A stretch of DNA of 64,000 bases, from positions 62,001-126,000 of the forward strand of contig CANKLE010000003.1 of NCBI GenBank assembly GCA_947483075.1. The letters are read 5' to 3'. Positions 1-64,000 of this stretch are shown here, in pieces (the stretch's first letter is position 1; each line of letters starts with the position of its first letter). The DNA comes from Flavobacteriaceae bacterium (lineage in GTDB: Bacteria; Bacteroidota; Bacteroidia; Flavobacteriales; Flavobacteriaceae). The position numbers and the translations under genes are program-made. The notes beneath the pieces are model-generated. The model had not been told where the DNA came from, did not search any database, and saw only the letters and a program-made list of their open reading frames with translations.

Positions 1-609
1 CTTGAAGAAGAGGAGGGAGGCACAATTTTAATCGGAGGAGTTGATGAAATGAGCGATTATACAGCGTCACTTTTTAAATTGGCGGGATTCATTAAAAGTG
101 AAGAAGAAAAACCGTATTCTGTTTTAAACTCGAAATCCACAGGCGCTGTTTATAGCGAAGGCGCTACTTTTTTTGTGATTGAAAATCAAGTCAAAGAAAC
201 TACTTATGCCGAAGTTTTAGATATTGATATAATCAATTCTATAGAAATAGAAGAAGTGGAGACGCATGTCGTCAAGTTTTTAAAAGCCAATAAATTAAAT
301 ATTTCCGACATTGATGTCATTATTTTAGGTCTTAATGGAGATATTGTTTTTGATGCATTTTATAAAACACTTTCCGAAAAGACATTTTCAAACACTCAAC
401 AAGTTTATTACAAACATTTGAGCGGCGAATATAATACAGCTTCTGCATTTGGATTGTGTGTAGGTGCCAAAATTATTAAATTCCAACATATCCCTGAAGT
501 GATTAAAGTAAATTCGCTTAAAAAAAAGAAATACAAAAACGTACTTTTATACAATCAGTATAGAGGAATCGACCATAGTTTTACTTTAATTTCGGATGTT
601 AAATCATAA
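1..609 (+). CDS. Beta-ketoacyl synthase family protein, C-terminal part (5' end outside window)
   Basis: The reading frame is open from base 1 and reads through the ketosynthase-like stretch TILIGGVDEMS, so the Met at 49 is internal and the true start lies upstream of the window. The C-terminal thiolase fold is recognisable at KHLSGEYNTASAFGL, the place where condensing enzymes carry the K-x-x-x-GH-x-x-x-A-x-G segment. Here the usual GH is replaced by GE, so the second catalytic His seems to be missing, as in chain-length-factor-like subunits. It overlaps the next gene by 14 nt and heads the visible part of the polyene operon. The family assignment is good. Whether it is catalytically active cannot be judged without the N-terminal half. 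Confidence 0.75.
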   Translation, partial: LEEEEGGTILIGGVDEMSDYTASLFKLAGFIKSEEEKPYSVLNSKSTGAVYSEGATFFVIENQVKETTYAEVLDIDIINSIEIEEVETHVVKFLKANKLNISDIDVIILGLNGDIVFDAFYKTLSEKTFSNTQQVYYKHLSGEYNTASAFGLCVGAKIIKFQHIPEVIKVNSLKKKKYKNVLLYNQYRGIDHSFTLISDVKS

Positions 610-1372
610 CAAAATAAAACTAATCTTTTTGGCCATTTTTATGCTTTTGGCCGTAATGCTGTTTTTTAATAAAATAGAATTTTGGTTTTTCGGCTTTTTT
701 GGATTACTATGGTTTTTAACCTCATTAATTGGGTCTTCCTTAATTCAATCTAACTATCACGTAAAAGCCTATTGCAGTAATACTAAGGAAACACAGAATC
801 GGATTGCCATAACTTTTGACGATGGGCCGAATGAAATGACGGTAATAATTTTAGAGGTTTTAAAAAAACACAATGCTAAAGCCACTTTTTTTTGTATTGG
901 GCAAAATATAGAAAAACATCCGGAAATTCTTAAGCAAATTGATAACGAAGGGCATTTCATAGGTAATCATTCCTACAGTCATTCTCGTTTTTTTGACTTT
1001 TTTAGAAAGCGGCAAGTACTTCAAGAAATAAACGATACAAATGCGCTAATAGAAAAAATAACAGGAAAAAATGCTCGGTTTTTCCGACCGCCTTATGGCG
1101 TGACCAATCCGTCTATTCGAAGAGCGTTAGCGGTAACAAAGCACAAAGTCATCGGCTGGAATATTAGGTCACTAGATGCGGTGATTCGAAATGAAAAAAC
1201 GATTTTATATCGTATTACAAAACGAATTAAACCAGGCGGAATTGTGCTTTTGCACGACACTTCAATGCATACTGTGAATGTTTTGGAACAGTTAATGGTA
1301 ATTCTACGTAAAAAAAAATATGAAGTAATTTCGATAGAACAACTTTTAAATTTGAAAGCTTATGAAGATTAA
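596..1372 (+). CDS. Polysaccharide deacetylase (NodB/CE4) family protein
   Basis: A 258-residue membrane-anchored carbohydrate esterase-like protein. Two hydrophobic segments (about residues 9-24 and 28-50) precede a NodB domain with motif 1 TFDDGP (73-78), the metal-binding NHSYSH (124-129), RFFRPPYG (161-168) and a late LLHD. These are the standard CE4 motifs for metal-dependent deacetylation. The start at 596 overlaps the ketosynthase stop, which suggests translational coupling. Deacetylases are regular members of flexirubin/aryl polyene clusters, but their substrate there is not established. It may act on a glycosyl headgroup or on an envelope polysaccharide. Confidence 0.85.
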   Translation: MLNHNKIKLIFLAIFMLLAVMLFFNKIEFWFFGFFGLLWFLTSLIGSSLIQSNYHVKAYCSNTKETQNRIAITFDDGPNEMTVIILEVLKKHNAKATFFCIGQNIEKHPEILKQIDNEGHFIGNHSYSHSRFFDFFRKRQVLQEINDTNALIEKITGKNARFFRPPYGVTNPSIRRALAVTKHKVIGWNIRSLDAVIRNEKTILYRITKRIKPGGIVLLHDTSMHTVNVLEQLMVILRKKKYEVISIEQLLNLKAYED

Positions 1373-1994
1373 AACCTGTTTTATAATTTCAATATTATTT
1401 GGAAGTTGGTTGTCATTTGCACAAGATCAAAAAATGACCGCTGGCGAAATGATTGCATTTAAGCAAAGTGTAAATGAAGTTTCTATGAAAATTAATACTT
1501 TAAGTACTGATTTTGTTCAATACAAGCATCTTAATTTTTTATCTAAAGAGATTGAAACCTCAGGAAAAATGGTTTTTAAGGAGCCGTACTTATTGCAATG
1601 GCAATACAAAAAACCATATAACTATTTGATTGTTTTCAAAAATGGAAAAATTTTAATTAAAGATGAAGGAAAGAAAAGCGAAATTGATATAGGAAACAGT
1701 AAAATCTTTACCAAAATTAACAAATTAATTGTCGGAAGTGTAAGTGGTAATTTGTTTGACGATAAAGAATTCGAAATCGCCTATTTTAAAGAAAAAAATA
1801 AAAATGTCACAAAATTGGTCCCAAAGGACGCGAATTTAAGAAAATACATCAAGCAAATTGAAGTCACTTTTGACAAAGATGACTTTACTGTCGTTCAATT
1901 AAAACTAATCGAATCTTCAGAAGATTTCACCCGAATTGTTCTGATAAACAAAGTAATTAATGCAAAAATCGAAGATTCCTTTTTTAGTAATTAA
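1362..1994 (+). CDS. LolA-like outer-membrane lipoprotein carrier family protein
   Basis: A 210-residue secreted protein with an N-terminal signal peptide ending near SFAQ (residue 21). The body has the LolA-like pattern: a segment about blocking iron-free membrane lipids (KINTLSTDFVQYKHL), then SGKMVFKEPYLLQWQYKKPYNYLIVFKNGKI. Periplasmic LolA-fold proteins shuttle lipidated or hydrophobic cargo. In aryl polyene clusters a LolA homologue is thought to carry the lipid-linked polyene across the periplasm. It overlaps the deacetylase by 11 nt and the following lipoprotein by 35 nt. Specialisation for the pigment, instead of general lipoproteins, is inferred from context. Confidence 0.8.
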   Translation: MKIKTCFIISILFGSWLSFAQDQKMTAGEMIAFKQSVNEVSMKINTLSTDFVQYKHLNFLSKEIETSGKMVFKEPYLLQWQYKKPYNYLIVFKNGKILIKDEGKKSEIDIGNSKIFTKINKLIVGSVSGNLFDDKEFEIAYFKEKNKNVTKLVPKDANLRKYIKQIEVTFDKDDFTVVQLKLIESSEDFTRIVLINKVINAKIEDSFFSN

Positions 1995-2601
1995 TTTACT
2001 GCTATTGGTTGTTTTAAATGCTTGCGTATCTACAAATGTTATCAAAGATTTCAAAGCGACTCCAATAACAAAACCTATTTTTGAAGTGCCGTATTTTTCT
2101 AATTCAGAAACTGATTATGTGTATAAAACAAACATTTTCGTTTATGGTAATAAAATGTCAGGAATTTTTATAGCAAAAAAAATTAACGAATCTACTCATC
2201 GAGTTGTTTTCACGACAGAATTTGGCAACAAACTATTCGATTTTGAAATTTCGGAAACCAATTTTAAAATCAATGCTATCGTACCCGAGTTAGATAAAAA
2301 AATTTTCATTACTACTTTAAAAAGGGATTTTCGGTTGCTCTTTAAAAAACAATTTACTGTGCAAGAGCAATTTGAAAACGCATCGCAAATAGTTTATAAA
2401 TCGGAAGACGGAAACCAATTCAATTATCTCTTTGTCTCCAAAGGCAATAATAAACTTTTCAAAATAGTGCATGCTTCTAATAGAAAAGAAAAAATAAGCA
2501 TTAGTTTTGCTTCAGAAAATAATATTATTGCCAACAATAGTATCATTCAGCATTATAACATACCGCTTAAAATTGAACTGTTTAATATTTTATCAAGATA
2601 A
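1960..2601 (+). CDS. Cluster-associated lipoprotein of unknown function
   Basis: A 213-residue protein with a lipoprotein signal peptide: a hydrophobic stretch, then LNAC with the lipidated Cys at residue 22. The start at 1960 lies inside the LolA-like gene (35-nt overlap in another frame). The next Met would remove the signal sequence, so this start is required. The rest is beta-strand-rich with no recognised catalytic motif. Similar lipoproteins sit after lolA in flexirubin-type operons and may be outer-membrane receivers (LolB-like in role), but that is inference from position only. Confidence 0.7.
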   Translation: MQKSKIPFLVINLLLLVVLNACVSTNVIKDFKATPITKPIFEVPYFSNSETDYVYKTNIFVYGNKMSGIFIAKKINESTHRVVFTTEFGNKLFDFEISETNFKINAIVPELDKKIFITTLKRDFRLLFKKQFTVQEQFENASQIVYKSEDGNQFNYLFVSKGNNKLFKIVHASNRKEKISISFASENNIIANNSIIQHYNIPLKIELFNILSR

Positions 2602-2607
2602 AAGTCA

Positions 2608-3216
2608 ATGAAGAAATATTTAATTATTGCAATTTTAGCCTTTTATAATTCATCAAAAACATACGCACAAGTAACTTTCAAACCCGGTATAAGATTAGGG
2701 ATTAACATTTCCAATTTTACAAAAGGTAGTTTAGATATTAACGGATATTTTGATGCTAACGGGAATTATATTTACAAAGATACTTATTCATCCAAAACCG
2801 ATTTATATATGGCTGTATACGTTGCATTAAGATTGACAAAATTTTATACTTTGCAACCCGAAATTTGTTATTCTAATCAAGGATCGGTAGTGAAAAAATA
2901 TGACCAGAATAATGGGTATTATGATTCGAAACTTAATATTTCGTATTTGTCTTTAGGTGTTGTAAATAAGTTTACAATTAATAAATTAAACATACATATT
3001 GGACCAACTATCGATTTTGTAGTTAATGAAAATTTCAATTCAGATAGTGATTTAGATTTTGCATTTCTCTTGGGGGTAGGATATAATTTAACTTCAAATT
3101 TCGGAATAGAAGCAAGAATTAAAAAAGGAATTGTTCCTGTTTTAGATTACTCTTCAAGTAATCATACTAATCAAGTCTTTCAACTTGGAGCTACTTATAC
3201 TTTTGATTTAAAATAA
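2608..3216 (+). CDS. Outer-membrane beta-barrel (porin-like) protein
   Basis: A 202-residue protein with a signal peptide ending near TYAQ. The sequence alternates hydrophobic and polar residues in short strands (FKPGIRLGINISNF, YTLQPEICYSNQGS, NFGIEARIKKGI) and ends YTFDLK. This matches the small 8-strand barrel family (PF13568-like) of Bacteroidetes. It sits 6 nt after the lipoprotein gene. A role in placing or anchoring the pigment in the outer membrane is possible but not shown. Confidence 0.7.
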   Translation: MKKYLIIAILAFYNSSKTYAQVTFKPGIRLGINISNFTKGSLDINGYFDANGNYIYKDTYSSKTDLYMAVYVALRLTKFYTLQPEICYSNQGSVVKKYDQNNGYYDSKLNISYLSLGVVNKFTINKLNIHIGPTIDFVVNENFNSDSDLDFAFLLGVGYNLTSNFGIEARIKKGIVPVLDYSSSNHTNQVFQLGATYTFDLK

Positions 3217-3221
3217 ACCAC

Positions 3222-3593
3222 ATGCTATTAAAAGATTTTTATAAAATACAATCGTTAATAAAAACAGACGATCAAAAATATTTAGTTACGGTTTTAATTA
3301 ATGAAAATCACGAGGTATTCGAAGGACATTTTCCTGGCAATCCAGTTATGCCTGGAGTTTGTATGATGCAAATTATCAAAGAATTATCTGAACAAATCAC
3401 CGAAAGTTCTTTGTTAATGCATAGCATCTCGAATGTTAAATTTATGGCATTAATCAATCCGTTTGTAACTCCTGAATTGCGATTAGAGTTAGAGATAATA
3501 TATGCTGAAAACCAATTAATTAAAGTTAAAAACACCACGTATTTTAACAACACAGTTGCTTTAAAGTTAGGGAGTGTTTATAAAATAAAATAA
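3222..3593 (+). CDS. 3-hydroxyacyl-ACP dehydratase (FabZ-like hotdog)
   Basis: A 123-residue single hotdog domain. The FabZ signature is HEVFEGHFPGNPVMPGV (30-46), with the probable catalytic His36. It would dehydrate 3-hydroxyacyl-ACP to the trans-2-enoyl form. Without a partner enoyl reductase, repeated rounds build a conjugated polyene, which is the core chemistry of aryl polyene synthesis. It is packed 5 nt after the barrel gene and 3 nt before the next gene. The acidic residue usually found in the FabZ helix may be shifted; I could not confirm it. Assignment to the family is secure. Confidence 0.85.
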   Translation: MLLKDFYKIQSLIKTDDQKYLVTVLINENHEVFEGHFPGNPVMPGVCMMQIIKELSEQITESSLLMHSISNVKFMALINPFVTPELRLELEIIYAENQLIKVKNTTYFNNTVALKLGSVYKIK

Positions 3594-3596
3594 AAA

Positions 3597-4082
3597 ATGA
3601 AAGGACTATTTTTTTTATATTTTCTATTGCTACCGTTGTTAAATCAGCAGCTTACAGAAATTAGAAAAATATATCCCAATGCGGCAAACTCAGAAACAGC
3701 AGCCAAAGATTTGTCTGCTAAACTCTCTAAAATTACATTCGAAAGCGATAAAACTTTAATTGCTTATAAAGGGGCTTCCATTACAATGGTTTCTAAATTC
3801 AGCAAAAATTTAAGCAAAAAAATAACAAAGTTTAAAGAAGGAGTCAAATGGATTGAATTTGCGGTAGCTAACGATCCAAACAACATTGAAATTCGATTTA
3901 TTCGGTTGAGTATACAAGAAAATGTTCCTGTTATTACTAAATATAAAAAAAACATAAACGAAGATGCCGCATTTATTGCAACGCATTATAAGGAGCAAAC
4001 CGCCACGTTACGTGAGTATTTAAAAAACTTTATTTTGCAATCCAAAAATTTTTCAATTTTCGAGAAGCAAACCATCAAATAA
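3597..4082 (+). CDS. Small secreted protein of the polyene cluster, unknown
   Basis: A 161-residue protein with a short hydrophobic N-terminus (about residues 3-15) that looks like a signal peptide or anchor. The remainder is helical and Lys-rich, with segments such as LSKKITKFKEGVKWIEFAVANDPNNIEIRFIRLSIQ that resemble a single TPR-like helical hairpin. I recognise no enzyme family. Its 3-nt spacing from the dehydratase gene and 18-nt spacing to the glycosyltransferase place it firmly in the operon. Comparable small proteins occur at this position in flexirubin-type clusters. Confidence 0.65.
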   Translation: MKGLFFLYFLLLPLLNQQLTEIRKIYPNAANSETAAKDLSAKLSKITFESDKTLIAYKGASITMVSKFSKNLSKKITKFKEGVKWIEFAVANDPNNIEIRFIRLSIQENVPVITKYKKNINEDAAFIATHYKEQTATLREYLKNFILQSKNFSIFEKQTIK

Positions 4083-4100
4083 GACAATCAAGCACTAGAA

Positions 4101-5282
4101 ATGAGAGATACGTCAACTGAAATCGAACGAATCAATCAAGGGAACGTTTGTGTTATTATTCCAACTTATAATAATCACAAAACATTGAAGCGCGTTTTAG
4201 ATTGTGTCTTAGAACACACGACCCATATTATTGTGGTCAATGATGGCTCTACCGATGCTACTGCAGTTATTTTAGAAGATTTCCAACAACTAATTCAAAT
4301 TCACCACCCCAAAAATTCAGGTAAAGGAATCGCCTTGCGAAACGGTTTTAAAAAAGCTTCCGAATTGCAATACGATTACGTTATTACGATAGATTCTGAC
4401 GGGCAGCATTTCGCTTCCGATATTCCAAAATTTATAGAATCAATAGCAAATACTGGCGATGCGCTACTTATTGGAAGTCGGAACATGATGCAAGAAGGTG
4501 TTCCTAAAAAAAGCAGTTTTGGCAACAAATTTTCTAATTTTTGGTTTTGGTTTGAAACCGGAAATCGATTAGAAGATACCCAATCGGGCTATCGTTTGTA
4601 TCCGTTGCTGCTCATTCCGAAAAACTATTTCACCACAAAATTTGAGTTAGAAATAGAAGTCATCGTGCGTTCAGCTTGGAAAGGAATTCCAGTTAAAAAC
4701 ATTCCTATTCAAGTTTTATACGACCCAAGCGAACGGGTTTCACATTTTCGACCGTTTGTAGATTTTACTAGAATTAGCATTCTCAATACATTTCTGGTCA
4801 TAATTTCCCTGTTTTATATTAAGCCTAGAGACTTTTTTAGAAGCTTAAAAAAAAAAGGGGTTAGAAAATTTTTATTAGAGAATATTTTCGAAAGCCAAGA
4901 TTCAAATGAAGTCAAATCAGCATCTATCGCTTTAGGTGTTTTCTTCGGTATTGCACCTTTTTGGGGTTTTCAAAGTATTATTACTTTATTCTTAGCGGTT
5001 TTATTTCGCTGGAATAAAATTATTGCTTTTGCTTTTTCGAACATCAGTTTTCCACCATTCATTCCTTTTATAATCTATGGTTCTTTGCAATTGGGAAGTA
5101 TTTTCATTCCCAGCACTAAACATTTATCGTTAAATACTTCCCTTTCTTTTTCGGATATTCAGGAACATTTTAGTCAATATATTGTAGGAAGTTTTATTTT
5201 AGCAACAGTAATGTCGATCATTTTTGGACTTACAAGCTATTTTATAATGGTACTTTTAAGTACCTTTAAAAATAAAAAATAA
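4101..5282 (+). CDS. Family 2 glycosyltransferase with C-terminal DUF2062 domain
   Basis: A 393-residue fusion. The first ~230 residues are a GT-A domain of the dolichol-phosphate mannosyltransferase type: VIIPTYNN (18-25), VNDGSTD (46-52), and DSDGQ (98-102) as the metal/nucleotide-binding DxD-like site. From about 255 to the end there is a DUF2062 membrane domain (ALGVFFGIAPFWGFQS and further hydrophobic helices). It probably transfers a sugar from an activated donor to a lipid-like acceptor at the inner membrane. In the cluster it could glycosylate the polyene or its lipid anchor. The acceptor is unknown. Confidence 0.85.
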   Translation: MRDTSTEIERINQGNVCVIIPTYNNHKTLKRVLDCVLEHTTHIIVVNDGSTDATAVILEDFQQLIQIHHPKNSGKGIALRNGFKKASELQYDYVITIDSDGQHFASDIPKFIESIANTGDALLIGSRNMMQEGVPKKSSFGNKFSNFWFWFETGNRLEDTQSGYRLYPLLLIPKNYFTTKFELEIEVIVRSAWKGIPVKNIPIQVLYDPSERVSHFRPFVDFTRISILNTFLVIISLFYIKPRDFFRSLKKKGVRKFLLENIFESQDSNEVKSASIALGVFFGIAPFWGFQSIITLFLAVLFRWNKIIAFAFSNISFPPFIPFIIYGSLQLGSIFIPSTKHLSLNTSLSFSDIQEHFSQYIVGSFILATVMSIIFGLTSYFIMVLLSTFKNKK

Positions 5283-5285
5283 TTC

Positions 5286-8200
5286 ATGCAGCACTTTTTT
5301 TTGACGATTCATTCCTTTGCAAAAAGAAGAAAATTCCTTGCCGTAGCTTTGCTGATGGGAATCCTATTGCTGTTCGGTTTTTTTGCATCAAAGCTCCAAT
5401 TTAGTGAAGACATTACGCGGTTAATTCCCACTAACGATAAATCGAATATCACGGCAAAAGTGTTGCATCAAATGAATTTTGCCGATAAGATTTCGATTAT
5501 CATTACTACTAAAAACAACACTTCTTCAGAATACTTAAGCGAATATGCCAATCAGTTTTTAGATAGTTTAGACGCAAATTGCAAACCGTATGTTGCCAAA
5601 GTTCAAGGAAAAATCGACGAAAAAAACTTTCAAGAAACGTTCGGTTTTGTATATGCACATTTGCCACTTTTCCTAGACAAATCAGATTATCTAATCATTC
5701 AAAACAAACTGCAAAACGATAGTATTGCTAAGAGTATCGCGGGAGATTACAAATCGTTGATTTCTCCGACCGGAATGATTTCTAAAGAGTTTATTCTTCA
5801 AGATCCTTTAGGCATTTCTTTTATGGCTTTGAAAAAATTGCAACAACTCAGTGTTGGCGATGATTTTGAACTTCAAAATGGCTATGTTATCACTAAAGAC
5901 AAAAAAAACTTACTGCTTTTTATAACACCAAAATTACCAGCAAACGAAACCGATAAAAACACTTTTTTTATTGAGAAATTGCATTCCATTAAAATTAATC
6001 TGAATGCTAAATTTAAAGGAAAAATTAGTATGAGTTTTTTTGGATCTACACCAGTTGCAGTTGCCAATGCCACTCAAATTAAAGCAGATGTAAAAAACAC
6101 TTCAATTTTTGCAGTGGTTAGCTTAATTTTTATTCTTGTTTTTTTCTACCGTAGCATTACTACACCAATTATCATTTTTATTCCATCATTATTTGGTGCC
6201 TTTATTGCTTTAGCGGTTTTGTATTTTACTAAAGGAACGATATCGGCAATCTCGCTCGGAATTAGTTCTATTTTACTAGGTGAAACAACAGATTATTCTA
6301 TTTACGTTTTAACCCATTTACGCAATAACAAAGACGTGAAATTGTTGTACAAAGACATTTCCAAACCTTTGATTTTATGTGGAACAACTACTGCAATTAC
6401 CTTTTTATGTTTGTTTTTTGTCAAATCGGAAGCATTGCAAGATTTGGGAATTTTTGCTGCGTTGAGCGTCATTGCCACTTCAGTGTTTTCATTGATTTTA
6501 ATGCCGTTGTTGTACAAAACCAAACCTAAAATTTTTGCTCCAAAAGAGAACGTCATCGATACCTTGGGAACTTATTCCTATCATCGAAACAAATTCTTGG
6601 TAGGCGCTGTTTTTGTAGTTTTGATGTCATGCTTTTTTACCTATTCTAAAGTAACATTCAACAACGATTTGTCAGCACTAAATTATGTTCCTTCGGAATT
6701 AAAAACTGCCGAAAAAGAATTAGAGAGCATTGCGAATGGTTCTTCTAAATCGATTTATTTGGCTACTTATGGGAACGATTCGGAAACTGTTTTAGAAAAT
6801 AACAACTTGCTTTTTGATGCTTTAGCCAAAGATAAAAGAGCAGCAAAAATTGTAAATTATAGCTCTATCGGCGGCATCATTTTTTCAAAACAAGTCCAAG
6901 TCGAAAAAATTAAAGAATGGAATTCATTTTGGAATACCACTCAAAAAGCCGCATTGAAATCAAAAATAATTGCCAACGGAAAGTCTTACGGATTTAAAGA
7001 AGCAACTTTTACTCCTTTTTACGAACTGTTGGATACAGATTTTCAAACTATTTCTTTGCAAGATTACGCCAAAGTAAAATCGTTTTTTCTCGAAGAATTT
7101 GTAACTCAAAAAAATGGATTTTACACCATTGCAACTTTAGTGAAAGTTCCGACAGAGAATAGAAATGCGTTTGTCAACACGATCAAAAAACAAAAAAACA
7201 TCGTTGTAATTGATCGCTTGCAAATGAACGAATCGTTTCTGGGCGAACTCATAAATAATTTCGATAACTTAGTTAATTACTCCTTTATTGCGATTTTTTT
7301 AATTTTGCTTTTTGCTTTCAGAAGAATTGAACTGGCTGTTATAAGCAGCATTCCAATTCTGATTAGCTGGATTTTGACGACTGGAATTATGGGGATGTTC
7401 GGCATACAATTCAATATTATCAATATTATAGTTTGTACATTGATTTTCGGAATTGGTGTCGATTACAGTATCTTCATGACTTTTGCATTGCAAAAAGAAC
7501 ACACTTACGGAAAAGTAGAATTGCCAACATATAGAACGTCAATCATACTTTCAGTTGCGACTACAATTTTAGGCATCGGTGTACTTGTTTTTGCCAAACA
7601 TCCCGCCTTAAAATCGATTTCAATTATCGCGATTATAGGAATTTTTTCGGCGTTATTGATTACGTTTATCATCCAGCCATTAGTGTTTCATTTCTTTGTG
7701 ACCAGCAGAGTTAACGAGGGTAAAGCACCATTTCAATTGCGCTCTTTTTTGCATGGGATCTTATCTTTTTGCTATTATGGTTTGGGCGGCATTTTAGTTT
7801 CCCTTTTCAGTTTGACAATCATGAGAATCCTTCCACTGAAAGTAACTACTAAAATGAAGGGCTTCCGCTATGCGATTTCAAAATTCATGAAATCAGTCTT
7901 GTATACCAATCCTTTTGTGACTAAAAAAGTGATCAATAAATATCAGGAGACATTTGTGAAACCTGCTGTAATCATAGCCAATCACACATCATTTTTAGAT
8001 ATTTTAGCAGTGGGAATGTTGAGCCCGAAGACGATTTACCTCGTGAGCGACTGGGTATATAATTCTCCAATTTTTGGAGCGGCAGTAAAAAAAGCAGGTT
8101 TTTATCCGGTTTCTGAAGGGCTCGAAGGCGGAGTCGACCATTTGAAAAAGAAAATAGCTGAAGGCTATTCGTTAATTGTTTTTCCTGAAGGGACAAGGTC

Positions 8201-8960
8201 TCAAAGCAATCAAATACAACGATTTCACAAAGGTGCCTTTTATTTGGCAGAACATTTTAATTTAGACATTTTGCCGATTGTGATTCACGGCAATTCCGAA
8301 GTGCTTCCAAAAGGCGATTTTATTATTTATGACGGCTCGATAACCGTGACGATTTTAGAACGAATTTCCGCAAGCGACTCTAGTTTTGGAGAAAATTATA
8401 CCGACAAAACTAAAAATATAAGTGTTTTTTTTAAATCCGAATTCCGTAAAATAAGAGCTCAAATTGAAGGGTCGACGTATTTCAAAAAAACAATTATCAA
8501 TAGCTTTGATTATAAAGAAATGCGTATAATTAAAGCAGTTAAAAACGATTTCAATCAAAATTTAGAGCTCTATTATCAATTAAATAAGTATATTGCTTCA
8601 AAAGTAAAATTGTTGCATTTGTGTGATGATTACGGTCAATTAGACCTCTTGTTAGCTTTACTAGAACCGCAACGAAAAATAGTGTCTTTGATTTCAAATG
8701 ATGAAAAAAGAGCTGTTGCTAAAACCAATTATTGGCTCAAGAAAAGAGCAATATCCTATCTGGATAGTAATGAAATTGAAATGGAAAGTCGCTACGATGT
8801 CATTTTAATTTCGCATATAAATGCTTCCGTTTCAGCATGGGCTTCTAAAACGAACTGTATTATTTTGGTTGGAGAAGCTCCTTTAAAAAACACAATGCTT
8901 GACTTAGGATTTTCGATTGTTGCAGAAGAAAATCAAATCCTAGTTTTTAAGAAAGAATAA
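5286..8960 (+). CDS. MMPL/RND-family exporter fused to a PlsC-type acyltransferase
   Basis: A 1224-residue multidomain protein. Residues ~1-830 are an MMPL-type RND exporter: one N-terminal helix, a large periplasmic loop, a helix bundle near 275-430, a second loop and a second bundle near 680-830. A 1-acyl-glycerol-3-phosphate acyltransferase domain follows, with H900-T-S-F-L-D905 (HX4D) and FPEGTR (966-971). The last ~170 residues resemble a degenerate Rossmann/methyltransferase fold (KLLHLCDDYGQLDLLLALL). The protein could export the polyene and acylate it onto a lipid in one unit. Spacing is 3 nt on both sides, so it is co-translated with its neighbours. Confidence 0.85.
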   Translation: MQHFFLTIHSFAKRRKFLAVALLMGILLLFGFFASKLQFSEDITRLIPTNDKSNITAKVLHQMNFADKISIIITTKNNTSSEYLSEYANQFLDSLDANCKPYVAKVQGKIDEKNFQETFGFVYAHLPLFLDKSDYLIIQNKLQNDSIAKSIAGDYKSLISPTGMISKEFILQDPLGISFMALKKLQQLSVGDDFELQNGYVITKDKKNLLLFITPKLPANETDKNTFFIEKLHSIKINLNAKFKGKISMSFFGSTPVAVANATQIKADVKNTSIFAVVSLIFILVFFYRSITTPIIIFIPSLFGAFIALAVLYFTKGTISAISLGISSILLGETTDYSIYVLTHLRNNKDVKLLYKDISKPLILCGTTTAITFLCLFFVKSEALQDLGIFAALSVIATSVFSLILMPLLYKTKPKIFAPKENVIDTLGTYSYHRNKFLVGAVFVVLMSCFFTYSKVTFNNDLSALNYVPSELKTAEKELESIANGSSKSIYLATYGNDSETVLENNNLLFDALAKDKRAAKIVNYSSIGGIIFSKQVQVEKIKEWNSFWNTTQKAALKSKIIANGKSYGFKEATFTPFYELLDTDFQTISLQDYAKVKSFFLEEFVTQKNGFYTIATLVKVPTENRNAFVNTIKKQKNIVVIDRLQMNESFLGELINNFDNLVNYSFIAIFLILLFAFRRIELAVISSIPILISWILTTGIMGMFGIQFNIINIIVCTLIFGIGVDYSIFMTFALQKEHTYGKVELPTYRTSIILSVATTILGIGVLVFAKHPALKSISIIAIIGIFSALLITFIIQPLVFHFFVTSRVNEGKAPFQLRSFLHGILSFCYYGLGGILVSLFSLTIMRILPLKVTTKMKGFRYAISKFMKSVLYTNPFVTKKVINKYQETFVKPAVIIANHTSFLDILAVGMLSPKTIYLVSDWVYNSPIFGAAVKKAGFYPVSEGLEGGVDHLKKKIAEGYSLIVFPEGTRSQSNQIQRFHKGAFYLAEHFNLDILPIVIHGNSEVLPKGDFIIYDGSITVTILERISASDSSFGENYTDKTKNISVFFKSEFRKIRAQIEGSTYFKKTIINSFDYKEMRIIKAVKNDFNQNLELYYQLNKYIASKVKLLHLCDDYGQLDLLLALLEPQRKIVSLISNDEKRAVAKTNYWLKKRAISYLDSNEIEMESRYDVILISHINASVSAWASKTNCIILVGEAPLKNTMLDLGFSIVAEENQILVFKKE

Positions 8961-8963
8961 ACT

Positions 8964-10478
8964 ATGAAAATGGAGTACGATGTAGTCATTATTGGTAGTG
9001 GTTTGGGCGGATTGGTTTCGGCCAACATCCTAGCGAAAGAAGGTTACAGTGTTTGTGTGCTCGAAAAGAACAATCAGTTTGGAGGCAATTTGCAAACTTT
9101 TGTGCGCGATAAAACGATTTTCGATACCGGAATTCATTACATCGGTGGGTTAAGTGAAGGACAGAATTTGTATAAATATTTCAAATATTTAGGCATTATC
9201 GACGACTTGAAACTCAAAAAAATGGATGAGGATGGGTTTGATTTAATTTCTTTCGAAGAAGAAAACGAAGTGTATCCTCACGCTCAAGGCTATGACAATT
9301 TCGTAAAACAATTGCTTCCCTTTTTTCCAAATGAAAAAGAAGCCATTGAAAAATATTGTGAGAAAGTCCAAACCATTTGCGATTCTTTTCCATTATACAA
9401 TTTAAAATGGGACGGAAAGTACGATAGCGAAATATTGGCATTAAACGCCAAGCAATGCATTGACGAAGTGACGGATAACGAAAGGTTGCGCGCCGTTTTA
9501 GCAGGTTCCAATTTTTTGTACGCGGGCATCGAAGACAAATCTCCTTTTTATGTACATGCGTTGTCTGTCAATTCTTATATTCAAAGTGCTTATCGTTGCA
9601 TAAATGGCGGAAGTCAAATCACAAAACAACTCATTAAGCAATTAAAAATTCACGGCGGTGAAGTTTTTAAATATAAAGAAGTATGTCGATTTGACGTGGA
9701 AGATAACAATGTCACTTCGGCAATAATAAAAGATGGAACAAAAGTTAAAGGGAAAATATTCATTTCTAATATAGAACCCAAAACGACTTTAAAAATGATA
9801 GGCGAGGATAAATTTAGAAAATCCTATTACAATAGAATAGACAGTTTAGAAGGGGTGATTTCGGCGTTTAGTTTGTACCTTGTTTTCAAACCCCAAACCT
9901 TCAAATATCGCAATCACAATTTATATCATTTTAAAAATAGTTCTATTGTTTGGAATGCGTTTGAATATGATGAAACCACATGGCCTAAGGCTTATATGGC
10001 TTCGATGAATGCTTCGGGAAAATCAGAAGAATGGGCCGATGGGATGACGTTTATCACCTATATGAATTTCGAGGATCTCAAAACTTGGGAAAACACGTAC
10101 AATACGACAGCAGAAAAAAATGATCGCGGCGAGACTTACGAAGCTTTTAAAATTCGAAAAATGGAAAGATTTCTTCAAGAAATTGAAATTAAATTCCCCG
10201 AAATTCGTGAGTGTATCCAATCGGTTCATTCGTCAACACCGCTATCTTATCGTGATTATATTGGTGGGCATAAAGGCAATATGTATGGGTATGTAAAAGA
10301 TTCAAACAACCCTATGAAATCGTTTATTGCTCCCAAAACAAAACTCAATAATCTATATCTTACTGGGCAAAGTATCAATATGCACGGTGTTTTAGGCGTA
10401 ACAATTGGTGCTGTAGTGACTTGTTCTGAAATTTTGGGAAAAGAATATTTAGTAAATAAAATCAACCAATCTTTATAG
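8964..10478 (+). CDS. CrtI/RetSat-like NAD(P)/FAD-dependent oxidoreductase
   Basis: A 504-residue flavoprotein with a dinucleotide-binding GSGLGG (11-16) and the ribose-binding Glu34 (CVLEKN). Overall it follows the phytoene desaturase/retinol saturase layout. A C-terminal FAD-contact segment (NNLYLTGQSINMHGVLGVTIGA) is present. Such enzymes desaturate, isomerise or saturate conjugated chains, so it may tune the double bonds of the polyene. Its stop overlaps an alternative GTG of the next gene. The exact reaction cannot be read from sequence. Confidence 0.85.
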   Translation: MKMEYDVVIIGSGLGGLVSANILAKEGYSVCVLEKNNQFGGNLQTFVRDKTIFDTGIHYIGGLSEGQNLYKYFKYLGIIDDLKLKKMDEDGFDLISFEEENEVYPHAQGYDNFVKQLLPFFPNEKEAIEKYCEKVQTICDSFPLYNLKWDGKYDSEILALNAKQCIDEVTDNERLRAVLAGSNFLYAGIEDKSPFYVHALSVNSYIQSAYRCINGGSQITKQLIKQLKIHGGEVFKYKEVCRFDVEDNNVTSAIIKDGTKVKGKIFISNIEPKTTLKMIGEDKFRKSYYNRIDSLEGVISAFSLYLVFKPQTFKYRNHNLYHFKNSSIVWNAFEYDETTWPKAYMASMNASGKSEEWADGMTFITYMNFEDLKTWENTYNTTAEKNDRGETYEAFKIRKMERFLQEIEIKFPEIRECIQSVHSSTPLSYRDYIGGHKGNMYGYVKDSNNPMKSFIAPKTKLNNLYLTGQSINMHGVLGVTIGAVVTCSEILGKEYLVNKINQSL

Positions 10479-10489
10479 TGATTTGCAGT

Positions 10490-12160
10490 ATGAAAAACCG
10501 TTTTTTTTTTTCGTTAGCAGTTGGTTTTTTATTTTTTGTGCAGTCTTGTGGTATTTCGAAATCGCTACATCATCAACCTCAATTAACGGGGTTTAATGCA
10601 ACGGTACCTGTGGTGAAAAAACAATCGAATAACGTTTTTACTTCAGAAAATAATTTTCTTTTAAAAAACAAACAAAATCTTTGGGAGCTATATGTAGAAG
10701 GTGATCCGCTCGAAAGAGGTTTAGCAATGGGAAGTTTAACCGATTCGTTATTAAAAAAACAGGAGCACATTTTTTTTTCCAAAATCAACGATTTGGTGCC
10801 GTCAAAATTTAAGCAAAAACTGTTGCGAAATTTTTTAAAATGGTACAATCGCAAATTGTATTTGAATGTTACGGAAGAATATAAAGCGGAGATTTACGGC
10901 ATTTCCGAATATACATCGCACGATTATGATAATATTGCTCCTCGGTATTTGAGAAGTTTGTATTTGCACGGCGCGCATGATATTGGGCACGCGTTACAGG
11001 ATTTGGCTTTGGTAGGCTGTTCTTCTTTTGCGGCTTGGGGCGAAAAATCAGAAGACGGAAGTTTGATTCTTGGTAGAAATTTTGATTTTTATGTTGGTGA
11101 TGACTTTGCCAAGGACAAGATCATTGCATTCATCAAACCCAAACAAGGCTATCCGTTTATGATGGTCACTTGGGCAGGCATGATTGGCGTGGTTTCGGGA
11201 ATGAATACCGAAGGATTAACCGTAACGATTAACGCTGGAAAATCGAAAATTCCTTTGATTGCCAAAACTCCAATTTCAATACTCACTCGCGAAATTTTGC
11301 AATATGCCAAAAATTGTGATGAAGCGATTGCAATTGCCAAAAAAAGAAAAGTTTTCGTTTCCGAATCGATCATGGTAGGAAGCGCCAATGATAAAAAAGC
11401 GCTACTTATTGAAGTGTCGCCGAATAATTTTGGAGTGTATGAAGTTTCTAACAACAATCAATTGCTTTGTTCAAATCACTTTCAAAGCGACAATTTAAAA
11501 TTCAATGATCGGAATCTTTATCAAATCACTAATAGCCATTCGAAATACCGTTACGATAGAATGAGGGAGTTGTTTGATGAAAATCAAAAAATTACTCCTG
11601 AAATTGCGGCTTCCATTCTCCGAAATAAAGACGGATTGAATAATTTACCGTTGGGATTTGGGAATGAAAAAGCACTGAATCAACTCATTGCGCATCATGC
11701 TGTAATTTTTAAACCAGAACAACGATTGGTTTGGGTTTCATCAAATCCTTATCAATTAGGTGAAATGGTGTGTTATGATTTGAATAAAGTATTTGAGAAT
11801 CGAAACAACAACGATTCCATCGTTTCGTTACAACAAGAAAAATTAAATATCCCCCAAGATCCTTTTGTTAAATCGATGGGATATAAAAACTATGAATCCT
11901 TTCGCATCGAAGATCACCTGATGGATGCATTTCTTGAAGATAAAAAAGAATTGCCCTTCGAATTTGCCAAAAATTACCAATCTTTAAATCCTGATTATTG
12001 GGGTGTTTACTATAAAATAGGATTGTATTTTTACAAAAAAAACGAATACCAACAAGCCCAACTGCATTTTGAAAAAGCATTGACCAAAGAAATTACGACA
12101 CTTCCAGAGAAGCAAAAAATTGAAATGTATTTAAAGAAAATCAAAAGAAAAGCATCATGA
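10490..12160 (+). CDS. C45-family (acyl-CoA:6-APA acyltransferase-like) Ntn hydrolase lipoprotein
   Basis: I chose the ATG at 10490, not the GTG at 10478, because it gives a clean lipoprotein signal (lipobox QSCG). The predicted product has 556 residues. The autoproteolytic Ntn-hydrolase nucleophile is the Cys in VGCSSFAAWG, followed by GSLILGRNFDFYVGD, typical of the C45/choloylglycine-hydrolase group. The C-terminus ends in a TPR-like hairpin (YYKIGLYFYKKNEYQQAQLHFEKAL). The family cleaves or forms amide and ester bonds. In this cluster it could attach or remove an acyl chain on the pigment at the outer membrane. The next gene starts within its stop region (ATGA). Confidence 0.75.
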   Translation: MKNRFFFSLAVGFLFFVQSCGISKSLHHQPQLTGFNATVPVVKKQSNNVFTSENNFLLKNKQNLWELYVEGDPLERGLAMGSLTDSLLKKQEHIFFSKINDLVPSKFKQKLLRNFLKWYNRKLYLNVTEEYKAEIYGISEYTSHDYDNIAPRYLRSLYLHGAHDIGHALQDLALVGCSSFAAWGEKSEDGSLILGRNFDFYVGDDFAKDKIIAFIKPKQGYPFMMVTWAGMIGVVSGMNTEGLTVTINAGKSKIPLIAKTPISILTREILQYAKNCDEAIAIAKKRKVFVSESIMVGSANDKKALLIEVSPNNFGVYEVSNNNQLLCSNHFQSDNLKFNDRNLYQITNSHSKYRYDRMRELFDENQKITPEIAASILRNKDGLNNLPLGFGNEKALNQLIAHHAVIFKPEQRLVWVSSNPYQLGEMVCYDLNKVFENRNNNDSIVSLQQEKLNIPQDPFVKSMGYKNYESFRIEDHLMDAFLEDKKELPFEFAKNYQSLNPDYWGVYYKIGLYFYKKNEYQQAQLHFEKALTKEITTLPEKQKIEMYLKKIKRKAS

Positions 12161-13455
12161 TTCCGGAAATTGAAACTGCTTCATTAGAAGAAATAAAAAC
12201 TCTTCAAGAAAAAAAGTTGTCTGAAATGTTAGCTTATATACAAGCGAATTCTCCATTTTATCAACGACTCTTTGTTTCAAATAAAATAGATATTTCTCAA
12301 ATCAAAACCATTGAAGATTTGCAGCATCTTCCAGTAACCACTAAAGAAGATTTACAAATGTATAACGATGATTTTAGATGCGTTCCAATATCTAACATCA
12401 TTGATTTTACCACGACTTCGGGAACTTTAGGGGAGCCAATAACTTTTGGTTTAACCGATGCTGATTTGGAACGATTGGCCTATAATGAAGCGATTTCTTT
12501 TGATTGCGCTGGAATCAAAGAAGGTGATATTGTGCAATTAATGACGACCATAGATCGACGATTCATGGCGGGTTTGGCCTATTTTTTAGGTTTGCGAAAA
12601 TTGAAAGTAGGTGTAATTCGAGTAGGTGCTGGAATTCCAGAATTGCAATGGGATTCCATTTTAAAACACAAACCAACCCATTTAATAACAGTTCCCTCTT
12701 TTTTATTGAAGCTCATTGAATATGCCGAAGCGCATGATATTGATTTTAATAATTCTGGGGTTAAAGGCGCGATTTGCATAGGAGAATCTTTGCGTAATCA
12801 AGATTTCTCGATGAATGCTTTGACTAAAAAAATCACAGATAAATGGAAGATTAAATTGTATTCTACCTATGCATCCACAGAAATGAGCACTTCATTTACA
12901 GAATGCCAACATGCGGTAGGGGGACATCATCATCCAGAATTGATTATCGTAGAAGTTTTAGATAACCTTAATCAACCTATTAAAAACGGAGAATCTGGAG
13001 AATTAACATTTACAACTTTGGGGATTGAAGCGATGCCGTTGTTACGTTATAAAACCGGAGATATTGTACAATTGCATTCGGATTCATGTAAATGTGGCCG
13101 AAATACAATTCGTGTTGGTCCAATACTGGGTCGTAAACATCATATGATAAAATACAAAGGAACAACTTTGTATCCTCCAGCAATGAATGATATTCTAAAT
13201 GGATTTGATAATATCGAAGCCCATGTGATTGAAATTTATACAAATGAATTGGGTACAGACGAAATTTTGATTAGGCTTGCTGTTAAAGTGCATACTGAAG
13301 AATTTTTACACGAAATAAAAGACCATTTTAGAGCAAAATTACGAGTAACTCCAAAGATTGAATTCGTGGCATTGAATATTTTGAATGCTTCAATTTTTAA
13401 TCCAATGAGTCGCAAACCTATTCGTTTCTTTGATTATAGAAAAAACAACTTATAA
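12157..13455 (+). CDS. Phenylacetate-CoA ligase-like adenylate-forming enzyme
   Basis: A 432-residue ANL-superfamily protein of the PaaK type. It has the N-terminal helical segment, the phosphate-binding loop TTSGTLGEPITFG near residues 88-100, YSTYASTEMSTSF near 233-245, and the hinge region LRYKTGDIV. It would adenylate an aromatic acid, for example a 4-hydroxycinnamic-type starter, and transfer it to CoA or to an acyl carrier. This fits the starter-unit step of flexirubin or aryl polyene synthesis. It overlaps the C45 gene by 4 nt (ATGA) and is the last gene of the forward operon. Substrate choice is inferred from context. Confidence 0.8.
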   Translation: MIPEIETASLEEIKTLQEKKLSEMLAYIQANSPFYQRLFVSNKIDISQIKTIEDLQHLPVTTKEDLQMYNDDFRCVPISNIIDFTTTSGTLGEPITFGLTDADLERLAYNEAISFDCAGIKEGDIVQLMTTIDRRFMAGLAYFLGLRKLKVGVIRVGAGIPELQWDSILKHKPTHLITVPSFLLKLIEYAEAHDIDFNNSGVKGAICIGESLRNQDFSMNALTKKITDKWKIKLYSTYASTEMSTSFTECQHAVGGHHHPELIIVEVLDNLNQPIKNGESGELTFTTLGIEAMPLLRYKTGDIVQLHSDSCKCGRNTIRVGPILGRKHHMIKYKGTTLYPPAMNDILNGFDNIEAHVIEIYTNELGTDEILIRLAVKVHTEEFLHEIKDHFRAKLRVTPKIEFVALNILNASIFNPMSRKPIRFFDYRKNNL

Positions 13456-13639
13456 AATAGAATCTTCCCTTACTAATCTCATGTCTATTCGACTAAAATA
13501 AACACGCCATAATTTTATTATACTATTTTTTAATTTCTAAATTTTTGAAATAAACTCTCTCAGTTTTAGTTTAAAGAAGTTTGTTTTTTAATTACAATTT
13601 TCAAAAAAATGAAACAATTATTGTAAATATCATAATTGT
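13456..13639. other. AT-rich convergent spacer after the polyene operon
   Basis: A 184-bp AT-rich gap between the forward operon and the convergent halogenase-like gene. I see no gene and no strong hairpin terminator in it, only T-runs on both strands. Confidence 0.5.
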
Positions 13640-14884
13640 TTAAAGTTTTTTGGATTCACTTTTTAGCATATATGCCATATTACGGATAACATTTTCATGT
13701 TTTTTAACAAACGGATTAGTTTCATCCCAAACATAACCAGCAAGAACCGCACAAATTTTTCTTTTAACATCAGGGTTTTCAGGTTGGTGAAAAAACAAAG
13801 TTTGTAAATTTCCGGTGTACCATTCTTTTACATAAGTAGTAAATACTGAAATCCCGCGTTTCATATAACCGGTAAATTCTTCTTCCCAATTAACTTTAAT
13901 CCCTTGGTTTTCTTTGATAAATAGCTTAGCTGCAAGCATTCCAGATTCTGTTGCAAAAGCAACTCCTGATGAAAAAACAGGATCTAAGAATTCAGAACTA
14001 TTACCAGTTAATGCAAATCCTTCTCCATACATTTTTTTTACAGAACGGGAATAATTTTCCAATTTTACAGGTTCAAATATAAATTCAATACCACCAAAAC
14101 GTTTTACATAATAATCGGATAATTGAATCGCATTGGTTAAAGCTTTGGTGACATTATTTTCTTTTGATAGTGCATTAATAAATGAAGTTGGCCCAACAAC
14201 TCCCACACTAGTATTACCATTGGAAAATGGAATGACCCATAACCATACTTGAGTTTCTAAGATGTCAAAGGAAATTAAGGTGCCTTCTTCTCCTTCGGGT
14301 CGATTAATGTCTTTTAGATGAGTAAATATTGAAGAATGCGGATCCAATTTAGAAGGTGTGTCTAAATCTAAAAGGCGTGGCAAAACTCTGCCATAACCGC
14401 TTGAGTCTATAATAAATTTAGCATGAATTTCTTTTAAATTACCGTCTCTATCAATAATTACCGTTTTAGAATTTTTTCCTTCAAATTCAACAGAAACCAC
14501 TTCAGATTCAAATTCTAAGTCAATTCCTTTTTTTATAACTTCTTGAGCCATAGTATTGTCAAAATCGGCACGAGGAACTTGCCATGTCCAATCCCAACCT
14601 TCGGAATATTTATTGCTGAAATCGAATAGGCATATTTCTTCACCGCGAATGAATCTGGCACCTAGTTTTTTTTCAAAATTCATAGCATCCAAAGATTCAA
14701 ATAAACCTGCTTCAGCAAAATGATCCATTACTCGCGGTATTAAGCTTTCCCCAACAACAAGTCTTGGAAATTTTGTTTTTTCTACCACTTTTACTTTAAC
14801 CTTATTATTGTGAAGATGCGATGCCGAAACACAACCAGAAGGACCAGCTCCAATGACTAATACATCAACAAATTCCTTTAACAT
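13640..14884 (-). CDS. Flavin-dependent halogenase-like oxidoreductase
   Basis: A 414-residue flavoprotein with GAGPSG (12-17) for FAD, then VVGESLIP (43-50), a Lys at 73 in NFEKKLGARF placed like the catalytic Lys of flavin-dependent halogenases, and W214-L-W-V-I-P219, which matches the WxWxIP motif used to separate halogenases from monooxygenases. It lacks a recognisable long C-terminal substrate domain. Some flexirubins are chlorinated on the aromatic ring, so halogenation of the pigment is plausible. It is convergent to the operon and has its own upstream region. A geranylgeranyl-reductase-like function is the main alternative. Confidence 0.8.
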   Translation of the reverse strand: MLKEFVDVLVIGAGPSGCVSASHLHNNKVKVKVVEKTKFPRLVVGESLIPRVMDHFAEAGLFESLDAMNFEKKLGARFIRGEEICLFDFSNKYSEGWDWTWQVPRADFDNTMAQEVIKKGIDLEFESEVVSVEFEGKNSKTVIIDRDGNLKEIHAKFIIDSSGYGRVLPRLLDLDTPSKLDPHSSIFTHLKDINRPEGEEGTLISFDILETQVWLWVIPFSNGNTSVGVVGPTSFINALSKENNVTKALTNAIQLSDYYVKRFGGIEFIFEPVKLENYSRSVKKMYGEGFALTGNSSEFLDPVFSSGVAFATESGMLAAKLFIKENQGIKVNWEEEFTGYMKRGISVFTTYVKEWYTGNLQTLFFHQPENPDVKRKICAVLAGYVWDETNPFVKKHENVIRNMAYMLKSESKKL

Positions 14885-14934
14885 ATATTTGAATTTTTAA
14901 AAAAAAACAGGTTGGACACTTTTTATATGGAAAT

Positions 14935-14957
14935 CCTAAGATTTAGGAAAAACCTAA
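14935..14957. promoter_or_regulatory. Alternating CCTAA/TTAGG half-site array upstream of the halogenase gene
   Basis: Three 5-bp half-sites alternate in orientation: CCTAA (14935-14939), TTAGG (14943-14947) and CCTAA (14953-14957), with spacers of 3 and 5 bp. They lie 51-73 bp before the halogenase start codon, where an operator would be expected. No regulator gene is visible nearby. Binding function is inference from the symmetry and position. Confidence 0.35.
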
Positions 14958-15433
14958 TTTCTAGAATATTAAATATTATTTTCAGATTATATTATTATGA
15001 TATACTAATCTAATAAATAACTTTATGAATAATATTTCTATTTATTTGAAGAAGACTAAATAAATTATTAAACAAGACTATATTATTATAATTTTTTACC
15101 AAGTTAAATTAACAACAATTATTTTAATTATGACCCATTAATTTTGTTTAAATGAAATTTAATTAATAGCAACTAGTTAATAAATCTGAGTTGCTAGTAC
15201 GGTTGTATATGTGGATGTACAATGTGCGGGTAGTTGAGCCACCAATTCTTAAAGATTATTACACCAAAGCCCAAAAAAATTACGCAGGTTAACAACGAAG
15301 TCAAACCGCTGGTGTATCAGAATATGTTTTATCGGTAGTTAATTATAGCTAGAAACTGCTGAGTACTACTAAAAACTAGAGTAAATCAGTGACTAGCAGT
15401 TATCATCGATTTTCACTGATTTATTATAGTTAC
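14958..15433. other. Gene-poor AT-rich stretch with a coding-like relic and a long inverted repeat
   Basis: No intact gene is visible in this ~475-bp stretch. From 15215 to 15289 the forward frame reads a short protein-like segment that stops. From 15291 a shifted frame continues with coding-like codons to a stop near 15336. This looks like a decayed gene fragment. An 11-bp perfect inverted repeat, TAAATCAGTGA at 15382-15392 and its complement at 15413-15423 around a 20-nt loop, lies just after the stop of the next gene and could terminate or mark an insertion boundary. Confidence 0.45.
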
Positions 15434-15646
15434 TTAATTTTGTTTTTTTCTTGTGTTTTCTTGGTGCATTTGGTAAACCGCATATGAAAATAAACCTACT
15501 GTAATTGTTGCAACTACACCAATTAAAACATAAGTTGCTATTTTGGTGTTTTCAATTTTTTCCGGAGTTGGTATTTGGCCTAATTCGTAGGCTAATCGAT
15601 CAGGAGGTAGCATTTTTTGTCTTGTGGTTAGGATAATTTTTTCCAT
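15434..15646 (-). CDS. Small single-pass membrane protein, unknown
   Basis: A 70-residue protein if the ATG at 15646 is used. An in-frame extension to 15709 would run through the preceding gene and is less likely. One transmembrane helix (TYVLIGVVATITVGLFSYAV) sits in the C-terminal half and is followed by a charged tail (HQENTRKKQN). No family is recognised. It begins 1 bp after the stop of the gene at 15648, so the two may be co-transcribed. Confidence 0.45.
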   Translation of the reverse strand: MEKIILTTRQKMLPPDRLAYELGQIPTPEKIENTKIATYVLIGVVATITVGLFSYAVYQMHQENTRKKQN

Positions 15647-15647
15647 G

Positions 15648-15896
15648 TTACTTTTTTGGTTTATAAATAATAATTTTAGTTTCTGTTTTTGGGTCAAGTC
15701 CAAATACAATATCTTTTAATTCATAGCATTTTGTTTTTACACCATCGATATCAAACAAGGATGGTTCTTCTAGATATTTTGTGTCAAAACCTTGTTTTTC
15801 GCATAGGATTAAGTCTATTTCATAAATATCACAATCTCTATAATTTTTGAGAAATTTATAGATATTAATTTTACATTTTCTATACAAATACCGCAT
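15648..15896 (-). CDS. Small hypothetical protein
   Basis: An 82-residue Lys/Tyr-rich protein with the segment FDIDGVKTKCYELKDIVFGLDPKTETKIIIYKPKK at its C-terminus and no recognised domain. It overlaps the end of the hsdM remnant by 17 nt in another frame and abuts the next small membrane-protein gene. Its start is uncertain. It could be a genuine small accessory gene or a fragment joined at the hsdM breakpoint. Confidence 0.4.
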   Translation of the reverse strand: MRYLYRKCKINIYKFLKNYRDCDIYEIDLILCEKQGFDTKYLEEPSLFDIDGVKTKCYELKDIVFGLDPKTETKIIIYKPKK

Positions 15897-16218
15897 CGGC
15901 CTTGAATTTTTTCAGGTAAGGGAATAGTTCAATGTTAACAAAATCGGCAAGGTCATCACCCGTTAAGGCAGCATGATGGTCTATCTTTCCATCTGCTCCT
16001 TTTGGTGCCGCCCAAACAGTCCATTGGTATTTTGTATCAATAATAGGCGAGTATGTTTTACCCGTTAATTCAGCAGCAGTGGCTTTGTCTTTTTCTAAAT
16101 CGTCCAAGTACTTTAAAAATAGCACCCACGAGGTTTGTTCAACATAATCTAATTCACTTCCGCAGCCTGCATCTTTGTGAAGGATATCATCAACATTTTT
16201 AAAGGTTTGTTCAAACAT
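15880..16218 (-). pseudogene. N-terminal remnant of type I restriction-modification methylase (hsdM)
   Basis: The 112-residue product matches only the HsdM N-terminal helical domain: a start like MFEQTFKNVDDILHKDAG, then LDYVEQTSWVLFLKYLDDLE and DFVNIELFPYLKKFK. A complete HsdM has roughly 450-550 residues, with SAM-binding and NPPF motifs that are absent here. Homology seems to end after KKFK, and six unrelated residues precede the stop. No hsdS or hsdR is in the window. This is a truncated remnant of a restriction system, probably left by deletion or recombination in the islet. Confidence 0.75.
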
Positions 16219-16525
16219 AGTTGGTATAGGTTTATGGGTCTACATATTAATTTGGCCAAATTTAACAAACAAATTGAATAATCAGTAGGAATAAAAGTGC
16301 AGCCAAACCCAAGAGCATTTGGAGTTTGGTATTGAAAAACCAACATAATTGAATTTGGCTTTTAGTCAAAAAAAAACTAAAAGCTCGTTAAGGCTTTCAA
16401 AACATAGTCAAACTCAATATAAACCAATTGTTATTTCTTAATTTAAAAATATATCAACTGAATTGTAGTTGCAGTAAATAGTTGTAAACTTGTGATGTAA
16501 TTTTTTGAATTAAAATCTCGAAAAC
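16219..16525. other. Intergenic stretch with a perfect 9-bp hairpin
   Basis: No gene is seen in these 307 bp. A perfect inverted repeat lies at 16358-16384: GCTTTTAGT and ACTAAAAGC around a 9-nt A-rich loop. No T-run follows on either strand, so it is not a classic terminator. The last ~90 bp must hold the promoter of the lipoprotein gene at 16526, but no convincing TAnnTTTG motif was found. Confidence 0.4.
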
Positions 16526-17578
16526 ATGAAAAATAGATTTTTACAATTTTTTATCGCCATATTGGTTGTTTTGTTTTTTGGCTGCTCTACGAGTTCAGAT
16601 GGCAATGGGAATTCAACCACTACAGTTGTTCCTGTGACGCCAAGCAATTTACAAGGCTATGCTTTTTCTTCAACCCAAATTAATTTGTCTTGGACAGATA
16701 ACTCTACCAATGAAACGGGATTTAAAATTGCAAGAAAAATGGGGCCTAATAATTTTTCTGTCATTGCAACTGTAAATCAAAATGTAAATTCATTTACAGT
16801 TTCAGGACTTTCACCTAATACAACTTATACATATGTTGTATATTCTTTTAATAATGTTGGAAATTCTCAAGCATACAGTAATGAATTTAATATTACTACA
16901 TTTTCTTCAACTAATATTAATGTTATTGGGCCTATATTGTCCGATATTGATGGTAACGTATATCAATCAGTAAGTAATTGCGGTTTAACCTGGACCAAAA
17001 GTAATTTGAATGTTACTAAATATACCGATGGAACAACCATTCCCCAAATTACGGACTCTACCCAATGGGAAAACCTAACCACTGGTGCTTGGTGTTATTA
17101 CAACAACTCAACAACCAATGGTATAACCTATGGTAAGTTATATAATTGGTATGCTATAATGGGTATTTATGATACTGCTTCTGCTGCTAACCCAGCTTTG
17201 AGAAAAAAATTGGCGCCAATGGGTTGGCATATTCCAAATGATGAGGAATGGAGATTATTAATGAACTGTCTTGACCCCAATGCTGTACTTGTGGATGCTT
17301 GGCAAAATGTGGCTGGAGGCCAAATGAAATTAATAGGTACTTCACTTTGGCAGAGTCCAAATACAGGCGCCACAAATGTCAGCGGTTTTTCAGGACTTCC
17401 AGGTGGTTGTTACTATAGAACTTTCAGCAGTATCGGTATTTATGGTTTTTGGTGGAGTTCGTCAGTAAATGTTTCTAACCTACCTTGGTGCCGAACTCTT
17501 CATTCAAATACTGAATATTTAGGAAGGGCGAACTACATTAAAGCTTCTGGTTTATCAGTTCGTTGCGTCAAGGATTAA
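16526..17578 (+). CDS. FnIII-FISUMP lipoprotein, copy 1
   Basis: A 350-residue surface lipoprotein. A signal peptide ends in the lipobox FFGCS, followed by the polar linker TSSDGNGNSTTTVVP. One fibronectin type III domain follows (about residues 38-125, with LSWTDNSTNETGFKIARK and YTYVVYSFNNVG). A Fibrobacter succinogenes major paralogous domain fills the rest: IDGNVYQSV, WCYYNN, GKLYNWYA, LAPMGWHIPNDEEW, WWSSSVN and a final VRCVKD. FISUMP domains are extracellular modules of unknown function. The next gene is a paralogue 65 bp downstream. Confidence 0.85.
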   Translation: MKNRFLQFFIAILVVLFFGCSTSSDGNGNSTTTVVPVTPSNLQGYAFSSTQINLSWTDNSTNETGFKIARKMGPNNFSVIATVNQNVNSFTVSGLSPNTTYTYVVYSFNNVGNSQAYSNEFNITTFSSTNINVIGPILSDIDGNVYQSVSNCGLTWTKSNLNVTKYTDGTTIPQITDSTQWENLTTGAWCYYNNSTTNGITYGKLYNWYAIMGIYDTASAANPALRKKLAPMGWHIPNDEEWRLLMNCLDPNAVLVDAWQNVAGGQMKLIGTSLWQSPNTGATNVSGFSGLPGGCYYRTFSSIGIYGFWWSSSVNVSNLPWCRTLHSNTEYLGRANYIKASGLSVRCVKD

Positions 17579-17643
17579 AACTTTTGTCAATTGGTTACAA
17601 AATTTAAATGATTAGATTACAACATAAATATAAAATTTACCTC

Positions 17644-18969
17644 ATGAAGAAATTACTTGGCCTTATTGCAATACTTATTGTTTTTTCTTGCTCCACAAGC
17701 TCAGATGGCAATGGAAATTCAACAACTACAGTTGTTCCAATAGTGCCCACAAATTTGACAAGTGAGATAGTAAACAACCAAGTTAAATTAAATTGGAATG
17801 ATAGTTCCACTAACGAGTCTGGATTTAAAATAGACCGCAAAGAAGGCACAGGAAGTTGGTCTGTAAACTTTGCCTCTGTGGCCACCGATATTGAAACCTA
17901 TACTGATGCCGTAGTAACTTTAGGCTCAACCTATACATACCGTGTTTATTCCTATAATTCTGTTGGGCCCTCTTTAGGTTACTCAAATACCGTTACCGTT
18001 ACTATTCCTACAACAGCTACACTTGCTACACTAACCACCACAGCCGTAAGTGGCATTACCACTTCTGCTGCCGCAACTGGCGGAACCATTACAAACGATG
18101 GGGGAGCTCCAATAACTGCTCGCGGAGTGGTGTGGAGTAACTTACCTAACCCAACCATAGATTTAGCCACCAAAACAACGGATGGTTCTGGAATTGGCAC
18201 ATATAGCAGCGCTATTTCAGGTTTGAACCCCAATTGGGATTACCACGTGCGTGCCTATGCCACCAATAGTGCAGGAACGGCTTACGGCAACGAAATTACC
18301 TTTACTACTTTACAAAACTCCACCGCTATCAATGTACCTGGACCGAATGTAACCGATATTGATGGAAATGTTTACCAGTCTGTAACTAATTGCAATCAAA
18401 CTTGGACTAAAAGCAATTTAAATGTATCAAAATACAGTGATGGCACCCCCATTCCTCAAGTAACTGACCCAACCCAATGGGCTAACTTAACCACAGGTGC
18501 TTGGTGTTATTATAATAATGACTCAGCGAATGGAATTATATATGGTAAACTCTATAATTGGTATGCAGTGGCAGGCATCTATGATGCAGCTTCAGCTTCC
18601 AATCCTTCATTGAGAAAGAAATTAGCGCCCATTGGTTGGCACGTTCCCAGCGATTCTGAATGGACTCAGCTAACAGATTGCTTAGGGGGAAAATCGGTTG
18701 CTGGTGGTAAAATGAAATCGGAAGGTACAACGCTCTGGTTAGCTCCAAACACACTCGCCACCAACGAATCGGGTTATACAGGTCTTCCTGCAGGTTATCG
18801 CAATCACTATGGAACATACAACGAAATTGGCAACTACGGCGTCTGGTGGAGTTCAACAGAGAACGCACCATATGCTTGGAGCCGCAGCCTGGTTTCCTAC
18901 GATGATAGCGCATTCACAAGCAGCAACTATAAGCTAGACGGTAAATCAGTTCGTTGCTTAAAGGATTAA
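17644..18969 (+). CDS. FnIII-FISUMP lipoprotein, copy 2
   Basis: A 441-residue paralogue of the preceding protein. The start at 17644 gives MKKLLGLIAILIVFSC with lipobox FSCS, followed by the same TSSDGNGNSTTTVVP linker as copy 1. It has one FnIII domain, then an extra ~95-residue Fn3-like module (GGTITNDGGAPITARGVVWS to NEITFTT) that copy 1 lacks, then the FISUMP domain ending VRCLKD. A hairpin terminator lies 110 bp downstream. The pair arose by tandem duplication followed by domain gain or loss. Confidence 0.85.
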   Translation: MKKLLGLIAILIVFSCSTSSDGNGNSTTTVVPIVPTNLTSEIVNNQVKLNWNDSSTNESGFKIDRKEGTGSWSVNFASVATDIETYTDAVVTLGSTYTYRVYSYNSVGPSLGYSNTVTVTIPTTATLATLTTTAVSGITTSAAATGGTITNDGGAPITARGVVWSNLPNPTIDLATKTTDGSGIGTYSSAISGLNPNWDYHVRAYATNSAGTAYGNEITFTTLQNSTAINVPGPNVTDIDGNVYQSVTNCNQTWTKSNLNVSKYSDGTPIPQVTDPTQWANLTTGAWCYYNNDSANGIIYGKLYNWYAVAGIYDAASASNPSLRKKLAPIGWHVPSDSEWTQLTDCLGGKSVAGGKMKSEGTTLWLAPNTLATNESGYTGLPAGYRNHYGTYNEIGNYGVWWSSTENAPYAWSRSLVSYDDSAFTSSNYKLDGKSVRCLKD

Positions 18970-19078
18970 AACTTTTTTCTATTTGACCAATTGAAAAATT
19001 TAGTCATGCTGTGCAAATGGTCTTTAATGCTTAACATGAATAATTATTATTTAAAATAAATTTTCATCCATACACAAT

Positions 19079-19106
19079 TAAAGGGCTACTAAGCCCTTTT
19101 TTTATT
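19079..19106 (+). terminator. Rho-independent terminator after the FISUMP lipoprotein pair
   Basis: A perfect 7-bp stem AAGGGCT/AGCCCTT with a 4-nt loop, followed immediately by a T-run. It lies about 110 bp after the second lipoprotein gene in the correct orientation. Confidence 0.8.
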
Positions 19107-19501
19107 GCAACATCTGATAGGCTAAAAACCAAATAGTTAATATCATTAAGTACATAAAATAATTTTTGTCTATCAAAATGAAGTTAGTTTGCTTTATGGC
19201 GCAGAAATTCGCCGTTTAAGCCTTTTTATTTAAAAACACGAAGTTCTTTGAGGGCTGTAGAAATTGAAGCTTTAAGAGCTAAAAAAAAACGCACTTGCTG
19301 TAGGACAACAATTAGTAATTATGATTCAACTTATTTTATTGATAGTATGAATAATACTAAAAATTTTGAAATATTTTTTTAGTTGTAAATTATCAGTAAA
19401 AAGGTGTTGAAATAGGTAGGAGGAACTTAAAAGTAGTATGCAAATAATATGCAAAAATAAAAAAAGGATTACAAAACTAATTGTAACCCATTGATTATCA
19501 G
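19107..19501. other. Gene-free islet edge with a possible frameshifted coding relic
   Basis: No intact gene is seen in this ~395-bp stretch. Around 19246-19350 the forward strand reads as coding-like (EIEALRAK), and the frame is interrupted at a run of nine A. Removing one A would let the frame continue as NALAVGQQLVIMIQL before a stop. This suggests a small decayed gene. The right edge abuts the tRNA-Arg 3' end. Confidence 0.35.
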
Positions 19502-19575
<74 letters not shown>

Positions 19576-19579
19576 GTTG

Positions 19580-19654
19580 TCGGGGTGGCAGGATTCGAAC
19601 CTGCGGCCTCCTGCTCCCAAAGCAGGCGCGATAACCGGGCTACGCTACACCCCG
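19580..19654 (-). tRNA. tRNA-Pro (anticodon TGG)
   Basis: A 75-nt cloverleaf on the minus strand with acceptor stem CGGGGTG/CACCCCG and discriminator A. The anticodon loop is TTTGGGA and the T-loop is TTCGAAT. It lies 4 bp upstream of tRNA-Arg in the same transcript. Confidence 0.95.
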
Positions 19655-19666
19655 AAGGATAAAAAG

Positions 19667-19753
19667 CGGAGAGTAAGGGATTCGAACCCTTGGTACAGTT
19701 TCCCATACGCATGTTTAGCAAACATGTCCTTTCGGCCTCTCAGGCAACTCTCC
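19667..19753 (-). tRNA. tRNA-Ser (anticodon GCT)
   Basis: An 87-nt class II tRNA on the minus strand with a long variable arm. The acceptor stem is GGAGAGT/ACTCTCC with discriminator G, as expected for serine. The anticodon loop TTGCTAA gives GCT. It is the first gene of the three-tRNA operon. Confidence 0.95.
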
Positions 19754-19785
19754 AAGCTCAAAGAACGAATTCATTTTAGCGGTTG

Positions 19786-19816
19786 CAAACTTAACTTTTC
19801 ATTCGTAATCTAACAA
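19786..19816 (-). promoter_or_regulatory. Bacteroidetes-type promoter of the Ser-Pro-Arg tRNA operon
   Basis: On the minus strand a -33 TTG (19814-19816) and a -7 TAAGTTTG (19786-19793) are separated by 20 bp. This matches the Flavobacterium promoter pattern TTG-N17-23-TAnnTTTG. Transcription would start about 25 nt before tRNA-Ser. Confidence 0.75.
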
Positions 19817-19911
19817 CAAATTCGGGCTTTTTTTTTCGTTTTTTTTCTGCCAAATATAAAACCAGCTCAAAGTCAGTAGTATACTCTGTATCGAACTCCG
19901 TTTATTATTTC

Positions 19912-19919
19912 TATATTTG
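19912..19919 (+). promoter_or_regulatory. -7 promoter element of the D-Ala-D-Ala dipeptidase gene
   Basis: TATATTTG matches TAnnTTTG and lies 20 bp before the ATG at 19939, giving a very short leader. No clear -33 TTG was found at the usual spacing. Confidence 0.5.
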
Positions 19920-19938
19920 AATTTCAAAACGCACTACC

Positions 19939-20571
19939 ATGAAAAAACACCTGATTTTACTGCTGTTTCTTGCCGCCAATCTTCAAATAAACGCACAAAT
20001 AAAAGAAATTATAAATCCTCTTGCCGACAGTACTTTTGTAAAAGTGAGCGACTATAGTTCGGCATTTGTATATGATTTAAAGTATGCTACAACCAATAAT
20101 TTCTTAGGCGAACAAGTATACCAATGCGGGGAATGTTATTTGCGTTACAAAACGCTGCAGTCCTTACTTGTGGCCCAAAATAAAATCAAAGCAAAAGGCT
20201 ATCGATTTAAGTTTTTTGATTGTTACAGACCCCTTGCTGTACAAAAAAAAATGTGGACCTTGGTTTCTGATCCTGCCTACGTAGCCGATCCTGCAAAAGG
20301 GTCAATGCACAATAGAGGCGGAGCAGTTGATTTGACTCTTGTTGATGAAAAAGGCAACGAATTAGATTTTGGTACTTCGTTTGATTTTTTTGGGGAACAA
20401 GCCAGTCATTCTTATACCGAATTACCCAAAGATGTCCTTAAAAACAGAGCCTATCTTAAAAAAGTGATGACCGAAAGTGGGTTTACCATTTTTCCTTCAG
20501 AATGGTGGCACTACAATATCGCAAATGGGGAAGAATTTCCAGTGGCCGATTTTCAGTGGCCTTGTAACTAA
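19939..20571 (+). CDS. D-alanyl-D-alanine dipeptidase (VanX/DdpX-like, peptidase M15D)
   Basis: A 210-residue secreted zinc dipeptidase with a signal peptide ending at INAQ (residue 20). The M15 metal ligands are visible: H124 and D131 in SMHNRGGAVD, and H191 in SEWWHYN, with E188 as the likely general base. Arg97 in DCYRPL fits the conserved substrate-binding Arg. It would hydrolyse free D-Ala-D-Ala in the periplasm for cell-wall turnover. No vanH/vanA-type genes are nearby, so glycopeptide resistance is not implied. Its stop overlaps the stop of the convergent gene by 4 nt. Confidence 0.9.
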   Translation: MKKHLILLLFLAANLQINAQIKEIINPLADSTFVKVSDYSSAFVYDLKYATTNNFLGEQVYQCGECYLRYKTLQSLLVAQNKIKAKGYRFKFFDCYRPLAVQKKMWTLVSDPAYVADPAKGSMHNRGGAVDLTLVDEKGNELDFGTSFDFFGEQASHSYTELPKDVLKNRAYLKKVMTESGFTIFPSEWWHYNIANGEEFPVADFQWPCN

Positions 20572-21140
20572 TTGCCTTCTATACAAGGAAAAATGTGCAT
20601 AAAATAATCTTCGGGCGCATACAATTGGCCGTCCAATTCAGATTTTAAGGCCTTTTTATAGACATAATCTACAACATCAGTAGCAAATTTTATGCGGATA
20701 AAGGAAACGGGGTTGTCCTTGAGTGCTTGGTAATCGTCTTTGCGAAATAAGAATGTCCCTGTCATAATGCGGTTATTGATGCCTTTTTCGTCGCGCACCA
20801 ATGATCCACAAGATTCTTGTTGGGTGTGAATCAAGGTCACAATTTTTCCGTTCTGCAACTGAATGAACAATTTCGAATTGGCATCCAAACATTTTGCTTT
20901 TATAAAATCGGAACTTTTTTCTATAAACTGCACATTCAACGCCGGCACGCCATCGGTAACGGTTATAGAATTAAATAAATAACTGGCATTTCCTGCAAAA
21001 TTGCGTTCAAAAACCAAATAGTCTTTCGTGGTTTTATAGGTGCCAATCGAATCGCTAATGTTTTGGGTGTATTCACAGGGCGATTGTGCCCATAAAAAGG
21101 TGCCAAAGAAAAAGAAGAAAAGGCTGCTACTTATTTTCAT
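20568..21140 (-). CDS. Secreted protein of unknown function
   Basis: A 190-residue protein with a signal peptide ending near LWAQ. The mature part contains a single predicted globular beta-rich domain with several Cys residues and a C-terminal stretch FIRIKFATDVVDYVYKKALKSELDG. I recognise no family. The start overlaps the end of the methyltransferase gene by 14 nt, so it is the last gene of a minus-strand series. Confidence 0.65.
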   Translation of the reverse strand: MKISSSLFFFFFGTFLWAQSPCEYTQNISDSIGTYKTTKDYLVFERNFAGNASYLFNSITVTDGVPALNVQFIEKSSDFIKAKCLDANSKLFIQLQNGKIVTLIHTQQESCGSLVRDEKGINNRIMTGTFLFRKDDYQALKDNPVSFIRIKFATDVVDYVYKKALKSELDGQLYAPEDYFMHIFPCIEGN

Positions 21141-22323
21141 GGGTTCGAATTATTTTGCTGCAAAGTAAAACTATTTTTTGGTTGTTCAGGTCGGTGGTAA
21201 AAAACCAATATTGATTGCCGCCGTCTTTGATTTTCCATTTTTTACGGATTTCCTCGACCGAATCGGGAAAATTGCGCACACTTATATTGGCTTTGCAATT
21301 CATCAGTTTTTTCATTTCTGTTTTATGGTAGGGCAAACAGGCTTCTACCTTAAAAGCTCTGCCGGGAAAATCCACCAACTCAGCATGGGTATACAAATGC
21401 GAATGTTCGTGTAGTTTTGAGACTCCCTGTCTTAGCGCAACTGCAGTAAATTCGCCCGATTTCATAATGGCGCTGTTGGCTTCGTACAAATAGGTCTGGG
21501 GCAAGGAATAGGAACAAACAACTGCCGAATTCGTTTCAAAAGAAACCTCTTCGATGCCGTGTTTACTATAGTTTATGGTGTGGATAGTTGGTTGTTGCGC
21601 AGCTGATTTACTCAATACCCAAAGCAATTCTTTCACTTCATTTTCAACTGCTACGATGTGTATTTCTTCTACCTGCTTCAATGAATTTATTCCCGAACGG
21701 ATATCGAGTATAGGAGCCGTTTTGAGCAGGATTTTCTGACTATGTGCAAAAAGCAATTCTAGATTTTCAGGCACATTGGGCAAACAATCTTCCAACAAAA
21801 ATACTTTGCCTTTGGCGCCATTTCGACGGGACGGATCGATATAAATCCAATCGAATTGCTTGGCAGATTGTTGCAAATAATCCAAACTATTTCCTGCCAC
21901 AAAGTCTACATTTTTAACGCCAAATACGCCAAAATTATGTTGCACAATTGCCGACAGATCGGCTGATAATTCGCAATGGGTAACCTTTTTAATTTGTTTG
22001 GCAAAATAATAACAGTCTACTCCCATACCTCCTGTAAGGTCTATAAGGGAATTGCCTTGAACCAAAGAAGCTTTATAGGCCGCTGTAATTTCTGAGGAAC
22101 TTTGTTCGACCGATACTTTTACCGGATAAATCACCGAAGAGCCTGCAAACCAAGTAGGAAGTTTGGTTGCACACTTTTGCTTGGATTGTATTTGCTGAAT
22201 GATTTCTAACCAAGGAACGGCCGGAAAGGGATTTTTTTGAAGCGCTAAGGTGCTGCAATCGGCATCCCAATGCGTTGAGATGTAATCCTGAATCTCTTTA
22301 TGTAGTAGCAATTCGATTTGCAA
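21127..22323 (-). CDS. Class I SAM-dependent methyltransferase with C-terminal THUMP-like domain
   Basis: A 398-residue protein. The SAM-binding motif I is LIDLTGGMGVDCYYFAK near residues 97-113, and the motif IV-like FDWIYIDPSRRNGAKGKVF follows near 157-175. The C-terminal third (VDFPGRAFKVEACLPYHKTEMKKLMN and SVRNFPDSVEEIRKKWKIKDGG) matches the THUMP-like RNA-binding module that accompanies predicted RNA methyltransferases of Bacteroidetes. The likely role is RNA base methylation. The target is unknown. Confidence 0.8.
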   Translation of the reverse strand: MQIELLLHKEIQDYISTHWDADCSTLALQKNPFPAVPWLEIIQQIQSKQKCATKLPTWFAGSSVIYPVKVSVEQSSSEITAAYKASLVQGNSLIDLTGGMGVDCYYFAKQIKKVTHCELSADLSAIVQHNFGVFGVKNVDFVAGNSLDYLQQSAKQFDWIYIDPSRRNGAKGKVFLLEDCLPNVPENLELLFAHSQKILLKTAPILDIRSGINSLKQVEEIHIVAVENEVKELLWVLSKSAAQQPTIHTINYSKHGIEEVSFETNSAVVCSYSLPQTYLYEANSAIMKSGEFTAVALRQGVSKLHEHSHLYTHAELVDFPGRAFKVEACLPYHKTEMKKLMNCKANISVRNFPDSVEEIRKKWKIKDGGNQYWFFTTDLNNQKIVLLCSKIIRTHENK

Positions 22324-22326
22324 GAC

Positions 22327-22965
22327 TTAGCGGGTAAAAATATAGTTGATCAGGTTGGCCCCCATTTTTAAAGCTTTAAGATGAACTTCTGCAGGATCAT
22401 GGTGTACGTCTTCGTCTTCCCATCCGTCACCCAAATCAACTTCGTAGGTATACAACAAAACCAAGCGGTTTTCTACAAAAATACCAAAGGCTTGCGGCCG
22501 TTTGTTGTCGTGTTCGTGAATTTTCGGAATGCCTGCAGGAAAGGGAAATGGTTTTTGAAAAAGCGGGTGGTTTGCAGCTAATTCTTGCAAAGCTTGGTTG
22601 GGGAATAATTTTTTTATTTCTTTTCGAATAAATTCATCCATGCCATAGTTGTCATCAATGTGCAAAAAACCACCACTAGATAAGTACTTCTGCAAATTTT
22701 CGACATCGGCCGGACTAAAGACCACATTGCCATGCCCAGTCATGTGCACAAAAGAATAGGAAAACAAATCGGGACTACTGGGAGTTACTGTTGCGGGTTT
22801 GAGTTTTATTGCCGTGCCAATGTTTTGGTTGCAAAATTTAATCAAATTGGGCAAGGAGGTAGGATTAGCATACCAATCGCCACCACCACTGTATTTGAGC
22901 AGCGCAATTTCCTGTCCAAATGACAAGCCAAAACATAGTAAAAGCAGCAGGCAATAGCGATTCAT
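22327..22965 (-). CDS. DUF4159 domain-containing protein
   Basis: A 212-residue secreted protein with a signal peptide ending at SFGQ. Nearly the whole mature chain fits DUF4159, a domain with a glutamine-amidotransferase-like fold: HMTGHGNVVFSPADVENLQKYLSSGGFLHIDDNYGMDEFIRKEI. It often occurs beside MoxR/VWA-type genes, but none is present here. It is 3 bp upstream of the methyltransferase gene in the same transcript. The function is unknown. Confidence 0.8.
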   Translation of the reverse strand: MNRYCLLLLLCFGLSFGQEIALLKYSGGGDWYANPTSLPNLIKFCNQNIGTAIKLKPATVTPSSPDLFSYSFVHMTGHGNVVFSPADVENLQKYLSSGGFLHIDDNYGMDEFIRKEIKKLFPNQALQELAANHPLFQKPFPFPAGIPKIHEHDNKRPQAFGIFVENRLVLLYTYEVDLGDGWEDEDVHHDPAEVHLKALKMGANLINYIFTR

Positions 22966-22968
22966 GGT

Positions 22969-24720
22969 TTATTTTTTGATGATTTTCTGGGTAACTTTTC
23001 CGGTTTTAGCAGAAAGCGTTATAAAATATACGCCCGAATTCAGGTTTCGTAAATCAATACTGGTTGTTTTAAATGGAACAGAATCGGTTCGTATTTCTCG
23101 GCCATCCAAACCAAATACTTGTACTTTCTCTACCAGTACACTGCTTTCTATTTGAACCACATCGAGTACGGGATTGGGTTTTATTTTTACCTCATTGGCA
23201 GAAAATGAAGGCGTTCCCAAAACCAATAGTGTTGTTACCGCCAATCGATTGGTTAGTGTATTTCGGCTTTCACAACCCCCATTACTTTGGGCTGCAAAAT
23301 AGGTGTTGTTATTGGTCAATAAAGTCGTATTGGGCAAAGAAGTTCCGCCTACAGGAGCATCATACCAAACAATTCCAGATCCAATTACAGTTAAATCAGC
23401 CAAAGTTTGACCGGCTGTAAAATTTTGGGTACTAGGTCCTGTAGGGGGTGTTACAAAAGGAACAACGATCACCTGAAATGGTTTTACATACACGCAACCC
23501 GTAGCCAACGATTCAATTGAAGCGTATAGTGTTTGTGTATCATTAAGTTCAAAAGCGCTAGGCGTTTGAATGTAATTGTTGGCGGTATTGCTTGCATCGG
23601 TAGGGTCCTGGTAATAGCGAATAGTATAATCGATTTCATTGAGACCATTAAGAAGATGCAAGTTGTTGGGTGTTAAATCAACAAACTGTGTTGGATTTTC
23701 AGTACTGCAAACACTGATGTCAAAAGGTTCTGCCAAGGCAGGCATGGGAACTACTATTGGGTAATCAAGCGTGCCCGAAATGTAATTGGTTTGCGTTCCA
23801 TTGGTATAGGCAACCACCGCTGCAATTTGATCGTTTTCTTGCGGACAATAGTTCCAAGGATTAGGTGCAGCATTCACAAACACCCCATTTATTTGCCAGT
23901 TTAATTGCGTTGTCGGTGCTCCTGCTGGAGTAAATCTCCAGGCCTCATTGGTGGCAGACCAGCTACCCGTGTTTCTTCCCGGTGGAACATAGGCCAAAGT
24001 ACCTGTGCTGTTTTGAATGCCCACCACTCCGTTTCCGGATATCCAAGTAGTACAGGGAGTTCTTTTATTTATGATAACCTCTATGATATTGGTGGTTTCG
24101 TGCAACACGATTTGTGAAGTTTGAAGCCCGTTGCTACCGTCACAAGAATAGGCGGGGAGTTCATTAAAATTGGCTACAAAAACCCGATTGGGGGCTACAT
24201 TTACTCCCGTATCTAATACATAAAAATTTACATTTTGAATCAACGGGTTTGTAACCGGAGGTGCACTAATATTGGTGTCCTGATAAACCCCGTAAATGGC
24301 ATTTAAAATCGGAAAGTTTGTGTTGGGTATGGTCTGATTGAAACTCCAATTACAAAATCCGTTAGGGTTATTTAAGGCAGTTCCAAAGGTGATTAAGCCA
24401 TTTGACCCCACTAAAATTTGGGTGTAATTGGTATTGAAAAAACTAAAACCAAAAGGCAGATTTACAGCAGAAGACCAAGTATCATCTGCATTTGAGTTGA
24501 TGTAAGTTCCTCCTGTAAACGGGAAGCTAGGCGCATAGGGAATGCTGCTCACGGTATACGAAGTAGTGGCTTTTCCTTCAAAGTAGGTGGCGGTTAGAGC
24601 GGTGCACTGACCGGGTGTGCAAACGGCACCGGTACTTTGCACTTCAACAGTAGCCAAGGGAGTTTGCGATTGGCTCAGTTGGGTGAAAACGAAAGCCAAG
24701 AGAACTAAACTTTTTTTCAT
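22969..24720 (-). CDS. Large secreted protein with type IX secretion (type A) sorting domain
   Basis: A 583-residue protein with a signal peptide ending SQSQ. The body carries beta-rich, Ig-like repeats (PPTGPSTQNFTAGQTLADLTVIG, GTSLPNTTLLTNNNTYFAAQSNGGCES), typical of surface adhesins and proteases secreted by gliding Flavobacteria. The last ~80 residues form the type A sorting domain: VKIKPNPVLDVVQIES, VQVFGLDGREI, LNSGVYFITL, and the ending KVTQKIIKK. The cargo function is unknown. The next upstream gene on this strand, rsmE, ends 2 bp before it. Confidence 0.85.
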   Translation of the reverse strand: MKKSLVLLAFVFTQLSQSQTPLATVEVQSTGAVCTPGQCTALTATYFEGKATTSYTVSSIPYAPSFPFTGGTYINSNADDTWSSAVNLPFGFSFFNTNYTQILVGSNGLITFGTALNNPNGFCNWSFNQTIPNTNFPILNAIYGVYQDTNISAPPVTNPLIQNVNFYVLDTGVNVAPNRVFVANFNELPAYSCDGSNGLQTSQIVLHETTNIIEVIINKRTPCTTWISGNGVVGIQNSTGTLAYVPPGRNTGSWSATNEAWRFTPAGAPTTQLNWQINGVFVNAAPNPWNYCPQENDQIAAVVAYTNGTQTNYISGTLDYPIVVPMPALAEPFDISVCSTENPTQFVDLTPNNLHLLNGLNEIDYTIRYYQDPTDASNTANNYIQTPSAFELNDTQTLYASIESLATGCVYVKPFQVIVVPFVTPPTGPSTQNFTAGQTLADLTVIGSGIVWYDAPVGGTSLPNTTLLTNNNTYFAAQSNGGCESRNTLTNRLAVTTLLVLGTPSFSANEVKIKPNPVLDVVQIESSVLVEKVQVFGLDGREIRTDSVPFKTTSIDLRNLNSGVYFITLSAKTGKVTQKIIKK

Positions 24721-24722
24721 AT

Positions 24723-25427
24723 TTATTCATTGATAAAAGCTACGCTGTGACAGGCTGCTAGTGCGGCTGTTTCGGTGCGTAAGCGGGATGAACCTAGTGT
24801 TATGGGTTGGTATTGTTGTTGTAAAGCTGCTTGTATTTCTGCAGCCGAGAAATCGCCTTCTGGGCCAATTAAAATGGTTGTATCTAGTTTGGGCAAGAGT
24901 TTTGATTTCAAGGAAAAGCGAGCTGTTTCCTCGCAATGTGCCACAAAAAGTAACCCTTCACGTTCTTCCTTTACAAAGGCGTTATAGGGAGTTAACGGAT
25001 TAAGTTTGGGCAGGTAACATTGGTTAGATTGCTTCATGGCCGAGGCAATCACTTTTTCTAATCGGTCTAAGTTGATGTGTTTGCGTTCGGCATGCTCGCA
25101 CAATATTGGTGTAATCTCATGAATTCCAATTTCGGTGGCTTTTTCTAGAAACCACTCAAATCGGTCATTCATCTTGGTGGGAGCTACGGCCAAATGCAAC
25201 CGATACTTCATCGGATTTTGAAGTTCGGCTTTCGTGATTTTTACCGTGCAATTTTTCTCAGACGCCAAGGTGATTATTGTAGTAAATAAATAACCCAATC
25301 CGTTGGTAACATGCAAGATGTCTCCATCTTTTTTACGTAAGACTTTAATTATATGTTTGCTTTCTTCCTTGTCAAAAGAAAAAACAGTATCGGTGGCAGT
25401 TAAAGCGGGATCAAAAAATAATTGCAT
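24723..25427 (-). CDS. rsmE: 16S rRNA (uracil-1498 N3)-methyltransferase
   Basis: A 234-residue SPOUT-class methyltransferase, using the ATG at 25427. A longer in-frame start would overlap tsaD and adds no homologous sequence. Recognisable parts are the N-terminal PUA-like segment (HIIKVLRKKDGDILHVTNG), EKATEIGIHEITPILCEHAERK, ILIGPEGDFSAAEI and the knot segment LGSSRLRTETAALAACH. It methylates U1498 of 16S rRNA in the assembled small subunit. It starts 1 bp after the tsaD stop. Confidence 0.92.
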   Translation of the reverse strand: MQLFFDPALTATDTVFSFDKEESKHIIKVLRKKDGDILHVTNGLGYLFTTIITLASEKNCTVKITKAELQNPMKYRLHLAVAPTKMNDRFEWFLEKATEIGIHEITPILCEHAERKHINLDRLEKVIASAMKQSNQCYLPKLNPLTPYNAFVKEEREGLLFVAHCEETARFSLKSKLLPKLDTTILIGPEGDFSAAEIQAALQQQYQPITLGSSRLRTETAALAACHSVAFINE

Positions 25428-25428
25428 C

Positions 25429-26451
25429 TTAAAAGTCAATTCGTGCTTTCGAAACCACATCGGCCGTCTCAAATTGCTGGTTCATGTATTTTTGATAGCC
25501 CACGATGCCTATCATGGCCGCATTGTCGGTGGTGTATTCAAATTTGGGAATATAGGTGGTCCACCCGTATTGTTTTTCGGCCGAAATCATAGCCGCTCGA
25601 ATGCCCGAATTGGCAGACACGCCGCCTCCAATGGCTACTTGACTTATGCCCGTTTGTTGCACCGCCATTTTTAATTTATCCATCAAAATCTGAATAATCG
25701 TGTATTGGATAGAGGCACAAATGTCGTTCAATCGTTCGCTAATAAAGTTTGGATTTTCGGCCACACTCTTTTGAATAAAATATAAAATCGCCGTTTTAAG
25801 TCCCGAAAAACTAAAATCTAAATTTGGAATTTTTGGTTTGGTGAAAGCAAATGCTTTGGGATTCCCCAATTGCGCGTATTTGTCAACTAAGGGGCCGCCA
25901 GGGTAGGGAAGCCCTAGTATTTTAGCACTTTTATCGAAGGCTTCGCCCACGGCGTCATCTGTAGTTTCGCCAATAATTTGCAAATCGGTAAAGCTATTCA
26001 CCACCACAATTTGAGTATGTCCACCCGAAATGGTGAGCGCCAAAAAAGGGAAATGAGGTTTGGGGTAACCGGGCTCGTCAATAAAATGGGCGAAAATATG
26101 GGCATGCATATGATTTACAGCAATCAAAGGAATATTCAAGGCCAATGCCAATGATTTGGCAAACGAGCTCCCAACCAGCAACGACCCCATGAGACCAGGA
26201 CCTTGTGTAAAAGCGATGGCGTTCAATTGATTTTTAGTAATTCCCGCTTTCTCCATTGCAGCAGTTACTACGGGCACTATGTTTTGTTGGTGTGCGCGGG
26301 AGGCCAATTCGGGAACTACACCCCCATATTGTTGGTGCACGAGTTGATTGGCCACAATAGTAGAGCATACTTTGTCGTTTTGAAGTATGGCTGCAGCGGT
26401 ATCGTCACAGGAGCTTTCAATCGCTAAAATATACACATCTTTTGGCGTCAT
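25429..26451 (-). CDS. tsaD: tRNA N6-threonylcarbamoyladenosine synthase subunit TsaD
   Basis: A 340-residue ASKHA-fold protein with the N-terminal IESSCDDTAA, the metal-binding HMHAH (H114 and H118), ALTISGGHTQIV, and ETTDDAVGEAFDK. The C-terminal GGGVSANSGIR and YTTDNAAMIG motifs are intact. With TsaB, TsaC and TsaE it makes t6A37 in ANN-decoding tRNAs. It is transcribed divergently from tamB and is followed by rsmE. Confidence 0.95.
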   Translation of the reverse strand: MTPKDVYILAIESSCDDTAAAILQNDKVCSTIVANQLVHQQYGGVVPELASRAHQQNIVPVVTAAMEKAGITKNQLNAIAFTQGPGLMGSLLVGSSFAKSLALALNIPLIAVNHMHAHIFAHFIDEPGYPKPHFPFLALTISGGHTQIVVVNSFTDLQIIGETTDDAVGEAFDKSAKILGLPYPGGPLVDKYAQLGNPKAFAFTKPKIPNLDFSFSGLKTAILYFIQKSVAENPNFISERLNDICASIQYTIIQILMDKLKMAVQQTGISQVAIGGGVSANSGIRAAMISAEKQYGWTTYIPKFEYTTDNAAMIGIVGYQKYMNQQFETADVVSKARIDF

Positions 26452-26653
26452 AAAGGAGAGGCTATTTTTTGAAATTAATTTTACAATTCACCATAAAAAT
26501 GGTTATTTTTACGACGTAGCCAAAATTAGCCTTTTTTTATAAATGCCATCGCATTTCAATCGTTAATTTAAATTGATGTTACACTAAAAATTTGCAGTTA
26601 TAAAACGCCCATATAAAATACTTTTTCGGTCTCTCCTCGTTCTTGTATTCGTC

Positions 26654-29600
26654 TTGTTGTTAGGCGCAATTGCATTGACTTTGCCCGTGGTGCAAACCAA
26701 AATCGCCCAATACCTTACCGGAGTCATAAACCGAGAGTACCACACCAACATCCAAATCGACCAAGCTTCGATCACCTTGTTTGGCGACATTAAACTCAAA
26801 AAGGTACTGATCTTGGACGAGCACCAAGACACTTTAATTTACGCCAATCGATTGGCCACTTCAGTGGTAGATTTTCGAAGATTAGTAGACAAATCAGATT
26901 TGATTTTTGGAGCGATAAAAGCAGATGGATTGTATCTGCAAATGAAAACCTATAAAGGCGATTCGTTTTCTAATTTAGATCGGTTTATAGCTGCCTTTGA
27001 TGACGGAAAACCATCGACAAATTCCTTTTTACTCACCGCAGAAAATGCCAGCCTCACCAATGCCCGGTTTGTGTATTTAGATTTAAACAATCCTGATGAT
27101 CCCAGAGACGCCGAGTTTACAAAAATCAACGCCGACTTATCGCAATTTAAAATTTTAGGTTCGTCGGTTACTACTTCTATCGATAAGATATCTTTTCTCG
27201 ATTACCGGGGATTATTTGTAAAAAACGCTTCTACTCAATTTTCGTATACCAAGGAATGCATTCGTTTGCAGCACATTGACCTCATTACCGATCATTCGTT
27301 ATACAAAGGCGATGTGACCCTAAAATACTCCCTTGCTGATTTTTCTGATTTCAACAACCGAGTGCGTTTTTACTTTAAAATCGATCAGGCTTCCTTGTCG
27401 AGCAACGACATCCGATGTTTTTATGACGAACTCGCCAAAAATAAAAACTTCACACTACAAGGGCATATTTCTGGCACGCTCAACAATTTAACTTTTCGAA
27501 AGTTACGGGTCACCGACGGGAATGGCTCATTGATTGCCGGAAATATTGTGTTTAAAAACGTGTTCGGGCGAGAGGATGAGCGTTTTTATATGAAAGCCGA
27601 TTTTACCAATTTCACATCCAATTATTCTACTTTAACTGGCTTATTGCCTGGAGTATTAGGAAAAAATCTTCCCCCTGTTTTGAGTCGATTTGGCAGGTTT
27701 GAGCTGAAAGGAACTACAGAACTGACAGCCAATGAAGTAAAGGCCAATTGCGAAGTGCAATCTAAATTAGGCTACGCCAAAGCCCAGTTTACTATGGACA
27801 ATCTACTGCAAATAGAAAAGGCAAACTACAAAGGCCAGGTTGTACTCAATCAATTTCAATTGGGAGAATTGTTGCAACGCAAAGATGTGGCTAAAGTTTC
27901 GCTCGATGTAAAAGTAGACGGCAGCGGCTTCGAAATAAAACACCTGAATACCGCCTTTGAAGGAAGGGTTTCTCAATTGAATTACAACCACTACAATTAC
28001 AGCAATATTCAAATTGATGGACGATTCAAGAATCCCGTTTTTAGTGGCAAACTCATTGTCAATGACCCCAATTTGTTTTTGGATTTTATGGGAGCAGTCA
28101 ATTTAAATAAAAAAGAAATTGCCTATGATTTTCATGCTGCGGTAGATTATGCCAATTTGCACGCACTCAACTTTGTAACCAAAGATTCCATTTCTGTTTT
28201 TAAGGGCGACCTAGACATTAAATTAGAAGGAACCACAATAAACAACATCAAAGGAACTGTTGATTTGAGTAAGACGTCGTACCAAAATAAAAAAGACACC
28301 TATTATTTTGATGATTTTTCAATTTCTTCGAGTTTTGACGAGCTTGGAGTGCGCACCATCGCGGTTCATTCCCCAGACATCTTGAATGGAATGATTCAGG
28401 GAAAATTTCAAGTAAACCAATTGCAAGCCATTCTAGAAAATGCGTTGGGCAGTTTGTATGCCAATTATTCGCCCAATAAAGTCATGGCTGGTCAGTTTAT
28501 GAAATTTGATTTTACCTTGCATAACAAAGTCATAGATGTCTTTTATCCCGGAATTTCTATCGCATCCAACACTGATTTTAAGGGAAGTATCAATGCCGAT
28601 AAAAACGAATTTAAGTTGCATTTTAGTTCGCCCGAAATCTCGGCCTATGAAACCACTTTCAACAAAATAAACCTACAGATAGACAACAAAAATCCATTGT
28701 ATAATGCCTTTATTGAGCTGGATAGCATTAAAACAAAACAGTATAAAATACGAGATTTTAGTTTGATCAATGTTACTACAAATGACACCTTGTTTGTACG
28801 ATCTGAATTTAAAGGAGGAGATAAAGGAGAGGACAATTATTCCTTAAATTTATACCACACCATTAATAATCTAAAACAAAGTATCGTTGGTATTCAAAAA
28901 TCAGAATTAAAGTACAAGGATTTTTTATGGTATTTGAATGAAAAAGATACCGACGACAACAAAGTGATTTTTGATAAAGAGCTCAAGCATTTTACGTTTG
29001 ACAACTTGGTATTGTCGCACGAAAACCAAAATATTTCCTTAACCGGTCACCTTAGCGGGAAGACCGAAAAAGACTTATTTCTGAATTTTAATTCGGTGCC
29101 AATTGAAAAAATTCTGCCCACGATAGCCGATTTTTCTCCCAAGGGAAATTTGAACGGTTCTGTAAATTTAAAGCAACTACAAGGAGTTTATCAACCTACC
29201 TCAAAAATTGCCATTGACGACTTGTCTATTAATGCAATCGCTTTAGGAAAATTGAACGTTCAACTCACAGGAGACGAAGAACTGCGCAAGTTTAACCTCT
29301 TGGCCAACATCGAAAACAAAGAGGTGGAATCGTTTACCGCCCAAGGTGATTTTATGGTGAGCAACGAAAAGACCAACCTCAATATGGATCTAAATTTTGA
29401 CAATTTTAATTTAGGTGTATTGAGTTCGTTTGGTGGTGATGTGATTACAGATGTGCGCGGTTTGGCCAGCGGCCGATCGAACATTTCAGGAAATTTTGAT
29501 AACCTCGACATCAATGGGCGTTTGTTTGTAAATAAGGCTGGCCTAAGAATTCCCTACTTAAATGTAGATTACACCATAGCCGATGATGCTGTGGTAGACG

Positions 29601-31099
29601 TGACTGAATCTAATTTTTATGTGAGTAACGCAACGATCTATGATAAAAAATACAATACGTCTGGCGTATTAAACGGAACAATTGCCCATAAGAATTTCTC
29701 AAATTGGAAATTTGATTTGAATGTGAGTGCCAAACGATTACTGGCCTTAGACACCAATTACTCCGAAGATGCGGCTTATTATGGCACCGCTTTTATGGAC
29801 GGCTATGCAACGATAAAAGGCCCGCTTGATGGCCTATTTATAAAAGTTGCCGCCAAGTCAGAAAAAGGAACTGAAGTAAAAATTCCCATCAGTGATGCCG
29901 AATCGACAGAATCTAATAATGCGTTACATTTCATCACCAAAAACGAAAAATACAAACTCAATAAAGGACCCGAGAGCATTCGAAATTACAACGGGATAGA
30001 TTTGGAGTTTGAATTTGACATTACGCCCGATGCCGAAGTAGAGATTGTTTTAGATCGAAACACGGGACACGGGATGAAAGGCAAAGGTTTTGGCTCTTTA
30101 TTGATCAAAATAAACACCCTCGGTAAATTTAATATGTGGGGGGATTTTCAGGCCTATGAAGGAACTTATAACTTTCGTTATGGCGGGCTCATTAATAAAA
30201 AATTTAAAGTAAAAAAAGGCGGATCCATTACTTGGGAAGGCGATCCGATGCGCGCTAACCTGAATCTAGAAGCCGTATATACCACAACAGCCAATCCGGG
30301 GGTACTGATCGAAAATGCCTCCTTCAACAAAAAAGTGCAAACCGATGTGGTCATTGGACTCAAAGGAAATTTGAGCAATCCCGAGCCCAATTTCGAAATT
30401 AATTTCCCTACGGTGAGTACCGTTTTGCAATCGGAGATTCAAACCAAATTGGATGACAAAGACATCCGTCAAAAACAAGCCTTGATCTTATTATCTACGG
30501 GTGGATTCTTGAGTGTTGACGGGTTAAATCAGGCATCAATCAAAAATAATTTGTACGAAAAAGTAGGCGATTTGTTTGGTTCGGTGTTTAATGACAATGA
30601 CGGTAAATTTGTGTTGGGGGTTGATATTGTTTCGGCCGATAAAAACCCAGGCGCCTACACCGATGGTCGAGTGGGGGTAAACTTTACTACCAAACTCAAC
30701 GAACGCATATCCATAAACGGAAAAGTAGGGGTGCCTATTGGTGGGGTTAATGAATCTACTATTGTGGGAGATTTAGAAATTCAATACCGCGTAAATGAGG
30801 AAGGTTCCTTGAATTTAAAAGTCTTTAATAAAGAAAACAACGTAAACTATTTTGTGGGCGAAGGCGTTGGATATACTCAGGGAGTAGGAATTTCTTACGA
30901 AGTTGATTTTGAAACCTTCAAGGAATTAGTTCGCAAAATATTCGTCAATCAAAAACTTGATAAACTAACCAATACAGAAGCGCAAAAAGAAGTGCAAGAT
31001 TCAGATGTGCTTCCCGATTTTATTCATCTGAATGACCAAAAGAAAAAAGAACCTGAAACAACCAAACCAAATACAGAAGCAATTCCACCCGAAGACTAG
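26654..31099 (+). CDS. TamB-like translocation and assembly module protein (DUF490)
   Basis: About 1480 residues. A single N-terminal membrane anchor is followed by a very long beta-helical repeat region and a C-terminal TamB domain (GTYNFRYGGLINKKFKVKKGGSITWEGDPMRA, then VLGVDIVSADKNPGAYTDGRVGVNFT). Such proteins bridge the envelope and move phospholipid or assist barrel assembly. The start is uncertain. In-frame coding extends upstream to 26588 and adds a basic segment (KRPYK) plus the first half of the anchor, but it contains no ATG, GTG or TTG, and an in-frame ATG at 26576 is followed by TAA at 26585. TTG at 26654 is the first conventional start but cuts into the anchor. Confidence 0.85.
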   Translation: MLLGAIALTLPVVQTKIAQYLTGVINREYHTNIQIDQASITLFGDIKLKKVLILDEHQDTLIYANRLATSVVDFRRLVDKSDLIFGAIKADGLYLQMKTYKGDSFSNLDRFIAAFDDGKPSTNSFLLTAENASLTNARFVYLDLNNPDDPRDAEFTKINADLSQFKILGSSVTTSIDKISFLDYRGLFVKNASTQFSYTKECIRLQHIDLITDHSLYKGDVTLKYSLADFSDFNNRVRFYFKIDQASLSSNDIRCFYDELAKNKNFTLQGHISGTLNNLTFRKLRVTDGNGSLIAGNIVFKNVFGREDERFYMKADFTNFTSNYSTLTGLLPGVLGKNLPPVLSRFGRFELKGTTELTANEVKANCEVQSKLGYAKAQFTMDNLLQIEKANYKGQVVLNQFQLGELLQRKDVAKVSLDVKVDGSGFEIKHLNTAFEGRVSQLNYNHYNYSNIQIDGRFKNPVFSGKLIVNDPNLFLDFMGAVNLNKKEIAYDFHAAVDYANLHALNFVTKDSISVFKGDLDIKLEGTTINNIKGTVDLSKTSYQNKKDTYYFDDFSISSSFDELGVRTIAVHSPDILNGMIQGKFQVNQLQAILENALGSLYANYSPNKVMAGQFMKFDFTLHNKVIDVFYPGISIASNTDFKGSINADKNEFKLHFSSPEISAYETTFNKINLQIDNKNPLYNAFIELDSIKTKQYKIRDFSLINVTTNDTLFVRSEFKGGDKGEDNYSLNLYHTINNLKQSIVGIQKSELKYKDFLWYLNEKDTDDNKVIFDKELKHFTFDNLVLSHENQNISLTGHLSGKTEKDLFLNFNSVPIEKILPTIADFSPKGNLNGSVNLKQLQGVYQPTSKIAIDDLSINAIALGKLNVQLTGDEELRKFNLLANIENKEVESFTAQGDFMVSNEKTNLNMDLNFDNFNLGVLSSFGGDVITDVRGLASGRSNISGNFDNLDINGRLFVNKAGLRIPYLNVDYTIADDAVVDVTESNFYVSNATIYDKKYNTSGVLNGTIAHKNFSNWKFDLNVSAKRLLALDTNYSEDAAYYGTAFMDGYATIKGPLDGLFIKVAAKSEKGTEVKIPISDAESTESNNALHFITKNEKYKLNKGPESIRNYNGIDLEFEFDITPDAEVEIVLDRNTGHGMKGKGFGSLLIKINTLGKFNMWGDFQAYEGTYNFRYGGLINKKFKVKKGGSITWEGDPMRANLNLEAVYTTTANPGVLIENASFNKKVQTDVVIGLKGNLSNPEPNFEINFPTVSTVLQSEIQTKLDDKDIRQKQALILLSTGGFLSVDGLNQASIKNNLYEKVGDLFGSVFNDNDGKFVLGVDIVSADKNPGAYTDGRVGVNFTTKLNERISINGKVGVPIGGVNESTIVGDLEIQYRVNEEGSLNLKVFNKENNVNYFVGEGVGYTQGVGISYEVDFETFKELVRKIFVNQKLDKLTNTEAQKEVQDSDVLPDFIHLNDQKKKEPETTKPNTEAIPPED

Positions 31100-31236
31100 C
31101 GTTTTTTTTATGGAAGTTGAAATCTTTCTAAAACTTATCAACGAAAACGATTGAATTTCTGATTCTTTAGCATTATCTGAAAATACCCTATAAATAGACA
31201 ACAATCTTTGCTAATTTTACATTTTAAATCAAATAA

Positions 31237-32223
31237 ATGACATTAAATATTAAAAAAATAGGTGTGTTGACATCCGGGGGTGATGCCCCAGGAATGAATG
31301 CCGCCATCCGCGCTGTTGTGCGTACTTGTGCCTTTCATAAAATTGAATGCATCGGAATTTACAGAGGATACCAAGGCATGATAGAAGGCGATTTTAAAGA
31401 AATGGGGCCACGCAGCGTAAACAATATTGTAAATAAAGGCGGAACCATTTTGAAGTCGGCACGATCAAACGAATTTAGAACAGCCGAAGGCCGAAAAACC
31501 GCCCACGAAAAACTAGTAGCGGCCGGAGTAGATGCGTTGGTTGTAATAGGAGGAGACGGAAGTTTCACTGGGGCAGAACTTTTTAATGAAGAATTTGGGT
31601 TTCCAGTTATGGGAATTCCGGGTACTATAGACAATGATATCTTCGGAACCTCTCATACATTAGGGTATGATACCGCCTTGAATACGGTTGTAGAAGTTAT
31701 CGATAAAATTCGCGACACGGCCAGTTCACACAACCGTTTATTTTTTGTAGAAGTGATGGGGCGTGATGCCGGTCACATTGCTTTAAATGCTGGTATTGGT
31801 GCAGGAGCCGAAGAAATATTAATTCCCGAAGAAGATTTGGGATTGGAGCGATTATTAGACTCCTTAAAACGAAGCAAAGCTTCCGGAAAATCATCGAGTA
31901 TCGTTGTAATTGCAGAAGGCGATAAAATTGGTAAAAATGTATTTGAACTCAAAGACTATGTCGAAGCCAATTTGCCAGAATACGATGTGCGCGTATCTGT
32001 TTTAGGTCATATGCAACGCGGAGGAGCTCCTTCGTGTTTTGATCGGGTATTAGCCAGTCGGTTGGGAGTAAAAGCGGTGGAGTCTTTGCTCGAAGGCAAA
32101 ACCAATTATATGGTCGGTTTGTTGAATGATAAAGTAGCCTTAACTCCTTTAGAACAAGCCATCAAAGGACATACAGAGATTGACCGTGAATTATTACGCG
32201 TCTCTGATATAATGTCGACTTAA
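31237..32223 (+). CDS. pfkA: ATP-dependent 6-phosphofructokinase
   Basis: A 328-residue cytoplasmic enzyme of the bacterial PfkA type. The nucleotide loop TSGGDAPGMNAAIR starts at residue 12. GGDGS lies at 105-109, and PGTIDND (128-134) carries catalytic Asp132. EVMGR and HMQRGGAPS contribute fructose-6-phosphate contacts. It converts fructose-6-phosphate to the 1,6-bisphosphate. The gap gene follows 69 bp downstream, so two glycolytic genes are probably co-regulated. Confidence 0.95.
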   Translation: MTLNIKKIGVLTSGGDAPGMNAAIRAVVRTCAFHKIECIGIYRGYQGMIEGDFKEMGPRSVNNIVNKGGTILKSARSNEFRTAEGRKTAHEKLVAAGVDALVVIGGDGSFTGAELFNEEFGFPVMGIPGTIDNDIFGTSHTLGYDTALNTVVEVIDKIRDTASSHNRLFFVEVMGRDAGHIALNAGIGAGAEEILIPEEDLGLERLLDSLKRSKASGKSSSIVVIAEGDKIGKNVFELKDYVEANLPEYDVRVSVLGHMQRGGAPSCFDRVLASRLGVKAVESLLEGKTNYMVGLLNDKVALTPLEQAIKGHTEIDRELLRVSDIMST

Positions 32224-32292
32224 CCTCTTAGTAGCATAAATTAAATTAAAAACCGGCAATAGGCCAAATGGTCTGCCTAAAGCGTAAATTAA

Positions 32293-33294
<1,002 letters not shown>

Positions 33295-33302
33295 TAGACT
33301 TT

Positions 33303-33338
33303 AAAATCCCGTTGTTTTATATGGCGACGGGATTTTTT
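33303..33338 (+). terminator. Rho-independent terminator after gap
   Basis: The arms AAATCCCGT and ACGGGATTT enclose a ~14-nt loop and are followed by a T-run, 9-44 bp after the gap stop. It separates the glycolytic pair from the kinase gene. Confidence 0.85.
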
Positions 33339-33370
33339 ATTTGCTATACCAAACTAAAAACCAAACCAAG

Positions 33371-34222
33371 ATGAAATTATTAGTTGACAGTGGTTCTACT
33401 AAAGCCGATTGGATTTCAATTGACGAAAAAGGAAAAGTTCTATTTACCACACAATCATTGGGACTCAATCCCGAAGTATTAGATAAGAAAGAAATTATTG
33501 CCCGATTGGATGATCGTTTTGATATTTCACACAACAAAAACAACGTATCCAATTTGTTTTTCTACGGCGCGGGCTGTGGAACCGATAGAATGAAACTGTT
33601 TTTGACCCAGGTATTTGAGGAATATTTTCCCAATGCTGCAATTGCAGTTCATGAAGACACCTATGCTGCGGTATATGCCACAACCCCAAAAAACGAAAAA
33701 GCCATTGTATCTATTTTAGGAACAGGCTCTAATTGCAGCTATTTTGACGGCCTAGTGTTGCACCAAAAAGTACAGTCTTTAGGGTATATTGCTATGGATG
33801 ATTGTTCAGGCAATCGATTTGGGCGTCATTTGTTGCGGGCCTATTACTTCAATAAAATGCCAGCCAATTTGGCTAAAGCTTTCGAAAAAGAATACAATGT
33901 CGATCCTGATTTCATCAAGAACAATTTATACAAAGAACCCAATCCGAATGCCTATTTGGCCACCTTTGCTAAATTTTTGATTAAACACAAAGACACCGAA
34001 CTGTGCAAGCAATTTATACAGCTTGAAATGGAAGACTTTGTAGAAAATTACATCAAACAGTTTGACAATTACACCGAAGTCCCGGTGCATTTTGTAGGAT
34101 CGATCGCCTTTTATTTGAAAGAAGAATTGGAATTCATTTTAACCAAACACGGCATCACCATAGGAAATGTATTGCGCAGACCCATAGATGGCTTGATTGC
34201 TTATCATTCGATAAATAAATAA
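33371..34222 (+). CDS. BadF/BadG-type N-acetylglucosamine kinase-like protein
   Basis: A 283-residue ASKHA-fold kinase, using the ATG at 33371, which begins MKLLVDSGSTKADW (phosphate-1 motif). A second motif, SILGTGSNCSYF, lies near residues 112-123, followed by DDCSGNRFGRHLL and a late VGSIAFYL. The family includes eukaryotic-type GlcNAc kinases and the Bacteroidetes amino-sugar kinases. It may phosphorylate GlcNAc or an anhydro-sugar released by wall turnover. The substrate is inferred from the family. Confidence 0.8.
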   Translation: MKLLVDSGSTKADWISIDEKGKVLFTTQSLGLNPEVLDKKEIIARLDDRFDISHNKNNVSNLFFYGAGCGTDRMKLFLTQVFEEYFPNAAIAVHEDTYAAVYATTPKNEKAIVSILGTGSNCSYFDGLVLHQKVQSLGYIAMDDCSGNRFGRHLLRAYYFNKMPANLAKAFEKEYNVDPDFIKNNLYKEPNPNAYLATFAKFLIKHKDTELCKQFIQLEMEDFVENYIKQFDNYTEVPVHFVGSIAFYLKEELEFILTKHGITIGNVLRRPIDGLIAYHSINK

Positions 34223-34226
34223 CAAC

Positions 34227-34607
34227 TTACCGCATTGCGATCATGGAGATTTCAATGTGAACATTTCTTGGCAAAGCTGCCACTTGAACCGTTTCTCTTG
34301 CAGGAGCGGTTTTTTCGTTAAAGTATTGCGCATAGATTGCATTGATTCGCGCAAAATCATTCATGTCAGTGAGGTAAATAGTCGATTTAATGACCTGCTC
34401 AAAAGTTAAATCTGCTGCAGTCAATACGGCTTTTAAATTCTCCATGACTTGTGTGGTTTCCGCTTCAATAGTATCGAGGACCAAATGCATGGTTATTGGG
34501 TCTAATGCAATTTGACCAGAAGTATACAATAAATTTCCAGCTAGAACAGCTTGACTGTAGGGGCCAATAGGAGCAGGGGCTTGAGCAGAATGGATAATGG
34601 TTTTCAT
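34227..34607 (-). CDS. ridA: RidA family reactive intermediate deaminase
   Basis: A 126-residue protein, using the ATG at 34607. A longer in-frame start would run into the lptD-like gene and adds no homologous sequence. It has IGPYSQAV, GQIALDP, the catalytic Arg104 in ARETVQVA and Glu119 in VHIEI, all conserved in enamine/imine deaminases that remove 2-aminoacrylate. It is convergent with the kinase gene and lies 11 bp after the lptD-like gene on the same strand. Confidence 0.92.
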   Translation of the reverse strand: MKTIIHSAQAPAPIGPYSQAVLAGNLLYTSGQIALDPITMHLVLDTIEAETTQVMENLKAVLTAADLTFEQVIKSTIYLTDMNDFARINAIYAQYFNEKTAPARETVQVAALPRNVHIEISMIAMR

Positions 34608-34618
34608 GTTGTAAAGTA

Positions 34619-37267
34619 TTAACGAAGAACGCGGTCGGGTAGGGTTCTTTTTTCCCACTTGATGTCGCTTAAGATGCTTGATTTGATGCCAATAAAGAAA
34701 TTCCAATAGGCGTTTTGACCAAAGGGAGTCCAATTGAAGTCCATGCGCCAACTCAGCAAGTCCCGTTCAAAACGAAATTGGGTAAAGGTTACACCATTCT
34801 GAACAAAATCATAGCCCGAAGACACGCCCACTTTCCAGCGGGGTGTGAGATCAGTGTTTAGCGAAACCATCAAGGAATTTCCAGATATTTTTTGTTCGCG
34901 TTTGATGTTTGAATAGGTGAGCTGGTATGCAAAGGTTAAATCCCAGGGCAAATCAGCATTGTAAAAGCCTTTGAAATCATCTTTTTCTTCGTCGCTATCC
35001 TTAAATTGGCTTTGTCGTCGATCGCTAAAATCGGTATTGCTTCCAAATAAATCATCTTCACGACCGCCATTGCGCAAACCCTGATCGTTTTTCTTGGTTT
35101 TGTCTTTGTCGCGACTGGACATCGAATAATTCAGGGTCATGTTGGCGCTGGTCATTCGAAACAAACTTCCACCATTGTCTGCATTAAAGGTGTTTATGGT
35201 TTTGCCATTTCGGTCGAGCGCATACGGATTCAAAGTCATCCCAAAATTGACATTCATTTTATCTTTAAACAATAAAGTTCCTCCACTCACACGCAAGGGT
35301 GCCCAAGCCAAGGAATCAGCGGCAGCGTTATAACTCGTTGAAAAATTCAAGTTGTTGAGCAACATGATTTTTTTGGGTTCGGTTTTGGTAGAGTCTTTAT
35401 CGGTTACTTTGGCTTCGAAGGTATTGCTCAAAATAAATCCGATCGAATTGGCTATAGACTTTCCGGGAGCACCAAATATGCCGTTTTCAAAACGGGTATA
35501 TTGTTTTTGCATCGTTCCGCTGGCATCGGCGGCATAGGTATCGTAATATTTTTCGAAACTTGGGGTGTAGCTATACGATACAGAAGGGCGCATGACGTGT
35601 CGAATGGCCTGTATTTTTTTGTTGTCCCCAAATTTGAAAGTTCCATAAATCGTAGTACCCAAACTCGACGAGAAGGAATAGGTTCTAAATGCATCAAATT
35701 TACTCACTTCGGTGATGCTGTCCTTGTTGGTGAGGATGTCGTACTTTTTACGGATGGTTTTTAGGTACCAAACTTCTTCGTAATTCATAGAAGTGGTTGC
35801 ACTAAAATACTTGAACAACTTAAAATTGGTACTCAACGGAATGCTGTGTTGAAACCCATTTTTGGCCTTGGCAAACATTTCGGGTGTTAAGAATTCTGAA
35901 TCGTTTGTGGTAACCCGGTTTTCTCCACGCAAATTGTATTGCAAATTGATGTTCTTGAAGAACCCTTTCTTAATTCCGTCTTTAGGAGCAAAAGGAAACA
36001 CCCGATCTACACTCACTTGCATAGTGGGTAAGGTCATATTAATCACTTCGGTTTGGGTGTTTTGCGAATGAGTAGCCGTTAACGACAGGTTTACTTGCGG
36101 AACAGAATTGAACGTTCTAGAATAGGAAACAGAGGAACTCAAGGTGTTATTTAAACTAGACCCAATATTGATTTGGCTCGCCGATTGTTTAAAGTACTTG
36201 CTACTTCCCATATTAACCGAGGCAGAAAATCTAGAATTAGGGCTCGATTTGCTGTCTTGCGTGTGCGACCATTGGATGTTGTAAATATTGGTTTTGCTGT
36301 AATCTGGAAATCCACGTTCGCTGTTGATCAAATTCTCAAAACGCACATTGAAGTTCCCTCTAAATTTATAGCGCCAAGCATAATTAGATTCAAAGCGGGT
36401 TGCGTAACTGCCGTTGGTATAATAGTCACCCAAAATGGCCAAATCATAATGATTACCCAAAGACAAATAATAGCCCCCATTTTGCAGCGAATACCCTCTG
36501 CTTCGGGTATCGTTAAAAGTAGGAATGATAATACCCGATTGGTTTTCGGTGGTCATCGGAAAAAAGGCAAATGGCAAAGCAAGCGGAGTAGGCACGTTGG
36601 CGATAACCATATTGGTGAGGCCAGTGACCACTTTTTTTCCGGGTACATATTTTACTCGACTTGTTCTAAAATAATATTCGGGATCCTCGATGTCTTTGGA
36701 TGTAGTGAAACGAGCTCCTTTCAAAAAATAAACTGAATCATTGACGCGTTTGGATACATCGGCTTTTACGCGAAATTCATTTTGCTCGGTTCTGGAGTTC
36801 CAAATTAATGCTTTTTTGGTTTTGTAATTAAAGCGAATGGAGTCGGGCTCTACATCATTGCTGCCTTGTTTAAAATTGGGGTATTGGGTATACACCCCAC
36901 TGGAGTCTTTGATTCGGCCGGCATAGACTTCGTTTTTTTCGTAATTAAACACAATAATACCCGATTTTAATTCGATGTCTTTGTAATACAATTCGGCTTT
37001 GTCGTAGAGCGTGATGGTTTTCTTTTTCTGATCGAGTTTGGCGTAATTGATTGCTTTATAGTGTACTTTACCTTCCAAAACCGGCTTCTTGGCTTTAACC
37101 GAATCGACTTTTATTGTGTCGACAATTTTCCCTTCTTTGGCATCTAGTAGGGCAGTCGAATTAGCCATTTTTGGTAGAGTTGAACCGATTTCTTGAGCCT
37201 GTATATTCGCACTTCCTATTGTTAGGAAAAATGCTAATAAAACGATATGAAATAAGTTTGTATGCAA
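34619..37267 (-). CDS. LptD-like outer-membrane LPS assembly protein
   Basis: An 882-residue outer-membrane protein with a signal peptide ending IQAQ. An N-terminal OstA/LptA-like jellyroll (LEGKVHYKAINYAKLDQKKKTITLYDKAELYYKD) precedes a large barrel rich in alternating aromatic strands (YNLRGENRVT, FSASVNMGSSKYF, SWRMDFNWTPFGQNAYWNFFIG). It matches the Bacteroidetes LptD family that inserts LPS in the outer leaflet. A TAnnTTTG promoter lies upstream. The usual LptD cysteine pattern was not seen, which is common in this phylum. Confidence 0.85.
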   Translation of the reverse strand: MHTNLFHIVLLAFFLTIGSANIQAQEIGSTLPKMANSTALLDAKEGKIVDTIKVDSVKAKKPVLEGKVHYKAINYAKLDQKKKTITLYDKAELYYKDIELKSGIIVFNYEKNEVYAGRIKDSSGVYTQYPNFKQGSNDVEPDSIRFNYKTKKALIWNSRTEQNEFRVKADVSKRVNDSVYFLKGARFTTSKDIEDPEYYFRTSRVKYVPGKKVVTGLTNMVIANVPTPLALPFAFFPMTTENQSGIIIPTFNDTRSRGYSLQNGGYYLSLGNHYDLAILGDYYTNGSYATRFESNYAWRYKFRGNFNVRFENLINSERGFPDYSKTNIYNIQWSHTQDSKSSPNSRFSASVNMGSSKYFKQSASQINIGSSLNNTLSSSVSYSRTFNSVPQVNLSLTATHSQNTQTEVINMTLPTMQVSVDRVFPFAPKDGIKKGFFKNINLQYNLRGENRVTTNDSEFLTPEMFAKAKNGFQHSIPLSTNFKLFKYFSATTSMNYEEVWYLKTIRKKYDILTNKDSITEVSKFDAFRTYSFSSSLGTTIYGTFKFGDNKKIQAIRHVMRPSVSYSYTPSFEKYYDTYAADASGTMQKQYTRFENGIFGAPGKSIANSIGFILSNTFEAKVTDKDSTKTEPKKIMLLNNLNFSTSYNAAADSLAWAPLRVSGGTLLFKDKMNVNFGMTLNPYALDRNGKTINTFNADNGGSLFRMTSANMTLNYSMSSRDKDKTKKNDQGLRNGGREDDLFGSNTDFSDRRQSQFKDSDEEKDDFKGFYNADLPWDLTFAYQLTYSNIKREQKISGNSLMVSLNTDLTPRWKVGVSSGYDFVQNGVTFTQFRFERDLLSWRMDFNWTPFGQNAYWNFFIGIKSSILSDIKWEKRTLPDRVLR

Positions 37268-37314
37268 AGGTTTAAATACTATTTTTGTAAAAATAAGGCT
37301 TACTTTTAACGCGC

Positions 37315-37340
37315 CAAACTTACATATTATTTTTGGTCAA
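37315..37340 (-). promoter_or_regulatory. Promoter of the lptD-like gene
   Basis: On the minus strand the -7 element TAAGTTTG (37315-37322) matches TAnnTTTG, with a TTG at 37338-37340. The spacing of 15 bp is slightly shorter than usual. It would give a leader of about 40 nt. Confidence 0.55.
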
Positions 37341-37470
37341 AAGTAAACATTTAGCAAATTAAAAAACTTGCGATTTCAGTAAAATTAATCAGGTAAAACA
37401 AACGTTTGGGATTGATACCAATCCTGCAGAATGAGTGTTTTTCTGGTAGCTATAAAACCAAACCAATTCT

Positions 37471-38655
37471 ATGAATAAAGCATCGAGGTCCACGTATCTA
37501 TTTACACTTATCAGTTGTTTTGTTTTTTCGGTACTTTCGGCACAAAATCACACCAAATTTAAAGTCACTTTAGATGCCGGTCATGGAGATCATGATTACG
37601 GTGCGGTATACAATGGCCACATCGAAAAAAACATTACACTGGCCATCATGTTAAAAGTAGGAAAGTTGCTCGAGGCCCGTTCGGACATGCAAGTCAATTA
37701 CACCCGCAAAACAGATGTATTTATTGAATTGGTAGAACGATCGAACATCGCCAACCGGGCAGACGCCAATATTTTTGTGTCGATACACTGCAATGCCAAT
37801 AAAAACCCCGCTGCAGAAGGAACCGAAACCTACGTGATGGGGCTCAACAAAAATGCTTCGAATTTGGCGGTGGCCAAAAGTGAGAATGCGGTAATTACCC
37901 TAGAGAAAGATTACAAGCAAAAATACCAAGGATTTGATCCCAATAATCCAGGATCGATGATTGGAATTACCTTGATGCAAGAAGAATATTTAGAAAACAG
38001 TATTGCTTTGGCTAGTAAAATTCAAGATCATTTCAGTAGTGAATTAGACATCAAAGGAAGAGGTGTAAAACAAGCGCCATTTATGGTATTGCATAAAGCT
38101 TATATGCCGCGGGTATTAATAGAAACCGGATTTATTTCTAATCCAACTGACGGTGCTCGATTGGATTCAGAAGAAGGGCAACAAGATGTCGCCAAAGCTA
38201 TAGCCAATGCGATCATTGATTTCAAAAACGAATATTTTGGCCCCAACGGTTTAGAAATGGATAACGAAAAACCAGACAGAAAACCAGCCGAAACTGCCGC
38301 CGATGTTTCTGAAACACTGCCGTCTGAAAAGGTAATTAAAGAAGATTTACCCAAAGAAATTCTGAAGGAAACACCCAAAAAAGAAGAAACGAAATCGGGG
38401 ATTATCTACAAAGTGCAATTGGCTGCGGTAGCCAAAAAAGTAGAACCCTCAGCGGCAAATTTTAAAGGCTTAGAACCTATTGCGATGAGTTCTGATAACG
38501 GATCAATCTACAAATACACCTACGGTTCTACTTCCGACTACCAAGTGGCAAAACACAATTTAGAAGAAGCAAAATCTAAGGGATATACTTCTGCCTACAT
38601 CATTGCTTTAAAGGACGGGAAAAAAATTAGTGTACAAGAAGCTCAAAAAAAATAA
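37471..38655 (+). CDS. N-acetylmuramoyl-L-alanine amidase (Amidase_3) with SPOR-like C-terminus
   Basis: A 394-residue secreted zinc amidase. A signal peptide ends LSAQ (residue 25). The catalytic domain starts VTLDAGHGDHD (zinc ligand H38), with E52 in GHIEKNI and the third ligand in SIHCNAN. A low-complexity Glu/Lys/Pro linker (~260-310) leads to a C-terminal module (YKVQLAAVAKKVEPS) resembling an SPOR peptidoglycan-binding domain. It would cleave septal peptidoglycan stem peptides during division. The MlaD gene follows. Confidence 0.9.
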   Translation: MNKASRSTYLFTLISCFVFSVLSAQNHTKFKVTLDAGHGDHDYGAVYNGHIEKNITLAIMLKVGKLLEARSDMQVNYTRKTDVFIELVERSNIANRADANIFVSIHCNANKNPAAEGTETYVMGLNKNASNLAVAKSENAVITLEKDYKQKYQGFDPNNPGSMIGITLMQEEYLENSIALASKIQDHFSSELDIKGRGVKQAPFMVLHKAYMPRVLIETGFISNPTDGARLDSEEGQQDVAKAIANAIIDFKNEYFGPNGLEMDNEKPDRKPAETAADVSETLPSEKVIKEDLPKEILKETPKKEETKSGIIYKVQLAAVAKKVEPSAANFKGLEPIAMSSDNGSIYKYTYGSTSDYQVAKHNLEEAKSKGYTSAYIIALKDGKKISVQEAQKK

Positions 38656-38700
38656 ATCCACATAAAAAGCAATACTTAATCCTACAATAAATTATAAATT

Positions 38701-39663
38701 TTGAAAAACAGCAAAGAAATCAAGACTGCCATTTTAGTTATCCTATCCCTTTCTCTTTTAATTTGGGGATACAGCTATTTGAAAGGAAAAGATATTTTTA
38801 GTGAATACAACACCTATACGGTCAATTATGACAGTGTAGAAGGCCTTAATAAATCTGGTGCGATTACGATAAATGGGTTGGCCGTAGGTAAAATATCCGA
38901 CATTCGGTTATCGGCCAAATACCCCGGAAAAGTTCAGGTTACATTTCAGGTTGACGCCAATATTCCTGTTACTGCCTCTACAGTAGCCTCTTTATATGAG
39001 CCAGGATTTATTGGAGGAAAGCAAATTATGTTGGTCGTAAATTCTTCCGATACCACACTCGCTCCCTCGGGATCAGAACTAAAGGGAACAATAAAATCGG
39101 GTTTGACCGATATGGTTGCAGAAAAGTTGGCTCCCATTCAACAAAAATTAGATCAATTTCTAGCCAATTCAAACCAATTACTTTCCAGTATAAATTCAGT
39201 ATTAGACGAAAAATCTAGAGCCGAAATTAAAAGTGCCATTGCCGAAATGAATGCGACCATGCAAGAATTACACCAAGCCAGTTCGAGTACAACTAAACTC
39301 ATACAAGGAAACTCTGCAGCGATTAATGAGATGGTTACTGACTTACATACCACCACTCGTAATTTTTCTAAAATTTCTGATTCTATACAAAAAGCCGATA
39401 TAGGAAAAACCATACATACGCTAGAAAGCAGTTTAGAAAAAGTAAATGTGCTTTTAGCCAACCTCAATGAGGGCAAAGGCACGATGGGCAAATTAGTCAA
39501 AGACGAAACCTTATACAACAACCTGCAAAAAACATCCAAAGAAATGGAATTGTTGTTGCAAGATGTACGTTTACATCCCACACGATATGTTAATGTTTCC
39601 TTGTTTGGGAAAAAAGAAAAACCCTATGCGGCACCCGTTACTGATTCGTTGATCAAAAAATAA
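38701..39663 (+). CDS. MlaD/MCE family lipid-transport substrate-binding protein
   Basis: A 320-residue protein starting with TTG at 38701 (reading MKNSKEIKTAILV). One N-terminal membrane helix (~8-25) is followed by the MCE domain (YTVNYDSVEGLNKSGAITINGLAVGKISDI) to about residue 115. A long helical tail follows, probably coiled coil, as in MlaD-type proteins. It should bind phospholipid in the periplasm on an ABC permease complex. The permease and ATPase genes are not adjacent here, so its partners are encoded elsewhere. Confidence 0.88.
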   Translation: MKNSKEIKTAILVILSLSLLIWGYSYLKGKDIFSEYNTYTVNYDSVEGLNKSGAITINGLAVGKISDIRLSAKYPGKVQVTFQVDANIPVTASTVASLYEPGFIGGKQIMLVVNSSDTTLAPSGSELKGTIKSGLTDMVAEKLAPIQQKLDQFLANSNQLLSSINSVLDEKSRAEIKSAIAEMNATMQELHQASSSTTKLIQGNSAAINEMVTDLHTTTRNFSKISDSIQKADIGKTIHTLESSLEKVNVLLANLNEGKGTMGKLVKDETLYNNLQKTSKEMELLLQDVRLHPTRYVNVSLFGKKEKPYAAPVTDSLIKK

Positions 39664-39667
39664 ACTC

Positions 39668-40990
39668 ATGATAGCACTACTTTCCCCTTTATTTTTCGCC
39701 TTGGTCTTGTCCATCGGAATTGGTGTGTTTGTTCGAAATATTCGTAAAATTAGCCGTAATATTCAGTTGGGACAACCCATAGATCGCTCAGATAACCCGG
39801 CAGCCCGTTGGAAAAACATGGCCTTAATAGCCTTGGGACAATCCAAAATGGTGAAACGCCCCGTAGCGGGTATACTGCACGTGATTGTTTATCTGGGATT
39901 CATTATCATCAACATCGAAGTCCTCGAAATTATTACCGATGGACTTGTAGGTACCCACCGCGCTTTTTCGGGCTTGGGAATTGTTTATTCTATATTAATT
40001 GGTTCTTTTGAGGTTTTGGCCGCCTTGGTTTTGGTAGCGATTCTAATTTTTTACATTCGTCGAAACGGAATCAAATTGCAACGATTTGTTTCTAATGACC
40101 TAAAAGGTTGGCCCAAAAGCGATGCCAATTACATCTTGTATTTTGAATTGGTCTTGATGTCCTTATTTCTTTTTATGAATGCGGCGGATTATCATTTGCA
40201 AAACTTGGGTGTATCTCATTACAAAGCCGTTGGTTCATTTCCCGTATCACAATTTATTTCACCTGTTTTTAATGGAATGAATGAAACCTGGGTAGTGCTT
40301 TTGGAACGCAGCGCCTGGTGGTTGCACATCATCGGCATTTTAATCTTTTTAAATTACCTGTATTTTTCCAAACACTTGCATATTCTTTTGGCTTTCCCGA
40401 ATACTTTTTACGCCGATTTGAATGCCAAAGGACAACTATCCAATTTGGCAACTGTGACCCAAGAGGTGAAACTCATGCTCGATCCCAACGCCGATCCTTA
40501 TGCTGCTCCAGCAGGCGATGCGCCAGTTTCAAAGTTTGGTGCCAGTGATGTGCAAGATTTAAATTGGGTGCAATTGCTCAATGCATACACCTGCACCGAA
40601 TGCGGTCGATGTACTTCGTCTTGTCCGGCCAATATTACCGGAAAAAAATTATCGCCTCGAAAAATCATGATGGATACCCGAGATCGACTGGAAGAAGTAG
40701 GAAAAAATATCGATGCCAATAATGGAGTTTTTGTGCCCGATAACAAATCATTATTGCACGATTACATTACGCCAGAAGAACTTTGGGCCTGTACTTCTTG
40801 TAATGCTTGTGTAGAAGAATGTCCTGTAAATATTAGCCCTTTATCTATCATCATCGACATGCGCAGGTATTTGGTTATGGAGCAAAGTGCAGCGCCACAA
40901 TCCTTGAATGCCATGATGGCTAACATCGAAAACAATGCAGCGCCATGGCCGTATAATCAACAAGACCGATTGAATTGGGCTAAAGAATAA
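39668..40990 (+). CDS. Membrane-bound (Fe-S) oxidoreductase, HdrC/GlpC-like with two 4Fe-4S clusters
   Basis: A 440-residue protein. The N-terminal ~250 residues have five to six hydrophobic helices. Two 4Fe-4S motifs follow: C309-T-E-C-G-R-C-T-S-S-C-P and C375-T-S-C-N-A-C-V-E-E-C-P. This resembles the quinone-facing subunit of heterodisulfide-reductase-like complexes. The matching CCG-domain subunit is at 41586, two genes on, so they probably form one electron-transfer complex. The donor is unknown. Confidence 0.85.
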   Translation: MIALLSPLFFALVLSIGIGVFVRNIRKISRNIQLGQPIDRSDNPAARWKNMALIALGQSKMVKRPVAGILHVIVYLGFIIINIEVLEIITDGLVGTHRAFSGLGIVYSILIGSFEVLAALVLVAILIFYIRRNGIKLQRFVSNDLKGWPKSDANYILYFELVLMSLFLFMNAADYHLQNLGVSHYKAVGSFPVSQFISPVFNGMNETWVVLLERSAWWLHIIGILIFLNYLYFSKHLHILLAFPNTFYADLNAKGQLSNLATVTQEVKLMLDPNADPYAAPAGDAPVSKFGASDVQDLNWVQLLNAYTCTECGRCTSSCPANITGKKLSPRKIMMDTRDRLEEVGKNIDANNGVFVPDNKSLLHDYITPEELWACTSCNACVEECPVNISPLSIIIDMRRYLVMEQSAAPQSLNAMMANIENNAAPWPYNQQDRLNWAKE

Positions 40991-41084
40991 ATTATCCTAT
41001 ATAATCCATATAAAAATTCTCTTATTAGTGAGGTTAAGGGTGTTTTTAATTAAGTGTAACAAATTTATTAGAAACAAAACGAAA

Positions 41085-41528
41085 ATGAAGACAGAAGATT
41101 TAGAAAAAAACCTAGTAGCCACCTCAGAAAACGGTCACACCATAAGCCCGGTCCTGCCCGAAGGAATTAAAAATTATTTAATAGACATAGACGGAACTGT
41201 CTGCGATGATATTCCAAACGAAGAACCCGAACGAATGCTTACCGCCGAGGTATATCCGGATGCCTTAATTACCTTAAATAAATGGTATGACGAAGGCCAC
41301 GTGATTTTCTTTTTCACTTCGAGAACAGAAGAGCACCGCGCCTATACCGAACAATGGTTAAAACAACACGGTTTTAAATACCACGGCATCTTGTTTGGTA
41401 AACCGCGCGGGGGAAATTACCACTGGATCGACAATCACTTGGTAAAAGCTACTCGCTACAGAGGACAATTTACCGATTTGATCGATAAAGAAGTGACCAT
41501 TCAGGTATTTGACGATGGCAAACATTAA
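41085..41528 (+). CDS. HAD-like small hydrolase (often labelled phosphoheptose isomerase)
   Basis: A 147-residue protein, using the ATG at 41085. The N-terminal LIDIDGTVCDD gives the HAD nucleophile motif DxDGT. FFTSRTEEHR provides motif II (TSR), and the rest is KPRGGNYHWIDNHLVKATRYRG. This fits a LNS2-like HAD phosphatase. The phosphoheptose isomerase label found in some annotations is not supported by these motifs. It sits between the two iron-sulfur genes, possibly in the same operon, but its role there is unclear. Confidence 0.75.
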   Translation: MKTEDLEKNLVATSENGHTISPVLPEGIKNYLIDIDGTVCDDIPNEEPERMLTAEVYPDALITLNKWYDEGHVIFFFTSRTEEHRAYTEQWLKQHGFKYHGILFGKPRGGNYHWIDNHLVKATRYRGQFTDLIDKEVTIQVFDDGKH

Positions 41529-41585
41529 GAATTGAATTAGTTAATCCGTTTAGTTAATCAGAACGAATAAATTAAAAATAATATT

Positions 41586-42377
41586 ATGGCTGAAAATTTA
41601 GTTATACCCACCATGGCCGAAATGTTGGCGCAAGGCAAACAACCCGAAGTGCTTTTTTGGGTAGGTTGTGCAGGAAGTTTTGACGACCGTGCCAAACGGA
41701 TCACCAAGGCGTTTGTGCGCATTTTACAACAAGCTAAAATTGAATTTGCCGTTTTGGGCACAGAAGAGTCTTGTTCGGGTGATCCGGCTAAACGAGCTGG
41801 GAATGAATTTTTGTTTCAGATGCAAGCCTTGATGAACATCGAAGTTTTGAATGCTTACGAAGCCAAAAAAATTGTAACGGCCTGCCCGCATTGTTTCAAT
41901 ACCTTAAAAAACGAATACCCTGAATTGGGCGGAACCTATGAAGTTGTTCACCACACAACCTTTTTGAAATCTCTTTTGGATGCCGGTAGATTGTCTATAG
42001 AAGGCGGCCAATTCAAAGGAAAAAAAATAACTTTTCACGACCCTTGTTACTTAGGACGTGCCAATTCTATCTATGAAGCGCCTCGCGATTTGATTCAAAA
42101 ATTGGATGCCGAATTGGTCGAAATGAAACGATCAAAAGCCAATGGTTTATGTTGTGGTGCCGGAGGGGCACAAATGTTTAAAGACGCCGAACCGGGTAAC
42201 ACTGAAATCAATTTAGAACGCACTGCAGACGCCTTGTTGGTTTCGCCCGACATCATTGCTACAGGCTGTCCTTTTTGTAATACCATGATGACCGATGGAG
42301 TAAAACACAACCACCAAGAAAACAACATTCAAGTAATGGATGTAGCTGAATTAATTGCTTCAGCCCAAGATTTATAA
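41586..42377 (+). CDS. CCG-domain (Fe-S) oxidoreductase subunit, HdrB/GlpC-like
   Basis: A 263-residue protein with two cysteine-rich domains of the HdrB type. Domain 1 begins VLFWVGCAGSFD and includes TACPHCFNTLKNEYP. Domain 2 contains FHDPCYLGR, the signature GLCCGAGGAQMF and TGCPFCNTMM. Such domains bind unusual [4Fe-4S] clusters that handle disulfides or lactate/glycolate electrons. The partner with the 4Fe-4S clusters is at 39668. It is usually annotated only as a (Fe-S)-binding protein. Confidence 0.88.
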   Translation: MAENLVIPTMAEMLAQGKQPEVLFWVGCAGSFDDRAKRITKAFVRILQQAKIEFAVLGTEESCSGDPAKRAGNEFLFQMQALMNIEVLNAYEAKKIVTACPHCFNTLKNEYPELGGTYEVVHHTTFLKSLLDAGRLSIEGGQFKGKKITFHDPCYLGRANSIYEAPRDLIQKLDAELVEMKRSKANGLCCGAGGAQMFKDAEPGNTEINLERTADALLVSPDIIATGCPFCNTMMTDGVKHNHQENNIQVMDVAELIASAQDL

Positions 42378-42387
42378 CAAAACGACT

Positions 42388-42870
42388 ATGTACATTCCAT
42401 TTGAAAATTTACCCGAAGAATCAAAAATTTGGATCTACCCCTCAAACAGAAAATTTTCTGAGCAGGAGGTAGCAGCCATCGAAACCGATTTAAAATTGTT
42501 TCTTGATTCCTGGGATTCTCACGGAACCGGATTGGAATCCTCCTATCAAATAAAATACAACCGATTTATTCTGCTTGCTGTAAACCAAGAGGTACAGACC
42601 GCTTCAGGATGTTCTATTGATAAATCGGTGCAATTCATACAGCAATTGGAACAAAAATACCAAGTCGATTTACTCGATAAAATGAACGTGACCTACAAAA
42701 CAGGGGAACACATTGCACACAAAACCTTATTGGATTTTAAAAAAATGGCCAAAGAAAAAGCCGTTTCAGAACATACGATTGTGTTTAATAATTTGGTAAA
42801 CAGCATCCAAGAATTTAACGATTGCTGGGAGGTTCCGGCTGCCGAAAGCTGGCACAGCAGATTCTTTTAA
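42388..42870 (+). CDS. Conserved Bacteroidetes protein (mislabelled ABC transporter ATPase)
   Basis: A 160-residue protein, using the ATG at 42388. It contains the conserved start MYIPFENLPEESKIWIYPSNRKFSE and the pattern ASGCSIDKSVQFIQQLEQKY near the middle. No Walker motifs are present, so the common ABC transporter ATPase label is not supported. It is 10 bp before the GH3 gene, in a series of co-oriented genes. Function unknown. Confidence 0.7.
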   Translation: MYIPFENLPEESKIWIYPSNRKFSEQEVAAIETDLKLFLDSWDSHGTGLESSYQIKYNRFILLAVNQEVQTASGCSIDKSVQFIQQLEQKYQVDLLDKMNVTYKTGEHIAHKTLLDFKKMAKEKAVSEHTIVFNNLVNSIQEFNDCWEVPAAESWHSRFF

Positions 42871-42879
42871 AAACAGTAC

Positions 42880-45858
42880 ATGAATAAAAAATCAATTGTT
42901 TTTCTAGTATTTGCTTGTATAGCGATGCTCGTGTTGGGTTGTGGACCAGGAAAAAAAACCTTTACCAATCCGATAAACGATGTTTCGTTTGAATATCCGA
43001 CTATAGCCGATTACAAAGAAACCTACGATTCGGATCGTCAAAAAAATTGGGTAGACAGTGTGTATGCGTCATTAAATTTTGACGAACGCGTAGGTCAATT
43101 GTTTATGGTTTCGGCCTATTCGAATAAAGACACCACCCACATCAAGTCTATTGATAAGCAGATTAAAGAAAATAAAATTGGCGGGCTCATTTTCTTTCAA
43201 GGGGGTCCTGTACGACAAGCCAATTTAACCAACCGATACCAAGCCGAGTCCAAAGTACCTTTGTTAATAGGAAACGATGCCGAATGGGGGTTGAGTATGC
43301 GCTTAGACTCTACCTACCGTTATCCCTGGAACATGACCTTAGGCGCTATAAAAGACAAGCGTTTTATAGAGAAAGTAGGCGTTCAAATGGCCGAACAGAG
43401 CAAGCGAATGGGCATACATTTTAATTTCGCTCCTGTTTTAGACATCAATACCAACCCCAAAAACCCCATCATCGGATTCAGGTCTTATGGCGAAGATAAA
43501 TACAACGTAACCGAAAGTGCTTTGGCCGAAATGAAGGGTTACCAAAGCTTGGGATTATTAGCTACAGGCAAACATTTTCCGGGACATGGCGACACAGCGG
43601 TTGATTCGCATTCTACCTTGCCCACCATTACCTTTTCTCGAGAACGGCTCAACGACATCGAATTTTATCCGTATAAAAAACTCATTGAAGCAGGCTTGTC
43701 ATCGGTCATGGTTGGGCATTTAAACGTTCCCAGTTTGGAGTGGCGCGAAAATATGCCTTCCTCGGTTTCCCATAATATTATTACCGATGTATTAAAAAAT
43801 CAATTGCAATTTAAAGGGCTAATTTTTACTGATGCTTTAAACATGAAAGCGGCCAAGAATTTTAGAGAACCTGGGGAGATTGATTTAGAAGCTTTTATGG
43901 CCGGAAACGACATTTTACTTTGCGCCGAAGATGTACCCGTGGCTCGAGAAAAAATTTGCATCGCCTATCAAAACGGATTCATCTCCGAAGAGCGCTTGGC
44001 CTATTCGGTAAAAAAGATTTTAAAATACAAACACAAAGCAGGTTTGAATGCCTATAAACCGGTCGCGCTAAACAATTTGTATGCCGATTTGAATGGCCCA
44101 AAAAATGATGCCTTGCAGTATCAGTTGTACGAAAATGCGCTCACCGTGCTCAAAAACAAAGAAACCATTTTGCCAATTCAAGATCTGGCAAAGGCCAAAA
44201 TTGCCTACGTAAAACTGGGTGACGACAGCAACAGTAGTTTTGTATCGACCTTAAAAAAATATGCCGAGGTAACCGAGGTAGCCCATGAAAACATCGATTC
44301 ATTACAGCTGCGATTAAAGGACTTTTCAACGGTTATTATTGGTTATCATAAGTCGGATAAGGCCTGGAAAAAAACAGATTTTTCTGAAGTTGAAATTGCA
44401 AATTTGCAAGCTTTGGCCAAAAATAATCGCGTGATTTTAGCCGTTTTTGCCAAACCGTATACCTTGTTGCCCATCCCCAACTTTGATGATTTTGAAGGCG
44501 TAATCATGTCCTACCAAAACAGTGATATAGCCCAGGAGGTTTCGGCCGAATTGATTTTTGGCGCCATAGATGCCAAAGGAAAATTACCCGTTACGGTGAA
44601 TGCAGAATTTCCGGTAAATTTTGGCTTATCCACCAAAAAACTCAATCGACTCGGATTTTCTGTACCTGAAAATGTAGGAATCAACAACTCTAAACTCGAG
44701 GCAATTGACGCGCTAATGACCAAAGCCATTGCGGGTAAAATGACACCCGGTGGTCAAATTCTAATTGCTCGAAAGGGAAAAGTAATTTACCAAAAATCAT
44801 TTGGATCGCAAACCTACGAAGCCAATAGTCCTAAAATTGCCAACACCGATTTGTATGATATAGCTTCATTAACCAAAATCATTGGGACCTTGCCGGTATT
44901 TATGCAAGACTATGAAAAGCAACATTTAAGCAAAGCAACCGAATTAGGCACTTTGCTTCCTGCATTTGCAAGCAGCAACAAGGCACACATCACCCTGCAA
45001 GAATTACTTTCGCACTATGCCCAATTGCAAGCTTGGGAACCTTTTTATAAGGCAACCTTAGACAGCTTAAAAATGCCCTTGCCGGTTTATTATTCAAAAG
45101 TAGCCAAAGCAGATTTTGCTCTTCAAGTGGCCGATAGTTTGTACATCCGTACCGATTATCCATCAACTATTCTAAACTACATTAGCAGCAGTAAACTGCT
45201 TCCTAAGAAAGAATACAAATACAGTGATTTCACCTTTATAATTTTAAAAGCCTACTTAGAAAAAATAAATAACAAATCTTTGGATGTGCTTACACAAGAA
45301 AGATTCTTTTCTTCATTGGGAATGAATAATACCAGCTATAATCCGTTGCTCAAATTCCCGAAAGAACATCTAGCACCAACCGAAGAAGATACTTATTTTC
45401 GACACCAAAAAATACAAGGCTATGTACATGACATGACGGCGGCGATGCAAGGGGGAGTAGGAGGCCATGCCGGTTTATTTTCGAACGCGATGGATATTGC
45501 CAAAATGATGCAATTGTATCTGCAAAAAGGAAATTATGGGCAACAAGATTATTTCAGCGCCAGTACGTTTAATGAGTTTAATAGCTGTTATTATGCGGCT
45601 CAGGGAAATAGGCGCGGCTTAGGTTTTGACAAACCCCAATTGCCCGGAACGGCAGGACCTACTTGCGGATGTACATCGCCCAATAGTTTTGGACATACCG
45701 GTTTTACGGGTACCATGGCCTGGGCTGATCCCGACCAAGAATTGGTCTATGTATTTTTATCCAACAGAACCTATCCGGATGCTACCGATAATAAATTGTC
45801 AAAAGAAAATATACGGGAGCAGATTCAAAAAATAATTTACGACGCAATTCAAAACTAA
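42880..45858 (+). CDS. Fusion of GH3 (NagZ-like) glycosidase and serine beta-lactamase-type hydrolase
   Basis: A 992-residue lipoprotein with lipobox LGCG near residue 21. Residues ~55-560 form a GH3 module, including KHFPGHGDTAVDSHSTLP from residue 231, the hallmark of beta-N-acetylhexosaminidases that use a His-Asp dyad. Residues ~600-990 are a class C beta-lactamase-like serine hydrolase with S663-L-T-K666 and a late GHTGFTGT. The fused pair fits peptidoglycan muropeptide cleavage outside the cytoplasm: sugar removal plus peptide or amide hydrolysis. bshA follows directly. Confidence 0.9.
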   Translation: MNKKSIVFLVFACIAMLVLGCGPGKKTFTNPINDVSFEYPTIADYKETYDSDRQKNWVDSVYASLNFDERVGQLFMVSAYSNKDTTHIKSIDKQIKENKIGGLIFFQGGPVRQANLTNRYQAESKVPLLIGNDAEWGLSMRLDSTYRYPWNMTLGAIKDKRFIEKVGVQMAEQSKRMGIHFNFAPVLDINTNPKNPIIGFRSYGEDKYNVTESALAEMKGYQSLGLLATGKHFPGHGDTAVDSHSTLPTITFSRERLNDIEFYPYKKLIEAGLSSVMVGHLNVPSLEWRENMPSSVSHNIITDVLKNQLQFKGLIFTDALNMKAAKNFREPGEIDLEAFMAGNDILLCAEDVPVAREKICIAYQNGFISEERLAYSVKKILKYKHKAGLNAYKPVALNNLYADLNGPKNDALQYQLYENALTVLKNKETILPIQDLAKAKIAYVKLGDDSNSSFVSTLKKYAEVTEVAHENIDSLQLRLKDFSTVIIGYHKSDKAWKKTDFSEVEIANLQALAKNNRVILAVFAKPYTLLPIPNFDDFEGVIMSYQNSDIAQEVSAELIFGAIDAKGKLPVTVNAEFPVNFGLSTKKLNRLGFSVPENVGINNSKLEAIDALMTKAIAGKMTPGGQILIARKGKVIYQKSFGSQTYEANSPKIANTDLYDIASLTKIIGTLPVFMQDYEKQHLSKATELGTLLPAFASSNKAHITLQELLSHYAQLQAWEPFYKATLDSLKMPLPVYYSKVAKADFALQVADSLYIRTDYPSTILNYISSSKLLPKKEYKYSDFTFIILKAYLEKINNKSLDVLTQERFFSSLGMNNTSYNPLLKFPKEHLAPTEEDTYFRHQKIQGYVHDMTAAMQGGVGGHAGLFSNAMDIAKMMQLYLQKGNYGQQDYFSASTFNEFNSCYYAAQGNRRGLGFDKPQLPGTAGPTCGCTSPNSFGHTGFTGTMAWADPDQELVYVFLSNRTYPDATDNKLSKENIREQIQKIIYDAIQN

Positions 45859-46992
45859 ATGAAACCCATGAAAATAGCCATTGTTTGTTACCCAACCTTT
45901 GGAGGAAGTGGCGTAGTTGCTACCGAATTGGGATTAGAATTAGCAAGGAGAGGGCACGAAATTCATTTTATTACCTACAGCCAACCCGTACGTCTGGCAT
46001 TGCTCAACCCTAATGTACATTACCATGAGGTAAATGTACCTGAATACCCCTTATTTCACTACCAACCCTACGAATTGGCATTGTCTAGCAAATTGGTAGA
46101 CATGGTAAAGCTGCATAAAATAGAAGTGCTGCATGTGCATTATGCGATTCCCCATGCCTATGCGGGCTATATGGCGCAGCAAATGCTCAAAGAAGAAGGT
46201 ATTCATATTCCGATGGTAACCACGCTACACGGCACCGATATTACCCTTGTAGGAAACCATCCCTTTTATAAACCGGCCGTAACTTTCAGCATCAATAAAT
46301 CAGATATTGTAACCTCGGTATCACAAAGTCTCAAGGACAATACCCTCGAATTATTTGCTGTCACTAAGCACATAGAAGTTATTCCCAATTTTATTGAACT
46401 CAGTAATATAAGCCAAAAAACAAGTTGTCGCTCAGCTATGGCTCAAGACAATGAACGGATTATTACCCATATTAGCAATTTTAGATTGGTGAAACGCATT
46501 CCCGATGTCATTCACGTTTTTTATAAAATTCAACAACAAATACCCGCCAAATTGATGATGGTAGGCGATGGCCCCGAAAAAGAAAATGCCGAGAAATTAT
46601 GTGCAAAATTGGGCATTTTAGACAAAGTCATTTTCTTTGGAAACAGCAACGAAATTGACCAGATTTTACAGCATTCTGATCTGTTTTTATTGCCGTCAGA
46701 AACCGAAAGTTTTGGTTTGGCCGCCTTAGAGGCAATGGCCTGCGGGGTACCTGTAATATCGAGTAATTCTGGCGGATTACCCGAAGTAAATTTAGAAGGG
46801 TTTTCTGGTTTTTTGAGCGAGGTAGGCGATGTAGATTCGATGGCGGCCAATGCGCTTCAAATAGTGCAAAACCAAGAAACCTTAGATCAATTTAAAGCAA
46901 ACGCCATCCAAACCGCAGAAAAATTTGATATCCATCACATTTTGCCTTTGTACGAAGAAGTTTACCAACGCGCAATTTTACTTAAAAAATAA
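45859..46992 (+). CDS. bshA: N-acetyl-alpha-D-glucosaminyl L-malate synthase
   Basis: A 377-residue GT4 glycosyltransferase that couples UDP-GlcNAc to L-malate, the first step of bacillithiol synthesis. It begins with the BshA signature IAIVCYPTFGGSGVVATELG and has the THL/H-x-H region VLHVHYAIPHAYAGY and the donor-binding ETESFGLAALEAMACG. It starts directly after the TAA of the GH3 fusion. bshB and bshC are not in the window. Bacillithiol is expected in this phylum, so the assignment is secure. Confidence 0.93.
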   Translation: MKPMKIAIVCYPTFGGSGVVATELGLELARRGHEIHFITYSQPVRLALLNPNVHYHEVNVPEYPLFHYQPYELALSSKLVDMVKLHKIEVLHVHYAIPHAYAGYMAQQMLKEEGIHIPMVTTLHGTDITLVGNHPFYKPAVTFSINKSDIVTSVSQSLKDNTLELFAVTKHIEVIPNFIELSNISQKTSCRSAMAQDNERIITHISNFRLVKRIPDVIHVFYKIQQQIPAKLMMVGDGPEKENAEKLCAKLGILDKVIFFGNSNEIDQILQHSDLFLLPSETESFGLAALEAMACGVPVISSNSGGLPEVNLEGFSGFLSEVGDVDSMAANALQIVQNQETLDQFKANAIQTAEKFDIHHILPLYEEVYQRAILLKK

Positions 46993-46993
46993 A

Positions 46994-47422
46994 ATGAAAA
47001 AATTCTTCTCATACATTGCTTTGGTTTTCTTGGTGTCCTGCGGAACTGGCGCACACCAAGGAAATAAAAAACCATTGTACGAGGTTTTGACTCAGCAAAG
47101 CGATGGGGGAGCCCGTATTCGTTTTTTTGAATTTCTCACCGAAACCCGAGAAATAAAAATGCTGCAAAACGATCCCAAGCTGCGCCGTAAAATAAAGCCA
47201 GAAGACCTTAGCGCTTGCAATTTTGTGGTATTGAATATGGGAGAAAAAGAAACTACCGGCTATACTATTCAGGTAGATCAGGTTTCTGAAACGCAAGACA
47301 GTATCGTTATTACGATAAAAGATGTACCGCCTGCTTCGCAATTGCTCCCCGAAAAAGACATCTATTATACCCCCTTTACGGTTGTTAAAATAAATTCCAA
47401 GAAACCCATCCGATTTAACTAA
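46994..47422 (+). CDS. Small lipoprotein with possible protease-inhibitor-like domain
   Basis: A 142-residue protein, using the ATG at 46994, 2 bp after bshA. The signal ends in the lipobox LVSCG. The mature segment includes CNFVVLNMGEKETTGYTIQVDQVSETQDSIVITIKDVPP, which resembles the beta-rich protein-protease-inhibitor-like family PrcB/DUF4352 group, but the match is weak. The function is unknown. A terminator follows in the spacer. Confidence 0.6.
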   Translation: MKKFFSYIALVFLVSCGTGAHQGNKKPLYEVLTQQSDGGARIRFFEFLTETREIKMLQNDPKLRRKIKPEDLSACNFVVLNMGEKETTGYTIQVDQVSETQDSIVITIKDVPPASQLLPEKDIYYTPFTVVKINSKKPIRFN

Positions 47423-47451
47423 AAAATCCACCAGGTTTTTCTGATGGATTT
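47421..47451 (-). terminator. Terminator between convergent genes at 47422 and 47472
   Basis: A hairpin with arms AAATCCA-CAG and CTG-TGGATTT (one mismatch) lies between the two convergent genes. Read on the minus strand it is followed by a run of six T, so it mainly serves the outer-membrane protein gene. On the plus strand the T-run is weak. Confidence 0.6.
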
Positions 47452-47471
47452 GTTTAGTAAAGGGTTTGTCT

Positions 47472-47951
47472 TTAATTAAACCGGTACCTAAATGCTATGG
47501 CTATATCCGAATTATACGATTTTCCATAATAATTTTTTGCGCCAAATTCAGGACGTAAATCTGCCGAAATGGTCAACGGAAAATCAAAATTGTATTCAAT
47601 ACCAATATCCCCTGCGCCATACACAAATGTGCCGTTGTCGCTTGCTCCATTGTAATCGTAGTTCCATTTCACCAAACCGCCACCCACGCCTGCGTACCAA
47701 TTAATGGTTTGATCTAAATCCCATACCCATTGGTACAAGCCATTTACTTTGATTGCATTTACATGATCACTAGATCGCCAACCCAAATTAGCTTCCAACC
47801 GGTTCATTTCCCCCATTGGACGTTGGTACGAAATTTCGGTTCCGATTCCGTGGTTATCCCCAAAACGCAATCCGATTGTTTGGCTAGATTGTGCCAAAGT
47901 AGCAGAAGTTAATCCCAAAAAGAATAGGGCAGTGTACATCAATTTTTTCAT
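47472..47951 (-). CDS. Small outer-membrane beta-barrel protein
   Basis: A 159-residue protein, using the ATG at 47951 (an upstream in-frame Met would precede the signal). The signal ends at TLAQ. Eight short amphipathic strands are visible, for example TIGLRFGDNHGIGTEISYQRPMG and FPLTISADLRPEFGAKNYYG, and it ends FRYRFN with a terminal aromatic-x-Asn pattern. This is a small OmpW/PF13568-like barrel. It has no clear operon partner. Confidence 0.7.
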   Translation of the reverse strand: MKKLMYTALFFLGLTSATLAQSSQTIGLRFGDNHGIGTEISYQRPMGEMNRLEANLGWRSSDHVNAIKVNGLYQWVWDLDQTINWYAGVGGGLVKWNYDYNGASDNGTFVYGAGDIGIEYNFDFPLTISADLRPEFGAKNYYGKSYNSDIAIAFRYRFN

Positions 47952-48055
47952 AAGTTCTAGTTGTAATAATGTTTTCGCGAAGATATTCAAAAAACACTTT
48001 TTGAAGATGTTAAATTTTGCACAACTTCAGATGGAAATTATCGGACTGAAAATGT

Positions 48056-48063
48056 TATTTTTG
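48056..48063 (+). promoter_or_regulatory. -7 promoter element of aroC
   Basis: TATTTTTG matches TAnnTTTG and ends 19 bp before the ATG at 48083. An upstream GTG (48065) would lie at the expected transcription start, so this element supports the ATG as the start codon. Confidence 0.5.
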
Positions 48064-48082
48064 TGTGCAACACGCAAATACT

Positions 48083-49153
48083 ATGGCAGGAAACAGTTAC
48101 GGAACACTTTTAAAAATCACCACCTTTGGCGAATCGCACGGAGAAGCTATTGGCGGAATACTTGACGGCTTGCCCGCAGCCCTAGTTTTAGATCTAGAGG
48201 CCATCCAAAACGAACTCAACCGCAGACGCCCCGGACAATCTGATATAACAAGTCCGCGCAACGAAGCAGATACCGTGCAAATCTTATCCGGATTATTTCA
48301 AGGAAAAACCACCGGAGCTCCACTGGCATTTATCATTCCCAATAGCAATACCAAATCAGCCGATTATGATCATTTGGCGCAAGCCTACCGTCCCAGTCAT
48401 GCCGATTTTACCTACGATAAAAAATACGGGTTTCGCGATCACCGAGGAGGTGGCCGCAGCTCAGCACGAGAAACAGCCTGTCGAGTAGTTGCAGGCGCCA
48501 TTGCCAAGCAGCTCATTCCTGCTATTCGTATTCAAGCGTATGTTTCTGCAGTTGGTCCTATTTCTATGCAGCCGGATTACCACTTATATGATTTAGCTGC
48601 TATCGAATCTACTGCCGTGCGCTGCCCAGATCCCAAAACGGCACAAAAAATGATCACTCACATCCAGTCGGTTCAAGCCGCAGGCGATACCGTTGGCGGG
48701 GTTATTAGCTGCGTAATTCATGGAGTTCCCGCCGGACTTGGAGAACCTGTTTTTGATAAGTTACACGCCGAATTGGGCAAAGCCATGTTGTCGATCAATG
48801 CCGTAAAAGGCTTCGAAATAGGCAGCGGATTTTTCGGAAGTACACAAAACGGTAGCGCACACAACGATGTTTTTTTGCCCAATGGCAGTACCCAAACCAA
48901 CCACTCTGGCGGCGTGCAAGGCGGCATCTCCAATGGCATGCCCATTTGTTTTCGAGTGGCCTTCAAACCCGTTGCTACACTCATGCAAGACCAGACAAGT
49001 ATTGATAACCAAGGGAATTCAGTTGTTCTAGAAGGCAAAGGACGCCACGATGCCTGTGTGGTTCCCAGAGCTGTTTCCATAGTCGAAGCCATGGCCGCCT
49101 TGGTTTTGGCCGATTTTAGCCTGCGTCAACAAGCCATTTCAAACCTCATGTAG
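48083..49153 (+). CDS. aroC: Chorismate synthase
   Basis: A 356-residue enzyme that converts 5-enolpyruvylshikimate-3-phosphate to chorismate with reduced FMN. Signatures: [14 protein letters not shown] near residue 17, the conserved [22 protein letters not shown], and the late [18 protein letters not shown]. All are intact. Chorismate feeds aromatic amino acids, including the tyrosine-derived aryl starters used in pigment clusters like the one at the left edge. No other aro gene is adjacent. Confidence 0.95.
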
Positions 49154-49226
49154 CTGTTCCCGCTTTACACTCTATCTTTAGTCCCGAACGCCGGTCCTAA
49201 AGGATGCCGTTGCAATCGGGGCTATT
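49152..49226. repeat. Flavobacterium-type dispersed intergenic repeat after aroC
   Basis: This ~75-bp sequence starts AGCTGTTCCCGC and ends ATCGGGGCTATTT. It contains a stem with a one-base bulge, ATC-TTTAG (49174-49181) and CTAAAGGAT (49197-49205), and an outer AGTCCCGA/TCGGGGCT pairing. The composition matches a family I recall from many Flavobacteriaceae spacers (ends TTCCCGC and ATCGGGGCT). It is moderately GC-rich compared with other spacers. The recall could not be checked here. Confidence 0.5.
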
Positions 49227-49245
49227 TAATAAACCAAACCAACTT

Positions 49246-50508
49246 ATGACTACACCAACAACCAAAACCACTTTTCTTTCAAATCTCACCACACAAATTG
49301 TACTGGCGATGCTCTTTGGAGCACTTATTGGTGTTTTTATTCATCAAAATTACGATGCTGCAGCAGCAACAACATTTAGTGGATATGTAAAACTATTGGC
49401 CACCTTATTTATTCGTTTGGTTCAAATGATCATCGCTCCCTTGGTATTTACCACCTTGGTCGTAGGGATTGCCAAATTGGGCGACATCAAAGCGGTAGGC
49501 CGAATTGGAGGAAAAGCACTGGGATGGTTTTTTACTGCCTCCTTTATTTCTTTGTTAATTGGTTTGTTTTGGGTAAATGTGCTTCAGCCTGGTATTGGGT
49601 TGCATTTATCAGCCGTAGATTTAAGTACCGCTGCCGAAGTAACCGAAAAAACAACCTCGTTCTCGGCACAAAACTTTGTCGAACACATCATCCCCAAAAG
49701 CATTGTCGAGGCAATGGCCACCAATGAAATTTTACAAATTGTAATTTTTTCGATCTTTTTCGGATTGGCCGCTGCAGCCATTGGGGCTGATGCCAAACCG
49801 GTTATTAATGCCTTAGATAAAACTTCTCACATCATTCTTAAGATGGTGAATTACGTCATGAAATTTGCGCCAATTGGCGTATTTGGAGCTATAGCGGGTG
49901 TATTTGCTGTGCGTGATTTTTCTGAATTACTGTTTACCTACGCCAAATTTTTCGGCTCTTTTATGGTAGGAATTTCTACCTTATGGGTTGTGCTCTTGCT
50001 CGTGGGTTATCTATTTTTAAAATCGCACATGACCACTTTACTCAAACGCATTGTGAGTCCCTTAATCATTGCGTTTGGCACCACCAGTAGCGAAGCCGTA
50101 TTTCCTAAACTCACCGAAGAATTAGAACGTTTTGGCGTAAAAGACCGCATTGTTTCGTTTATGTTGCCCTTGGGCTATTCGTTCAATTTAGACGGCAGCA
50201 TGATGTACATGACCTTTGCCAGTTTGTTTATTGCTCAGGCCTATGGCATACAGTTAGATCTTCCTACTCAACTCACCATGTTGTTTGTGTTAATGCTTAC
50301 CAGCAAAGGGATTGCAGGAGTTCCTCGAGCAAGTTTAGTTGTAGTGGCTGCCACTTGTGGAATGTTCAAAATTCCCATCGAAGGGATTGCTTTGATTTTG
50401 CCTATAGATCATTTTTGCGATATGTTCCGCAGCGCAACCAATGTGTTAGGTAATGCTTTGGCTACAGCCGTTGTCGGAAAATGGGAATCCAAAAATGAAG
50501 GGCAGTAG
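49246..50508 (+). CDS. Dicarboxylate/amino acid:cation symporter (DAACS family)
   Basis: A 420-residue membrane protein, using the ATG at 49246. It has about eight transmembrane helices plus two re-entrant loops, with family motifs TTSSEAVFP (serine-rich hairpin 1), FNLDGSMMYMTF and TSKGIAGVPRAS. It would import glutamate, aspartate or C4-dicarboxylates with Na+ or H+. Upstream in-frame Met at 49204 falls inside the repeat and is unlikely. The transported substrate cannot be specified. Confidence 0.88.
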   Translation: MTTPTTKTTFLSNLTTQIVLAMLFGALIGVFIHQNYDAAAATTFSGYVKLLATLFIRLVQMIIAPLVFTTLVVGIAKLGDIKAVGRIGGKALGWFFTASFISLLIGLFWVNVLQPGIGLHLSAVDLSTAAEVTEKTTSFSAQNFVEHIIPKSIVEAMATNEILQIVIFSIFFGLAAAAIGADAKPVINALDKTSHIILKMVNYVMKFAPIGVFGAIAGVFAVRDFSELLFTYAKFFGSFMVGISTLWVVLLLVGYLFLKSHMTTLLKRIVSPLIIAFGTTSSEAVFPKLTEELERFGVKDRIVSFMLPLGYSFNLDGSMMYMTFASLFIAQAYGIQLDLPTQLTMLFVLMLTSKGIAGVPRASLVVVAATCGMFKIPIEGIALILPIDHFCDMFRSATNVLGNALATAVVGKWESKNEGQ

Positions 50509-50580
50509 CAATCAATCTTCTTTGTGCTCCATTCCTTAAATTATTTTTTTTATAATTCACAGCTATTTGCGTTTTTATGA

Positions 50581-50588
50581 TACATTTG
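50581..50588 (+). promoter_or_regulatory. -7 promoter element of the T9SS cargo gene
   Basis: TACATTTG matches TAnnTTTG and lies 34 bp before the start at 50623, with an AT-rich leader and no Shine-Dalgarno sequence, as is normal in this phylum. No -33 TTG at typical spacing. Confidence 0.5.
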
Positions 50589-50622
50589 TGCTTGATTTTT
50601 TAAAAATTTAAACTACTTAATT

Positions 50623-51477
50623 ATGAAACAAAAATTACTTTTATTAGCGGCAGTTTTTGCCGGAACTGTATTTAATTCAACTGCACAGACTACCGTTTAT
50701 TCAAATGATTTTACTGTAGGTACAGGATTAACAATTATTGATGCCGATGGTGATGCAAACAACTGGGGATTATATACCGGAAATGCTACAACTGCAGGTT
50801 GGGGTTTAACAGGTAACTTTGCTGGTTCTAGATCATGGAATCCTGCAAATACTACTACTGGAGCACCAGCTACAGCTTTAACACCAAATAATTTCTTATT
50901 GTCCCCACAGATAACCATCCCTACTAGTTTTGGTGCTTCAACACTTAGTTTTAGTATTGGAAGTAATGACGCTTCATTCCCTGCAGAGCAAATTTCTATT
51001 TATTTGGCTCCTATCACTGCTACAACTGCTGCAGCTATTTCAGCTTTAACACCTGTTTTCAATTACACGCTTACAGCAAGCGAAGCACTGATTGCAACTA
51101 CTTTTACTGCTGATGTTTCTGCTTATGCAGGACAAACTGTAAAAATTGTGATGAGACACCACGGATGTACCGATCAAGATTTAATCTTTTTTGACGATTT
51201 GTTACTTTCTCAAGAAACATTGGGTAACGAAACATTCGAAGCTGCTCAATTCGTAGCTTCTCCAAACCCAACTTCTGGTGTTATCAATGTGATGAATAAA
51301 AATAATACGACTATTAAAAATGTAGTGTTAACCGATTTGAACGGAAGAATTGTAAGAGAAATTTCTAATGACTCTATGTCTTTTCAAATGGATTTAACCG
51401 ATTTGTCTACCGGTATTTACATGATGAAAATTAGAACGGACAAAGGAGTTGCTACCAAAAAAATTATCAAGAACTAA
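50623..51477 (+). CDS. Secreted cleaved-adhesin-like protein with type IX sorting domain
   Basis: A 284-residue protein. The signal peptide ends STAQ (near residue 21). Residues ~22-190 form a jelly-roll resembling the cleaved-adhesin domain (NPANTTTGAPATALTPNNFLLSPQITIP, ISIYLAP, TVKIVMRHHGCTDQDLIFFDDLLL). The C-terminal sorting domain begins FVASPNPTSGVINV, includes VLTDLNGRIVREI and LSTGIYMMKI, and ends ATKKIIKN. It should be exported by the type IX system and anchored at the surface. A bidirectional terminator follows. Confidence 0.85.
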   Translation: MKQKLLLLAAVFAGTVFNSTAQTTVYSNDFTVGTGLTIIDADGDANNWGLYTGNATTAGWGLTGNFAGSRSWNPANTTTGAPATALTPNNFLLSPQITIPTSFGASTLSFSIGSNDASFPAEQISIYLAPITATTAAAISALTPVFNYTLTASEALIATTFTADVSAYAGQTVKIVMRHHGCTDQDLIFFDDLLLSQETLGNETFEAAQFVASPNPTSGVINVMNKNNTTIKNVVLTDLNGRIVREISNDSMSFQMDLTDLSTGIYMMKIRTDKGVATKKIIKN

Positions 51478-51504
51478 ATTTTCGTTCTGAGATAATCTCA
51501 ACAA

Positions 51505-51532
51505 AAAGCTCCTCAATTGAGGAGTTTTTTTT
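51505..51532. terminator. Bidirectional terminator between convergent genes
   Basis: A 16-bp perfect palindrome CTCCTCAATTGAGGAG (51509-51524) is followed by eight T on the plus strand and, read on the minus strand, by a short T-run. It overlaps the stop codon of the convergent DCC gene by 2 bp. Confidence 0.8.
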
Positions 51533-51959
51533 ATGACCAATTCGCAGACAAAAACTTATGTGCAAGTTGAGGATCACTTATTGAACAGCTTTTGTTAGGG
51601 CCGAATATCTTTTTTCGATTCTTGGCAACATACTTGTAGATCAAATCGAGCAGGCTAGATGGGAATAATTTAAAAACCAACAGCATACGCAACCAATTCG
51701 AACTGTTTTGGCATATATAAAAAACTGCTTCAGACCTTGTAAAATAGCCAACGGCAGAATGATAGACTACCAAGGTTTCAAGGCCAGTGTTCGAAACACC
51801 GATCTGTGTCAGGAGAGCTTTCCCCAAATCTGCTTGTTGGCTTGCAAAGCGAAACTTATCTTGTTTGTCCTGACGTATCAGTTGCATCACCCAATAATTG
51901 CATAGGGAGCAATCTCCGTCAAAAAGAATAATTATTTTATTTGGAGGAAGTACAAGCAT
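51531..51959 (-). CDS. DCC-family thiol-disulfide oxidoreductase (DUF393)
   Basis: A 142-residue protein with the family signature DGDCSLCN (14-21), which contains the redox pair Cys17 and Cys20. These small thioredoxin-related proteins are predicted disulfide reductases of unknown partners. Its ATG overlaps the stop of the mutS2-like gene (TAATG), so the pair is translationally coupled. The pair is also convergent with the T9SS cargo gene. Confidence 0.88.
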   Translation of the reverse strand: MLVLPPNKIIILFDGDCSLCNYWVMQLIRQDKQDKFRFASQQADLGKALLTQIGVSNTGLETLVVYHSAVGYFTRSEAVFYICQNSSNWLRMLLVFKLFPSSLLDLIYKYVAKNRKKIFGPNKSCSISDPQLAHKFLSANWS

Positions 51960-54118
51960 TACGGCTGAACGTATTCCAATTGGCTGAGATTCACCGTAGA
52001 GGTAAATACGCCGTAATTTACAATGGCTTTCGTTTTCTCGATTTTATCGATGCTGCCAATTGCTTTTCCATCAATCATGCGCACGCGATCACCAACTTTA
52101 AGGATTGGTTTTGGCTTTTCGGGCGGTAGGGCTATGCCTTTCTTTTCTTTCTTTTCTTGGCGGATGGCTTCTACTTTTACTGTGACTTCTTGTACAATCT
52201 CTTTTTGAATGGTTTGTTTCCTTATGGCTTCTTTGGGAGTGGCTTTTTTGCGTTTGGAATTTTCCATTTCCACTATTTTTAAGAAATCACCCATAAGGTC
52301 TTTCTTGTTTTTTGAATTGAAGTATTTCTCGGCGATATCGTCAATTTTTTGGCCCATATAAATCAGGCGCTGGTTGCTGTCATACAATTCCTGGTAACTT
52401 TCTAGCTTAAGTTTGATTTTGGCATTGATGGTTTCCATTTTCTTACTTTCTTCCCGCACTTTTGTTTCCTCTTCTTTGAGGTTTTGGGATGTTTTTTCCA
52501 TTTTGGAACGCTCTTTTTGCAAGGTGGCTATGGTTTTGTCAAAGCGCACTTTGCCAACCTCAATTTTCTTTTTGGCTCGATTAATGAGTCCAAATGGAAT
52601 GCCATTTTTTTGGGCTACCTCAAAAGTAAAAGAACTTCCTGCCTGTCCTAAGACCAGTTTGTATAAAGGTTCCAACGATTTTTCATCAAAAAGCATATTG
52701 GCATTTTGCGCAAAGGGCAATTCGTTGGCCAAGATTTTTAAGTTAGAATAGTGCGTGGTGATAATTCCAAAGGCTTCGCGGTGGTAGAATTCTTCGAGAA
52801 AAACTTCGGCCAAAGCACCTCCCAATTCAGGATCTGAACCGGTTCCAAATTCATCGATAAGAAAAAGGGTTTTGGCGTTGCACTTCTTCAAAAAGTAGTT
52901 CATGTTCTTTAAACGGTAACTGTAGGTACTAAGATGATTTTCAATAGATTGGTTGTCGCCGATATCGGTTAGAATTCGATCAAATAAAAAGGTCTCGCTG
53001 CGTTCGTGCACCGGAATCAACAGCCCCGATTGCAGCATTAATTGCAACAAGCCTACGGTTTTCAATGAAATGGTTTTCCCGCCGGCATTGGGTCCCGAGA
53101 TTACAATGATGCGATTATTTTGAGCCAATTCAAAGGTTTGTGGATAGGTATCTAGTTTTTGCTCCAAATTGGTCACCAATAATATAGGGTGAAAGGCCTC
53201 TCGGAAATACACGCGTCTTTCCTGGGTAATTTGGGGTAATATTCCGTTTATTTTTTTGGCATATTTGGCTTTGGCAGCAATTACATCAACATCCGAAAGG
53301 AAGTCTTGATAAGCAATTAATAATTCCAAATGCGGACGAATGCTATTGGTGAGTTGTTTTAATATCCGTGTGAGTTCTTCTTGCTCTTCGTATTCTAAAT
53401 TACTCAATTCACGAGAATAGTTTAAGGTGGCTTCGGGCTCAATGTAGGCAATACTTCCTGTTTTGGAACTGCCCAAAATAGACCCTTTTACTTTGCGTCG
53501 GTACATAGCCATTACCGCCAAAACTCGGCGATTTTGCACAAAACTCTCTTTAATTTCATCCAAATAACCCAAGCCATTGTATTGACTCATCGCAGCTCCA
53601 AAACTCTGATTTACTTTGCCGCGCACCACTTGCATGTCGCGACGTAGGTGGAGTAAATCGGGAGAGGCATTGTCTTTTATTTCACCATATTTATCTACCA
53701 CCGCATCAATTAGATTGATGATATCTTTGGTAAATTCTACTTGTTCCGAGCGGATATAAAGGTTGGGGTAGTAGTCGGTAAATTTTTTAAAAAACTGCAA
53801 CAAGACATTGCTCGTAGCCGATAAATGGGCTATTTTTCTAAAGCTGCCAACTTCCAAAAAGCTGTCTTCAATGCCCAAAAATTGAATTTCATGTGCAATC
53901 GAGTCAAAACCGTGATTGGGAATGGCATTGTTGTTCTGAAACGAGGAAACATATTCAGAGGTTTGTTGCAAAGCCAGAAGTAGCGTGTCTGCCTCCGAAA
54001 TGGGTAAAATGGCCGTGGCTTTTAGTTTGCCCATATCAGTATTACAATAGCCCGAAACGGTTTCTAATACGGTAGGGAACTGTAAATCTTGTAGTGTTTT
54101 TGCTGTAATTCGATTCAT
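51959..54118 (-). CDS. mutS2: MutS2-like ATPase lacking an Smr domain
   Basis: A 719-residue MutS-family protein, using the ATG at 54118. It lacks the mismatch-recognition domain and has a core/clamp region, then Walker A GPNAGGKT (342-349), the Walker B-like LFLIDEFGTGSDPELGG, and a long coiled coil (~500-600). The C-terminus ends with a KOW-like segment (VGDRVRMIDGKAIGSIDKIEK) and no Smr nuclease domain. Typical MutS2 proteins have ~780 residues with Smr. MutS2 acts on collided ribosomes or recombination intermediates. Without Smr it may act only as an ATPase clamp. Confidence 0.9.
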   Translation of the reverse strand: MNRITAKTLQDLQFPTVLETVSGYCNTDMGKLKATAILPISEADTLLLALQQTSEYVSSFQNNNAIPNHGFDSIAHEIQFLGIEDSFLEVGSFRKIAHLSATSNVLLQFFKKFTDYYPNLYIRSEQVEFTKDIINLIDAVVDKYGEIKDNASPDLLHLRRDMQVVRGKVNQSFGAAMSQYNGLGYLDEIKESFVQNRRVLAVMAMYRRKVKGSILGSSKTGSIAYIEPEATLNYSRELSNLEYEEQEELTRILKQLTNSIRPHLELLIAYQDFLSDVDVIAAKAKYAKKINGILPQITQERRVYFREAFHPILLVTNLEQKLDTYPQTFELAQNNRIIVISGPNAGGKTISLKTVGLLQLMLQSGLLIPVHERSETFLFDRILTDIGDNQSIENHLSTYSYRLKNMNYFLKKCNAKTLFLIDEFGTGSDPELGGALAEVFLEEFYHREAFGIITTHYSNLKILANELPFAQNANMLFDEKSLEPLYKLVLGQAGSSFTFEVAQKNGIPFGLINRAKKKIEVGKVRFDKTIATLQKERSKMEKTSQNLKEEETKVREESKKMETINAKIKLKLESYQELYDSNQRLIYMGQKIDDIAEKYFNSKNKKDLMGDFLKIVEMENSKRKKATPKEAIRKQTIQKEIVQEVTVKVEAIRQEKKEKKGIALPPEKPKPILKVGDRVRMIDGKAIGSIDKIEKTKAIVNYGVFTSTVNLSQLEYVQP

Positions 54119-54200
54119 AAGGTGCAGTGAATTGCCTCGCAAAAATAGCTATAATTTGATTGTTTAGGGAATTAATTATCTTTGGATGTAAATCCCAATT

Positions 54201-54869
54201 ATGCTCAATATTCAGGAACCCTCTTGGCAAACAGCACTAGCAACTGAAATCCAAAAAAACTATTTTATTGAATTGATGCAAGCGGTTGATATGTTTTATG
54301 CTAAAACCCCTTGTTACCCACCAAAATCAATGATTTTTGAGGCATTTGAGCGCTGTCCTTTTGCTGATGTAAAAGTGATTATACTTGGGCAAGATCCGTA
54401 TCATGGAGATGGAGAAGCCCACGGATTGTGCTTTTCTGTTCCCGATGGGGTTCGTATTCCACCTTCATTACAAAATATTTACAGAGAACTATCGACAGAT
54501 TTAGATCGAGTATTTTTGCCTAGTTCAGGCAATTTACAGGCTTGGGCAGAGCAAGGTGTTTTATTAGTAAATGCAACATTAACCGTAGAAAAAGACAAAC
54601 CCAACTCACATGCCAAATTGGGATGGCAGCAATTTACTTCGGCGGTAATTGAACTCTTGTCTCACCAAAAAGAAAATCTGGTATTTCTGTTGTGGGGGAA
54701 CTTCGCTCAGCAAAAAGGAAAACACATTGATCGCTCCAAACACCTCGTTCTCGAATGCGGACATCCATCGCCACTGAGTGCTAATCAAGGAAAATGGTTT
54801 GGGAATAAGCATTTTAGTCAAGCCAATTCCTACTTAGCTACTCACCAAAAAACGGAGATAAATTGGTAA
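54201..54869 (+). CDS. ung: Uracil-DNA glycosylase, family 1
   Basis: A 222-residue DNA repair enzyme that removes uracil from DNA. Motif A is GQDPYHG with catalytic Asp65 and His68, the Asn-containing VLLVNATLTVE provides base recognition, and the loop is HPSPLSANQG. All family signatures are intact. It is divergent from the MutS2-like gene with an 82-bp spacer, and its stop abuts the convergent lipoprotein gene without any spacer. Confidence 0.95.
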   Translation: MLNIQEPSWQTALATEIQKNYFIELMQAVDMFYAKTPCYPPKSMIFEAFERCPFADVKVIILGQDPYHGDGEAHGLCFSVPDGVRIPPSLQNIYRELSTDLDRVFLPSSGNLQAWAEQGVLLVNATLTVEKDKPNSHAKLGWQQFTSAVIELLSHQKENLVFLLWGNFAQQKGKHIDRSKHLVLECGHPSPLSANQGKWFGNKHFSQANSYLATHQKTEINW

Positions 54870-55460
54870 TTAGTTTACCGTAAACGAATAAAAACCACCA
54901 GAGTCTAAAGCCGTAACCGAAGATTGTATATTCACAAATAAATTGGTTGCAATACTAGTAGATCGAAGAGTTACTGCACGAGTAGCCAGCGATTCATACC
55001 CAAAATTTAGGCGGTAATTGCCAGATTCTGTCAATTTTAATCCAGTTTTAAAATCAAAGGTTTTTGTAGTTGCATTATACAGGCAGTACCCGGTACAATA
55101 GCCGTCGTATTCGTTGGCAACGCCTTGATCCACAAGCAAATTGCTAGTTAACGGATAAAAAACCCAGGTTCCATTGGTTTGTTGTTTTTCTAAACTAAAG
55201 ACAAACATAAAACTCGGGGCTTGTCCACTGGTTTGATAGACATCTAGCAGGTCGGTTTGATTTTCCTCGACCAAATATTGCGAAAATGCAGTATGCATCC
55301 ACAAGATGTCATTTTGGGCATAACTACTTTGTGTGTCGATGGTTACTAAATTTGGAACTTTTAGCGTGATTTCGTTATAAAACTCATTGTCTTTATTCGA
55401 ACAAGCACTGATGAAAAATGTTAGCAATAGAACATAAAAAAAGGGACGAAGTGTTTTCAT
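54870..55460 (-). CDS. Lipoprotein of unknown function
   Basis: A 196-residue lipoprotein if the ATG at 55460 is used (MKTLRPFFYVLLLTFFISAC); an earlier ATG at 55472 overlaps the previous stop as TAATG and may also be used. The lipobox is ISACS. The mature protein is beta-rich, with a repeated Ser/Thr pattern and no recognised motif. It is probably co-expressed with the barrel gene upstream. Confidence 0.65.
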   Translation of the reverse strand: MKTLRPFFYVLLLTFFISACSNKDNEFYNEITLKVPNLVTIDTQSSYAQNDILWMHTAFSQYLVEENQTDLLDVYQTSGQAPSFMFVFSLEKQQTNGTWVFYPLTSNLLVDQGVANEYDGYCTGYCLYNATTKTFDFKTGLKLTESGNYRLNFGYESLATRAVTLRSTSIATNLFVNIQSSVTALDSGGFYSFTVN

Positions 55461-55471
55461 ATACGCACGCA

Positions 55472-56029
55472 TTAAAATTGATAACCCAAAGACAAACCAA
55501 CTCGAGAAACCACAGCAGGACTGTGTTGTGTATTTACTAAATTAGATCCAAAACCCACCAGAAATTCTACTGTCCAGTTTGATTTAACTAGTAAGGAATA
55601 CCCCAAACTACCTCCCAAGGCAACTGCGGTATAACTTCCTGTTGTGATTTGATAAAAGGACGAAGTTGTAGCGGGAGTTCTTGTAATTTCCTTGTATTTC
55701 CCCTGATTGATCGAACCAAAGGCTTCGGCAAAATAAAAGGAACGATTGCTAGTTGATAATTTATACCGAACAAAAGGAGTGACGTCCCATTGAGCGAGGT
55801 AGGCGGTATTGCCGTCTTTAAACTTCGATTCCAAAGACGAACTTTGGGTGGTACCCATGCTTATTCCGAAGCTGTAATTGGTCGCATTCTTTTTTTCAAT
55901 ACTGGCATTAAAGTTGCATTGACTGAGCATAGTCAATAAATTAGTTCGAAATTCATAATGAGGCTTCGAAGGTTTTTCTTGCCCAAAAACAGCAAATCCA
56001 ACAAACAAAAACAAAAGGTGTTTTTTCAT
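55472..56029 (-). CDS. Outer-membrane beta-barrel protein
   Basis: A 185-residue protein with a signal peptide ending FGQ. Alternating aromatic-polar strands (FRTNLLTMLSQCNFNASIEKK, YSFGISMGTTQSS, AVALGGSLGYSLLV) end with GLSLGYQF, including the C-terminal Phe expected for barrel insertion. It is probably a small porin-like or surface barrel protein. The lipoprotein gene at 54870 follows with overlap. Confidence 0.7.
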   Translation of the reverse strand: MKKHLLFLFVGFAVFGQEKPSKPHYEFRTNLLTMLSQCNFNASIEKKNATNYSFGISMGTTQSSSLESKFKDGNTAYLAQWDVTPFVRYKLSTSNRSFYFAEAFGSINQGKYKEITRTPATTSSFYQITTGSYTAVALGGSLGYSLLVKSNWTVEFLVGFGSNLVNTQHSPAVVSRVGLSLGYQF

Positions 56030-56058
56030 ACGTCTTTATTTATAAGGCTAAAATAGTA

Positions 56059-56991
56059 TTAATCTAGATTTAATGTACCTAGAATATCTTCAAATAAATA
56101 GGGTCCACCCGGATAATCTGCCGTGTAATCTAAATTTAACCAGATTTGCCCGTATTCATCGCGGTGGTAATGAATGGCTTTATGTTGCGATTCTTTGATA
56201 AATAATTCTTTTTTAATTAAAAAATTTACGGTTTCTAAATCGGCCAAATTGCCGATACATATTTCAGGATAGATATGGCCCTCGGTGTGTATTAATCTCG
56301 GATTTCCTCCAATTGCTTTTAGGCAAGCTGCCATTAATACCGAATGGTCATCACAATCGCCGGCCAAATATACTGCCGATTCGGATGCCTTGGCAATGTA
56401 TTCTTTATTTCTTGGGTCACTTACATAAGTCCAGTTGTTGTTTATTTCTTTAAACACAGCAAAACATTGAATCAAATTTCGGTGACGGGCATAGCCTGGA
56501 ACCTCTTTAAAATGTTTAGAAATGGCTTTTAAGGCAAAATCCCGCACCACCGGATTGCTGTATTCTATCGCGGCGGTAATCGTATTTTTTTCTGGAAATG
56601 GCTTCAGTTTATTGAGCAGTACTTCTTCTGGATGTGGGCTGTCTGACAAGGCGTAAAGCATGTATTTGTAATCGTCATAAATACTTTTAAACCCATAATT
56701 ATCGGTTAGATTACCTATAATAAGTGCAATCAGGTACAACCCAATCGCAATAATGAGTACCGTTCGCAATGCATGTAGGATGAGCTGAATGATTGCTATA
56801 ATGACAACAAACAGCAGTATGTGATCCAATTCATAAGGCCAATTGACATCGATGATGTTTTTATGGGCAATGATAAAAATGGGGATTGCAATCAAGACAT
56901 TCAAAATAAAAATTATCAGTGCATTCCATGGCTGTGGAACCTGGAATTGTTTATTAATTTTTGATTGTTCGAGTTTTTTTATGAGTGGCAT
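56059..56991 (-). CDS. Transglutaminase-like membrane protein
   Basis: A 310-residue protein. The first ~120 residues carry three to four transmembrane helices. A cytoplasmic-looking linker follows, and residues ~190-280 form a transglutaminase-like fold with the catalytic Cys in GDCDDHSVLMAA and the His/Asp in LIHTEGHIYPE and LDYTAD. Such proteins are putative cysteine peptidases or amidases. It is followed by an unrelated gene 4 bp upstream on the same strand. Substrate unknown. Confidence 0.75.
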   Translation of the reverse strand: MPLIKKLEQSKINKQFQVPQPWNALIIFILNVLIAIPIFIIAHKNIIDVNWPYELDHILLFVVIIAIIQLILHALRTVLIIAIGLYLIALIIGNLTDNYGFKSIYDDYKYMLYALSDSPHPEEVLLNKLKPFPEKNTITAAIEYSNPVVRDFALKAISKHFKEVPGYARHRNLIQCFAVFKEINNNWTYVSDPRNKEYIAKASESAVYLAGDCDDHSVLMAACLKAIGGNPRLIHTEGHIYPEICIGNLADLETVNFLIKKELFIKESQHKAIHYHRDEYGQIWLNLDYTADYPGGPYLFEDILGTLNLD

Positions 56992-56995
56992 AGCC

Positions 56996-57847
56996 TTAAT
57001 TTAGTGATGCGATCGTGGTGGAATAGTCTAGCTTACAGCTAAGTATATTTAAATCTAACAATTGAGTTTGAATAAGATTAAATTCTGATAGATCAAAATT
57101 CTGGCGAGACCAAGTGGTTCTATTCAACCACAACTGCACATCATCGGGTTGAAGCTGATACTGTGCGGCCAAAGTTTCGGCCAGCAGATCTTGGTTTTTG
57201 AAGGTTTGCGTTTGATTATTAATGAGCTGAAGCAGCTGCTTGATTTGTTGCGAATGTTGATCCAAAAAATCAGCCCGAACGGCAATGACAAAACAAGGCC
57301 ACGGAGTAGGGCAATCGGCTAGGTGACGAAATATTCCTCGATCTACCAGCGGTTTGGTCATGAAATGTTCCCACATAAAGTAATCGGCTTTTTGCGTAGT
57401 CAATGCTTCGACAGCGCCGTCTATGGTGTGGACAATTTCAAATTTTATAGTTCTATCCCAACCTTGGTTGTTTGCATTGACATAAGCCATGAGTTGAGAA
57501 CCTGAACCATTTCTGGAAATGGCAGCTTTTTTATGTTGCAAATCGGACACGCTGAAATAGGGCGAAGATGCGGCAACGTGAATGCCCCACAACAAAGGCG
57601 ATTCGACATATTTTTGTACAATCACGGATGGATTCCCTAAACTGATGTCTTTCAAGATCCCCTCAGTAAGCACAATGGCCACATCCGTTAAGCCCTCGCG
57701 AAGCAGCTCACAAAGTTTGCCTGTGCCTTCGGGTACGTTGGTCCATTGTACATTCAAACCTACTTGTTGAAACAAGCCGTTATGAATGGCTTGAATCCAA
57801 GGGTAATTAAAATGTTCCGGAACCCCGGCAATGTTAATTTTAAGCAT
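56996..57847 (-). CDS. Solitary substrate-binding-like protein (NMT1/ABC periplasmic fold) without signal peptide
   Basis: A 283-residue protein, using the ATG at 57847 (MLKINIAGVPEHFNYPWIQAIHNGLF). The fold is that of NMT1/ThiY-type substrate-binding proteins: GLNVQWTNVPEGTGKLCELLREGLTDVAIVLTEGI and later ISRNGSGSQLMAYVNA. There is no signal peptide and no transporter gene nearby. It overlaps the acetyltransferase gene by 8 nt. It may bind a small ligand in the cytoplasm or be an enzyme-like relative of this family. The ligand is unknown. Confidence 0.65.
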   Translation of the reverse strand: MLKINIAGVPEHFNYPWIQAIHNGLFQQVGLNVQWTNVPEGTGKLCELLREGLTDVAIVLTEGILKDISLGNPSVIVQKYVESPLLWGIHVAASSPYFSVSDLQHKKAAISRNGSGSQLMAYVNANNQGWDRTIKFEIVHTIDGAVEALTTQKADYFMWEHFMTKPLVDRGIFRHLADCPTPWPCFVIAVRADFLDQHSQQIKQLLQLINNQTQTFKNQDLLAETLAAQYQLQPDDVQLWLNRTTWSRQNFDLSEFNLIQTQLLDLNILSCKLDYSTTIASLN

Positions 57848-58379
57848 GTTGCAGTGCATTTTCAAGTTTCCACCAATTCCATTGTGCACCATCATCGGCC
57901 ATATAATGCTCAACCAATTGCATGCCGAATTTGGAGAGTATTCGATTGGATGCTGCATTATTTATGTGTGTATAGGCGTGCATCGTCTGAATCTTCATTT
58001 CAGTAAAGCCATAATCAAGCCAAGCAGCGGTCGCTTCAGAGGCGTAGCCTTTTCCCCAAAAGGGTTCGTCTAGCCGATAGCCGTAATCATAAAAATTAGT
58101 ATTGCCATTTTCGGTGTGGTCATTCACGAATTTGATACCCGTCCAGCCTATAAACTCATTGGTTTCTTTGAGAATAGTGGCAAATCGGCCAATTTTATTT
58201 TCGGCGTATTGTTTATGAATATACGCTATAAGTAATTTAGAATCTTCAAAATGCTGCGATGGTTTTTGCCAAAGGTAGCGGTGCACATTGGGATTGGCGT
58301 CCATTTTAAATAGATCTTGGGCATCGCTCAGTTCAAAAGGCCTTAGCAATAAACGTGAAGTCTCTAGAGTTAGGTTCAT
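57840..58379 (-). CDS. GNAT-family N-acetyltransferase (RimJ/RimL-type)
   Basis: A 179-residue acetyltransferase. It begins with the family start LTLETSRLLLRPFELSDAQDLFKMDANPNVHRYL and ends with the acetyl-CoA-binding region GYRLDEPFWGKGYASEATAAWLDYGF and HINNAASNRILSKFGM. It may acetylate a ribosomal protein N-terminus or a small molecule. Its start overlaps the stop of the VOC gene by 4 nt and its end overlaps the next gene, so three genes are coupled. Confidence 0.85.
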   Translation of the reverse strand: MNLTLETSRLLLRPFELSDAQDLFKMDANPNVHRYLWQKPSQHFEDSKLLIAYIHKQYAENKIGRFATILKETNEFIGWTGIKFVNDHTENGNTNFYDYGYRLDEPFWGKGYASEATAAWLDYGFTEMKIQTMHAYTHINNAASNRILSKFGMQLVEHYMADDGAQWNWWKLENALQHA

Positions 58380-58756
58380 TTCTTACTTTTAATATCAGAA
58401 ATTACAATACGATATCCATCGGGATCTAAAAACATTTTGCCGTGTTCATTCCAAAATGAATTTTTAGCTTGAATGATTTCTATTTTATATGATTTAATTC
58501 TTGAAATCACCAAGTCATAGTCCGTTTTATTGCTTGGATATAAAACTAAATTGTCGTCATCATGAAAATTAAAAACCACAACATCCTCTGATTTTGTAAA
58601 TTCTAAATGCCAATTTTCATTTTTATCTCCTATAATAATACCTGTATAACCTGCATGATTTTCAAAACTATTAAGTAATTCAAACCCTAATATGTTAACA
58701 TAAAAGTTTTTAAGTTGTTCTAAATTATTGGTATGTCTTGCAAATCGAAATGTCAT
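58376..58756 (-). CDS. VOC (glyoxalase/bleomycin-resistance-like) family protein
   Basis: A 126-residue single VOC domain pair: MTFRFARHTNNLEQLKNFYVNILGFELL, WHLEFTKSED, and the C-terminal LDPDGYRIVISD. The His and Glu positions that bind metal in the family are present in part (HTNN, WHLEF). Such proteins are glyoxalases, isomerases or antibiotic-binding proteins. Start overlaps are as described for the acetyltransferase gene. Substrate unknown. Confidence 0.8.
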   Translation of the reverse strand: MTFRFARHTNNLEQLKNFYVNILGFELLNSFENHAGYTGIIIGDKNENWHLEFTKSEDVVVFNFHDDDNLVLYPSNKTDYDLVISRIKSYKIEIIQAKNSFWNEHGKMFLDPDGYRIVISDIKSKK

Positions 58757-58792
58757 ACTTTAATAAATTTCAAAAATTGTTAAACTTAAGGC

Positions 58793-59659
58793 CTATTCGG
58801 CTAATTTATTTAACGCATACACAATCAATGCATCGACTGTTTTATAAGGGTCTTCACTAAATGTTCCGGTTGCGCGATTGGCAATAATGGCGTTCAAAGA
58901 CAAACATTCGTGTCCGAGTAGTTTACCTAAGCCATAAATTGCGGCTGTTTCCATTTCGAGGTTGGTCATTTTAATGCCTTTAAATTCGAAATGATCCATT
59001 TTGGAGTTCAAATCCGGATCTTGTATTCCCAAGCGGAGCACGCGACCTTGAGGCCCGTAAAATCCGCCAGCTGTGCCTGTAAAACCCTTAAATAGTTGGT
59101 CACTTTCGAATCGTTTTTCTAAACGTTCACTTCCTCTTATCACATAGGGACGTCCTTTTTTAAGATCCCAATTGGTCTGACTGATGAAGGCTTCTTCGAT
59201 GTCTTTTTCAGAAATTTCATCGATCAAATAGGAGCGAAGCATGTTGTCTAAACCCAATCCATATTGACTCAACACAATACTGTCACAAGGAATAGCAGCT
59301 TGTAGCGAACCGGAGGTGCCAATGCGAACGATATTCAAAGCAGTTAAAACTGATTTTGGTTGTCGCGTTTCTAAATCGATATTCACTAAGGCATCCAATT
59401 CGTTCATCACAATATCAATATTGTCTGGACCAATCCCGGTGGACATGACCGTAATGCGTTTGCCTTTGTAGATTCCCGTTTGGGTTTTGAATTCCCGCTT
59501 TTGTTTGGTAAATTCGATACTCGAAAAATGTTTGGTAATTTTTTCTACTCGATCCTGATCGCCCACAAAAATAATATCGTGCGCAATGTCCTGAGGATGA
59601 AGATTCAGGTGATATACACTGCCGTCGGGGTTGAGAATAAGTTCGGAGGATGCGATCAT
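58793..59659 (-). CDS. Nucleoside phosphorylase, uridine phosphorylase-like
   Basis: A 288-residue phosphorylase of the PNP/UDP family. It has HDIIFVGDQDRVEKI (phosphate and nucleoside loop), STGIGPDNIDIVMNELDAL, the RIGTSGSLQAAIPCDSIV stretch and MTNLEMETAAIYGLG. It splits uridine or a related nucleoside with phosphate, releasing base and ribose-1-phosphate. It lies next to a repeated spacer and a series of small enzymes. The exact nucleoside is inferred from the family. Confidence 0.87.
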   Translation of the reverse strand: MIASSELILNPDGSVYHLNLHPQDIAHDIIFVGDQDRVEKITKHFSSIEFTKQKREFKTQTGIYKGKRITVMSTGIGPDNIDIVMNELDALVNIDLETRQPKSVLTALNIVRIGTSGSLQAAIPCDSIVLSQYGLGLDNMLRSYLIDEISEKDIEEAFISQTNWDLKKGRPYVIRGSERLEKRFESDQLFKGFTGTAGGFYGPQGRVLRLGIQDPDLNSKMDHFEFKGIKMTNLEMETAAIYGLGKLLGHECLSLNAIIANRATGTFSEDPYKTVDALIVYALNKLAE

Positions 59660-59663
59660 GTTG

Positions 59664-59823
59664 TTTAATTAATAATTAATAATGAAAAATGAAAAATGAA
59701 AAATGAAAAATTTGTGGTAATAAACAAACTAATTAATAGTGTGATTAGATTTTCAATTTGAATTTGAATGAATCTGCATTATATTAAAATTATTAATTAT
59801 TCATTTTTAATTTATAATTAATA
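59664..59823. repeat. AT-rich spacer with four tandem 7-bp units and an inverted AATTAATAAT
   Basis: Four copies of the unit AATGAAA occur in tandem at 59682-59709. A flanking AATTAATAAT (around 59676-59685) has an inverted counterpart ATTATTAATT near 59787-59796. No gene is present in this ~160-bp spacer between the phosphorylase and SUI1 genes. This type of spacer is recalled as frequent in Flavobacterium genomes. It may be slippage-prone. Confidence 0.55.
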
Positions 59824-60156
59824 TCAGCCTCCCACCCGTTTGGTTTTAAACCCTTTGGCTTGCAAAAACTGCATGATTTTATCGCGGTAATCGCCCTGTA
59901 TAATGAGTTCTCCGTCTTTAAAACTGCCACCTACTGCAAATTTGTTTTTTATTTCTTTGGCCAATAGTTTAAAATCTTCCTCATCTCCTTCGTAACCCGA
60001 AATCACAGTTGTGGGTTTGCCTTTGCGTTTTTCGTATTGACAGACTAATGGATCTTTTTGAATAAACAATTCATGGGGTTCAACTGCCTCATTTAGCATA
60101 TCATTGTTGGGTTCATGATCAGGAAATAACTTTTTGAGTTGCTCTTGTAAGTCCAT
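59824..60156 (-). CDS. SUI1/YciH-type translation initiation factor
   Basis: A 110-residue protein with the SUI1 fold in the C-terminal ~75 residues: KRKGKPTTVISGYEGDEEDFKLLAKEIKNKFAVGGSFKDGELIIQGDYRDKIMQFLQAKGFKTKRVGG. The invariant pattern GG-x(2-3)-K and the final KGF are present. The family helps start-codon choice. The N-terminal 35 residues are acidic. It lies 29 bp after the GxxExxY gene on the same strand. Confidence 0.88.
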   Translation of the reverse strand: MDLQEQLKKLFPDHEPNNDMLNEAVEPHELFIQKDPLVCQYEKRKGKPTTVISGYEGDEEDFKLLAKEIKNKFAVGGSFKDGELIIQGDYRDKIMQFLQAKGFKTKRVGG

Positions 60157-60185
60157 ATTTAATTATTCAAAAATAGAATTTCATT

Positions 60186-60584
60186 TTATTGTTTAATTCG
60201 TTTTTTTATATCATTAGTATAAATTTTTCTGACAAATTGCGGGTCATTTCCGAAATTTAACAATAACCCAACTTCGCATTCAGTGGATTTTAAATAGTTT
60301 AATAATTGTGCTTGATGAGATTCATTAATATATTCTACGCATTTTAATTCAACTATAACTGAATTATTTACAATAATATCCGGAATATATTCTCCAACAA
60401 CAACTTGTTTATAGTAAACATTTATTTTCTTTTGACTTTCTACCTTTAAACCTCTTGATTGTAATTCTACTATCATTGAATTTTGGTAAACTTTCTCAAG
60501 AAAACCATGTCCCATTTCATTGTAAACATCGTAATAAATACCTATAATAGTTTTAGTTAGCTCTTGATGAGGGAATTTCAACAT
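60186..60584 (-). CDS. GxxExxY family protein (predicted PD-(D/E)xK nuclease)
   Basis: A 132-residue protein. The name-giving motif is GFLEKVY (27-33). The predicted nuclease core has P68-D69 (YIPDIIV) and E79-L-K81 (VIVELKCVE), spaced like the PD...ExK of the PD-(D/E)xK superfamily, followed by the helical QAQLLNYLK. The family is widely dispersed in bacteria and uncharacterised. Three 93-bp repeats with hairpins lie immediately upstream. A role in maintaining or processing such repeats is speculation. Confidence 0.88.
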   Translation of the reverse strand: MLKFPHQELTKTIIGIYYDVYNEMGHGFLEKVYQNSMIVELQSRGLKVESQKKINVYYKQVVVGEYIPDIIVNNSVIVELKCVEYINESHQAQLLNYLKSTECEVGLLLNFGNDPQFVRKIYTNDIKKRIKQ

Positions 60585-60593
60585 ATAAATTTG

Positions 60594-60872
60594 ATTGGCT
60601 TATATTATTTATATTGAACACAGATTCGAGAAATATCAATGAATTATAAAAATTTCTCAGATTTCTTAAATCTGTGTTGCAATTCTATTGGCTTATATTA
60701 TTTATTTTGAAAACAGATTCGAGAAATATCAATGAATTATAAAAATTTCTCAGATTTCTTAAATCTGTGTAGCTATTCTATTGGCTTACATTATTTATTT
60801 TTAAAACAGATTCGAGAAATTAAAAATAAATTATAAAAATTTCTCAGATTACTTAAATCTGTGTTGCTAACT
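60594..60872. repeat. Three tandem 93-bp direct repeats with nested hairpins upstream of the GxxExxY gene
   Basis: Each copy starts ATTGGCTTA (60594, 60687, 60780). Units 1 and 2 differ at only four of 93 positions. Unit 3 is more diverged, with its middle changed and one base added. Each unit carries an outer stem ACAGATT/AATCTGT and an inner stem GAGAAAT/ATTTCTC. The array lies between the oxygenase stop and the GxxExxY start, so it forms the 5' region of the latter. No spacer-like unique sequence is present, so this is not a CRISPR. Confidence 0.9.
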
Positions 60873-60892
60873 TTAATCTTCAGATTTTCTTT

Positions 60893-61843
60893 CTATTTCT
60901 TTAATCCTAATTCCACCAATCGTTCTTCTAGATATTCGCCTGCAGAGATGTCCTCAAATGCTTTTGGATTTGATTCATCTATACATTGCGCTAAACAATT
61001 TAAGGGCATGTCGCTCACTGGGTGCATAAAAAATGGGATAGAAAATCGAGAAGTTCCCCACAATTCTCTCGGCGGATTAACCACCTGATGAATAGTCGAT
61101 TTGAGTTTGTTATTGGTATGACGCGAAAGCATATCGCCCACATTGATCATCAATTCGTCGGGTTGTGCCATTGCATCAATCCAGTCGCCGTTGTGATTTT
61201 GCACTTGCAAGCCTTTTCCTTGAGCGCCCATTAGCAAAGTAATTAAATTGATGTCGCCATGAGCAGCCGCACGAACGGCACCATCTTTGGGTTCATCCGT
61301 AATAGGAGGGTAGTGTATCGGGCGCAAAATGCTGTTTCCTTGCAGGATATAGCCATCAAAATAAAATTCGTCTAGTCCGATGTACAAGGCCAAGGCACGC
61401 AATACATAAATACCCGTTTTCTCTAACATTTCATAGGCTTTTTTTCCTGTTGAATTGAAATTGGGCAACTCCGAAACAGAAACGTTGTTTGGGTATTCGT
61501 GAGCATACTTGGAATCGGCATCTACATATTGACCAAAATGCCAAAACTCTTTTAAATCTCCGGCTGATCTTCCCTTTGCGTGTTCTTTTCCAAAGGAAAC
61601 GTAGCCGCGTTGACCGCCAATACCTGGAATTTCATATTTTTCTTTGACCGAAAGTGGCAAATTAAAAAAATCACGTACTTCTTGGTATAAATTGGCTACC
61701 AATTGATCGTCTAAAAAATGTCCTTTTAAGGCCACAAAGCCAATATCCTCGTAGGCTTTCCCGATTTCATTTACAAAATGTTGTTTACGTGCCGGATCAT
61801 CCGACAGGAAATCACGTAAGTTTACACTAGGTATTTGTTGCAT
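60893..61843 (-). CDS. 2-oxoglutarate/Fe(II)-dependent oxygenase (isopenicillin N synthase-like)
   Basis: A 316-residue dioxygenase. The iron ligands H195-x-D197 (AAHGDIN) and H252 (STIHQVV) and the 2-oxoglutarate-binding R266 in SRFSIP are present. The N-terminal region (IPSVNLRDFL, YEDIGFVALKGH) is typical of the plant-type 2OG oxygenases and IPNS. The substrate is unknown. It is transcribed divergently from the E1 dehydrogenase gene. Confidence 0.88.
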   Translation of the reverse strand: MQQIPSVNLRDFLSDDPARKQHFVNEIGKAYEDIGFVALKGHFLDDQLVANLYQEVRDFFNLPLSVKEKYEIPGIGGQRGYVSFGKEHAKGRSAGDLKEFWHFGQYVDADSKYAHEYPNNVSVSELPNFNSTGKKAYEMLEKTGIYVLRALALYIGLDEFYFDGYILQGNSILRPIHYPPITDEPKDGAVRAAAHGDINLITLLMGAQGKGLQVQNHNGDWIDAMAQPDELMINVGDMLSRHTNNKLKSTIHQVVNPPRELWGTSRFSIPFFMHPVSDMPLNCLAQCIDESNPKAFEDISAGEYLEERLVELGLKK

Positions 61844-62020
61844 ATTTTCGTATTAAATGTAAACGCATTGCTTACAAAAGTTGACTAACAAATGTAGGAA
61901 AAAAAACAACGTTTTTATTCGTAAAAAAACTTGTGTTTTTCCTATAACACAGCTCGAGTTTGTTCGTTAGTTTTTCTTATTTTTACGAATTCAAAAAAAA
62001 ATTAACCGACCTACTGTAGT

Positions 62021-63997
62021 ATGCAATTTGATCGCCAACATCTGTCAGATGAAACTTTACTCGATTTATATAAAAAAATACTGAAACCTCGCCTCATCGA
62101 AGAGAAAATGCTTATTCTCATTCGGCAAGGAAAAGTCTCTAAATGGTTTTCTGGTGTGGGACAAGAGGCAATTGCAGTTGGCGTTACTGCCGTATTAAAT
62201 TCCGATGAGTATATCCTGCCGATGCACCGCAATTTGGGGGTATTTACCACCAGAGAAATTCCGTTGCACCGCTTGTTTTCTCAATGGCAAGGCAAAGCCA
62301 ATGGGTTTACCAAAGGCCGTGATCGCAGTTTTCACTTTGGCACACAAGACTATAAAATTATTGGGATGATTTCTCACTTAGGGCCTCAATTGGGTGTTGC
62401 CGATGGAATTGCTGTAGCCAACAAATTAAAGAAAAACGGACATGTGACTGCCGTTTTTACTGGCGAAGGTGCCACTTCTGAAGGCGATTTTCACGAAGCG
62501 CTCAATATTGCAGCGGTATGGGATTTGCCGGTGTTATTCATTATAGAAAATAACGGATACGGTTTATCTACGCCCACCAACGAACAATACCGTTGCGAAA
62601 ATTTGGCCGATAAAGGCATCGGTTATGGCATGGAAAGCCATATTATAGATGGAAATAATATCGTAGAAGTATATACCAAGTTGGAAGCGTTAGTGGCTTC
62701 AATGCGCGAAAATCCGAGACCTGTTTTGTTGGAATTTAAAACCTTTCGTATGCGCGGACACGAAGAGGCGAGTGGCACCAAATATGTGCCGCAAGAACTT
62801 ATGGATGCCTGGGCTGTAAAAGATCCGGTAGAGAATTATAAAAAATATTTAGAGTCCCTTCAGTTGCTGTCCGCCGAAATGGATGCGGAATTTAAAGCAA
62901 GCATAAAAAAAGAAATCGATGAGCATTGGGAACTCGCTACCAATGAACCTGAAATTGCAGCTTCCTTAGAAGAGGAAATGAACGATGTATACAAGCCCTA
63001 TGACTTCGAATTCATAGCGCCTGGAACGACTACTGCATCCATACGATTTGTAGATGCTATATCCCAAGGATTAAAACAATCCTTCGAGCGCCACGACAAT
63101 TTAGTCATGATGGGACAAGACATTGCCGAATATGGCGGAGCCTTCAAGATTAGTGAGGGATTTGTAGAAGCTTTTGGAAATGAACGAATCATGAATACAC
63201 CCATTTGTGAAAGTGCAGTTGTTTCTGCCGGGATGGGCCTATCTATTAACGGCTGCAAAGCAATTGTAGAAATGCAATTTGCCGATTTTGTTTCTACCGG
63301 ATTCAATCCGATTGTAAATTATTTAGCCAAAGTGCATTACCGTTGGCAAGAAAACGCCGACGTGGTGGTGCGCATGCCTTGTGGTGGAGGTACTCAAGCC
63401 GGACCGTTTCATTCGCAAACTAATGAGGCTTGGTTTACTAAAACTCCTGGTTTAAAAGTGGTTTATCCCGCTTTTCCCTATGATGCCAAAGGCTTACTGG
63501 CTACAGCCATAAATGACCCGAATCCGGTATTGTTTTTTGAACACAAGCAACTGTACCGCAGTATTTACCAAGAAGTTCCTACGGATTATTATACGCTGCC
63601 TTTTGGCCAAGCTTCTTTGCTTAAAGAAGGCAATCAAATTAGTATTATTGCCTTTGGTGCCGCCGTGCATTGGGCATTGGAAGTCTTAGAAAAACATCCG
63701 GAAATTAGCGCCGACTTGATTGATTTGCGTACACTTCAACCCTTGGATACCGAAACTATTTTTGCTTCTGTCAAGAAAACGAATAAAGCGCTTATTGTGC
63801 AAGAAGACACTTTATTTGGTGGAATAGCTAGTGATATTTCGGCACTTATTATGGAAGAATGTTTCGAATATTTAGATGCACCTGTAAAACGAGTGGCCAG
63901 TTTAGACAGCCCTATACCATTTACTAAAGCGCTAGAAGACCAATTTATGAGTAAATCTAGATTGGAGGAAAGCATTTTAGCCCTGCTTTCCTATTAA
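62021..63997 (+). CDS. Alpha-ketoacid dehydrogenase E1, fused alpha and beta subunits
   Basis: A 658-residue thiamine-dependent enzyme. Residues ~1-310 are the alpha part, with MHRNLGVFT and the TPP motif GEGATSEGDFHEALNIAAVWDLPVLFIIENNGYG (148-180). Residues ~335-658 are the beta part: MGQDIAEYGGAFKISEGF, then NTPICESAVVSAGMGLSI. It decarboxylates a 2-oxo acid (branched-chain type most likely) and passes the acyl group to a lipoyl E2. The E2 and E3 genes are not in the window. The stop lies near the window end, so the gene is complete. Confidence 0.9.
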   Translation: MQFDRQHLSDETLLDLYKKILKPRLIEEKMLILIRQGKVSKWFSGVGQEAIAVGVTAVLNSDEYILPMHRNLGVFTTREIPLHRLFSQWQGKANGFTKGRDRSFHFGTQDYKIIGMISHLGPQLGVADGIAVANKLKKNGHVTAVFTGEGATSEGDFHEALNIAAVWDLPVLFIIENNGYGLSTPTNEQYRCENLADKGIGYGMESHIIDGNNIVEVYTKLEALVASMRENPRPVLLEFKTFRMRGHEEASGTKYVPQELMDAWAVKDPVENYKKYLESLQLLSAEMDAEFKASIKKEIDEHWELATNEPEIAASLEEEMNDVYKPYDFEFIAPGTTTASIRFVDAISQGLKQSFERHDNLVMMGQDIAEYGGAFKISEGFVEAFGNERIMNTPICESAVVSAGMGLSINGCKAIVEMQFADFVSTGFNPIVNYLAKVHYRWQENADVVVRMPCGGGTQAGPFHSQTNEAWFTKTPGLKVVYPAFPYDAKGLLATAINDPNPVLFFEHKQLYRSIYQEVPTDYYTLPFGQASLLKEGNQISIIAFGAAVHWALEVLEKHPEISADLIDLRTLQPLDTETIFASVKKTNKALIVQEDTLFGGIASDISALIMEECFEYLDAPVKRVASLDSPIPFTKALEDQFMSKSRLEESILALLSY

Positions 63998-64000
63998 TTT

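What the first reader, a model, noticed from the sequence alone, without database searches (positions are those of the whole stretch)
60186..60872. Predicted GxxExxY nuclease with its own 93-bp hairpin repeat array
Three direct repeats of 93 bp sit directly upstream of a PD-(D/E)xK-like GxxExxY gene. Each unit can fold into a nested hairpin with conserved arms, while the loop and tail vary more. The arms are kept in the most diverged unit, which suggests selection on the structure. A nuclease beside a repeat family it could recognise recalls RAYT/REP-type partnerships, where a processing enzyme spreads or maintains hairpin repeats. It could also be autoregulation by cleavage of its own leader. 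GxxExxY proteins have no established function, so this pairing is worth testing.
Basis: partly seen in the sequence, partly recalled or inferred. Interest (0 to 1): 0.7.

Follow-up and report, generated by a model that had tools for sequence, protein, structure and literature searches.

The report
Nuclease genes framed by word palindromes
A little-studied bacterial nuclease gene often sits between mirrored rows of short DNA 'words' that match its own protein subtype, in several bacterial phyla and two archaeal draft genomes, which points to an unrecognised kind of selfish DNA element that also leaves gene-less copies.

Summary
The array is real: three ~93-bp units (60588-60867) beside an intact GxxExxY (PD-(D/E)XK) gene (60186-60584, minus). 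It is not private to that gene: related palindromes lie at a dozen or more other places in the genome. The link to the nuclease is nevertheless real and wider. In the genus, 38 of 64 GxxExxY genes lie between inverted CRCRDAK words (CACAAAG, CGCAAAG, CACAGAT...), against 0 of 209 other genes. With the pattern fixed beforehand, 34 of 69 genes from other genomes have two or more words on each side, against 0 of 112; 32 of 67 without two loci that are really of the genus. Both arms carry the same word, and the word class follows the protein tree (2 changes; shuffles 22). At one chromosomal site, gene plus arms vary between species independently of the flanking genes. A sister species has the window's gene, broken, between arms of the type that the 93-bp units join without a gene. 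Best reading: a homing-like selfish element whose nuclease acts on its own palindromes. Cleavage and mobility are inferred, not shown. Four-helix-bundle genes use a similar layout with other words.

The parts
60186..60584 (-). GxxExxY (TIGR04256 / PDDEXK_3) nuclease gene, 132 aa, catalytic D, E-x-K and Q present
   Evidence: AlphaFold2 mean pLDDT 88
60588..60680 (.). array unit 1 (93 bp)
60681..60773 (.). array unit 2 (93 bp), 95% identical to unit 1
60774..60867 (.). array unit 3 (94 bp), most diverged
60617..60678 (.). palindrome in unit 1: AACACAGATT ... AATCTGTGTT (62 bp), words CACAGAT / ATCTGTG
60710..60771 (.). palindrome in unit 2 (62 bp), outer arms partly decayed
60803..60865 (.). 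palindrome in unit 3 (63 bp), outer arm partly decayed
60157..60185 (.). 29-bp gap between the nuclease gene and the SUI1 gene; no word here: the downstream arm found in several relatives is missing
59824..60156 (-). SUI1-family gene, downstream neighbour of the insertion site
   Evidence: site compared in 30 loci
60893..61843 (-). 2OG-Fe(II) dioxygenase gene, upstream neighbour of the insertion site

Best explanation
GxxExxY genes are the coding part of a minimal selfish element: one ~125-aa PD-(D/E)XK nuclease gene between inverted arms built of tandem ~9-12-bp words (consensus CRCRDAK upstream, its reverse complement downstream). The arms can face each other as a long imperfect palindrome with the gene in the loop. 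SHOWN: the anatomy, its spread over several phyla, identity of the word on both arms, the match of word class to protein subtype, and at one chromosomal site the joint variation of gene and arms independent of the flanking genes. INFERRED: the nuclease recognises its own word palindrome (as duplex, cruciform or hairpin) and cuts or nicks gene-less palindromes or a rival element. Repair from a DNA copy that carries the element then replaces what was there, as in homing. Loss of the gene between the arms leaves short palindromes, which are both remnants and targets; tandem duplication of such a remnant gives arrays. In the window a nuclease gene of a GAT-word clade has no downstream arm and stands beside three tandem gene-less palindromes of its own word type.
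For: Genus, 64 genes examined in 63 loci: upstream forward plus downstream reverse word within 150 bp in 38 of 64 GxxExxY genes against 0 of 209 control genes of the same loci; opposite orientation 1 of 64 and 1 of 209 (Fisher p = 1e-29). Exact word shared by both arms in 35 of 38, permutation mean 11.4, 0 of 5000 as high. Other genomes, pattern fixed beforehand: two or more words on each side in 34 of 69 against 0 of 112; 32 of 67 without L222 and L208. Word-free test (inverted shared 8-mers, two or more): 48 of 64 against 25 of 235 in the genus, 50 of 69 against 12 of 108 outside. Word class (..AT or ..AG) on a 138-protein tree: 2 changes for 103 labelled genes, shuffles mean 21.9, minimum 17; within the genus 2 against 9.9. 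Site between a radical-SAM/TRAM (MiaB-like) gene and a sigma-54 regulator: 29 elements with words CACAGAT, CACGAAT, CACAAAT or CACGGAT; arms share a word in 25 of the 27 that have words on both sides (permutation mean 11.3, 0 of 5000). The word needs 4 changes on the nuclease tree (null about 13, none of 300 as low) but 14 on the flanking-gene tree (null about 13, 274 of 300 as low); the same with doubtful labels left out. Other species lack the gene at the same site. Dose: 11 genomes without GxxExxY have median 0 (maximum 4) CACRGAT palindromes, 50 genomes with it median 4.5 (maximum 34), p = 2.6e-4 per Mb; CRCAAAG palindromes p = 1e-3; reversed CRCAAAG control p = 0.09. Window clade: 15 of 17 nearest relatives enclosed, 48 of 52 words end in AT. 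G143 has a broken, 76%-identical gene at the same site, with AACACAGATTTAAGAAAT upstream (exactly the start of the unit 1 palindrome in gene orientation; units 2 and 3 differ at one base each) and an arm ending AATCTGTG downstream. Fold: PD-(D/E)XK; catalytic residues invariant in 22 proteins.
Against: No cleavage, binding or transposition was tested. No target-site duplication was seen; element ends are defined by comparison only. Four-helix-bundle genes, with no nuclease motif that I know of, have a similar layout with other words (18 of 30), so the layout may not need a nuclease. 26 of 64 genus genes fail the CRCRDAK criterion and 16 of 64 the word-free one; of 12 more distant relatives of the window protein only 5 are enclosed by CRCRDAK words (10 by the word-free test). 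Direct shared 8-mers are enriched too (20 of 64 against 20 of 235; 27 of 69 against 5 of 108). Outside the genus, one word or more in the opposite sense occurs in 13 of 69. The word-protein match is weak at one word position (A or G at position 5 within the AG class: 12 changes against 16.2, 1 of 300 as low), and near-copies in the tree help any label to cluster. The window's genome itself has only 3 CRCAAAG palindromes although one of its genes has CGCAAAG-type words. Recent copying of whole gene-bearing elements inside one genome was not looked for. In the window itself the downstream arm is absent.
Confidence: 0.55

Rival explanations
1. RNA-level element, like the 23S rRNA intervening sequences: the arms pair in the transcript, placing the ORF in the loop of a stem that a host RNase or the GxxExxY protein processes. 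Spread is passive, by recombination of flanking DNA.
For: The layout resembles that of IVS elements: in Coxiella, terminal inverted repeats forming a 28-bp stem flank an S23 ORF (PMC4990558, passages seen). TIGR02436 four-helix-bundle genes here have a similar layout with other words.
Against: Gene-less palindromes lie in quite different intergenic places, for example between convergent gene ends in L058, L061 and L064, where a shared RNA processing role is not evident. Word class follows the nuclease, not the site.
Confidence: 0.2
2. Passenger model: the word palindromes are a MITE- or REP-like family moved by an unrelated enzyme or by host recombination. GxxExxY (and four-helix-bundle, GIY-YIG) genes are cargo captured between two copies.
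For: Several unrelated gene families sit between inverted short repeats. The same miaB-side site can instead hold a ~173-aa ORF between other repeats.
Against: Random capture does not predict a word class that follows the protein tree with 2 changes where 22 are expected, nor 0 of 30 four-helix-bundle genes with GxxExxY words. No Y1 transposase found in the window's genome; other transposase families were not searched.
Confidence: 0.15
3. Type III toxin-antitoxin-like or defence module: tandem repeats upstream of a nuclease make an RNA that restrains the enzyme.
For: In the window, three direct repeats precede a nuclease gene, as in ToxIN-type loci (recalled).
Against: Tandem arrays (period 30 or more) are the exception: 6 of 52 GxxExxY-side intergenic regions of 100 bp or more, 1 of 118 others. 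The general feature is inverted words on both sides. PADLOC gives only weak partial matches, to Cas4 and candidate-system profiles.
Confidence: 0.05
4. Coincidence: the array is an ordinary tandem duplication of a common intergenic palindrome that happens to lie beside the gene.
For: The palindrome family is dispersed in this genome.
Against: Cognate words accompany the gene at the same site in relatives; enrichment results.
Confidence: 0.05

Closest known systems
REP sequences and RAYT / TnpA_REP transposases (known to me from recall and from abstract starts in the listings)
   Same: One small enzyme gene flanked by palindromes; many gene-less palindromes in the same genome; here palindrome number goes with presence of the enzyme gene.
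   Different: PD-(D/E)XK nuclease, not a Y1/HUH enzyme (no PF01797 match). Arms are tandem 9-12-bp words that differ between subtypes.
23S rRNA intervening sequences (IVS) with S23 ORF
   Same: A small ORF between complementary termini that can form a stem; called a selfish genetic element (PMC4990558, abstract start, passages).
   Different: The window element lies between protein genes; its ORF is a nuclease; arms are tandem words with gene-less derivatives.
Homing endonucleases, including the PD-(D/E)XK type (I-Ssp6803I, recalled)
   Same: Small nuclease gene at a fixed site, present or absent between relatives, with a history unlike its flanks.
   Different: No intron or intein seen around it; the gene lies between inverted arms. 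Cleavage of the empty site untested.
Insertion sequences and MITEs
   Same: Inverted ends and short gene-less forms.
   Different: The only reading frame between the arms is the nuclease; no target-site duplication seen.

Membership tests
GxxExxY protein family (TIGR04256) | HMM score over the curated cut-off | tested here: met
   138.8 bits against 35
PD-(D/E)XK nuclease superfamily | D ... E-x-K (Q) active site in an alpha/beta core | tested here: met
   PF13366 142.6 bits; D, E-x-K and Q invariant in 22 proteins; model pLDDT 88; PD-(D/E)XK structures at the top of a weak Foldseek list, best E 1.1e-3
REP/RAYT | Y1 (HUH) transposase gene of the RAYT type in the genome | tested here: not met
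   no PF01797 match in the window's genome
REP/RAYT | palindromic extragenic repeats in many copies | tested here: met
   54 BLAST matches at E up to 10, including the 3 window units and both-strand matches of one place; 17 exact palindromes, 0 with the reversed control pattern
REP/RAYT | conserved GTAG or CGTC tag at the foot of the hairpin | not tested
   tag known from the title of PMC3733652 in a search listing; no count made
Homing endonuclease element | enzyme cuts the empty allele at the insertion site | not testable with these tools
   needs a cleavage assay
Homing endonuclease element | present and absent alleles at one site; history of the element differs from its flanks | tested here: met
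23S rRNA IVS | insertion inside the 23S rRNA gene with S23 (four-helix-bundle) ORF | tested here: not met
   window element lies between dioxygenase and SUI1 genes and encodes a nuclease
23S rRNA IVS | ORF between complementary terminal arms | tested here: met
   for the family; the window copy lacks its downstream arm
Insertion sequence / MITE | transposase gene and target-site duplication | tested here: inconclusive
   only the nuclease ORF lies between the arms; no duplication seen by eye at the compared site, not searched for systematically
Type III toxin-antitoxin | tandem repeat array upstream of an endoribonuclease gene | tested here: not met
   met in form by the window copy, but not a family feature: arrays in 6 of 52 GxxExxY-side intergenic regions of 100 bp or more, on either side of the gene; inverted words on both sides are commoner. 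RNA cleavage not tested

The most novel reading that the evidence does not exclude
GxxExxY elements are the best-marked members of a so far unnamed class of minimal selfish elements. In it a single small nucleic-acid protein (PD-(D/E)XK nuclease, four-helix-bundle protein, perhaps GIY-YIG) is framed by inverted arrays of short words that this protein reads. The word is the element's identity tag; the proteins diversify their word specificity, replace one another at fixed sites, and seed genomes with gene-less palindromes, which would explain a large share of the short intergenic palindromes in Bacteroidota and other phyla.
Probability: 0.35. Interest if true: 0.92.

Novelty: new variant of a known kind. 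Interest (0 to 1): 0.8.

Why it matters
I know of no established function for the GxxExxY family; 50 of 61 genomes sampled in this genus carry 1 to 9 copies. The data give it a concrete, testable substrate: the word palindrome around each gene. Natural variation at one site supplies matched enzyme-word pairs (CACAGAT, CACGAAT, CACAAAT, CACGGAT) for a specificity assay. It would also explain where many short intergenic palindromes come from and offer a compact nuclease-word code. Two full-text searches for the family found 2 papers holding 'GxxExxY' and 1 holding PF13366 or PDDEXK_3; I saw only their listings, and none is about this pairing by title or abstract start. A search on Flavobacterium with repeat terms gave one plasmid paper (listing). 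Most subscription journals and all bioRxiv preprints are outside that library.

Tried and rejected
RAYT partner: rejected, no PF01797 match in the genome. Rfam: nothing at the array; the only match was a chance-like TYMV_upPK hit at 59904-59926 below its gathering score. Function from a solved relative: none by sequence better than E 0.054; Foldseek best E 1.1e-3, 0 of 421 listed matches at E <= 0.001, so the fold is clear but the function is not. The weak Phage_endo_I match (PF05367, 22 bits, under its cut-off) hinted at a junction-resolving enzyme; T7 endonuclease I appears only at E 0.42, so I do not rely on it. Phage or plasmid vehicle: 0 of 50,697 phage records and 8 of 72,556 plasmid records match one GxxExxY query (L103, E <= 1e-5). 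Selection on folding inside the array: not supported.

Caveats on the tests. The word pattern CRCRDAK came from my recall of common intergenic repeats plus inspection of the genus loci, so one search is not independent; one search used it unchanged on loci not seen before, except that L222 has the same protein as genus locus L107 and L208 falls in the genus clade of the tree, so both are probably genus loci; without them the counts are 32 of 67 (two words or more), 42 of 67 (one or more) and 48 of 67 (word-free). Many of these records are metagenome bins whose names may be wrong for a given contig. The miaB-side set is the 30 best-scoring loci of a 150-genome search with an occupied site as query, so it is chosen for occupied sites. 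In one search I set the label of L328 by hand (a tie between two words); with the computed label the counts are 5 and 15 changes, without L328 4 and 14, without four doubtful rows 3 and 12 (nuclease tree and flank tree). Dropped rows: L196 (no ORF), proteins outside the length limits and genes with fewer than two words or no clear majority (35 of 138 proteins unlabelled for the AT/AG class), L329 (incomplete), 4 of 30 GIY-YIG loci (3 without an ORF, 1 long).

Full report
1. Observation. The window is G000:C3:62001-126000 of a 2.4-Mb genome in 25 contigs. Gene 60186-60584 (-) is a GxxExxY protein (138.8 bits, cut-off 35; PF13366). Three direct units of 93-94 bp fill 60588-60867. Each holds a 62-63-bp imperfect palindrome, AACACAGATT...AATCTGTGTT in unit 1. 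Only unit 1 folds clearly better than its shuffles, and the arm changes in units 2 and 3 are uncompensated.

2. The repeat is not private. BLAST with unit 1 gave 54 matches at E up to 10 in the genome, including the three window units and some places matched on both strands. Other copies lie at a dozen or more places on contigs C1, C2, C3, C4, C6, C7, C8, C10, C18, C22 and C23, as single 60-70-bp palindromes or as local arrays of period 110, 113, 119 or 169. An exact palindrome pattern finds 17 in this genome and 0 with the reversed pattern. The genome has three GxxExxY genes. The other two also have repeats: the C13 gene follows a different repeat stretch with CTTTGCG words, and the C1 gene has CACGAAT words on both sides.

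3. The gene sits between inverted words. I fetched 60 GxxExxY loci from the genus and added the three own ones. Upstream words read CACAAAG, CGCAAAG, CACAGAT, CGCAGAT, CACGGAT or CACATAG at about 10-bp steps; downstream are their reverse complements. Example L116: gcCACGGATtaaaagattaaCACGGATttcaat [gene] ttaATCCGTGaaaatcctttaATCCGTGgc. With the pattern CRCRDAK, 38 of 64 genes are enclosed against 0 of 209 control genes in the same loci; 1 of 64 in the opposite sense. In 35 of 38 an exact word is on both sides (permutation mean 11.4; 0 of 5000).

4. Out of sample. With the same pattern I tested 80 loci from named genomes; 69 are not titled Flavobacterium and have an ORF. Two or more words on each side: 34 of 69 against 0 of 112 controls; reverse sense 3 of 69. 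One word or more on each side: 44 of 69 against 8 of 112; reverse 13 of 69 and 3 of 112. Without two loci that are probably of the genus: 32 of 67 and 42 of 67. By record title the 34 include Bacteroidota, Cyanobacteria, Planctomycetota, Chloroflexi, Nitrospiria, Desulfobacteraceae and two Methanosarcinales draft genomes. A word-free test (two or more shared inverted 8-mers) gives 50 of 69 against 12 of 108, and 48 of 64 against 25 of 235 in the genus; direct shared 8-mers are enriched as well, less strongly in the genus (20 of 64 against 20 of 235; 27 of 69 against 5 of 108). Some genes have other words (for example TTTCGTG or CAGGAT types, seen), so the CRCRDAK counts are probably low.

5. 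Word and protein go together. On a tree of 138 GxxExxY proteins the word class (ending AT or AG) needs 2 changes among 103 labelled genes; shuffles average 21.9 and never fall below 17 in 300. The full 7-mer needs 29 against 57. Within the genus alone it is 2 against 9.9. The fifth base of the word within the AG class follows the tree only weakly (12 against 16.2). The alignment is short (130 columns), many forks are open, and near-copies help any label to cluster. The window's protein falls in a clade with AT words; of its 17 nearest fetched relatives 15 are enclosed and 48 of 52 words end in AT; of 12 more distant ones 5 are enclosed.

6. One site, many elements. Between a radical-SAM/TRAM (MiaB-like) gene and a sigma-54 regulator, 29 of the 30 best loci of a 150-genome search could be read, each with a GxxExxY element. 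Words differ between species, but the arms share a word in 25 of the 27 with words on both sides (permutation mean 11.3; 0 of 5000). The word needs 4 changes on the nuclease tree (null 13.3, 0 of 300 as low) and 14 on the flank tree (null 13.1; 274 of 300 as low); leaving out doubtful labels gives 3 and 12. So the word follows the nuclease and ignores the flanking genes. Near relatives such as L319 and L331 share the outer flanks (...TTTTTTTGC and GGCAAA...AATAyAAGCC) and differ between them. Of 20 further species fetched, some have only a short gap (L344, L345: 32 and 24 bp printed, flanking bases included), some hold other repeats without a gene (L333-L336), and L337-L343 hold a 171- to 173-aa ORF, in several of them beside TTTCAGGT/TTTCAAGT repeats.

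7. The window's own site. Of 30 dioxygenase loci in relatives, 9 have the nuclease gene (own included, L298 broken), 18 have dioxygenase and SUI1 without it, and 3 have neither the nuclease nor a SUI1 hit in reach (my reading). In all eight others that have it, GAT-type words are present on at least one side in the printed ends. L288 (71% identical protein) has one palindrome upstream that starts CACAGATttaagaaat; L291 has its own repeated CGCGGAT units. In G143 (L244) a broken, 76%-identical gene (3 stops) lies at the same site with AACACAGATTTAAGAAAT upstream and ATTTCTTAAATATCTCCAATCTGTG downstream. AACACAGATTTAAGAAAT is exactly the start of the unit 1 palindrome in gene orientation; units 2 and 3 differ from it at one base each. 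The units are thus best read as the two arms without the gene.

8. Dose. In the 61 genus genomes, 11 have no GxxExxY gene. They hold a median of 0 (maximum 4) CACRGATT palindromes against 4.5 (maximum 34) in the 50 with the gene (p = 2.6e-4 per Mb), and a median of 1 (maximum 4) CRCAAAG palindromes against 5.5 (maximum 122) (p = 1e-3). The reversed CRCAAAG control gives p = 0.09. Limited to genomes up to 4.2 Mb: p = 0.001 and 0.011. Kinship is not corrected for, and nested matches are counted more than once.

9. Enzyme. The active site D, E-x-K and Q is invariant in 22 proteins. AlphaFold2 gives a PD-(D/E)XK model (pLDDT 88); Foldseek lists restriction-endonuclease-like, exonuclease and splicing-endonuclease folds, none at E <= 0.001. 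DNA or RNA as substrate is open.

10. A wider class. Of 30 four-helix-bundle genes (TIGR02436), none is enclosed by the GxxExxY words but 18 share two or more inverted 8-mers, of other words such as TTAGACTTCTTAGACT (7 share direct ones). I recall that this family includes the S23 ORF of 23S rRNA intervening sequences, whose ORF lies between complementary ends (PMC4990558, passages). GIY-YIG genes often lie beside repeats too: 17 of 26 with inverted and 18 of 26 with direct shared 8-mers.

11. Verdict. Mechanism (word-specific cutting and homing) is my inference at about 0.55; that gene and arms form one co-inherited unit I hold at well above 0.9.

Noticed in passing
L353-L382 (e.g. L358, L367, L375): Four-helix-bundle (TIGR02436) genes are often framed by inverted arrays of their own short words (TTAGACTTC, AAGTTTCTAAG, TAAGGGATTAGGGA, GTTAACGGTTAAC): 18 of 30 by the 8-mer test; none of the 30 carries GxxExxY words on both sides.
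   Followed up: partly
L062:356-661 (G000:C22) with array at L062:83-363; L383-L412: Small GIY-YIG genes also stand beside hairpin repeats (e.g. TCTCGACTGCGCTCGAC... TGACA); the window's genome has one right after a 114-bp tandem array.
   Followed up: partly
L401 (tRNA-Ala 1361-1435), L410 (tRNA-Met 2137-2210), L387 (tRNA-Met 293-366): Some GIY-YIG genes lie just behind a tRNA gene and are followed by a second copy of the tRNA 3' end, as if inserted at the tRNA gene with duplication of its end.
   Followed up: partly
L337-L343: At the miaB-side site a 171- to 173-aa ORF of unknown kind takes the place of the GxxExxY gene, in several species beside TTTCAGGT/TTTCAAGT words and AACCTGAAACCTGAAAC.
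   Followed up: no
L054, L056, L057, L060 (ends of contigs C7, C6, C3, C18): Four contigs of the assembly end inside repeats of the CACAGAT palindrome family, so real array copy numbers may be higher.
   Followed up: no
window 59667-59711 and 59787-59823: A 7-bp AATGAAA tandem repeat and an inverted partner lie in the gap between the phosphorylase-like and SUI1 genes: another palindrome without a gene.
   Followed up: no
L107, 3' side of the minus-strand gene at 3989-4366: The repeat beside this GxxExxY gene includes what reads as the gene's last codons, so arrays can arise by duplication across the element's end.
   Followed up: no
G000:C22 9280-9976 (L062): CACAGAT-type and CACGAAT-type palindromes alternate in one stretch, so different word families can sit in tandem.
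   Followed up: no
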